Positions 1-32,423 of a stretch of DNA of 32,423 bases are shown here, piece after piece. The notes beneath the pieces were generated by a model. That model was not told where the DNA came from. It saw nothing but the letters and a program-made list of their open reading frames with translations, and ran no database searches. The translations under genes were made by a program, and so were the position numbers. Origin of the DNA: Bacteroidaceae bacterium (GTDB lineage: Bacteria > Bacteroidota > Bacteroidia > Bacteroidales > Bacteroidaceae); contig JAKSIS010000026.1 in assembly GCA_024398665.1 (NCBI GenBank), positions 1 through 32,423 on the forward strand, written 5' to 3'. The first letter of the stretch is position 1; the number at the start of each line of letters is the position of its first letter.

Positions 1-222
1 AGCCCCGCGCTTCCCTCAGTTTATAGTCAGGTCAGGGGTACCTGAGCAGTTACAAAGTTTTGATTGATAAATGGTCCGGTCTGAATTGTACGGCAAATAT
101 AATAAGAATCTGTTATGAAATGATAAATTATTAAAAATTGATTAACAGGGACCCTACAGGCAATCCGGGTGCAAGTTTGTCATATCCAAAGCGTGGCAAC
201 CTATGTTGTGCACGTTTTTTTG

Positions 223-230
223 TATGTTTG
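223..230 (+). promoter_or_regulatory. Putative promoter of the GH3 gene
   Basis: TATGTTTG matches the Bacteroidota -7 consensus TAnnTTTG, with a TTG at 206-208 as a possible -33 element. Transcription would begin near 237 and leave a leader of about 15 nt before the ATG at 252. This supports the 252 start over the longer in-frame opening at 138. No experimental support. Confidence 0.4.
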
Positions 231-251
231 TATGTCCAACATAATCACAGA

Positions 252-2561
252 ATGAGAACTATTGCAAAATTGACGGTAATTTGTGCAGCCATGGCGCTGA
301 CAGCATGTACAAACGGAATGGAAAAGGATATAGATGCTCTTTATGGGAAAATGTCGCAGCCCGAGCGCATAGCGCAGCTGTGCAGCATGTACATGGATGA
401 CCTGTTTGATTCCGACGGCCGCCTGGATGATGAGGCATGCCGCAGGCTTATTCCCAACGGAATGGGACATTTCTCGCAGTACGCAAGCCAGAAGCCGCTC
501 CCGGCCGATGTGCTGCGCGACCGTGTTGCGGCAGTCCAGAAATGGCTTATGGACAATACTCCGAACGGCATACCGGCCCTTTTCCATGAGGAGGTGCTGT
601 CAGGCATCAATACGCTTGACGCCACGGTCTATCCGCAGCAGATAGGTCAGGCAGGTTCATTCAATACTGAACTGGCAGAACTCAAGACAAGGCAGACCGG
701 TCAGGGCATGCGCAGAATGGGCGGAATCCTGTCCCTGTCACCTATGGTCGATGTGTGCCGCACGCCCGGTTTCAACCGTCTGGAAGAGTCATACGGTGAG
801 GACGGCTATCTGTCAGCTGCCATGGGAACGGCTTTTGTGAAAGGCCTGCAGCAGGGTGATCTGAAGAAAGGAGTAGGGGCATGCTCAAAGCACTATCTTG
901 GATACGGTGGCGGCGGTGATGCCGATGAAAAGGAACTGATGGAGGAAATACTGCTGCCGCATGAGACAATGATACGCCTGGCCGGAAGCAGGGCACTGAT
1001 GCCCGGCTACCACAGCGTGCATGGAACCAACTGCGTTGGCAACAAGGAGATACTGACTGATATACTGCGCGGATATCTTGGCTTTGACGGTATGGTTGTA
1101 AGCGACTACACCGCAGTGGGCCAGCTTCTGGGAAGAGGTGCCGCACAGAAGGCTGCAACGGCCATAAATGCCGGCAATGACGTTGATTTCCCCACGGGAG
1201 ACAATTACAAGCTGCTGGCTGATGCCCTTGAGAAGGGGCTTGTTGCAGAAGAGTCATTCGAACGCGCCGTGAAGGATGTTCTCAGGTACAAGTTCCGTGC
1301 CGGACTGTTTGACAAGGATGCGTATCTGTACGCTGAGGGTCACATCGGACTTGATTCACAGGAGGAGCGCCGGACTGCATATGACATTGCAGCACAGTCA
1401 GTCGTGCTGCTTGAAAATGACGGCATACTGCCTTTGAAAAAGGACTGTAAAATATTCCTGACCGGACCGAATGCCGCTTCAATGTGGGCCATGTGCGGTG
1501 ACTATTCGTTCCCGGCAATGACTTATTTCTGGAAGCATACGGACATAGGTTCTGAGAATCCGCATATTGTAAGTCTGCTTGAGGGCATGAAGTCACGCGG
1601 CACGGCTGTCAGCTATTCACGCGGCTGCGACTGGACTGAAGATATCGAGACAAAATACAATGAGACCGGTGATCCGCGCGCATGGGAATACCAGCTGCTG
1701 CACCGCAAGGTCGATTCCGGAGAGAAGGCTGACCGTGCGGAAGCCCTGAAGATGGCTGCCGGGGCCGATGTCATAATTGCCGCAATGGGTGAGAATGTAA
1801 TGCTGTGCGGTGAGAACCGTGACCGCAGGGGACTGCGTCTGCCCGGCAGCCAGGAGCAGTACGTGCGTGAACTCATTGCCACAGGCAAGCCGGTTGTCCT
1901 GGTCATGTTCGGCGGCCGCGCCCAGGTGATAGGTGACCTGGCAGACGCCTGCGCCGCTGTCATCCAGGCATGGTATCCGGGTGAGGAGGGCGGAAATGCA
2001 GTGGCTGACATACTGTACGGCAACGTTTCACCGTCAGCCAAACTCAGCGTCAGCTATCCTGATGTTGAGATTAATGAACCTGTCTGCTACAATTATTCAC
2101 TGGAACCGGATCCGCGCATCCGGTGGCCGTTCGGTTACGGACTGAGCTACACCACATTCGAATACAGTGACCTTAAACTGGACGCAAAGAGCGTGAAGAC
2201 CACGTGCGGGAGCGTAGGACTGGAATTCACGGTCCGCAATACCGGTAAGGTCAAGTCCGATGAAATAGTCCAGTTGTATCTGTCACCGGCTGATGAAGGT
2301 CAGAACATCCGTCCCATCCAACTGCAGGGCTTTGCCCGCGTGAGTCTTGAACCCGGTGAATCCAGAACCGTGCACGCTGATGTCTTCACGGACCAGTTCG
2401 GCTATTATTCGGACTGGGGCTGGAACATTGCCCCCGGCACATTCACTCTGAAAATAGGCGCTTCATCGGCCGATATCCGTCTTAAGTCCGATGTTACACT
2501 GACCGGCAGACCGGTCCGCAAGAAACTGCGTGACAACTACTTCTCAAAGTGGTCATTATAG
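252..2561 (+). CDS. Glycoside hydrolase family 3 lipoprotein (beta-glucosidase/xylosidase type)
   Basis: Predicted exo-acting beta-glycosidase of 769 residues that removes terminal sugars from oligosaccharides outside the cytoplasm. The frame is open back to 138, but the ATG at 252 begins a clean lipoprotein signal ending in LTAC (lipid-modified Cys19), so I use that start. The N-terminal GH3 barrel carries KHYLGYGG and the nucleophile motif GFDGMVVSDY, with Asp285 the expected nucleophile. The C-terminal GH3 domain shows GENRDRRGLRLPG (Glu521) and WYPGEEGG. FGYGLSYTTF leads into a final fibronectin-III-like domain of about 110 residues. Length and domain order are normal for the family. The substrate cannot be told from the sequence. 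The gene ends with a 6-bp overlap with the convergent amylase gene. Confidence 0.93.
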   Translation: MRTIAKLTVICAAMALTACTNGMEKDIDALYGKMSQPERIAQLCSMYMDDLFDSDGRLDDEACRRLIPNGMGHFSQYASQKPLPADVLRDRVAAVQKWLMDNTPNGIPALFHEEVLSGINTLDATVYPQQIGQAGSFNTELAELKTRQTGQGMRRMGGILSLSPMVDVCRTPGFNRLEESYGEDGYLSAAMGTAFVKGLQQGDLKKGVGACSKHYLGYGGGGDADEKELMEEILLPHETMIRLAGSRALMPGYHSVHGTNCVGNKEILTDILRGYLGFDGMVVSDYTAVGQLLGRGAAQKAATAINAGNDVDFPTGDNYKLLADALEKGLVAEESFERAVKDVLRYKFRAGLFDKDAYLYAEGHIGLDSQEERRTAYDIAAQSVVLLENDGILPLKKDCKIFLTGPNAASMWAMCGDYSFPAMTYFWKHTDIGSENPHIVSLLEGMKSRGTAVSYSRGCDWTEDIETKYNETGDPRAWEYQLLHRKVDSGEKADRAEALKMAAGADVIIAAMGENVMLCGENRDRRGLRLPGSQEQYVRELIATGKPVVLVMFGGRAQVIGDLADACAAVIQAWYPGEEGGNAVADILYGNVSPSAKLSVSYPDVEINEPVCYNYSLEPDPRIRWPFGYGLSYTTFEYSDLKLDAKSVKTTCGSVGLEFTVRNTGKVKSDEIVQLYLSPADEGQNIRPIQLQGFARVSLEPGESRTVHADVFTDQFGYYSDWGWNIAPGTFTLKIGASSADIRLKSDVTLTGRPVRKKLRDNYFSKWSL

Positions 2562-4226
2562 AGTCCAGCGCAGTGCCACGCCGCCGTATGCCGGTACCAG
2601 AACGCGCAGGGGACGGGTGGGGCTGATGTCTGAGCGCAGAGTCTGTCCTGACAGCAGGTCAGCCAGCAGACAGTCATTCTTCTCCTTCAGGCCCAGATAG
2701 TCAAACGCGTGCTGCGGTATGTTGACTGCAACGTTCATGGCCTTGTCGCTGAAGTTGGCCGCAACCAGCACGGCATGGCGGCTGTCAGCTCTCAGGAACG
2801 CATACATCTTGTGCGGGTTGAAATTGTCCGAAACGGGATTGACGTACATAAGGTCAAAGAATCTGCCGCCGGATATGGCTCTCTCTGTGTTGCAGGTCTT
2901 GAGCAGGGTGGAGTAGAATCCCTTCAGCCTGCGCTCCCTGTCTGTGAGCTGTGCGTCATTCCACTGTCCGCCATTGTACAGCCGTCTGAGCGTGTCGGGT
3001 GACCAGTAGTCGAATATGCTGGTGCGACCGTCCTGCCCGCTGAACCCTTCCTTGTCCATACCGCGTTCGCCCACTTCCTGGCCGCTGTAAACCATGACAG
3101 GGCAAGTGTCCATCAAGGCCGATACAATCATGGCCGGCTTGCCTTTTTCAGCCAATCCTGCAAAGAAGTCCGATGCAATGCGCTGTTCGTCATGGTTTTC
3201 CATGAAATGCAGCATGTGGCTGCCGTTATCGCCGGTCTGCTGCCAGCAGCGTGTTATGGCGGTGGCTGATTCACGGCCTTCCACTACAGCGCGCAGCGTG
3301 TCATACAGGCCCACCTTGTCATATATGTAGTCAAACAGTCCGAACCTTATGTATGATGAGTATGATCCGGGGTTGTAGATTTCAGCAATGAACTGTATTC
3401 TCCTGTGCTGCCTTTTGACTTTTCCTATAGCCCAGTGCCAGAATTCCACGGGAACCATTTCTGCCATGTCACAGCGGAACGCGTCAACTCCCTTGTCTGC
3501 CCAATAAAGTAAAATGTCAAGCATTTTCACCCATGTGTCAGGAACGGGGTCAAAGTATGACATGCCATTTGAATAGTCACGGCCGTAGTTGAGCTTTACA
3601 GTTTCATACCAGTCTGAATATGATGGACAGGCTGAAAAACGGTCGTTACCGGTTGCCTTGGCGGGAAATTCACAATAATCGCCCCAATTGGGTTCTCCTG
3701 CAAGCCTTTGCTCCGGGATGTAATAAAAATTATTATTCGGGCTGAAGCTCAGACCATCCTCATCGTCTTCACCCAGACCCTTGGTGCCGGCAGGCATCAT
3801 GATGGAACGGTACTGTCGCGCGACATGGTTGGGCACAAAGTCCATGATGAACTTCAGGCCGGCATCATGCACCCTGGTGACAAGCGCATCGAACTCCTTC
3901 ATCCTGTCGGGGACGGATCCGGCCAGATCGGGATCAACGTCATAATAGTCACGTATGGCGTAAGGTGATCCGGCTTTTCCCTTGACTGTCGAAGGGTGTG
4001 AAACCGGTATTCCGAATTTGGAATAGTCAGTGCATGAGGCGTGGGCTATCAGGCCGGTGAACCAGATATGGGTCACGCCCATGGACCTGATGCTGTCAAG
4101 TACCGTGGGCGTGAAACTGTTCATTCTGCCGCATCCGTTGGCAGTGATGTCGCCGTCAGGAACTGGGGCGACGGTGCTGTTGCAGCTGGTTCTTGTGAAG
4201 ATCTGGTATATGACAGTCTTTTTCAT
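2556..4226 (-). CDS. GH13 alpha-amylase family enzyme, cytoplasmic
   Basis: A 556-residue alpha-glucan-active enzyme of the GH13 family. Family motifs are in order: DFVPNH (129-134), the nucleophile in RCDMAEM (Asp253), the acid/base in FIAEIYNP (Glu282) and the stabilising Asp346 in ENHDEQR. A beta-sandwich C-terminal domain follows. There is no signal peptide, so it probably acts on glycogen or imported maltodextrins in the cytoplasm; hydrolase and transferase activity cannot be separated here. Its ATG lies 4 nt after the fabD stop on the same strand, so the two are probably co-transcribed, although no functional link between them is obvious. Confidence 0.92.
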   Translation of the reverse strand: MKKTVIYQIFTRTSCNSTVAPVPDGDITANGCGRMNSFTPTVLDSIRSMGVTHIWFTGLIAHASCTDYSKFGIPVSHPSTVKGKAGSPYAIRDYYDVDPDLAGSVPDRMKEFDALVTRVHDAGLKFIMDFVPNHVARQYRSIMMPAGTKGLGEDDEDGLSFSPNNNFYYIPEQRLAGEPNWGDYCEFPAKATGNDRFSACPSYSDWYETVKLNYGRDYSNGMSYFDPVPDTWVKMLDILLYWADKGVDAFRCDMAEMVPVEFWHWAIGKVKRQHRRIQFIAEIYNPGSYSSYIRFGLFDYIYDKVGLYDTLRAVVEGRESATAITRCWQQTGDNGSHMLHFMENHDEQRIASDFFAGLAEKGKPAMIVSALMDTCPVMVYSGQEVGERGMDKEGFSGQDGRTSIFDYWSPDTLRRLYNGGQWNDAQLTDRERRLKGFYSTLLKTCNTERAISGGRFFDLMYVNPVSDNFNPHKMYAFLRADSRHAVLVAANFSDKAMNVAVNIPQHAFDYLGLKEKNDCLLADLLSGQTLRSDISPTRPLRVLVPAYGGVALRWTL

Positions 4227-4230
4227 GCTG

Positions 4231-5094
4231 TCATTTCTGGATTCTCCTTATGAGTCCGGTCAGAACTGTGCCGGGACCGCATTCAATGAATTCCTGAGCT
4301 CCGTCTGCCATCATGTTCCGTACGCTCTGTGTCCAACGTACAGGCGAATTGAGCTGTGTGACCAGATTTTCGCGGATTTCATCGGGGTTTGTATGCGGCA
4401 GGGCATCGACATTCTGGTATATGGGGCATACCGGTGTGCTGAACTGCGTTCCGCTGATAGCCTGGGCCAGTTCATCTTTGGCCGGGGTCATGAGCGGTGA
4501 ATGGAATGCGCCTCCTACGGTCAGCGGCAGGGCGCGCCTTGCTCCGGCTTCCTGCATGAGCGGGCATGCGGCTGCGATGGCTTCTTTGGAACCGGAAATC
4601 ACAACCTGGCCGGGACTGTTGTAGTTGGCAGGAACAACAACCATACCCTTTGCGCCAAGGTCAGCGCAAATCTGTTCTATCATGCTGTCTTCCAGTCCGA
4701 TGATGGCGGCCATGGTGCCGGGTACAAGTTCACAGGCTTTCTGCATGGCACGTGCGCGCTGGGCAACCAGTTTCAGTCCGCTTTCGAATGAAATGGCACC
4801 GCATGCTACAAGTGCGGAAAATTCACCCAGTGAATGACCGGCCACCATGTCGGGCTTGAAATCATCGCCAAGTGAACGGGCAACGGCAACCGAATGCAGG
4901 AATATGGCCGGCTGTGTGATGTCGGTGCGGCGCAGGTCATCGTCCGATCCGTTGAACATGATGTCGGTCAGACCGAAACCAAGAATTGAGTCAGCTTCCT
5001 GAAAGAGGGACCTGGCCCAGTCAAAACTGTCATACAGGTCCTTGCCCATACCTGTGAACTGTGCGCCCTGTCCGGGAAATACGTATGCCTTCAT
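4231..5094 (-). CDS. fabD: Malonyl-CoA:ACP transacylase
   Basis: A 287-residue enzyme that moves malonyl from coenzyme A to acyl carrier protein, supplying the extender unit for fatty acid synthesis in the cytoplasm. It begins with the typical FPGQGAQ oxyanion-hole motif. The nucleophile is Ser88 in GHSLGEF, the substrate carboxylate-binding Arg is probably Arg115 in RARAMQ, and the catalytic His198 lies in GGAFHSP. Length is normal. The ATG at 5092-5094 is the only start that preserves the N-terminal motif. It is the first gene of a probable two-gene minus-strand operon with the GH13 gene and diverges from the exopolysaccharide cluster. Confidence 0.96.
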   Translation of the reverse strand: MKAYVFPGQGAQFTGMGKDLYDSFDWARSLFQEADSILGFGLTDIMFNGSDDDLRRTDITQPAIFLHSVAVARSLGDDFKPDMVAGHSLGEFSALVACGAISFESGLKLVAQRARAMQKACELVPGTMAAIIGLEDSMIEQICADLGAKGMVVVPANYNSPGQVVISGSKEAIAAACPLMQEAGARRALPLTVGGAFHSPLMTPAKDELAQAISGTQFSTPVCPIYQNVDALPHTNPDEIRENLVTQLNSPVRWTQSVRNMMADGAQEFIECGPGTVLTGLIRRIQK

Positions 5095-5110
5095 ATTATT
5101 TACAATTTTT

Positions 5111-5140
5111 GTTGTTTCTTAAAATTTTTAACTATCTTTG
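5111..5140 (+). promoter_or_regulatory. Putative promoter of the exopolysaccharide operon
   Basis: TATCTTTG (5133-5140) is a perfect TAnnTTTG box, with GTTG at 5111-5114 at the expected -33 position in a T-rich stretch. Transcription would start near 5147, leaving a leader of about 130 nt before the first gene at 5278. Confidence 0.6.
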
Positions 5141-5172
5141 CAGCATATCCGGGCGAAAATGCTTAAGTCCTG

Positions 5173-5180
5173 CAAAATTA
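5173..5180 (-). promoter_or_regulatory. Putative fabD promoter (-7 box)
   Basis: Read on the minus strand this is TAATTTTG, matching TAnnTTTG. Transcription would start near 5166 and give a leader of about 70 nt to the fabD ATG. I see no good -33 partner. It lies inside the transcribed leader of the divergent exopolysaccharide operon, so the two transcripts would overlap at their 5' ends. Confidence 0.35.
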
Positions 5181-5219
5181 GTCATTTTGAATGACACTGC
5201 GGCCGTTTTGCATTTTTTC

Positions 5220-5249
5220 GCGGGCTGCAGCACAATATGTGCGCCCCGC
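5220..5249 (+). other. Stem-loop in the exopolysaccharide operon leader
   Basis: Outer arms GCGGG (5220-5224) and CCCGC (5245-5249) enclose an inner hairpin GCAC-AATAT-GTGC (5230-5242). It lies in the long 5' leader, 28 nt before the first start codon. No U-run follows, so it is not a simple terminator. It could be an RNA-level control element, or chance. Confidence 0.35.
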
Positions 5250-5277
5250 GTGCGTTAAAGGAATATAAGTTACTGCA

Positions 5278-5931
5278 ATGCTCAACTACGACATAAACCG
5301 ATACGCCGCTGCAGGCAGAAGAACTGACCATTACGATGCGATGGGGCCTCTCCAGCTGGGAATCAAGAGACTTTTCGACATTGTCTTTTCAATCATCGGA
5401 CTGGTGCTCTTTTCACCTTTCATCATTGTTTTTTCAATCATTCTGCTGTTTGACAGGGGACCTGTCATTTTCAAGCAGGAGCGCATAGGCTACAAGGGCC
5501 GTCCATTTACCATTTACAAGTTCAGAACCATGCGCATTGACGCGGAAAACCACGGGATACCGCGTCTCGAATCGGAACGCAACATGTATCTTACAAAGTT
5601 CGGCCGTTTCCTGCGCGCACATCATCTGGATGAACTGCCCCAGTTGTGGAATGTTCTCAAGGGGGACATGTCGTTTGTAGGCCCCAGGCCCGAACGCCAG
5701 TATTTCATTGACCAGATAGACCGTGAAACTGATGACTACCGGTACATATATCTCATGCGTCCGGGTGTCACTTCATATGCTACAATCTACAACGGCTATA
5801 CTGACACGATGGACAAAATGCTCAAGAGACTTGAGTATGACATTGACTATCTTGACAACCGTACCGTTTTCACTGACCTGGGAATCATCTTCAGGACCGT
5901 TTTCTCAGTGTTCAGCGGAAAGAAATTCTAA
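5278..5931 (+). CDS. Undecaprenyl-phosphate sugar-1-phosphate transferase (initiating)
   Basis: A 217-residue bacterial sugar transferase (PF02397 type) expected to start repeat-unit synthesis by moving a sugar-1-phosphate from a nucleotide sugar to undecaprenyl phosphate at the inner membrane. The KRLFD motif near residue 30 is followed by one long hydrophobic hairpin (about 37-60), then the cytosolic catalytic part with KFRTM, LPQLWNVLKGDMSFVGPRPE and a conserved C-terminus. It is the short, single-membrane-element form rather than the long five-helix WbaP form. The ATG at 5278 follows AAAGGA at moderate spacing. As first gene of the cluster, it probably sets which sugar begins the repeat. 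The identity of that sugar cannot be read here. Confidence 0.93.
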   Translation: MLNYDINRYAAAGRRTDHYDAMGPLQLGIKRLFDIVFSIIGLVLFSPFIIVFSIILLFDRGPVIFKQERIGYKGRPFTIYKFRTMRIDAENHGIPRLESERNMYLTKFGRFLRAHHLDELPQLWNVLKGDMSFVGPRPERQYFIDQIDRETDDYRYIYLMRPGVTSYATIYNGYTDTMDKMLKRLEYDIDYLDNRTVFTDLGIIFRTVFSVFSGKKF

Positions 5932-5943
5932 TCGGAATATTTT

Positions 5944-8415
5944 ATGAAGAGAATCCTTTTTTCCTTCATGCTGGCTATTACGGCATGCCTGTCCGCGTCA
6001 GCTCAGATGACAGAGGACAAAATTGTGCAATACATTGCGGAACAGCAGGCAAAGGGCGTTTCGCAGGAGCAGATCGTATATGACCTGAGCAAAAAGGGGG
6101 TCACAGTGAAGCAGCTGCAGCAGATGCGTGAGAAATATGACAAGCGCCAGAGCTCCGGAATCATGGGCAACACGGTCAATGCCGGAAATGAAACGCAGGG
6201 CCGCAGCCGTGACAGGCAGACGCTGAACACCATGCCCGGTTATGACTACGACAATATAACCCAGTACGGACAGCAGACCTCCATGACTGAAAAGGAACGT
6301 CTTCAGGTCATGTATGACCAGTCAATGTTCCTGTTCACCGATTCCATTGAACTGCTCAGACAGCAGCTGCTGCCCAAAAAGAAGGAAATATACGGCCATT
6401 CGGTGTTCAATTCGGAAGAACTGTCTTTCCAGCCCAGCGCCAATCTGCCTACACCGCAGAACTACCGTCTTGGTGCAGGTGATGAGGTGATAATCGATAT
6501 CTGGGGCGAATCCCAGACATCATTTCAGGAAACCATTTCGCCCGACGGCAATATTGTTGTGGAAGGAGTGGGGCCGGTCTTCCTGAGCGGTCTTACAGTG
6601 AGTGAGGCTGACAGCCGCCTGAAGAATGTGTTCTCTGAGATATATTCAGGTTCCAGCATAAAGCTGTCACTAGGACAGAACCGTTCCATACAGGTGAATG
6701 TGCTGGGTGAGGTGATGAAGCCCGGCACATATGCCATGTCGTCGTTCGGTACCGTGTTCAACGCCCTGTATCTGGCCGGCGGTGTCAGTGATCTGGGTTC
6801 GATGCGTGACGTCAAGGTTTACCGCAGCAACAGGCTTGTTGCGACAGTGGACCTTTATGACTATATCCTGAACGGAAAGATGGAAGGTGACGTGCGCCTT
6901 GAGGACAATGACGTGGTGATTGTGGCTCCACATACCATTCTTGTGAACATTGACGGCCGCATACGCCGTCCCATGCTGTATGAGATGAAGGAGACGGAGA
7001 GTCTTGCAAACCTTATAGACTATGCCGGCGGCCTTGAGTCCGATGCCTATCGCAAGGATGTGCGCGTGACCCGCATGGGCGATTTCCAGCGCCAGATATT
7101 CACTGTATCAAAGGACAGCCAGAGCGGATTCATGCTGATGGACGGTGATTCCATTTATGTCGATTCCATACAGGTGACATATTCCAATATGGCCGAAGTC
7201 CGCGGTGCGGTCTTCCGTCCCGGCATGTTCCAGATAGGAGAGGGCATAAACACTGTAAAACAGCTGCTCGATGCTGCAGGCGGTCTCAAGGAGGATGCTT
7301 TCCCGACGCGTGCCCTTCTGAGCCGTACCAACCCGGACAAGACACTGACCAACCTTTCCTTAAATATAAAGGGACTGTCAGACGGTACACAGGCCGATGT
7401 TGAACTGCGCAACAATGACATTCTCTTCATACCAAGCCTGTTCGATGTGGGCGAAGTGAAGACATTCAGCATATTCGGTGAGGTCATGTTCCCCGGTGAC
7501 TACAAGTTCGCTGACAACACCGGCATTGAAGACCTTATCCTGCAGGCCGGCGGACTGAAGGAAGCCGCATCGGTGTCCAAGATTGAAGTTGTGCGCAAGA
7601 GGAATGACAAGTCAGCCACATCAAAATCGGACCAGTTGTCCGAATCGTTCACCTTCAGCGTGAATGAGGACCTTTCCATTCAGGACAACCAGTTTGTGCT
7701 GCAGCCCTATGATGTGGTGTACATACGCCGCAGTCCCGGATTCACCAAAGGCGATCAGGTGGTGGTTGAAGGCGAAGTGCTCTTCCCCGGCTACTATTCA
7801 CTTTCATCAAGTGCGGACCGTCTGAGTGACGTCATTGTACGTGCAGGAGGCTTCTCACCCACATCCTATCCGGAGGGGGCGCGTCTGGAACGCATAATGA
7901 CCGATGACGAGAAACTGCGCATGAAGGACCTGACCAAGATGCTATCAGACAATGATTCGCTGGCCCTGGCGTCAGTTGATCTTACAACCACGTTCTATGT
8001 GGGCATAAACCTTGAGGCCGCCCTTGACGAACCGGGCAGTGACGCTGATGTCATTCTTCGTGACGGTGACCGTATCATAGTGCCAACCTTCAACAACACT
8101 GTGAAGATGAACGGCGAGGTGATGTATTCCAATACGGTGCCATACATCAGCGGCAAGGCTTTGAACTACTATATTGACCGTGCCGGAGGATATTCGCAGA
8201 AGGCCAAGAAGAACAAGGCCTATATAGTTTATATGAACGGTTCTGTGGTCAAGGCCAGAAGGAATTCATCCAGGCAGATACAGCCCGGCTGTGAAATCAT
8301 TGTGCCTGCAAAACAGAAACGTGAGGGCATGACGGCATCGGAAATTCTCAGCCTGAGTTCGACATCGGCTTCACTGGCCACTGTCGTCCTGGCACTTATC
8401 AACCTTTTGAAGTAA
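5944..8415 (+). CDS. Wza-like polysaccharide export protein with six SLBB repeats
   Basis: An 823-residue outer-membrane export protein for the nascent polymer. It has an N-terminal signal peptide (about 1-21, cleaved after SASAQ), a Gln/Lys-rich stretch, and the poly-export domain starting near LGAGDEVIIDIWGE. Six beta-grasp SLBB-like repeats follow, each with a G-E/R-x-x-x-P or similar strand and an ending such as LAGGV, YAGGL, AAGGL, QAGGL, RAGGF or RAGGY. A C-terminal hydrophobic stretch near TVVLALINLL may be membrane-spanning. It is over twice the length of E. coli Wza, mainly through extra SLBB repeats, as is common in Bacteroidota. The N-terminus lacks a clear lipobox Cys at the cleavage site. 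It lies 12 nt after the initiating transferase and 7 nt before the Wzz-like gene. Confidence 0.92.
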   Translation: MKRILFSFMLAITACLSASAQMTEDKIVQYIAEQQAKGVSQEQIVYDLSKKGVTVKQLQQMREKYDKRQSSGIMGNTVNAGNETQGRSRDRQTLNTMPGYDYDNITQYGQQTSMTEKERLQVMYDQSMFLFTDSIELLRQQLLPKKKEIYGHSVFNSEELSFQPSANLPTPQNYRLGAGDEVIIDIWGESQTSFQETISPDGNIVVEGVGPVFLSGLTVSEADSRLKNVFSEIYSGSSIKLSLGQNRSIQVNVLGEVMKPGTYAMSSFGTVFNALYLAGGVSDLGSMRDVKVYRSNRLVATVDLYDYILNGKMEGDVRLEDNDVVIVAPHTILVNIDGRIRRPMLYEMKETESLANLIDYAGGLESDAYRKDVRVTRMGDFQRQIFTVSKDSQSGFMLMDGDSIYVDSIQVTYSNMAEVRGAVFRPGMFQIGEGINTVKQLLDAAGGLKEDAFPTRALLSRTNPDKTLTNLSLNIKGLSDGTQADVELRNNDILFIPSLFDVGEVKTFSIFGEVMFPGDYKFADNTGIEDLILQAGGLKEAASVSKIEVVRKRNDKSATSKSDQLSESFTFSVNEDLSIQDNQFVLQPYDVVYIRRSPGFTKGDQVVVEGEVLFPGYYSLSSSADRLSDVIVRAGGFSPTSYPEGARLERIMTDDEKLRMKDLTKMLSDNDSLALASVDLTTTFYVGINLEAALDEPGSDADVILRDGDRIIVPTFNNTVKMNGEVMYSNTVPYISGKALNYYIDRAGGYSQKAKKNKAYIVYMNGSVVKARRNSSRQIQPGCEIIVPAKQKREGMTASEILSLSSTSASLATVVLALINLLK

Positions 8416-8422
8416 GTTCGTT

Positions 8423-9493
8423 ATGGAGGAGGGAAAGAACAGAAATATGGATCTGGTCGGTATAGTGACCATGCTGTGGCAGCACAGGAAGAGACTTATT
8501 CTGAACTGCGTGTACGGCGGACTCATTGCCATTGTGGTGGCATACAGCATACCCAAGGAGTATACGTCGACGGTCATCATGGCACCGGAACTGTCCAGTT
8601 CGTCATCACTTACCGGAGGTCTTGGAAGCCTGGCTTCACTGGCCGGCGTTGACCTTAACCTGTCAGGAGGCGAGGATGCCCTGTATCCTGACCTTTATCC
8701 GCAGATTGTGGAATCTACGCCGTTCCTGTGCGAACTGATGGATATGGAGGTGAGCGGAATGTACCGTAAGGAACCTGTAACCACTGACCTTTACCATTAT
8801 CTCAAGGATTATCAGCGCATGGCATGGTGGGAATGGATTCTGGGAACGCCCGGACGCCTGAAAGCCAGAAGGCAGACCAGTCCGTCGGACACCATAGTAC
8901 CGACAGCCGCCATTGAAAGCCGCAACCTGACACGCCGCCAGCAGCTTCTCATGAAGTCGCTCTACAAGAAGATTTACATCAGCGTTGATAAGGGTACAAG
9001 CGTGATTACCCTTGGAGTGACCATGCAGGACCCGGGGATTGCCGCCGATGTGGCTCAGGCCGTATCGGACAACCTTCAGGCATACATAGGCAATTACCGT
9101 TCGGCAAAGGCCCGCAAGGACCTTCAGTCTGTTGAACGGCTGTATCTTGATGCCCAGCAGGAGTTCTTTGACGCCCAGCAGGCATACGCGGACTACTGTG
9201 ACCAGCACCAGAACGTGGTCCGAATGAAGAACCAGATTGAAATGGACCGTCTTGAAAACGAGAAGGACCTGACATTCAACGTATACAACCAGCTGGCCTC
9301 ACAGCTGGCCATGGCAAAGGCCAAGGTCCAGGAACAGACACCGGTCTGCGTCATGATGCAGCCGCCGGTGGTTCCCTTCAAGGCGTCACATCCCAAGAAG
9401 ATGATGATGGGGCTGCTGTATGTGTTCCTGGCATTCTTCTCGACTGCGGGCTGGTTCATTGTCCGCGAGTGCATACTTTCAGAACGCAAATAA
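8423..9493 (+). CDS. Wzz-like chain-length determinant protein
   Basis: A 356-residue polysaccharide co-polymerase. The layout is a transmembrane helix near residues 28-48, a large periplasmic region with a predicted coiled-coil section (about 230-300), and a second helix near the C-terminus (about 328-348), preceded by a Pro-rich stretch (PPVVPFKASHPKK) typical of Wzz proteins. There is no cytoplasmic tyrosine-kinase domain, so it is Wzz-like rather than Wzc-like. The ATG at 8423 is 7 nt after the exporter stop. An alternative ATG at 8447 sits 11 nt after GGAGGAGGGA (8426-8435) and might be the true start, giving 348 residues. Confidence 0.88.
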   Translation: MEEGKNRNMDLVGIVTMLWQHRKRLILNCVYGGLIAIVVAYSIPKEYTSTVIMAPELSSSSSLTGGLGSLASLAGVDLNLSGGEDALYPDLYPQIVESTPFLCELMDMEVSGMYRKEPVTTDLYHYLKDYQRMAWWEWILGTPGRLKARRQTSPSDTIVPTAAIESRNLTRRQQLLMKSLYKKIYISVDKGTSVITLGVTMQDPGIAADVAQAVSDNLQAYIGNYRSAKARKDLQSVERLYLDAQQEFFDAQQAYADYCDQHQNVVRMKNQIEMDRLENEKDLTFNVYNQLASQLAMAKAKVQEQTPVCVMMQPPVVPFKASHPKKMMMGLLYVFLAFFSTAGWFIVRECILSERK

Positions 9494-9502
9494 GCGGGCA
9501 TC

Positions 9503-10741
9503 ATGGGTTTTGTCATTGTCCTTACGCTGTTCATTGAGGCAGGAGTGCTGCTTTATCTTGAACGTAAGGCATGGAACACCCTTCTCACGCCGTTGAATTT
9601 CCTGCTCATCCCATACCTTGTGGTGCTGCTGGTTTCCATGATCATGTCAGGCCGGTCGGGGTTTGTGGAATTCTACTATCCCAGCATAGTGATATGGATT
9701 GCAGGCCTGGTCATGTTCGCCATACCCAGTCTGGCAATATCGGGCTTTGCCCAGAAGAATGACGTGAAACCCTTCAAGACCGATATCAGCGACGGACGCA
9801 TACCGCCCCTGTTCGTACTTGTGGGAATGATGCTGGTCCTGATGTTCGCTTACCGGCTCATGTCGACAGTACGCAGTTCGGAATTCATAATAGGGTCCGA
9901 TGAATTTGCCGAAGAGTTTGCCGGATTCGGCTTCTGGGGACACCTGAAACGGTTCTGCAGCGTCATGCTCATGCTGTTCATCTATTATCTGAACAGGAAC
10001 CAGCGCTGGATATGGTTCTTTATCATTGCTTTCTTCACTGTCAACGTGATAAACATGGTCAAGGGAACCATGATCATACCCTGTGTGGTGGGTGTGCTTA
10101 TGCGTCTGGCATCGGGCAAGATGAGGATTGACGCCCGTTTCCTTACCATACTGTGCCTGTCGGCAGTGGGCGTTTTCTTCCTGACCTTCCTTCTGGCCAT
10201 TGTGGTGGTGAACAAGATGGAGGTTACGGACCGGATTGTCCTGTGGATATTCCAGCGCTTTGTCCACTATTTCTCAAGCGGTACGCTGGGACTGAGCGTT
10301 GACATGCAGATGGGATTCCCCGACAGCGGTGAATTCCAGGTGATATGGACTCCTTTCATAAACATTCTGAACCAGCTGAACGGCAGCGGCGAAGTCCTTT
10401 CGCCGGTGAACCCCACCTTCCATTTCACAGGCATCAGTCTGACAAACGTGCGTACGTTCTTCGGAACGCTGTACATATACACAAACCACCTTCAGTTCTG
10501 TCTCTACAGCATGGGACTGAGCGCATTCTGCTATTCGCTCAAGGTGCTGTCCCAGCGATTCGACAACCTGTACACCAACACTGTGTACTATTATTTCTGC
10601 GGCCTTCTGGCCATGGGGTGGTTCGAATTCTATTTCTTCCATCTGGACATAATCGAGATACCGGTAATGCTGATGCTGCTGCATTTTGCTGACTGGGCTT
10701 TCCTGGGCCGCCGGTATCCTGCAAAACTTGAAACGGCATGA
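9503..10741 (+). CDS. Wzy-like oligosaccharide repeat-unit polymerase
   Basis: A 412-residue, highly hydrophobic inner-membrane protein with about 10-12 predicted helices. It has a large polar loop in its second half (around 275-315) like those of O-antigen/repeat-unit polymerases. Polymerase sequences are too variable for motif proof. The call rests on topology plus position between the Wzz-like gene and glycosyltransferases, in a cluster that otherwise lacks a polymerase. The start ATG is 9 nt after the previous stop, and its end overlaps the next gene by ATGA, suggesting translational coupling. Confidence 0.78.
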   Translation: MGFVIVLTLFIEAGVLLYLERKAWNTLLTPLNFLLIPYLVVLLVSMIMSGRSGFVEFYYPSIVIWIAGLVMFAIPSLAISGFAQKNDVKPFKTDISDGRIPPLFVLVGMMLVLMFAYRLMSTVRSSEFIIGSDEFAEEFAGFGFWGHLKRFCSVMLMLFIYYLNRNQRWIWFFIIAFFTVNVINMVKGTMIIPCVVGVLMRLASGKMRIDARFLTILCLSAVGVFFLTFLLAIVVVNKMEVTDRIVLWIFQRFVHYFSSGTLGLSVDMQMGFPDSGEFQVIWTPFINILNQLNGSGEVLSPVNPTFHFTGISLTNVRTFFGTLYIYTNHLQFCLYSMGLSAFCYSLKVLSQRFDNLYTNTVYYYFCGLLAMGWFEFYFFHLDIIEIPVMLMLLHFADWAFLGRRYPAKLETA

Positions 10742-11685
10742 CAGCAGTGATAATCATAAACTGGAACGGGGCCGATGACACCATTGAGTGCCTCAAGTCG
10801 CTTGAAAAGGCAGGCGGCAGTTTCCGTGTCACGGTTGCCGACAACGGTTCGACTGATGACAGCGTGAGCCGTATCAGGGCCTTTGCCGCTGGGCTGTCCT
10901 ATGAGACCGATGTCCTTGAACTGGGTGAGAACTGGGGCTTTGCCGTCGGAAACAACAAGGCCATAGCATTTGCACGCTCCTACAGTCCTGATTCATATCT
11001 GCTGCTTAACAACGATACGGTAGTGACACTGGGCTTTCTGGAAAGGATTCAGAACTATCGTAGAGAGCATCCTGAAACTGCTGTCCTGGGTCCTCTGGTG
11101 AACTATTACAGTGACAGGGAGCGTATCTGGTCCTGCGGCGGCAGGCTTGTGTTCGGTTCCAGAAAGGCGTATTACCGTGACATGAAGGTGGCTGACATTC
11201 CGCATGGCGGCGTCATTCCGGTATCATTCATATCGGGCTGTGCGCTGTTTGCCAGTTCCAGCCTGCTGGACAGTGAAGGCCGTCTGCTCAGCGAACGGTT
11301 CTTCTTTGGCGAGGAGGACTACGAATTCGCACTGAGAATGCGCCGCCGTGGAGAGAAAATGGCAATCCTGACAGATTCCGTCATATATCACAAGGTGGGC
11401 GTATCGGCAGGAAAGGCATCGGGACAGAAGGCTATAGGCCGTCATTACATTTATTATCTGGGCCGTCTGATAGTGGTGCGTGAGCATTACAGTTCTCTTG
11501 AAGCTGCCATAATACGTCTCATAAGCCGTCCCAAATGTATCAGGTGGTTCATGAATGACGGTCTTGAGCGGAAGGCTGCGAAAATACTCACTGACCGGCT
11601 CATGTATGAATCACGCACCAGATACGGAATAAGCCGGGAGGATTTCATGTCAATTGTGACAGACGGCACTTATTTTGAAAACTGA
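10738..11685 (+). CDS. Family 2 glycosyltransferase (rhamnosyltransferase-like)
   Basis: A 315-residue inverting glycosyltransferase with a GT-A fold, acting at the cytoplasmic face on lipid-linked repeat units. It begins directly with the nucleotide-binding strand (TAVIIINWNGADDT), followed by VADNGSTDDS, the metal-binding NND of LLLNNDTVV, and FFFGEEDYEFALRMRRRG. That last motif is the GEED(Y)xxxxR signature common in WbbL-type rhamnosyltransferases. The rhamnose assignment is only suggestive. The start overlaps the polymerase stop (ATGA). Confidence 0.9.
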   Translation: MTAVIIINWNGADDTIECLKSLEKAGGSFRVTVADNGSTDDSVSRIRAFAAGLSYETDVLELGENWGFAVGNNKAIAFARSYSPDSYLLLNNDTVVTLGFLERIQNYRREHPETAVLGPLVNYYSDRERIWSCGGRLVFGSRKAYYRDMKVADIPHGGVIPVSFISGCALFASSSLLDSEGRLLSERFFFGEEDYEFALRMRRRGEKMAILTDSVIYHKVGVSAGKASGQKAIGRHYIYYLGRLIVVREHYSSLEAAIIRLISRPKCIRWFMNDGLERKAAKILTDRLMYESRTRYGISREDFMSIVTDGTYFEN

Positions 11686-11686
11686 C

Positions 11687-12895
11687 ATGGAGAAGGGCGG
11701 AAGACAGGTCATAATGCTTTACGGTGCTACCTTCCTGGGGGCTGTGCTGAATTTTGCGGCATCGAAAGTGAATACCGATGTCCTTGATCCGGCACAGTAC
11801 GGTGACGTGCGTTATGTGCTTAACATCATACAGCTCATGTCATGGGTGGTCCTGTTCGGATGGTTCATGTCCGGGAGCCGCCTGCTGGCCCTGTCCGATG
11901 ATGCGGAATACCGCTCCAGAATACGCGGCGCCCTGCTGCTGTTCCTGTCCGCAGCCGCCTTGCTGCTTATGACCGCCACGGCTGCAGCCGGACTGCTTCA
12001 TGATACGCCGCTGAGATTCCTTTTTTTCTGTGCCGTTCCCGTGGCCGCGTATCCGCTGCTCACGAACTACATGAACACCACGGCACAGGGTGACAACCAT
12101 ATAGGACGGCTGGCGCTGGCCAGGGTGCTGCCGGTTATGTGCTACATACCCATAGCCCTGATCCTTTTCCGCCGGAGTGACAGTGTGGCCCCTCAGACCG
12201 TGCTGTGGCTTCACTGGGGCGTATGCACACTTGTTCTTCTGGCAATAGTCTTTTCCACGTGGCCTTCATTCCGGAACCTGAAGCCGGTCTTTTCCGCACT
12301 GAGGCAGGAGAACAGGGAATACGGTATACAGCTGTACTGGGGTTCACTGGCCATGGTTGCGACAAACTATCTGGCTGGTGTGACATTGGGATGGTTCGGT
12401 GAAGCTGACAACACCAACGTGGGGTTCTACACGCTTGCCCTGTCACTTGCACAACCGCTTTCATATCTGCCGGGAATTGTGGGTACGACATATTTCCGCA
12501 GGTTTGTCCATGAGGACCGCATACCTGGACGGGTTCTTGCAGTCACTGTGGCGCTGACAGTGCTTACCTGCATCGGATTCATAATTCTTGTAAGACCTGT
12601 AGTCAGCCTGTACAAGGAGTCCTACGCTCCGGTTGCCGGATATGCCTCACTCCTGTCACTGGGATTCTGCATACACGGCCTGGGGGACATGATAAACCGC
12701 TATCTCGGTTCACACGGGCAGGGGCGAAGCATAAGGAACAGCAGTTTCTTCTGCGGCGGCGTGAAGATTGCCGGATCGCTGCTGTTTGTATGGCTGTGGA
12801 ACATCAACGGCGCCATTCTGACAATGGTTCTCAGTTCAGCGGTCTATACCTTGTCTCTTTTCATCCAATATCGTTCATATGTAAGGAACAAATGA
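11687..12895 (+). CDS. Wzx-like polysaccharide flippase
   Basis: A 402-residue membrane protein with about 12 predicted helices and the repeated hydrophobic pattern of the MOP/PST exporter superfamily. It is expected to flip the undecaprenyl-linked repeat unit across the inner membrane. The frame also has a TTG at 11675, overlapping the previous gene, but the ATG at 11687 lies 1 nt after the previous stop and is preferred. It is somewhat shorter than typical Wzx proteins (over 450 residues). Function is inferred from hydropathy, an N-terminal stretch typical of the family and the cluster context. Confidence 0.82.
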   Translation: MEKGGRQVIMLYGATFLGAVLNFAASKVNTDVLDPAQYGDVRYVLNIIQLMSWVVLFGWFMSGSRLLALSDDAEYRSRIRGALLLFLSAAALLLMTATAAAGLLHDTPLRFLFFCAVPVAAYPLLTNYMNTTAQGDNHIGRLALARVLPVMCYIPIALILFRRSDSVAPQTVLWLHWGVCTLVLLAIVFSTWPSFRNLKPVFSALRQENREYGIQLYWGSLAMVATNYLAGVTLGWFGEADNTNVGFYTLALSLAQPLSYLPGIVGTTYFRRFVHEDRIPGRVLAVTVALTVLTCIGFIILVRPVVSLYKESYAPVAGYASLLSLGFCIHGLGDMINRYLGSHGQGRSIRNSSFFCGGVKIAGSLLFVWLWNINGAILTMVLSSAVYTLSLFIQYRSYVRNK

Positions 12896-12896
12896 C

Positions 12897-12904
12897 TACC
12901 TTTG
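12897..12904 (+). promoter_or_regulatory. Putative internal promoter before the GT4 gene
   Basis: TACCTTTG matches TAnnTTTG exactly and overlaps the end of the flippase gene region. Transcription would start near 12911, 24 nt before the ATG at 12935. The -33 region is poor. It may let the last three cluster genes be expressed separately. Confidence 0.4.
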
Positions 12905-12934
12905 TTTTCTGAAAACAGTCTGAAGGTAGTCCCT

Positions 12935-13978
12935 ATGAAGAAAAGTCTGTTATTTTTGGGTGCTCTTGATTACCCCAACGTCCCAAAGGCCGGTGACGCT
13001 GTCAAGAACCGCTATCTGCTGGACTTCTTCAAAAGGGAACTTGGTACGGTCGAATACGTTGACACGCAGCGCTGGAAGAGAAATCCGCTTATTCTGGCCC
13101 GTGTAATGCGATATCTGCTTTTCCACCGCTATGACAACATAGTCATTTCTACATCGAATGTAAGCGCGTACCGTCTTGTCAGGCTGACTGTGTCACTTCA
13201 CCTGAAAAGCAGGATATACTATTTCATGATTGGCGGCTATACGCCTGTCAAGATTAGGGACGGCGTCTACAGGGCTGAACCGTTCAGAAAACTTGAACGT
13301 ATTGTCGTAGAAGCTGACAAGGTGAGCGAACTGTACCATGAAGTCGGTCTGGACAACACATACAGGCTGTACAACTTCAAGCCAGTGCTCTTCGTTCCTG
13401 ATCTCTCAGTGCCTCATGAAGGTCCTCTGAGATTTGTTTTCCTTTCACGCCTGACCCGTTTGAAGGGCATATTCCACATACTTCAGTCAGCTGGTGACCT
13501 TAATGCCGCCGGTCTTGCCGGCCGTTTCAGCGTTGATTTCTATGGCCGTATCGATTCCGATATCGAAGAAGAATTCCTGGCCGGTGTCAGCAGACTGCCC
13601 AATGTCAGTTACAAAGGTTTCCTGAACATGGGTGAAGCTGACGGGTACAGGGTTCTGTCCGGATATGACGCCATGCTGCTGCCTACCATGCATGAGACTG
13701 AAGGTTTTCCGGGTGCGGTAGCCGATGCCGCCATTGCAGGCCTGCCGGTCATAGCATCGGACTGGCAGTATGCTCAGGAGATAATTGGTGACGGAGTTTG
13801 CGGCATGCTCTTTGCGACAGGGGACAATGCGGCGCTTACGGAAAGGATGCGCGCTGTCATCATAAACCGCAGTCTGCTTGAACCATTGCGCCGCAACGCG
13901 CTGGAACGCAGCAGTCTGTATGATATGGACAAAGTCCTTGACAGACATCTTATTGAAGAACTTGGAATGAACCGATAG
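12935..13978 (+). CDS. Family 4 glycosyltransferase
   Basis: A 347-residue retaining glycosyltransferase with a GT-B fold. The C-terminal Rossmann domain holds FLSRLTRLKGI (donor-binding region) and the acceptor/donor motif HETEGFPGAVADAAIAGLPV with its E-x7-E-like spacing. The frame can be extended to a TTG at 12902, but that codon lies within the promoter-like box. The ATG at 12935, after AAGGTAG, starts with the usual hydrophobic strand (KKSLLFLGALDYPN) and is preferred. The donor and acceptor sugars cannot be told. Confidence 0.9.
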   Translation: MKKSLLFLGALDYPNVPKAGDAVKNRYLLDFFKRELGTVEYVDTQRWKRNPLILARVMRYLLFHRYDNIVISTSNVSAYRLVRLTVSLHLKSRIYYFMIGGYTPVKIRDGVYRAEPFRKLERIVVEADKVSELYHEVGLDNTYRLYNFKPVLFVPDLSVPHEGPLRFVFLSRLTRLKGIFHILQSAGDLNAAGLAGRFSVDFYGRIDSDIEEEFLAGVSRLPNVSYKGFLNMGEADGYRVLSGYDAMLLPTMHETEGFPGAVADAAIAGLPVIASDWQYAQEIIGDGVCGMLFATGDNAALTERMRAVIINRSLLEPLRRNALERSSLYDMDKVLDRHLIEELGMNR

Positions 13979-13981
13979 GCT

Positions 13982-14878
13982 ATGGGGATGATTAGGAACA
14001 TGATCAAGGGAATCGCTTCAGCAATAGGGCGTAGAAATCCCGAACTCATTGTCAGAATTAGGTACTGGATGCGTTTCCACAAACGTCTGGATCTGGATAA
14101 TCCCAGGACCCTGAACGAAAAGATACAGTATCTCTCACTGAGAACAGACACAGCACAGTGGACACGTCTGACAGACAAGTACCAGGTCCGCGAATATGTT
14201 GCCAGCTGTGGTCTGGAGCATATCCTGAACCGTCTTTACGGTGTCTGGGACAATGCCGGCGACATTGATTTCAATTCCCTGCCGGACAGTTTCGTGATAA
14301 AGGCCACCCACGGTTCGGGCGACAGCATTATAGTTACAGACAAGTCCGCTGTCAACGAAGATGAAATGCGCAGGACCTTGGATGCCACACTCTCACAGAC
14401 TTACGGCCTTTCTGAAGGCAATCCGCACTATTCACGCATTGTCCCACGTATCATTGCAGAAGAACTGCTTGTGAATGACGAAGTGTCAGCCGTATATTCC
14501 AGTTCATTGATTGACTACAAGATATGGTGTTTCAACGGGCGCCCGGCCTATATATGGGCCTGCACGGGCAGAACAAAGACCAGCGCCAGGGTCATGACCT
14601 ATGACACGCAGTGGAACGCACATCCCGAATATTCAGTGTTCAACGACCACTACAGGCGTGACGGTATTATACCCAAGCCGGAGCGTCTTGAGGAGATGCT
14701 GTCAGTGGCTTCACGCCTGGCCGGCACGTTTCCTGTAGTCAGGGTTGACCTGTACAATCTGGCCGGCAGAATAGTATTCGGTGAGATGACATTCACCTCA
14801 CTGGGCGGTCTGATGAATTTCCATACAGATGAATTCCTGCTTCAGGCGGGGTCGGAGATTGTTCTGCCTGATTGTTGA
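13982..14878 (+). CDS. TupA-like ATP-grasp protein
   Basis: A 298-residue protein resembling the ATP-grasp TupA-like family (PF14305 type), named after a teichuronopeptide synthesis protein. Recognisable parts are LNEKIQYL, TDKYQVREYV, the nucleotide-binding FVIKATHGSG, and IDYKIWCFNGRP followed by a late MTFTSLGGLMNF acidic/metal-binding part. Such proteins occur in many capsule clusters and are thought to ligate an amino acid or similar acid to a sugar, or to act as a transferase; the exact role is not settled. The ATG at 13982 is 3 nt after the previous stop, and 13991 is an alternative. Its presence hints at a polymer with non-sugar substituents. Confidence 0.85.
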   Translation: MGMIRNMIKGIASAIGRRNPELIVRIRYWMRFHKRLDLDNPRTLNEKIQYLSLRTDTAQWTRLTDKYQVREYVASCGLEHILNRLYGVWDNAGDIDFNSLPDSFVIKATHGSGDSIIVTDKSAVNEDEMRRTLDATLSQTYGLSEGNPHYSRIVPRIIAEELLVNDEVSAVYSSSLIDYKIWCFNGRPAYIWACTGRTKTSARVMTYDTQWNAHPEYSVFNDHYRRDGIIPKPERLEEMLSVASRLAGTFPVVRVDLYNLAGRIVFGEMTFTSLGGLMNFHTDEFLLQAGSEIVLPDC

Positions 14879-14940
14879 AAACTTATTCCCATATCTGCCG
14901 CAATATCTTCCGTCCGGGTCCGTTGATATCAAAAAGAACG

Positions 14941-14948
14941 TATCTTTG
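14941..14948 (+). promoter_or_regulatory. Putative promoter of the last GT2 gene
   Basis: TATCTTTG is a perfect -7 box, with TTG at 14923-14925 as a possible upstream element at slightly short spacing. The predicted transcription start (about 14954-14955) coincides with the preferred ATG at 14954, so a leaderless mRNA is possible. Confidence 0.5.
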
Positions 14949-14953
14949 TGGGC

Positions 14954-15736
14954 ATGACTGACGGACTGGTATCAATAATAACCACACTCTACAATTCTGA
15001 GCCTTTCATAGCCAGGACTATCGAGTCTGTTCTGGCTCAGACCTACACCAATTGGGAGATGGTCATTACCGATGACTGTTCCATTGACAATGCTCCCGCC
15101 ATTGTTGAAAAGTATGCCGCATCGGATTCCAGAATACGTCTTCTGCGTCTGACAGAAAACGGTGGTCCCGGCGTTTCCCGCAACCATTCCATAGAAAATG
15201 CCAACGGCCGGTACATTGCTTTCCTTGACAGCGATGACACATGGGCACCTGACAAGCTTGAGAAACAGCTGGACCTTATGAAACGGACCGGCTGCGGAGT
15301 AGTCTATTCCAGTTACTACACCTGTGACGGCAATGATGTCATAACCGGTATGGTCAAGTGCCGCAAGAGCGTCAGGTACTGGCGTATGGTCTGCGACAAC
15401 GCCATAGGATTCCTTACAATGATGTACGACCGCAGCGTGACAGGTGACTGCCGTCTTCCTGAAATACGCAAGCGTCAGGACTGGGGTCTGAACATCCGTC
15501 TGCTCAAGGTATGCCGCATAGCATACGGCGTGCGTGAGCCTCTGGCATCATACAGGATACGCAAGGGGTCCGTTTCCCGCGACAAACTGTCACTGGCCAA
15601 GTACAACGTGGGCATTTACCGTGACGTTATGGGCTATTCAAGGGTAGGGGCCGTACTGATGTTCGGATTCGTGTTCCTGCCTTTCTATTTCGGCAAGAAG
15701 ATCCTGAATTTCGTGAAAACGCTGAATGTGGGCTGA
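14954..15736 (+). CDS. Family 2 glycosyltransferase
   Basis: A 260-residue GT-A glycosyltransferase. It opens with VSIITTLYNSEPFI, then TDDCSIDNA (nucleotide binding), GGPGVSRNHSI, the metal-binding FLDSDDTW, and RKRQDWGLNIRLL (the acceptor-side RxxxD/W region typical of WcaA-like enzymes). The C-terminus has a hydrophobic stretch (about 230-250) that may bind the membrane. A GTG at 14948 in the same frame lies within the promoter-like box, so I chose the ATG at 14954. It is the last gene of the polysaccharide cluster, 75 nt after the ATP-grasp gene, and its stop is 2 nt from the convergent antiporter gene. Confidence 0.92.
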   Translation: MTDGLVSIITTLYNSEPFIARTIESVLAQTYTNWEMVITDDCSIDNAPAIVEKYAASDSRIRLLRLTENGGPGVSRNHSIENANGRYIAFLDSDDTWAPDKLEKQLDLMKRTGCGVVYSSYYTCDGNDVITGMVKCRKSVRYWRMVCDNAIGFLTMMYDRSVTGDCRLPEIRKRQDWGLNIRLLKVCRIAYGVREPLASYRIRKGSVSRDKLSLAKYNVGIYRDVMGYSRVGAVLMFGFVFLPFYFGKKILNFVKTLNVG

Positions 15737-15751
15737 TCCTACATGCGCAGC
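15721..15751. terminator. Stem-loop at the convergent GT2/antiporter ends
   Basis: ATGTGGG (15726-15732) pairs with CCTACAT (15738-15744, one G-U wobble) around a 5-nt loop, extended by GCTG/CAGC after an internal loop. It spans both stop codons of the convergent genes. There is no U-run on either side, so intrinsic termination is uncertain. Confidence 0.3.
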
Positions 15752-17787
15752 ATCTTGAGGAAGTCACGCTCCGTGCGGACTGACTGGTCTGTGCTGCCCT
15801 TCAACGTGTGTGCCGGCGGGAATATCAGCATGGTGCTGAATTCCGTTTCAGGCATGTGTATGCGTTCATACAGATGCAGGAACGCGCGTGACGCGTGGCT
15901 TTCGCTTTCACGCGTACCTATTATTATGAGCAGATGGTCACTGTGCAGGCCGCTTATGACCCAGTGCATGTCAGCGGTTTCACTGACTTCATTGTATGTT
16001 ACGCGGCCGCTGGAGAAGTTCAGGCCCGTGCCGCGGACGGCTGCAATGGCCTGTTCCTTGCCGTAGAATTCAAATGCGCACCCAATGGCCATGCTTATGC
16101 TGAACACGCTTTCCATGCTCTTTTCAAATGCATCGTCCTGAATCACCGGGCCTGGAACGAGAACTGCAGTCCGGCGTATGGTGTTCATGGGGATTGCCAT
16201 GCGCTGCAGTATGATCTGGCTGTGGATCCGGTCTGTAAGCGGGTGTATAAGGCTTTCAAAGTAGGGCAGGTCAATGCTGTGTCTCAGCGGCAGTCCCATG
16301 ACCAGCGTTCCTGCCTCGAATTCATTCACGGCATGTACAATGCTGTCTATGATATTGTTTCCAAGACGGTTCTGTGTGGTGAACGGAATATCGGCCGATG
16401 CGGCTATTCTGGCAGCTTCCTCAAGTCGGCCTCTGCCGTCCTGCATGTATTTGGGCGCATGTTCGCCGCTGATAGTCACATACAGTCCCACTGTCTGCGC
16501 ATCATCACGGTGTCTGAGCGTGAGTGTCGTGTCCATAAGTGCCTGAAGGGTGTTTGACCCGGTAAGCATGACCAGCTGGCGGCCTGTGGCTGCAGGTTCA
16601 TCGGACTGGGTGTTCTGATGCAGGTCCTGCGCTCCCTTTTCAGTGATCACATTGCTCAGGATACATGTGAACAGAACTATCAGAACAGTGGCTGACAGTG
16701 CGTTGTCACTGATGGTTCCATATGAGAATGCGCCCATTGCTATTGCAAGTGCGCCGGCGGCATGCGAGCTGCTCAGGCCGAATACCAGCAGCCTGTCGTC
16801 GCGGCCAAATCCATTCGCTTTCTGGACCACCAGGGCGGCCAGCCATTTTGCTGCAGTTCCTGTCAGGAACAGTGCCAGAAAAATGTATATGACATCCCAG
16901 CTTTGGAGTGCCGCAGGCAGGTTTATCATCATTCCCGTGTTCAGCAGGAAGACCGGAACGAACAGCGTGTTGCCTACGAAATCAAGCCTGTTCATGAGCG
17001 GTGACGATTTCGGAATGTAACGGTTCAGGACTATGCCTGCCAGGAATGCGCCAATGATCGCATCAAGTCCTATCATCGAAGCGGCCGTGCAGCTTAGGGC
17101 CAGCATGATCATTATGAATAGGAAATGCGAGAAACTGTTTGTCACCGAATGGAAATATAACAGTGCGATTCGGGGATAGAAGAAGATAACCGCAGCAATA
17201 TACAGCGCCGTTTCAATGAGAAGCAGAATAAGTCCGTGGCCTTCACTGCCGCCGGCCGGATTGCCCACTGCATATATTATCAGTGCCAGCAGAATGGCGA
17301 CCAGGGCGCCGGAAACTGAAATGGTCACACTTTGGCGGCGTCCAAGACCGTACCGGCTTATTACAGGGTACGATACCAGAGTGTGTGATCCCATTATGCA
17401 GCCCATGACCGATGCGAACGGATGTGGAAGGCCCAGAATCATGGTGCATGCCAGATAGCACAAGGTCCATGGCAGGGCAAATGTGAGTATGCCGAATACG
17501 GCACCCCAGACCCTGTTGCGCTTCATTTCTTCAAGGTCTATTTCAAGACCGGCAAAGAACATTATGAACAGAAGCCCTATGTGGCTGAAGAAATCAAGCA
17601 CATCAGTCTGCTGCAGAATGCCGCACAGCCCGGGACCTGCTATGAGACCGGCAACAATGAGTCCGGCAATCTGCGGAAAGCGTATGCGCTTGCAAAGTAC
17701 CGGTACGAAAAGTACCAGAACAAGTACGACAAGGCATATCGATATGGAATCCTGAATGGGGAACATTGTTGAAAAGTTCTGTGTCAT
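15739..17787 (-). CDS. CPA2-family cation:proton antiporter with USP-like C-terminal domain
   Basis: A 682-residue inner-membrane transporter predicted to exchange Na+ or K+ for H+. The first 390 residues or so carry about 12 helices with family features: IRFPQIAGLIVAGLIAGP early, FFAGLEIDLEEM, and the ion-site region LDAIIGAFLAGIVLNR. A soluble tail of about 290 residues follows and resembles one or two universal-stress-protein folds (LVMLTGSN near its start, TLVMGLPLRHS later). There is no TrkA-N/RCK nucleotide-binding domain, unlike KefB/KefC. Ion specificity is unknown. The start used is the ATG at 17787; an internal Met8 is possible. It is divergent from the uvrD-type gene with only 54 nt between the start codons. 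Confidence 0.9.
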   Translation of the reverse strand: MTQNFSTMFPIQDSISICLVVLVLVLFVPVLCKRIRFPQIAGLIVAGLIAGPGLCGILQQTDVLDFFSHIGLLFIMFFAGLEIDLEEMKRNRVWGAVFGILTFALPWTLCYLACTMILGLPHPFASVMGCIMGSHTLVSYPVISRYGLGRRQSVTISVSGALVAILLALIIYAVGNPAGGSEGHGLILLLIETALYIAAVIFFYPRIALLYFHSVTNSFSHFLFIMIMLALSCTAASMIGLDAIIGAFLAGIVLNRYIPKSSPLMNRLDFVGNTLFVPVFLLNTGMMINLPAALQSWDVIYIFLALFLTGTAAKWLAALVVQKANGFGRDDRLLVFGLSSSHAAGALAIAMGAFSYGTISDNALSATVLIVLFTCILSNVITEKGAQDLHQNTQSDEPAATGRQLVMLTGSNTLQALMDTTLTLRHRDDAQTVGLYVTISGEHAPKYMQDGRGRLEEAARIAASADIPFTTQNRLGNNIIDSIVHAVNEFEAGTLVMGLPLRHSIDLPYFESLIHPLTDRIHSQIILQRMAIPMNTIRRTAVLVPGPVIQDDAFEKSMESVFSISMAIGCAFEFYGKEQAIAAVRGTGLNFSSGRVTYNEVSETADMHWVISGLHSDHLLIIIGTRESESHASRAFLHLYERIHMPETEFSTMLIFPPAHTLKGSTDQSVRTERDFLKMLRM

Positions 17788-17797
17788 TTTGACCTTA

Positions 17798-17805
17798 CGA
17801 AGGTA
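17798..17805 (-). promoter_or_regulatory. Putative antiporter promoter (TAnnTTCG variant)
   Basis: The minus strand reads TACCTTCG, one base from TAnnTTTG. The predicted start near 17791 would leave about 4 nt before the ATG. The box is part of the 54-nt divergent intergenic region shared with the helicase gene. Confidence 0.3.
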
Positions 17806-17825
17806 GTGATTTTTCTTTGATTTCG

Positions 17826-17833
17826 TAACTTCG
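17826..17833 (+). promoter_or_regulatory. Putative helicase promoter (TAnnTTCG variant)
   Basis: TAACTTCG is one base from TAnnTTTG. The predicted transcription start near 17840 is 2 nt before the ATG at 17842, implying an extremely short leader. The -33 region is unclear. Confidence 0.3.
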
Positions 17834-17841
17834 CGAATCGT

Positions 17842-20163
17842 ATGACTGATTTGAGAGAGGAACTGAATGAGAGCCAGCGTGAGGCCGTCCTTTACATGGG
17901 CGGCGACTGCATGGTCATTGCCGGAGCCGGATCCGGCAAGACGCGTGTCCTAACATACCGTATAGCACACCTGCTTGAGGAAGGCGTGGAACCGTGGTCA
18001 ATCCTGGCTCTGACATTCACCAACAAGGCTGCAGGCGAAATGAAGAGCCGCATAGCGGCACAGGTGGGTGAAAACAAGGCCCGCTATCTGTGGATGGGCA
18101 CATTCCACAGCATATTCAGCCGCATTCTGCGCAAAGAGGCTGAAAGGATAGGCTACACCCGCAACTTCACCATCTATGACCAGACTGACAGCCAGAATCT
18201 TGTCAAGTCCATTGTCCGTGAAATGCAGCTTGACGAAAAGTCATACAAGCCGTCTGTGGTGCACAACCGCATATCCAATGCGAAAAACCGCCTGATAACG
18301 GCATCGGCCTATACAGGCAGCGCTGACATATATAAGAACGATCAGTTCCGGCACATTCCCATGGCCGGCAAGGTCTATGAAGAGTATGAACGCCGTCTTC
18401 GCCAGTCCGATGCCATGGATTTCGATGACCTGCTGTTGCAGACATTCCTGCTTTTCCGTAACAATCCCGATGTGATGGAGCAGTACGGGCAGATGTTCCG
18501 CCATATTCTGGTTGACGAGTATCAGGACACGAACTACGCCCAGCACTGCATTGTATGGCAGCTGACACGTCAGGGCGCCAGTGTCTGTGTGGTCGGCGAT
18601 GATGCCCAGAGCATTTATTCGTTCCGTGGAGCCAACATTGACAACATGCTCAAGTTCCAGAAACTTTATCCTGATTCCAAGGTCTTCAAACTGGAGCAGA
18701 ACTACCGTTCCACCCGCACCATAGTCGGTGCTGCAGGCAGTCTGATTGACAAGAACCGTGAGCAGATCAGGAAAAAGGTGTTTTCCGAAAATGAGACAGG
18801 TGATCCGATACGGGTACTGCGGGCGCATTCGGACCTGGATGAGAGCGAGATGGTGGTTAACAGATTGGTTGATTTGCATACGTTTCAGGATGTTCCATGG
18901 CGCGAAATGGCTATTCTGTATAGGACCAATGCACAGTCGCGGCCGCTGGAGGAGTCGCTGCGCAAACGTGGTCTGCCGTACAGAATATACGGGGGGCTTT
19001 CATTCTACCAGCGTAAGGAGATCAAGGATATCATTGCTTATTTCCGCATGTGCATAAATCCCAATGATGAAGAAGCGTTCAAGCGCATCATCAATTATCC
19101 CGCCCGCGGTATTGGTCAGACGACGGTCAGCAAAATCCAGTCTATGGGAATGGAAAGTGGCGTAAGCTTGTGGAACGTCGTTTCACATCCGGATATATAC
19201 AGACTTGACATCAATAACGGGACAGCACAGAAACTGGCGCAGTTCGTATCACTCATAGGCGGTTTCATTGAAGATGTGCAGTCTCTTGATGCAGGCAGAC
19301 TGGCTGAACGTATAATTGATGAAACGGGTATAATGCGTGAACTCCAGGCGGACCATACCGTTGATGGTGAGAGCCGTCTGCAGAATGCGCAGGAACTGCT
19401 GTCGAACGTGACTACATTCTGCCTTGACCGTCAGGAGGAGGGTGATGACAGACGTTATATGGTCGATTATTTGAATGACGTGTCCCTTATGACTGATCAG
19501 GACAATGATACTGATGAGGACATTGAGAAGGTTACACTCATGACCGTTCATGCCGCCAAGGGACTGGAGTTTGATACAGTGTGCATAGTCGGACTGGAAG
19601 AGGAACTGTTTCCCAGCAGCATGAGTTCCGATGACGAACGTCAGATAGAGGAGGAGAGGCGGCTCTTCTATGTTGCCATGACGCGTGCCCGCAAGCATCT
19701 GATGCTGTTTTACGCCATGCAGCGTTTCCGTTATGGCAGTATTGATGCCAGTTCACCCAGCCGTTTCCTCAAAGACATAGACAGACAGTATCTGAATATG
19801 CCCGCGGATGATGTCCGCCAGGCGTGGGTGCAGCGTTCTGCATTTGATGGGGATTCAAAACCCGTATTCATGCGCCGTCAGGAAAAGCCCAAACTTGAAC
19901 AGAGGAGCCAGCCGGAACGCAAGCCGTGGCAGAAGGGCAATTTTCAGGTTGTCACAGATACCATGCTGAACAGTGCCGCTCCGGTTTCACCGGGTGAGGG
20001 GAGCCTTCATGAAGGCAATGTAATTGAACATGAACGTTTCGGAATAGGAAGTGTCCTCTCCGTTGAAGGTGAGGGTGACAACGCCAAGGCCAGAATACGT
20101 TTCCTGAATTTCGGAGAAAAGACACTTCTCCTGAAGTTTGCCCGCTACAAGATCCTCAAGTGA
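17842..20163 (+). CDS. UvrD/PcrA-type ATP-dependent DNA helicase
   Basis: A 773-residue superfamily 1A 3'-5' helicase acting in nucleotide excision/mismatch repair and in clearing proteins from DNA. Motifs in order: Q-motif LNESQREAV, Walker A GAGSGKT (Lys33), TFTNKAAGEM, Walker B DEYQD (Asp225-Glu226), GDDAQSIYSFRGA, QNYRST, TVHAAKGLEFD and VAMTRARKHL. The C-terminus ends in the basic, beta-rich segment (ARIRFLNFGEKTLLLKF) seen in PcrA/UvrD Tudor-like tails. Length is normal and no motif is missing. Codon use matches the rest of the chromosome, unlike the following two genes. It is probably the resident housekeeping copy; choosing between the names uvrD and pcrA is not possible. Confidence 0.95.
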   Translation: MTDLREELNESQREAVLYMGGDCMVIAGAGSGKTRVLTYRIAHLLEEGVEPWSILALTFTNKAAGEMKSRIAAQVGENKARYLWMGTFHSIFSRILRKEAERIGYTRNFTIYDQTDSQNLVKSIVREMQLDEKSYKPSVVHNRISNAKNRLITASAYTGSADIYKNDQFRHIPMAGKVYEEYERRLRQSDAMDFDDLLLQTFLLFRNNPDVMEQYGQMFRHILVDEYQDTNYAQHCIVWQLTRQGASVCVVGDDAQSIYSFRGANIDNMLKFQKLYPDSKVFKLEQNYRSTRTIVGAAGSLIDKNREQIRKKVFSENETGDPIRVLRAHSDLDESEMVVNRLVDLHTFQDVPWREMAILYRTNAQSRPLEESLRKRGLPYRIYGGLSFYQRKEIKDIIAYFRMCINPNDEEAFKRIINYPARGIGQTTVSKIQSMGMESGVSLWNVVSHPDIYRLDINNGTAQKLAQFVSLIGGFIEDVQSLDAGRLAERIIDETGIMRELQADHTVDGESRLQNAQELLSNVTTFCLDRQEEGDDRRYMVDYLNDVSLMTDQDNDTDEDIEKVTLMTVHAAKGLEFDTVCIVGLEEELFPSSMSSDDERQIEEERRLFYVAMTRARKHLMLFYAMQRFRYGSIDASSPSRFLKDIDRQYLNMPADDVRQAWVQRSAFDGDSKPVFMRRQEKPKLEQRSQPERKPWQKGNFQVVTDTMLNSAAPVSPGEGSLHEGNVIEHERFGIGSVLSVEGEGDNAKARIRFLNFGEKTLLLKFARYKILK

Positions 20164-20168
20164 TTGGG

Positions 20169-20259
20169 TATTCCCCAATAAAAGTGTATTAACTGCGGTG
20201 TTATTCCCCAATAAAAGTGTAATAACCGTGGCATTATTCCCCAATAAAAATGTGATTTT
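20169..20259 (+). repeat. Three direct repeats with exact 33-bp period
   Basis: Copies begin at 20169, 20202 and 20235. Each starts with TATTCCCCAATAAAA; copies 1 and 2 agree over 25 bp except one base, and copy 3 diverges at its 3' end. The 8-bp segments between copies differ. Inverted partial copies flank the array: ATTGGG at 20163-20168 (overlapping the helicase stop) and TGGGGAATA at 20308-20316, just before the next start codon. The array lies directly upstream of a promoter-like element. Regulatory binding sites are the simplest explanation. Confidence 0.85.
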
Positions 20260-20260
20260 A

Positions 20261-20291
20261 TTGCGTATGTCATTATGTTTTAATAATTTCG
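20261..20291 (+). promoter_or_regulatory. Putative promoter of the two-gene island
   Basis: TTG at 20261-20263 and TAATTTCG at 20284-20291 have suitable spacing for a -33/-7 pair, with one mismatch to TAnnTTTG. Transcription would start near 20298, giving a leader of about 22 nt that contains the inverted GGGGAATAA copy. The third 33-bp repeat ends one base before the TTG. Confidence 0.42.
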
Positions 20292-20319
20292 CATTAGAAT
20301 AATTGGATGGGGAATAAAA

Positions 20320-21630
20320 ATGAAAAGAAGCATATACAAATCCCTGCTTGAATGGAAATGCAGTAAAAACCGTAAACCTCTTGTACTTGAAGGGGCAAGA
20401 CAGGTTGGCAAGACCTATATTCTTAAAGAATTCGGTACGCGTGAATATGACAACCTGATATATATCAACTGTCATAACAATAGCTTTATGCAATCTTTGT
20501 TTGCTACAGATTTTGACATGAAGAGGGTTGTCATGTCCATATCAGCATATTCTGGTCATAAGATTGTACCTGGAAAAACTTTTCTTTTTTTTGATGAGGT
20601 CCAGGATGCTCCACGGTGTGTGGAGTCTCTTAAATATTTCTGTGAGAATGCGCCGGAACTGCATGTGGCAGTAGCCGGGTCGTTGCTTGGCATTATCAAC
20701 CATAAGGATGAATCATATCCTGTTGGTAAAGTGAATACTCTTCATTTGTATCCAATGTCTTTCGAAGAGTTCCTATGGGCACTTGGTGAGGAACTGTTGG
20801 CAGATTGCATATCAAAATGTGATTGGGCTATGCTTAATCCGCTTGATGCTACAATTCAGAACCTACTGCGACAGTATTACTATGTAGGAGGTATGCCTGA
20901 AGTCGTACTAAGTTTTGTTGAAGAGGCTGATTTGAAAAAAGTGAGAAAATTACAAAATGAGATTCTTGATAATTATGACCACGACTTCAGCAAACATGCA
21001 GGTGTGGAAACGCAACGCATTAGAATGGTTTGGAAGTCTTTGCCGTCACAATTGGCAAAAGAAAACAAGAAGTTCATTTATGGAAATGTGAAGAAAGGCG
21101 GTAGAGCAAAAGAATTTGAAAAAGCATTGCAATGGCTGGTCGATGCTGGATTGGCGTATAAGATTCACCGTTGCATGTCTCCAACTGTTCCAATTACTGT
21201 TTATGAAGATGTTGGTTCATTCAAACTGTATGCTCTGGATATCGGATTATTGGGTGCTATGAGCAATATGCCAGCCAAACTGATGCTTATCAGCAATGAT
21301 GTTTTCAAGGAAGCGAAAGGTTCTTTTTCTGAAAACTATGTATTGCAACAAATTAAGTTGTTGGATGATATCTCGATATGTTACTCCAGTAAGGATAATT
21401 CTACACAGGAAGTGGATTTTCTTGTTCAGACTGACGATCGTGTCATTCCAATGGAAGTAAAGGCGGAGGAAAACGTAAGGAGCAAATCACTACGTAGCTA
21501 TATTGTCAATGATTATTCCGACAAGCATCTGAAAGGGTTGAGGTGCTCAATGAAACAGTATGTAGATCAGGGTTGGATGGAAAATATACCGTTATATTCT
21601 GTTTGGGCATTCCTTAAAAAACAGTCATAA
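20320..21630 (+). CDS. AAA-family ATPase with DUF4143 / PD-(D/E)XK-like C-terminus
   Basis: A 436-residue protein of the widespread AAA_14 plus DUF4143 family, whose role is unknown. Walker A is GARQVGKT (Lys31), Walker B FLFFDEVQD (Asp92-Glu93), and a sensor-like VAVAGSLLG follows. The middle region is helical, with HDFSKHAG and a winged-helix-like part. The C-terminus has FSENYVLQQI (Glu338), EVDFLV (Asp366) and EVKA (Glu379, Lys381), a spacing that fits a PD-(D/E)XK nuclease-like fold with the key acids kept. The ATG at 20320 follows GGGGAATAAAA, which serves as both a possible ribosome site and an inverted repeat copy. Codon use is A+T-richer than upstream genes, suggesting transfer. The exonuclease/helicase gene follows after 22 nt, probably in one operon. 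Confidence 0.88.
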   Translation: MKRSIYKSLLEWKCSKNRKPLVLEGARQVGKTYILKEFGTREYDNLIYINCHNNSFMQSLFATDFDMKRVVMSISAYSGHKIVPGKTFLFFDEVQDAPRCVESLKYFCENAPELHVAVAGSLLGIINHKDESYPVGKVNTLHLYPMSFEEFLWALGEELLADCISKCDWAMLNPLDATIQNLLRQYYYVGGMPEVVLSFVEEADLKKVRKLQNEILDNYDHDFSKHAGVETQRIRMVWKSLPSQLAKENKKFIYGNVKKGGRAKEFEKALQWLVDAGLAYKIHRCMSPTVPITVYEDVGSFKLYALDIGLLGAMSNMPAKLMLISNDVFKEAKGSFSENYVLQQIKLLDDISICYSSKDNSTQEVDFLVQTDDRVIPMEVKAEENVRSKSLRSYIVNDYSDKHLKGLRCSMKQYVDQGWMENIPLYSVWAFLKKQS

Positions 21631-21652
21631 CTTCTTATTGTATAGATTCTTT

Positions 21653-24600
21653 ATGTCGCTTTGGAGCAAATTGATAGGAACGATTGGCGGTGAGGTTTCA
21701 CGCAATGTTTCCCGTTATGCATTTGTTGATGTTGAGGTTGGTGTTAATGATAGGAAAGTTCATGATATTGGTGCTTTGAGATGGGATGGGGCGGTATTCC
21801 ATTCTGCAGACAGAACAGCACTTATTAAATTTCTTGAGGAAGTGGATTATATATGCGGCCACAACATAATCCATCATGATGCAAAGTATCTGTTTGGAGG
21901 AGAAAAGCATCGTTGGGCTTATGTGGATACATTGTACGTCTCTCCGTTATTGTTCCCGGAAAGACCCTACCACCATCTGGTTAAAGATGACAAACTTGTC
22001 AGTGAGCAGATGAACAATCCGGTCAATGACTGTGAAAAAGCTCGCAATTTGCTGATGGATGAGGTAAGCAGGTGGAATGCAATGCCGGAAACGAAGAAGA
22101 CAATTTATGCCACATTGTTGAATGATATTCCAGAATTTTCCGGTTTCCTTGAATTTGTCGGATCCAAAGTAGCTGCAAATACACAACTGCAAGAGTTGAT
22201 ACACAAAGTCTATAAGGGTAAGATATGTGAGCATTCCGATATCGCAAGTATAATGGTGAATAACAAACCGGAACTGGCATATGCGCTCGCTTTGATAGAC
22301 ACAACAGATTTCCGTTCCATAACTCCGGCTTGGGTTTTACATAACTATCCCAACGTTGAGCATGTTGTCAAGGTGTTGCGACATATCAGGTGTGGGGCAG
22401 GCTGCGAATTCTGTAATAGAGAACTGGATGTCCATTACAATTTGAAAAAGTATTTCGGATTCGACAAGTTCCGTACATATGAGGGGGAATCTTTGCAGGA
22501 AAATGCTGTAAAAGCTGCAGTTGAAGGCAAATCGCTGCTTGCGATTTTTCCTACTGGAGGTGGTAAGTCGCTTACATTCCAATTACCTGCATTGATGGAA
22601 GGCCGTTCGCTTCATGGCTTGACTGTGGTAATATCACCTTTGCAATCTCTGATGAAGGACCAGGTGGATAATCTTGCGGAAAGAGGAATTGTTGAAGCTG
22701 TTTCAATTAATGGATTATTGGACCCCATCAATCGTGCACTGGCTATTCAGCGTGTTATGGATGGTGATGTCTCATTGTTGTATATAGCTCCAGAGATGCT
22801 GCGTTCCAGAACTGTGGAAAAGATACTGATGGCACGTCATGTGGTCCGTTTTGTAATAGATGAAGCACATTGTTTCTCATCTTGGGGACAGGATTTTCGT
22901 GTTGATTATCTTTACATTGGCAGATTTATCAGCGACTATCAGAAAAAGAAACGATGCACGTCACCAATACCGGTATCGTGTTTTACAGCTACTGCTAAAC
23001 AGAAGGTCATTCAGGATATTTGCGACTACTTCAGACAGACTTGCGGTCTTGAACTTGAACTGTTCGCATCCAACGCTTCGCGTACAAATCTCCGCTATTC
23101 CGTTATCCATGCTGATACGGATGATGACAAGTATATTAAACTCCGCTCATTGATTGCTGAATTATCCTGCTCGGCTATAGTGTACGTATCAAGAACCAGG
23201 CGGACAAAATTGTTGGCAGAGAAGTTATCTCGGGATGGATATAAGGCTCTTCCATTCAATGGCCGAATGGATGCCGATGAGAAAATAGTCAATCAGGACG
23301 CTTTCATGACAGACAAGGTCCGTATCATTGTGGCTACATCAGCCTTTGGCATGGGAGTGGACAAGAAAGACGTTGGAATGGTGATACACTATGACATTTC
23401 CGATTCTCTTGAAAACTATGTACAGGAGGCTGGTCGTGCAGGTCGTGATCCAAATCTGGAGGCGCGGTGTTATGTGTTGTATTGTGATACAGATCTTGAC
23501 AAGCATTTTATTCTGCTGAATCAGACAAAGTTGAGTATAAGTGAAATTCAACAGGTATGGAAGGCTGTAAAGGATATGACCAGACAACGTATGCGCGCAT
23601 GTTGTTCTGCGTTGGAAATAGCAAGACAGGCAGGATGGGATGATTCTGTAACTGACATTGAGACGAGAGTACGGGTGGCATTGGCGGCACTCGAGCAGGC
23701 TGGGTATATTGTAAGGGGAAACAATGTCCCCCAAATATATGCGACAGGCATTACAGTGAAGAATATGGATGAGGCCAGAAAGCGTATTACAGAATCACTG
23801 CTTTTTGAAAGTGAAGAAGTTGATAAAGCTGTTCGTATCATCAAGTCATTGATTTCACAGAAAAATATAGCCAAGGCCCAAGATTCAGAGGCGGAGTCAC
23901 GTGTGGATTATCTGGCTGATATTCTTGGGTTGAGTAAAAGTGAGGTGGTGTCTGCTGTTGAACGTATGCGACAGGAGGGCATTTTAGCCGATACGAAAGA
24001 CATTTCAGCATATTTGAATGATGTTGGAGAGTCTGAAAACAAGTCAAAACGGCTTTTGGAACGATTCACCAGATTGGAACGTTACATTCTGAATAGAATT
24101 CCTGATAAGGATGCCCTTCGAATATCTTGCAAACAATTGAACGACAATGCCCAGAATGAAGGCATCAATACTGCGACAGAAAAGGATATACGTACGATAC
24201 TCTATTTTCTGACCGTCAAAGGATATACTAGAAAAAAAGAAGATAACGCTCACAATTTGGAAGTGGTACGTCAGTCGGATCTCGAAACGACAATAAAACG
24301 TTTTGAAAAACGCCTTGAGATATGCAACTTCTCTGTTGAATGGCTGTATAGACTGATGCCACAGACAACTGCTGTTGGTGACTCACAGAATAATGGCATA
24401 CAATTTTCCGTTGTTGAGTTGCTGAAAGATATACAGGCAAGAGGTCAGAGCCTGTTCGGAACACTTCAGGATGTCAAATTGGAAGATGTGGAAGAAGCAT
24501 TATTGTATCTCTCAAAAATCGGCGCATTGAAACTGGAAGGAGGCTTTCTTGTCCTTTACAATGCTATGGATATCCGTCGTATCAAAGACAGCAAATTGCG

Positions 24601-26533
24601 TTATAAACAGGAAGATTATCGTATGCTGAATGAGTTTTACAAACAGAAAATCCAGCAGGTCCATATTGTCGGTGAATATGCAAATCTTATGGTGAAGGAT
24701 TATTCTGCTGCTTTGCAGTATGTGAAAGATTACTTCCAAATGGATTATAGGCGTTTCGTATCGAAGTATTTCAAAGGTAATCGTGTTCAGGAGATTGAAA
24801 GGAACGTGACTCCTGAGAAATACCGTCAATTGTTTGGCGATTTGTCGGAGAAACAGATGGAAATTATCTCGGACAAGGAATCACGATGTATTGTAGTGGC
24901 AGCGGGACCTGGGAGTGGAAAGACACGTGTACTGGTTCATAAACTGGCTTCTTTGCTATTGTTGGAAGATGTCAAGCATGAACAATTGTTGATGCTTACA
25001 TTTTCACGGGCTGCTGCCATCGAGTTTAAACAACGGCTGATGGGGCTTATCGGTAATGCGGCACATTTTGTGGAAATAAAGACTTTCCATTCGTATTGCT
25101 TCGATTTGCTGGGAAGAATAGGCAATTTGGATGATTCGAAGGATGTCGTGTCACGTGCTGCTCAAATGATACGTGACGGTGAAGTGGAGCCCAACCGTAT
25201 AGCCAAGACTGTGCTTGTGATAGATGAGGCGCAGGATATGAGTGCGGAAGAATATGAACTTATTCATGCTCTAATGGCTGCAAATGAGGATATGCGTGTA
25301 ATTGCAGTAGGAGACGATGATCAGAACATATATGAGTTCCGCGGTTCAAAATCTACTTATTTGTCACAACTGCTTAATGTTTCTGATGGGAAGTTTGTGG
25401 AGATGACCGAAAATTACCGGAGTGACAGGCATGTGGTCAGTTTTGCCAATGCTTTCGTCAAGGGTATTCGTGATAGGATGAAGAACATGCCTATTGTTTC
25501 AATGAGTGGAGAGAATGGTTTTGTAGGTGTGACGCACCATTACTCCACTTATATGTTTGAACCGCTTGTACGTGAACTGATCGCTAATCGTGGCGCATCT
25601 TCTATTGGTGTGCTTACACAGACAAATGAGGAGGCTGTCATTCTTGTGGCATTATTGAGAAAGAATGGATTGCAAAGCAAACTGATTCAGAGCATGGATG
25701 GTATCAGGTTCTGGAATCTGATGGAAGTACGACAGTTCCTGAAGTATATTGATTCAGCTACACATACTCCTCTTATTCCTGATGATGTGTGGGAAGATGC
25801 CAAACGTAAGACATATGATGTTTATTCAAATTCAGAAAGCCTGCATTATCTTCAACGCTGCACCAGGTTATTTGAAGAGACAAACCAGGCAAAATATCTT
25901 ACTGATTTTAAGGAGTATGTTTTTGAGTCATCTGTTGAGGATTTCTGTGATTACTCTGGGGCTGGCGTCATTGTGTCAACCATTCATAAATCTAAAGGTC
26001 GTGAATTTGATGATGTCTATATGTTACTTAGCGAACCGCTGACATATAATGAGGAAGTGCTTCGCCGCTATTATGTTGGAATGACAAGAGCCAGACATCG
26101 TCTTTTTATTCATACAAACTGTTCTATGTTTGACGGTTTTCCTGCAGATAAGAAAAGCGTTGATAGGAATAAATATGATATGCCCGATGAAATTGTACTT
26201 CAACTGTCGCACAAAGACGTAAATCTGGGCTATTTCAAATCAAGAAAGAAAGTGATTCTTTCATTAAGGGCAGGTGAAAGACTGCGTTATGATAATGCTT
26301 TCCTGCTTGATGATAGGACAAATACGCAGGTTTGTCAGTTATCACAAAGAATGCAGGCGGAACTTGAAGAATGGATAGAAAAGGGATACAATGTTTCTGC
26401 GGCATCTGTCCGTTTTATTGTAGCATGGCGTGCCAAGGATGCTCCCAAGAAGGAGGAAGAACATGCAGTCCTGCTTGTTGATCTGCAATTGCGCAGAACG
26501 CAATTGCAGGATGATTCAGTACCGTGCCAGTGA
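21653..26533 (+). CDS. DEDD exonuclease–RecQ helicase–UvrD helicase fusion protein
   Basis: A 1626-residue multidomain DNA enzyme. Residues about 20-135 look like a DnaQ-type 3'-5' exonuclease: FVDVEVG (Asp26, Glu28), GHNIIHHDAKYL (Asp76) and VNDCEKARNLL (Asp126). A CX3CX2C cluster (Cys247, 251, 254) follows. Residues about 275-620 are a RecQ-type SF2 helicase: PTGGGKS (Lys305), DEAH (Asp403), TSAFGMGVDKKD and QEAGRAGRD (from 591). About 620-1060 seems helical/winged-helix. Residues about 1065-1500 are a UvrD-like SF1 helicase: AAGPGSGKT (Lys1090), DEAQD (Asp1191), GDDDQNIYEFRGS, TENYRS, HKSKGREFD and VGMTRAR. No domain looks broken. A TTG at 21638 is in frame, but the ATG at 21653 is preferred. 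Both helicase motors keep their ATPase motifs. Its end overlaps the convergent lipoprotein gene by 18 bp. The biological role is unknown; repair or anti-phage defence are both possible. Confidence 0.9.
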   Translation: MSLWSKLIGTIGGEVSRNVSRYAFVDVEVGVNDRKVHDIGALRWDGAVFHSADRTALIKFLEEVDYICGHNIIHHDAKYLFGGEKHRWAYVDTLYVSPLLFPERPYHHLVKDDKLVSEQMNNPVNDCEKARNLLMDEVSRWNAMPETKKTIYATLLNDIPEFSGFLEFVGSKVAANTQLQELIHKVYKGKICEHSDIASIMVNNKPELAYALALIDTTDFRSITPAWVLHNYPNVEHVVKVLRHIRCGAGCEFCNRELDVHYNLKKYFGFDKFRTYEGESLQENAVKAAVEGKSLLAIFPTGGGKSLTFQLPALMEGRSLHGLTVVISPLQSLMKDQVDNLAERGIVEAVSINGLLDPINRALAIQRVMDGDVSLLYIAPEMLRSRTVEKILMARHVVRFVIDEAHCFSSWGQDFRVDYLYIGRFISDYQKKKRCTSPIPVSCFTATAKQKVIQDICDYFRQTCGLELELFASNASRTNLRYSVIHADTDDDKYIKLRSLIAELSCSAIVYVSRTRRTKLLAEKLSRDGYKALPFNGRMDADEKIVNQDAFMTDKVRIIVATSAFGMGVDKKDVGMVIHYDISDSLENYVQEAGRAGRDPNLEARCYVLYCDTDLDKHFILLNQTKLSISEIQQVWKAVKDMTRQRMRACCSALEIARQAGWDDSVTDIETRVRVALAALEQAGYIVRGNNVPQIYATGITVKNMDEARKRITESLLFESEEVDKAVRIIKSLISQKNIAKAQDSEAESRVDYLADILGLSKSEVVSAVERMRQEGILADTKDISAYLNDVGESENKSKRLLERFTRLERYILNRIPDKDALRISCKQLNDNAQNEGINTATEKDIRTILYFLTVKGYTRKKEDNAHNLEVVRQSDLETTIKRFEKRLEICNFSVEWLYRLMPQTTAVGDSQNNGIQFSVVELLKDIQARGQSLFGTLQDVKLEDVEEALLYLSKIGALKLEGGFLVLYNAMDIRRIKDSKLRYKQEDYRMLNEFYKQKIQQVHIVGEYANLMVKDYSAALQYVKDYFQMDYRRFVSKYFKGNRVQEIERNVTPEKYRQLFGDLSEKQMEIISDKESRCIVVAAGPGSGKTRVLVHKLASLLLLEDVKHEQLLMLTFSRAAAIEFKQRLMGLIGNAAHFVEIKTFHSYCFDLLGRIGNLDDSKDVVSRAAQMIRDGEVEPNRIAKTVLVIDEAQDMSAEEYELIHALMAANEDMRVIAVGDDDQNIYEFRGSKSTYLSQLLNVSDGKFVEMTENYRSDRHVVSFANAFVKGIRDRMKNMPIVSMSGENGFVGVTHHYSTYMFEPLVRELIANRGASSIGVLTQTNEEAVILVALLRKNGLQSKLIQSMDGIRFWNLMEVRQFLKYIDSATHTPLIPDDVWEDAKRKTYDVYSNSESLHYLQRCTRLFEETNQAKYLTDFKEYVFESSVEDFCDYSGAGVIVSTIHKSKGREFDDVYMLLSEPLTYNEEVLRRYYVGMTRARHRLFIHTNCSMFDGFPADKKSVDRNKYDMPDEIVLQLSHKDVNLGYFKSRKKVILSLRAGERLRYDNAFLLDDRTNTQVCQLSQRMQAELEEWIEKGYNVSAASVRFIVAWRAKDAPKKEEEHAVLLVDLQLRRTQLQDDSVPCQ
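26483..26509. terminator. Perfect 11-bp inverted repeat at the convergent gene ends
   Basis: CTGCAATTGCG (26483-26493) and CGCAATTGCAG (26499-26509) are exact reverse complements around a 5-nt loop. The structure lies inside the last codons of the fusion helicase and just past the stop codon of the facing lipoprotein gene. It would form a stable hairpin on both RNAs. There is no U-run, so it may be a factor-assisted bidirectional terminator or a boundary mark. Confidence 0.5.
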
Positions 26534-27523
26534 CATGCTGTCACGCCTTTCAACATATGTACCCAGAATGCCTGTGCCGCTGCCTTGAATGTTGGTCCAC
26601 AGTGTTATGGGTTCGCTCATGATTCCGCTCTGGTTCATGAATTTCCTTACGGATTTCTGGTAGGTGTATGTGGCCAGGGACATGGAGCGGACACTGTATC
26701 GGACAGAAAATTCAGCACGTACGGTAGGCATATTGAAAAGACTGTCCAAGGATTCCCTGAGTATCTCGAATTCAAAATGGGTGGTGTCTGACAACTGCCT
26801 GTCAGTGAATGTGAAACTGTGCGCGCCGGTGCATACCACAGGAATAAGGTCCATCATGTCAATGAATGAGTTGGCCGTGTCCAGCATTTCAACGGCGATC
26901 ATCGTGCCTGTGGGAAGACGGTAGCTCAAGGGCAGATGTATGGTGTCAGTCGTGATACCGTTCCACATTACAACGGTGGAATAGGGGTCAAACTCCAGCT
27001 GGAAGTAACGGTTTGAGGATTCGCCTTTCAAGAGGCTCAGGTCGAACACGCATACGGAATCGATGCTTCCTACGTCAAGCCCCTGATAGTATATGGTGTC
27101 AATTGAAACGCCGTTCATTGCGAACGGACGGTAAAACGTGTCAACGCTCCATTCTATCTGCTGCGGGACTGTGTCTGTGGCTGTAATGCTGCCGTATTCG
27201 GGATGGCTGGCGCTTATGCTGACAACGCTGCCCGGCTGCAGCGTGCGGACATCGGCATAGCGCATGGTCTCACTGTCATATGTCAGTCTGCGACTTACTC
27301 CGTCAATTGTCATGCTGACATCGGCGTCGGTGACTGCGGCTGCAGCGGTGCGCGGTTCCAGGAAGAATGTGCTGCGCGTAAGTCTCAGATATGCAGTGTC
27401 ACCTGCGCGGTTCATGCTGTTGGCTACAAGTATGGGGCCGCTGTCACTGCCGCGGTACTCTATGTCCTTTGTACATGCGCATGCAAGAAGTCCGATGAGA
27501 ATTGTGGTGACAGTTTTCTTCAT
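26516..27523 (-). CDS. DUF4249-family outer-membrane lipoprotein
   Basis: A 335-residue lipoprotein with signal peptide (about 1-15) and a lipobox around LLACAC; Cys15 or Cys17 would be lipidated. The sequence suits the DUF4249 family: an early LVANSMNRAGDTAYLRLTRS strand pair, an Ig-like VTDADVSMTIDGV segment, then a beta-rich domain with NRYFQLEFDPY. It is 5 nt downstream of the TonB-dependent receptor gene on the same strand, the usual pairing for this family. It is therefore likely to be a surface partner of that receptor. The ligand is unknown. Confidence 0.87.
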   Translation of the reverse strand: MKKTVTTILIGLLACACTKDIEYRGSDSGPILVANSMNRAGDTAYLRLTRSTFFLEPRTAAAAVTDADVSMTIDGVSRRLTYDSETMRYADVRTLQPGSVVSISASHPEYGSITATDTVPQQIEWSVDTFYRPFAMNGVSIDTIYYQGLDVGSIDSVCVFDLSLLKGESSNRYFQLEFDPYSTVVMWNGITTDTIHLPLSYRLPTGTMIAVEMLDTANSFIDMMDLIPVVCTGAHSFTFTDRQLSDTTHFEFEILRESLDSLFNMPTVRAEFSVRYSVRSMSLATYTYQKSVRKFMNQSGIMSEPITLWTNIQGSGTGILGTYVERRDSMSLARY

Positions 27524-27528
27524 GGTTT

Positions 27529-29958
27529 TCAGAATGATACGGTGTAACTTAATGTGGGCAGGATAGGGAACAGGGTGAGCTGTCTCAAGGTCCTGCAGTC
27601 GACATAACCGCCCGATGAAGCGTCATACCGGCTCTCCGTATAAACGTAGACCAGGAACGGATTGCGGTTGTTGTAGGCGTTGTATATGCTCAGGTTCAGG
27701 GTGCGTCTTACGCGGTCTGAAAAATTGCGGTGCCAGTTGAAACCCAGGTCCAGACGGTGGGTGGGGTTCAGGCGCATGTTGTTGCGGCCGGCATAGTAGC
27801 CCAGCTCCGGTTCGGCCTGGTAGACGTTCTTGTCAGGCATGTCGGACTCATAGTACTGCGTGTACATTGTGCCGCAGTTTCCGGTCTCGTAAATCCATGT
27901 CGCTGACATGTCGAAACGGTCACTGAAACGGTAGTTGCATGTGACATCGAATTCGTGGCGGCGGTCATATTTGGCGTCAAACGGCCTGCCGCCGTTCAGA
28001 ACCATGCCGCTGCGGTCAAACTGACGCCGGGTGCGGCTCCAGGTATATGACACCCATCCGTTCAGGCGTCCTATGGAACGCTGCGCCATGAATTCCATTC
28101 CGTAGCTCCAGCCCCGGCCCATGGCTATCTTTTCCTGCCAGTTGTCGTCGCTGCCGCCTATGAAACTGACTCCTTCCTTATATTCCAGAAGGTTGTCCTC
28201 AGTCTTGTAATATCCCTCAAGTGACAGGTCTGCAATATCTTCAAGCTGGTAGAACGCTCCGGCGGCAATCTGATGCGAATGCTCGGGACGGATTGTTTCG
28301 GTGACCGGAACCCACAGGTCCGTGGGCAGGCTGACCGTGTTGTTTGAAAGCAGATGTACGTACTGCGTCATGTAGGCGTATCCGGTTTTCAGCGAGAAAT
28401 TCTCCGAAAGCAGGAAGCGCATGCTCAGTCGCGGTTCCAGGCTGCTGAATGTCTTCCCGCCCACATTGAAGAGTGACATGCTCAGTCCTGTATTGGCTTT
28501 GATGACCTGTGTCAGGGATATGTCATCCTCCAGATAGAACTGGCATTCGTGGGCGCGTATGCTGTTCTCTCCGAAACTGATATGGTTGTCAAGCACCGTG
28601 TCGCCGCTTTCCCTGAATGTACCGTCCATGTCAACGCAGACAACGTCCGGGTTGAAGCGGTGGTGGGTATAGAATGCCCCGAACCGTGTGTCATGCACTG
28701 ATGACGGGGTCCAGTGCATATCGGCACGCAGGGTGTAGTCATATATGCCTGAATTCATGTCCAGTCCGGCGTAACTGCTCTCACCTGTCGTCTTGTCCGT
28801 TTCAGTCACACCTATGCCCATCCTGTGGCGGTAGCGCGTGTGGTTTGCGCTTATGTCCATGAACAGTTTGGGGCTGCATATGCGGTTCCACCGTATTGCT
28901 GCAACTGTATTGCCCCATTTCCAGTCCAGCTTGTCCTTTATGCGGGATCCGGTATCGGATTCCAGATAGTTGAAGAAGATGTCGTCATCGCCGCTGTACC
29001 AGCTCACGTAAAGGCGGTCAGTGTCACTGAACTTGTGGTTCAGCTTGACATTAAGGTCATAGAAATAGTAGCCCATGCTCATGTCATCCTGCATGTCGGA
29101 AAACTTGAAACTGTCGTTCAGCTTTATGGCGGCATTGACCATAAGATCCGAATAGGTGCGGCGTGCGGATATGTTGAATGACGTCCGGTCCTTGACAATG
29201 GGGCCTTCCAGATTGAATTTTGATGAAACCATGCCGATGGAAACGTTGCCGTGGTAGTTTTCCATGTCTCCGTCCTTCATCCTGATGTCCACGACCGATG
29301 ACAGGCGTCCGCAGTAGTGTGCCGGAAAACTGCCCTTGTACAGCGTTACGTTCTTCAGTGCATCGGGGTTGAAGACCGAAAAGAATCCGAACATGTGGTT
29401 CACGTTGTACACCGGCACACCGTCAATGAGCAGCAGGTTTTCATCAGGATTGCCGCCGCGTACGTATATCCCGGCCGTGGCTTCGGTGCCGGTCTGCACT
29501 CCGGGGAGCAGCTGCAGGGCCTTGAGCACATCGGCCTCACCGAAAACGGCCGGAACGGCCTTGATCTGTTCAATTGGAATGTCAATTGCACTCATCTGCG
29601 AACCTTTGACGCTCAGGTCCAGACGGTTGCCCACAATTGTGACTTCATCCAGGCTGGCCAGCGCTTCAAGTTCGAAATTAAGGCTTATGTCCCTGTCAAG
29701 TGTGATGGACTGCGTGTGCGTACGGTAGCCTACATAGCCGGTGCGCAGGTTGACAGTGCCGTCGGGCAGGGTTATCGAGTAGAATCCGTATTCGTTGGTG
29801 ATGGCTCCGCGACCGCCGTCCAGATCCAGAATTGTAGCGCCGATAAGTGTCTCGTGGCTCTGAGCGTCCCATATGTAGCCGCTTATAGTGTGCTTCTGGC
29901 CAACTGCATATGCTGTGCATAAGGTCAGAATAAGAATGAGCGACAGGATTCTTTTCAT
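27529..29958 (-). CDS. TonB-dependent outer-membrane receptor with CarboxypepD-like domain
   Basis: An 809-residue outer-membrane transporter powered by TonB. From the ATG at 29958 there is a signal peptide (MKRILSL to about residue 21), a carboxypeptidase-regulatory-like domain (HTISGYIWDAQSHETLIGATI), then a plug domain with GIYVRGGNPDENLLLIDGVPVYN, then a large beta barrel ending in Phe (TVSF), as expected for Bam-assembled barrels. The frame is open up to 30042, but that extension runs through the promoter and a terminator hairpin and lacks a signal peptide. It lies in an operon with a DUF4249 lipoprotein. No SusD homologue is present, so this is not a classical polysaccharide-utilisation pair; the substrate is unknown. 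Confidence 0.94.
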   Translation of the reverse strand: MKRILSLILILTLCTAYAVGQKHTISGYIWDAQSHETLIGATILDLDGGRGAITNEYGFYSITLPDGTVNLRTGYVGYRTHTQSITLDRDISLNFELEALASLDEVTIVGNRLDLSVKGSQMSAIDIPIEQIKAVPAVFGEADVLKALQLLPGVQTGTEATAGIYVRGGNPDENLLLIDGVPVYNVNHMFGFFSVFNPDALKNVTLYKGSFPAHYCGRLSSVVDIRMKDGDMENYHGNVSIGMVSSKFNLEGPIVKDRTSFNISARRTYSDLMVNAAIKLNDSFKFSDMQDDMSMGYYFYDLNVKLNHKFSDTDRLYVSWYSGDDDIFFNYLESDTGSRIKDKLDWKWGNTVAAIRWNRICSPKLFMDISANHTRYRHRMGIGVTETDKTTGESSYAGLDMNSGIYDYTLRADMHWTPSSVHDTRFGAFYTHHRFNPDVVCVDMDGTFRESGDTVLDNHISFGENSIRAHECQFYLEDDISLTQVIKANTGLSMSLFNVGGKTFSSLEPRLSMRFLLSENFSLKTGYAYMTQYVHLLSNNTVSLPTDLWVPVTETIRPEHSHQIAAGAFYQLEDIADLSLEGYYKTEDNLLEYKEGVSFIGGSDDNWQEKIAMGRGWSYGMEFMAQRSIGRLNGWVSYTWSRTRRQFDRSGMVLNGGRPFDAKYDRRHEFDVTCNYRFSDRFDMSATWIYETGNCGTMYTQYYESDMPDKNVYQAEPELGYYAGRNNMRLNPTHRLDLGFNWHRNFSDRVRRTLNLSIYNAYNNRNPFLVYVYTESRYDASSGGYVDCRTLRQLTLFPILPTLSYTVSF

Positions 29959-29978
29959 TTCGTAACGGTTTTGCAATG

Positions 29979-29986
29979 CAAAGATA
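29979..29986 (-). promoter_or_regulatory. Putative promoter of the receptor/lipoprotein operon
   Basis: The minus strand reads TATCTTTG, a perfect TAnnTTTG box. Transcription would start near 29972, 14 nt before the receptor ATG. The -33 region is T-rich rather than a clear TTTG and overlaps the U-run of the preceding terminator. Confidence 0.55.
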
Positions 29987-30002
29987 CGCAATATGGGCGC
30001 AT

Positions 30003-30040
30003 AAAAAATGGAAAAGGTCTGCATAGTGCGGACCTTTTCC
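30003..30040 (-). terminator. Intrinsic terminator after the small membrane protein gene
   Basis: GGAAAAGGTC and GACCTTTTCC (30010-30019 and 30031-30040) are perfect complements; the stem extends to 13 bp with one G-U pair and a 5-nt loop. On the minus strand it is followed by six T (30003-30008). It lies 25 nt past the membrane protein stop and insulates it from the downstream receptor operon. Confidence 0.85.
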
Positions 30041-30065
30041 ATAATGCCGTATTACAGGCGGTGTG

Positions 30066-30614
30066 TCAGGCTGCAGGTGCGGCAATTTTCTTCCATCCCA
30101 TGATGAACAGGATGAATGCAGCCACATATGCAAGTTTGCCAACAATTCCTACAACGGGGATTGCGAAAAGCACTGCAGCTACAATTCCGATGATGCATGC
30201 AATTGACAGAAGCTTTGCACCTTCAGCGCCGGGGAACGATGCCGATGTCTTGAGTGCGCCGAATGCCATGAACATGAATACGAATGCCACTACCGATGCG
30301 GCTGCACTGAGGAATCCGCCGATGAGAGGAAAACTGGTGATGGCAATGCCGCCGATAAAGATCAGGACACCAAGTGCAAGTTTCTTGAGCGATGCTGCAT
30401 CGGCCTCTTCAGCAAGTGCTGCAAGGTCACCCAGCCTGAGATAGAATGCTGTCAGACCTACGGTCAGACCAACCAGTCCGATGCTTGACAGCCAGCCGCA
30501 CATGGGGATGATTGCAAAGAATGCGTAGCAGATTCCGGCGATTGCGAAAATCATGACATCCTTGTTCAGAATACCGGTAAGACGGTTCCAGCTTGATAAT
30601 TTCTCTGCTTCCAT
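30066..30614 (-). CDS. Small multi-pass membrane protein of unknown function
   Basis: A 182-residue, mostly hydrophobic protein that I do not recognise. About five to six helices are visible: around 20-42, 45-61, 78-121 (two), and 135-174 (two). A short charged N-terminus (EAEKLSSWNRL) precedes the first helix, and a polar loop with LGDLAALAEEADAASLKK lies between the second and third. Gly/Ala/Ile-rich helices and the lack of conserved charged residues inside them argue against a transporter with an ion site. The ATG at 30614 follows a leader like others in this group. It is monocistronic, with its own promoter box and intrinsic terminator. Confidence 0.8.
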   Translation of the reverse strand: MEAEKLSSWNRLTGILNKDVMIFAIAGICYAFFAIIPMCGWLSSIGLVGLTVGLTAFYLRLGDLAALAEEADAASLKKLALGVLIFIGGIAITSFPLIGGFLSAAASVVAFVFMFMAFGALKTSASFPGAEGAKLLSIACIIGIVAAVLFAIPVVGIVGKLAYVAAFILFIMGWKKIAAPAA

Positions 30615-30649
30615 AATTGATTGTTGTTAGGTTAGTGAATGTATTTTCG

Positions 30650-30657
30650 CAAATTTA
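30650..30657 (-). promoter_or_regulatory. Putative promoter of the small membrane protein gene
   Basis: The minus strand reads TAAATTTG, matching TAnnTTTG. Transcription would start near 30643 and give a 29-nt leader. No -33 element is evident. Confidence 0.42.
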
Positions 30658-30759
30658 ATAATTTATATGGTATGGCCTGTAAGGTTCTGCCTTTTTCTTT
30701 ACTGCAGTTTCATGGAATATCAGTAATTTTATTGCCGGAAATATGAAACTGCCATATAA

Positions 30760-32067
30760 ATGAACATACTTGTAAAAAATGCCGTAGTGCTTCCCATGAC
30801 CGCTTCTGAAGCATCGGGCTCATACTTTAAGGGTGCGGTGGGCGTTGAAGGCGAACGTATTGCGATGGTAAGTGACAAGGAAGCCGATGCTGACGCCTTC
30901 CTTGCGGCGCATGAAGGTGACTGTACTGTAATCGATGCTGACGGCAAGGTTGCCATGCCCGGACTGATAAACACCCATACGCATGTAGCCATGGCCCTGC
31001 TGCGCGGCATTGCCGATGACATGCCGCTCATGGAATGGCTGGAGCAGCACATATGGCCTGTTGAAGGCAGGATGGTTTATGATGACATCTATGTGGGTGC
31101 ACGTCTTGGCATGCTGGAAATGATGCTTGGCGGCACCACCACCATGGTTGACATGTACCCGTATGAGGAAGCTGTAGCTGAAGCAGCCGAAAGCGCAGGC
31201 ATACGTGCCGTGGTCTGCCCGTGTCCCATGGATTTCCGCATGGCCCATTTCGAAGAGGACTGGCGTAAGGTCAGGGAAAGATTCTCCGACAGCCGTCTGG
31301 TCACTATGATGATGGGACCCCATGCCATATATACCCTGAGCGCTGACAATCTGAAACGCTCAATTGACCTTGCTGAAGAACTGCAGTTGGGCAGCCATGT
31401 ACATCTGGCTGAAACCCGGGTCGAGGACTCCAATGCACGTGCCCAGTTCGGCATGAGCCCGACTGAATATTTTGAGAAGGCCGGTCTTTTCAAGCGCCAT
31501 ACACTGGCCGCTCACTGCGTGGTCCTGTCAGACAGTGACATTGAAATACTATCCCGTAACGGCGTGTCAGTAGCCCACAATCCGCAAAGCAATCTCAAGC
31601 TTTCATCAGGCGTGGCTCCTGTCCAGAAACTGCTGGATGCCGGAATCAATGTGGCAATAGGCACTGACGGCGCATCATCGAACAACGATCTTGACATGTG
31701 GGAGGAGATGCGCACTGCATCGCTGCTTCAGAAATGCACCACCATGAATCCGTGTGCAGTCCCTGCCTACACCGCTTTGCAGATGGCTACAGTGAACGGT
31801 GCGAAAGCCATTGGCCGTGAAGGTGAACTGGGAATGCTGAAACCGGGTGCCATGGCCGATATCATTCTTGTCGACATAGAGAAACCGCACATGTATCCGC
31901 ATACCAATCTGGTTTCTGAGCTTGTATACAGTGCAAATTCGCAGGATGTGGATACTGTGATAATAAATGGTAGGATAACCGTTCAGGGACGGAAGTGCCT
32001 GACTATGAATGCTGCAGAGGTTTGCAGAACAGCACAGCAGCACCTGGAGGCTCTTCAACTGAAGTAA
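30760..32067 (+). CDS. mtaD: 5-methylthioadenosine/S-adenosylhomocysteine deaminase-type amidohydrolase
   Basis: A 435-residue metal-dependent amidohydrolase of the ATZ/TRZ group, predicted to deaminate 5'-methylthioadenosine or S-adenosylhomocysteine to the inosyl products in the cytoplasm (methionine/adenine salvage). Metal-site and catalytic residues appear in order: NTHTHVAM (His73, His75), the family signature LLRGIADDMPLMEWL, HVHLAE (His215, Glu218), AAHCV (His252) and GTDGASSNNDLDM (Asp303). The C-terminal GAMADIILVDI strand belongs to the composite beta domain. Length is normal. Related enzymes act on guanine, chlorinated triazines or other adenosine compounds, so the substrate is probable, not certain. 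The ATG overlaps the stop of a possible six-codon upstream frame. Confidence 0.87.
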   Translation: MNILVKNAVVLPMTASEASGSYFKGAVGVEGERIAMVSDKEADADAFLAAHEGDCTVIDADGKVAMPGLINTHTHVAMALLRGIADDMPLMEWLEQHIWPVEGRMVYDDIYVGARLGMLEMMLGGTTTMVDMYPYEEAVAEAAESAGIRAVVCPCPMDFRMAHFEEDWRKVRERFSDSRLVTMMMGPHAIYTLSADNLKRSIDLAEELQLGSHVHLAETRVEDSNARAQFGMSPTEYFEKAGLFKRHTLAAHCVVLSDSDIEILSRNGVSVAHNPQSNLKLSSGVAPVQKLLDAGINVAIGTDGASSNNDLDMWEEMRTASLLQKCTTMNPCAVPAYTALQMATVNGAKAIGREGELGMLKPGAMADIILVDIEKPHMYPHTNLVSELVYSANSQDVDTVIINGRITVQGRKCLTMNAAEVCRTAQQHLEALQLK

Positions 32068-32093
32068 TTTTTTGAAAAAAAACGTCGTTTGCC

Positions 32094-32124
32094 TTTGCTT
32101 ATTTCCATTTAAGCATTACCTTTG
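32094..32124 (+). promoter_or_regulatory. Putative promoter of the tRNA genes
   Basis: TTTG (32094-32097) and TACCTTTG (32117-32124) match both parts of the Bacteroidota consensus at near-ideal spacing. Transcription would start near 32131, leaving about 110 nt before the first tRNA. That leader contains small hairpins (GAAAG-TTTA-CTTTC and CGCGA-N7-TCGCG) but no recognisable gene. Confidence 0.62.
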
Positions 32125-32239
32125 CACCGCTTTCAACGGAAAGCACTTTTTGCGGCACCTGTCGCCAAGCCGAGAGCAGAAGGAAAGTTTACTTTCATTA
32201 TGCCGAGGCGCGAAAGACAGTCGCGTATTTTGAAAAAAT

Positions 32240-32312
<73 letters not shown>

Positions 32313-32334
32313 CAGTTCTTTGAACAATTGAAAT

Positions 32335-32416
32335 GCCCAGCTGGCGGAATTGGTAGACGCGCACGTTTCAGGTGCGTGTGCCGAGAGGTGTGCAGGTTCG
32401 AGTCCTGTGCTGGGCA
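32335..32416 (+). tRNA. tRNA-Leu (anticodon CAG)
   Basis: An 82-nt class II tRNA: acceptor arms GCCCAGC and GCTGGGC pair fully, the anticodon stem is CACGT/GCGTG with loop TTCAGGT (anticodon CAG), and there is a long variable arm, as expected for leucine tRNA. The T arm is CAGG-TTCGAGT-CCTG. The discriminator is A and CCA is not encoded. It ends 7 nt before the window edge, so more tRNAs could follow. Confidence 0.97.
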
Positions 32417-32423
32417 CTTCTTT

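Follow-up and report, generated by a model that had tools for sequence, protein, structure and literature searches.

The closest described relatives of the locus reported here belong to PDC-S01, a phage defence candidate of PADLOC that combines DUF4143 with AAA_14. This family is stated to carry a PD-(D/E)XK-type nuclease and is ranked fourth in frequency among the defences of prokaryotes as a whole, most PDCs being described as still awaiting validation (PMC12988326); a second source gives 10,358 occurrences in rumen genomes (PMC13356809). PDC-S01 is common and, apparently, unvalidated as a defence. The extracts of these two papers describe no repeat array upstream of PDC-S01 genes (PMC12988326; PMC13356809), and none of the papers listed in searches of the open-access literature deals with an array upstream of DUF4143 genes. 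Regulation has been seen in the DUF4143 family: in an Argonaute-bearing strain of Thermus thermophilus, a table lists TT_P0211 (AAA 14, DUF4143), a single and possibly indirect case, with RNA up 6.6-fold in the presence of plasmid DNA (PMC4406477). In restriction-modification islands, RptR has been described as repressing a defence promoter by way of three direct repeats, and two of these reach into the -10 box (PMC12255303).

Here, we analyse a window of 32,423 nucleotides from a Bacteroidaceae bacterium, in which a DUF4143 gene and an exonuclease-RecQ-UvrD fusion gene lie between two host genes and are preceded by an array of direct repeats. The features of the locus are the following.

17842..20163, plus strand: left flanking host gene, PcrA/UvrD-type helicase (domain and family profile matches)
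20161..20165, no strand: left junction TGATT, the PcrA stop codon plus 2 nt (comparison with the G119 empty site)
20169..20187, plus strand: operator-like repeat 1, TATTCCCCAATAAAAGTGT
20202..20220, plus strand: operator-like repeat 2, same sequence as repeat 1, offset from it by 33 nt
20235..20253, plus strand: operator-like repeat 3, differing at one base, offset by another 33 nt
20320..21630, plus strand: DUF4143 ATPase-nuclease of the PDC-S01 family, 436 aa (Pfam; PADLOC PDLC04786, E 3.9e-171)
20371..20775, plus strand: AAA_14 ATPase domain, residues 18-152 (Pfam; residue conservation)
20980..21465, plus strand: DUF4143 region, residues 221-382, PD-(D/E)XK-like E338, E364, D366, E379-x-K381 (Pfam)
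21653..26533, plus strand: exonuclease-RecQ-UvrD fusion, ORF reaching upstream to TTG 21638 (domain matches)
21722..22042, plus strand: putative DEDD exonuclease region, residues 29-135, with D31, E33, D81 and D131 (residue conservation)
22430..23587, plus strand: RecQ-type helicase core, residues 265-650 (TIGR00614; PDB RecQ5, RecQ, BLM and WRN)
24830..26122, plus strand: UvrD/PcrA-type helicase core, residues 1065-1495 (Pfam, NCBIfam and PDB matches)
26512..26516, no strand: right junction TGATT (comparison with the G119 empty site)
26516..27523, minus strand: right flanking host gene, labelled DUF4249 in an earlier reading made from the sequence only

That sequence-only reading had proposed a transferred, A+T-rich island of two co-oriented genes 22 nt apart; the comparisons confirm the A+T-rich insert and support its transfer. 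The G+C content is 0.39-0.44 inside the insert and mostly 0.49-0.56 outside (1-kb windows), while third-position G+C is 0.378 and 0.398 in the two insert genes versus 0.589-0.683 in the eight other genes of the window. In G119, whose PcrA was the closest one in a genus search (86% identical), the ends of the same two flanking genes lie about 10 nt apart and the junction is empty; in the other two genomes compared, G133 and G189, about 40 nt separate these genes, likewise with no insert. The insert begins 3 nt ahead of the first repeat, and the TGATT found at both junctions may be a target duplication or microhomology, in what is one case only. Regarding the start of the fusion gene, the ORF program places it at TTG 21638; because most of the homologues listed begin MS-x-W, ATG 21653 is likely the start, and the gap to the DUF4143 gene is therefore 22 nt. 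At the other end, similarity to the homologues gives out at about residue 1620 of the 1631, and the last ~11 codons apparently read into the host flank.

The DUF4143 protein is a clear, full-length member of PDC-S01, with model PDLC04786 covering residues 1-431 at E 3.9e-171. Pfam matches AAA_14 (E 1.5e-29) and DUF4143 (E 3.9e-30) and no further domain, and among 131 aligned homologues the ATPase residues K31, D92 and E93 are kept in all, while E338, E364, D366, E379 and K381 are kept in 129, 130, 112 (19 with E), 131 and 131, respectively. We take the latter to be the residues of a PD-(D/E)XK nuclease; both sets appear intact in the window protein. A profile search against solved structures gave 13 chains with E values no higher than 1; every match lies around the ATP site, and midasin is the best of them. 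The defence role suggested by the earlier reading stays putative for both genes; for this one it would derive from the match to PDC-S01, itself a prediction.

What had been overlooked is an array within the 156 nt that precede the DUF4143 gene: three copies of TATTCCCCAATAAAARTGT stand 33 bp apart at 20169-20253. With up to 1 mismatch, TTCCCCAATAAAA occurs 3 times in the window versus a mean of 0.03 in shuffles, and the 84%-complete genome holds only one other match at up to 3 mismatches, which has 3. The exact array with the window's own tag was absent from 200 other genomes of the family, as expected of a locus-specific tag. Attribution of the repeats to the fusion gene was rejected, the 33-nt spacing being present in only 3/102 fusion upstream regions.

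Evenly spaced upstream repeats have proved to occur across the DUF4143 family. Repeats at 31-35-bp steps precede 151 of 188 DUF4143 genes versus 60 of 693 other genes, and three or more copies are present in 95/188 versus 7/693; since similarity to the window protein served both to find and to select these loci, all bacterial, the fractions describe this sample and not PDC-S01 at large. From this set, 11 identical proteins and 2 short upstream regions had been dropped, 3 of 206 loci gave no hit, and partial hits were skipped uncounted. Steps of 32 or 33 account for 264 of the 278 in DUF4143 arrays, and other step ranges are found in far fewer of the 188 genes (21-25 in 32, 26-30 in 26, 36-40 in 14, 41-45 in 11 and 46-50 in 14), as are 31-35-bp steps downstream of the genes (23/180). 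Among 103 DUF4143 genes, the spacing is 33 in 54 loci, 32 in 22 and 66 in 30, and no other distance between 20 and 109 is seen in more than 8. Arrays were found in 105 of 133 real loci versus 5 of 133 after one shuffle per locus (10 rows with short upstream regions, duplicates or partial hits left out), and chance repeats are ruled out by the shuffles together with the upstream regions of other genes. Plasmid copies of the gene carry arrays in 9 of 11 cases, 5 of the 11 copies also belonging to the 188-gene set, and these arrays span six phyla (Bacteroidota, Pseudomonadota, Fusobacteriota, Actinomycetota, Chlamydiota and Bacillota). The feature is weak in the subfamily 36-45% identical to the window protein, with repeats in only 20/39 and three or more copies in 5, and the step test found no array in Bacteroides thetaiotaomicron (L189) and Fusobacterium vincentii (L376).

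Copies within one array carry a common tag, which differs between loci: at positions -10 to -2 the tag match is 0.72-0.88 within a locus versus 0.31-0.57 between loci, the former being raised by the choice of repeat units for their likeness within the locus. Besides the tag, the arrays of the window's nearer relatives have in common the half-site AAAARTGT, and at least two AAARTGY half-sites are present in 61 of 70 loci at 45% identity and over versus 45 of 118 below. Of 58 arrays, ten are inverted, which points to double-stranded DNA rather than RNA. Moreover, in 26 of 48 forward loci the motif TAnnTTTG, which we take to be the Bacteroidota promoter -7 motif, begins at core+6; it begins at none of the other offsets between -16 and +16, offsets overlapping the core being barred by the core's own letters and those outside it being free. 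One repeat copy thus overlaps the -7 motif in these 26 loci in a single register; it is the last unit in 17 of them, and most copies lie upstream of the motif. The exact TAnnTTTG was not found in the window's own promoter.

The explanation we favour, and which taken as a whole we hold to be rather probable, is that the insert stacks together two independent mobile genes, an ATPase-nuclease that binds its own operator array and represses itself, and a fusion gene independent of it. The array, its spacing and recurrence, the common tags, the promoter-motif overlap in about half of the forward arrays and the empty site are observed; that DUF4143 itself reads the array, repression as the effect, the trigger and a defence role of either gene are inferred. 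The DUF4143 gene would arrive with its own operator array of direct repeats 32-33 bp apart, about three helical turns, upstream of its start, each repeat consisting of a locus-specific tag and, in nearer relatives, the common half-site. The protein would most likely coat the array as a row of neighbouring subunits and, so bound, most likely repress its own promoter, until a trigger such as invading DNA releases the repressor and allows expression and nuclease action. The fusion gene, lying just behind it in the window, would be expressed from the same promoter, and its product could serve as a single-chain processor of DNA ends or forks, with a DEDD exonuclease, a RecQ motor and a UvrD motor, probably acting against invading DNA. 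Alternatively, a separate regulator could read the array.

It is possible, although we consider it unlikely, that the array forms the left end of a unit that moves, recognized by the ATPase-nuclease in order to move array and gene together; nuclease and AAA pairs such as those like TnsA/TnsC offer a comparison. The boundaries agree with such a unit: among 77 pairs of related loci, which overlap and are not independent, 40 lose their DNA homology no more than 5 nt from the first repeat and 52 no more than 15 nt from the stop codon. However, in 11 pairs the homology runs past the array by over 50 nt and in 9 it breaks off within the array, and conservation of array and gene alone would give the same boundaries. 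Two loci that are 98% identical (L188 and L233) have only 128 nt in common upstream, with the first repeat at 127, and 557 nt downstream; the position of the window insert relative to its first repeat and the TGATT at both junctions also fit. Yet the 33-nt spacing is found downstream of the gene in only 2/99 loci, Pfam gives only the ATPase and DUF4143 domains, and the overlap with the -7 motif is explained by regulation and not by mobility. Furthermore, no second empty site was found: for another DUF4143 copy the left flank is present in G080 and G542, where the following sequence differs, and for plasmid copies the search gave two partial matches and no usable site.

Whether it is the DUF4143 protein that reads the tag bears on two further readings. 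Tag similarity follows protein similarity (rho 0.78, 28 disjoint pairs), a correlation that common descent would produce as well. For the 57 proteins of clade 1, tag similarity is tied more closely to the nuclease region 341-400 than to any other region, with a partial Mantel value of 0.236 versus 0.136 for the largest of 400 permutations; when only pairs below 60% identity are taken, the 99% line is passed by region 221-300 too (0.121). The signal was not replicated in 46 distant proteins (-0.19 for the nuclease region), and in a disjoint-pair test of 8 regions only the loop 350-366 went in the expected direction (rho 0.47, p 0.011). Strong in clade 1, failing in the distant set and weak in disjoint pairs, the nuclease domain as tag reader was set aside as main reading. 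Similarly, K at residue 389 goes with TC at -9/-8 in 34 of 43 cases and other residues in 0 of 15, but with one position of slip allowed the link becomes 39/43 versus 9/15, and at cluster level (p 0.012) other columns score better, so that a residue-389 code was rejected as confounded by phylogeny. The clade 1 signal, the residue-389 link and the conserved nuclease residues are what would favour a sensing or baiting site, on which the nuclease is held inactive until competing DNA titrates or activates it, repression being a by-product; given the failures listed above, we regard this as quite improbable. A broader proposal, which we entertain tentatively and judge, all parts together, to be possible rather than probable, is that PDC-S01 is self-addressed: its nuclease domain would read the locus tag, the same contact silencing the gene and restraining the nuclease; every copy of this very common candidate defence gene would thus have a private address, written 2-6 times at 32-33 bp steps over the promoter; and the nuclease would be set free by invading DNA or when the array is lost, array and gene being the moving unit.

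Regarding the fusion gene, D31, E33, D81 and D131 each show conservation of 97% or more across an alignment of 104 proteins (from two collections sharing some genomes, with some loci counted from both) and presumably are DEDD nuclease residues, although the N-terminal region has no Pfam match even at E 5. The RecQ-type core matches TIGR00614 with 261.9 bits versus a cut-off of 219.8, the only model over its cut-off among the 25 listed of 36 matching NCBIfam models, and the protein falls below the cut-offs of the stricter RecQ equivalogs TIGR01389 and NF008279. Of the three DNA-processing modules proposed by the sequence-only reading, both helicases are confirmed by profiles, and the exonuclease stays putative, with residue conservation in its favour. 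RecQ helicases, UvrD/PcrA helicases, DpdF and GajB are each matched by domains of the fusion, and none of the 25 models listed, of 67 PADLOC models matching it, spans the whole chain. Among the matches listed, GajB models of Gabija match only the UvrD part, and the gene upstream matches PDC-S01 and not GajA, in contrast to the GajB plus GajA composition of Gabija; for DpdF, of 7-deazaguanine DNA modification, NF041063 gives 191.3 bits, below its cut-off of 550. None of the papers listed in searches of the open-access literature deals with the fusion gene.

That both genes form one conserved helicase-nuclease defence operon, as the sequence-only reading suspected and as their 22-nt gap, common strand and equally low G+C might suggest, is very unlikely and already largely refuted. 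The same reading had named rare co-occurrence as evidence against such a system, and this is what was found: a DUF4143 protein of the window's subfamily adjoins the fusion in 1 of 110 fusion loci, the window itself (two collections sharing some genomes, some loci cut by contig ends). More distant subfamilies adjoin it in 4 of 80 named loci (L036, L044, L077 and L107); in favour of a link, PDC-S01 is by comparison outside the 25 most frequent families 5-6 genes away, a set that nonetheless holds at least one DUF4143 gene (L044:9217); for this comparison 95 neighbours of at least 150 aa were scanned in each set, the far set being random and 5 of 100 per set, mostly the longest, being left out of the alignments. 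Against it, the fusion has 252 neighbours of which 200 are seen a single time, and its closely related Bacteroides copies have their own upstream region in common. With a dedicated pair rejected on co-occurrence, the fusion would best be described as a lone, horizontally moving helicase-nuclease, here behind the promoter of the DUF4143 gene. Finally, a role of the repeats as RNA leader, in the manner of a riboswitch or through translation control, would agree with their place upstream of the gene and with some copies lying downstream of the -7 motif, but is most improbable with most copies upstream of it, inverted arrays, and an Rfam search of the window giving only two tRNAs and no RNA family at the repeats.

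The array accompanies most DUF4143 members examined and makes the mode of action of PDC-S01 directly testable. Indeed, array, rigid spacing and locus tags together offer a candidate binding site, a reporter promoter and a candidate specificity region, as well as a way to distinguish complete DUF4143 units from broken ones. A gene found once behind an array promoter, such as the fusion, may be controlled without being a partner. Iteron-binding replication initiators and autoregulated toxin-antitoxin operators also place repeats at the promoter of the gene of the presumed binder; here, in contrast, the product linked to the array is an AAA ATPase-nuclease. As for RptR, it is a small regulator, separate from the effector, whose 9-bp repeats surround an invariant TAGCTA (PMC12255303), whereas here the presumed reader would be the effector itself, repeats follow one another every 32-33 bp and each locus has a tag of its own.

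The window, contig C19 of a draft genome (84% complete, 2.24 Mb), contains a 6.35-kb stretch of low G+C (1-kb windows of 0.39-0.44, whereas both sides mostly show 0.49-0.56), lying between a PcrA-type helicase gene (end at 20163) and a gene on the reverse strand (end at 26516). Its features are as follows:

20164-20319, gap carrying three direct repeats
20320-21630, + strand, DUF4143 ATPase-nuclease gene
21653 (ATG)-26533, + strand, long exonuclease-RecQ-UvrD fusion gene
fusion residues 265-650, RecQ core, ATP motifs intact
fusion residues 1065-1495, UvrD/PcrA core, ATP motifs intact

Third-position G+C is 0.378 in the DUF4143 gene and 0.398 in the fusion versus 0.589-0.683 in eight other genes of the window, and both measures bear out the two-gene A+T-rich island proposed by the sequence-only reading. 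The empty site that it suggested looking for was also found, since the three related genomes compared (G119, G133 and G189) lack the insert between both flanking genes. The closest PcrA in the genus search (86% identical) is that of G119, in which the ends of the flanking genes lie ~10 nt apart with nothing between them; in G133 and G189 the gap is ~40 nt and the right-hand gene is more distant (33-36% identical). Of 37 genus genomes, 17 give no match to this right-hand gene at E 1e-30. The 6.35-kb two-gene stretch is thus an insert. TGATT (5 bp) occurs a single time at the G119 empty junction and stands at either end of the insert, which in this one case may reflect a target duplication or microhomology. 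Fusion homologues cease to match near residue 1620, so its native stop was apparently lost and its final ~11 codons would be host sequence.

The same reading had tentatively suggested a paired defence system, which is not borne out: a DUF4143 gene of the window's subfamily adjoins the fusion in only 1 of 110 fusion loci, the window itself (some of the 110 being one locus from two collections, some cut by contig ends), and a dedicated two-gene system is rejected. By profile, other DUF4143 relatives lie at ±1 in 4 of 80 named loci (L036, L044, L077 and L107), three of the four being confirmed by Pfam. PADLOC, in which DUF4143 with AAA_14 corresponds to the phage defence candidate PDC-S01, identifies four members of this family among 95 fusion neighbours; PDC-S01 is absent from the 25 most frequent families at ±5 or ±6 genes, a set that contains at least one such gene. 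Fusion neighbours are mostly unique (200 singletons of 252), and close Bacteroides copies have ~290 nt of upstream sequence in common and, with exceptions, often no more than 5-20 nt of downstream sequence. From these rarely recurring neighbours and limits of flanking homology, the fusion appears to be a solitary gene that spreads horizontally. It is near full-length in 32 of 201 family genomes (three of these copies with one internal stop) and, among the 12 same-genus genomes of that set, only in the window's own (1/12). Relatives at 27-34% identity occur in plasmid records (24 at E up to 1e-100), from Pseudomonadota, a Campylobacterota species and a cyanobacterium. An AbiP2 reverse transcriptase model matches 2 of the 95 neighbours, a hint of defence-type company that says nothing on enrichment. 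In 6 of the 80 named loci (L046, L054, L075, L076, L081 and L094), a gene that, from its sequence, we take to be DnaK-like is at most two genes away from the fusion, suggesting a recurrent insertion neighbourhood. The L083 contig, labelled Roseburia, is probably misbinned, its fusion neighbours being the same as in L027, a genome of the window's own family. Separately, NZ_OL790812.1 (4.09 Mb) and NZ_CP084075.1 (2.11 Mb) are labelled as plasmids but probably represent chromosomes.

Regarding the fusion protein, its N-terminus has no Pfam match and is read as a putative DEDD exonuclease: D31, E33, D81 and D131 are each kept in at least 97% of 104 proteins, and Asn126 stands where DnaQ-like enzymes carry His. 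Three invariant cysteines (252, 256 and 259) precede the RecQ core. No whole-chain PADLOC model for the fusion is among the best 25 of 67 matching models. Most likely, the protein unwinds and trims DNA ends or forks, a role that would suit defence or repair alike.

Upstream of the DUF4143 gene lies a feature that the sequence-only reading did not mention: the gap contains three TATTCCCCAATAAAARTGT copies spaced at exactly 33 nt, whose single further match at up to three mismatches in the rest of the genome has three and lies on another contig. Like arrays of different sequence precede nearly all of the 30 DUF4143 loci read first. A second DUF4143 gene of the same genome (L252 and L330, contig C16) carries three 33-nt repeats of unrelated sequence, GATTTTGAGGAAATTGCGAAA, which remain within an open frame ahead of the likely start. 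Under a strict test of 103 distinct genes (pairs of 14-mers with at least 12 matching positions, distances 20 to 109), the spacing is 33 nt in 54 loci, 32 in 22, 66 in 30, 65 in 8 and 99 in 7, every other distance occurring in at most four; at 33 nt, downstream regions give 2/99 and upstreams of other genes 12/693. A looser test finds repeats at 31-35 nt steps in 151 of 188 distinct DUF4143 genes (203 steps of 33 nt, 61 of 32 and 14 others), versus 23/180 downstream regions and 60/693 other upstreams; off-range steps occur in 32 genes (21-25), 26 (26-30), 14 (36-40), 11 (41-45) and 14 (46-50). At least three copies are present in 95/188 DUF4143 genes versus 7/693 others, and one shuffle per locus leaves arrays in 5/133 as against 105/133 real sequences. 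By identity to the window protein, arrays occur in 3/3 (at least 60%), 63/67 (45-60%), 20/39 (36-45%), 54/63 (30-36%) and 11/16 (below 30%), the 36-45% group being the weak spot of their generality; loci were picked by similarity to this protein, so these fractions do not represent PDC-S01 as a whole.

The array crosses phyla: among plasmid copies of DUF4143, 9 of 11 read carry it (three with two copies only), in Glaesserella, Vibrio and Acinetobacter (Pseudomonadota), Fusobacterium animalis, Collinsella (Actinomycetota), Criblamydia (Chlamydiota), Vescimonas and Agathobacter (Bacillota) and Parabacteroides; the same test finds none in the B. thetaiotaomicron or F. vincentii plasmid copies. 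On a Glaesserella parasuis plasmid (L185), the DUF4143 gene stands immediately ahead of a type III restriction-modification pair. Two PDC-S01-type repeats 34 nt apart, TTATCTTCGAAAAAAGAGTG and TTATCTCCGGAAAAAGTGTA, precede a short gene unlike DUF4143 (L054:23964-24383, minus strand) and are perhaps an orphan array. AAAGTTCGGAGA-like repeat runs, with steps such as 20-21, 33 and 46 nt, lie ahead of genes near the fusion in L071, L078 and L083.

Two or more AAARTGY half-sites lie in the 200 nt upstream of 106/188 DUF4143 genes versus 14/693 others (7/282 for A+T-rich other upstreams), and of 61/70 genes at 45% identity or more to the window protein versus 45/118 below. In Vibrio and Acinetobacter, two such half-sites in inverted orientation make up the unit, e.g. 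CACTTTTATGCGCATAAAAATG; these dyads occur in 15/188 DUF4143 genes versus 2/693 others. At 43% identity or more, 58 of 71 loci have at least two units bearing the core, whose conservation proves nothing, being set by the search pattern; orientation is reversed in 10 of the 58. Ahead of the core, positions -10 to -2 form a locus-specific tag, with agreement of 0.72-0.88 within loci, raised by the selection of units for likeness inside a locus, versus 0.31-0.57 between loci. The Bacteroidota -7 promoter motif is TAnnTTTG. Of 48 forward loci, 26 have it starting at precisely 6 nt within a core, which belongs to the final unit in 17 loci, to the penultimate one in 7 and to the one before that in 2; at other offsets from -16 to +16 it starts in 0/48, core-overlapping offsets being barred by the core letters and outside ones free. 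The window's own DUF4143 upstream has no exact TAnnTTTG.

Every array locus was retrieved through DUF4143, so it follows from the design that the ATPase-nuclease is the product linked to the array. Among 131 homologues, its ATP-site and PD-(D/E)XK-type residues are conserved in 112 to 131. Array copies change in concert between loci, and more similar DUF4143 proteins have more similar tags (rho 0.78, 28 disjoint pairs), a relation that common descent could also produce. With whole-protein identity controlled for, it is residues 341-400, within the nuclease part, that tag similarity tracks in clade 1 (57 proteins; 0.236 versus a maximum of 0.136 in 400 permutations). In pairs below 60% identity, region 221-300 lies above the 99% line as well (0.121). 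K389 accompanies TC at -9/-8 in 34/43 cases and other residues in 0/15, or 39/43 versus 9/15 with a one-position slip allowed; the cluster-level p is only 0.012 and other columns score better. Among eight regions, only loop 350-366 is positive in disjoint pairs (p 0.011), and the clade 1 signal is not seen in 46 distant proteins (-0.19). The nuclease part is thus a lead as candidate tag reader.

Steps fixed at 32-33 bp, tags that are cognate and overlap with the promoter are most simply, and most probably, read as self-repression: DUF4143 subunits would bind the array in a row and repress their own promoter until invasion releases it. The fusion, 22 nt behind and with no upstream region of its own, would share this control. 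The array and gene might instead move as a unit, as DNA homology between related loci breaks off no more than 5 nt from the first repeat in 40/77 pairs and no more than 15 nt from the stop codon in 52/77, and the window insert starts 3 nt ahead of the first repeat. However, homology runs more than 50 nt past the array in 11 of these overlapping pairs and stops inside it in 9, conservation alone could suffice for such boundaries, and a search for a second clean empty site found none.

PDC-S01 is very common and apparently unvalidated (PMC12988326, PMC13356809), and no mention of the upstream array was found in open-access literature; this is therefore a known candidate family with a seemingly unreported, testable cis-element. 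For direct repeats over a defence promoter, RptR, which is a small repressor of a restriction-modification island, offers a tested precedent (PMC12255303).
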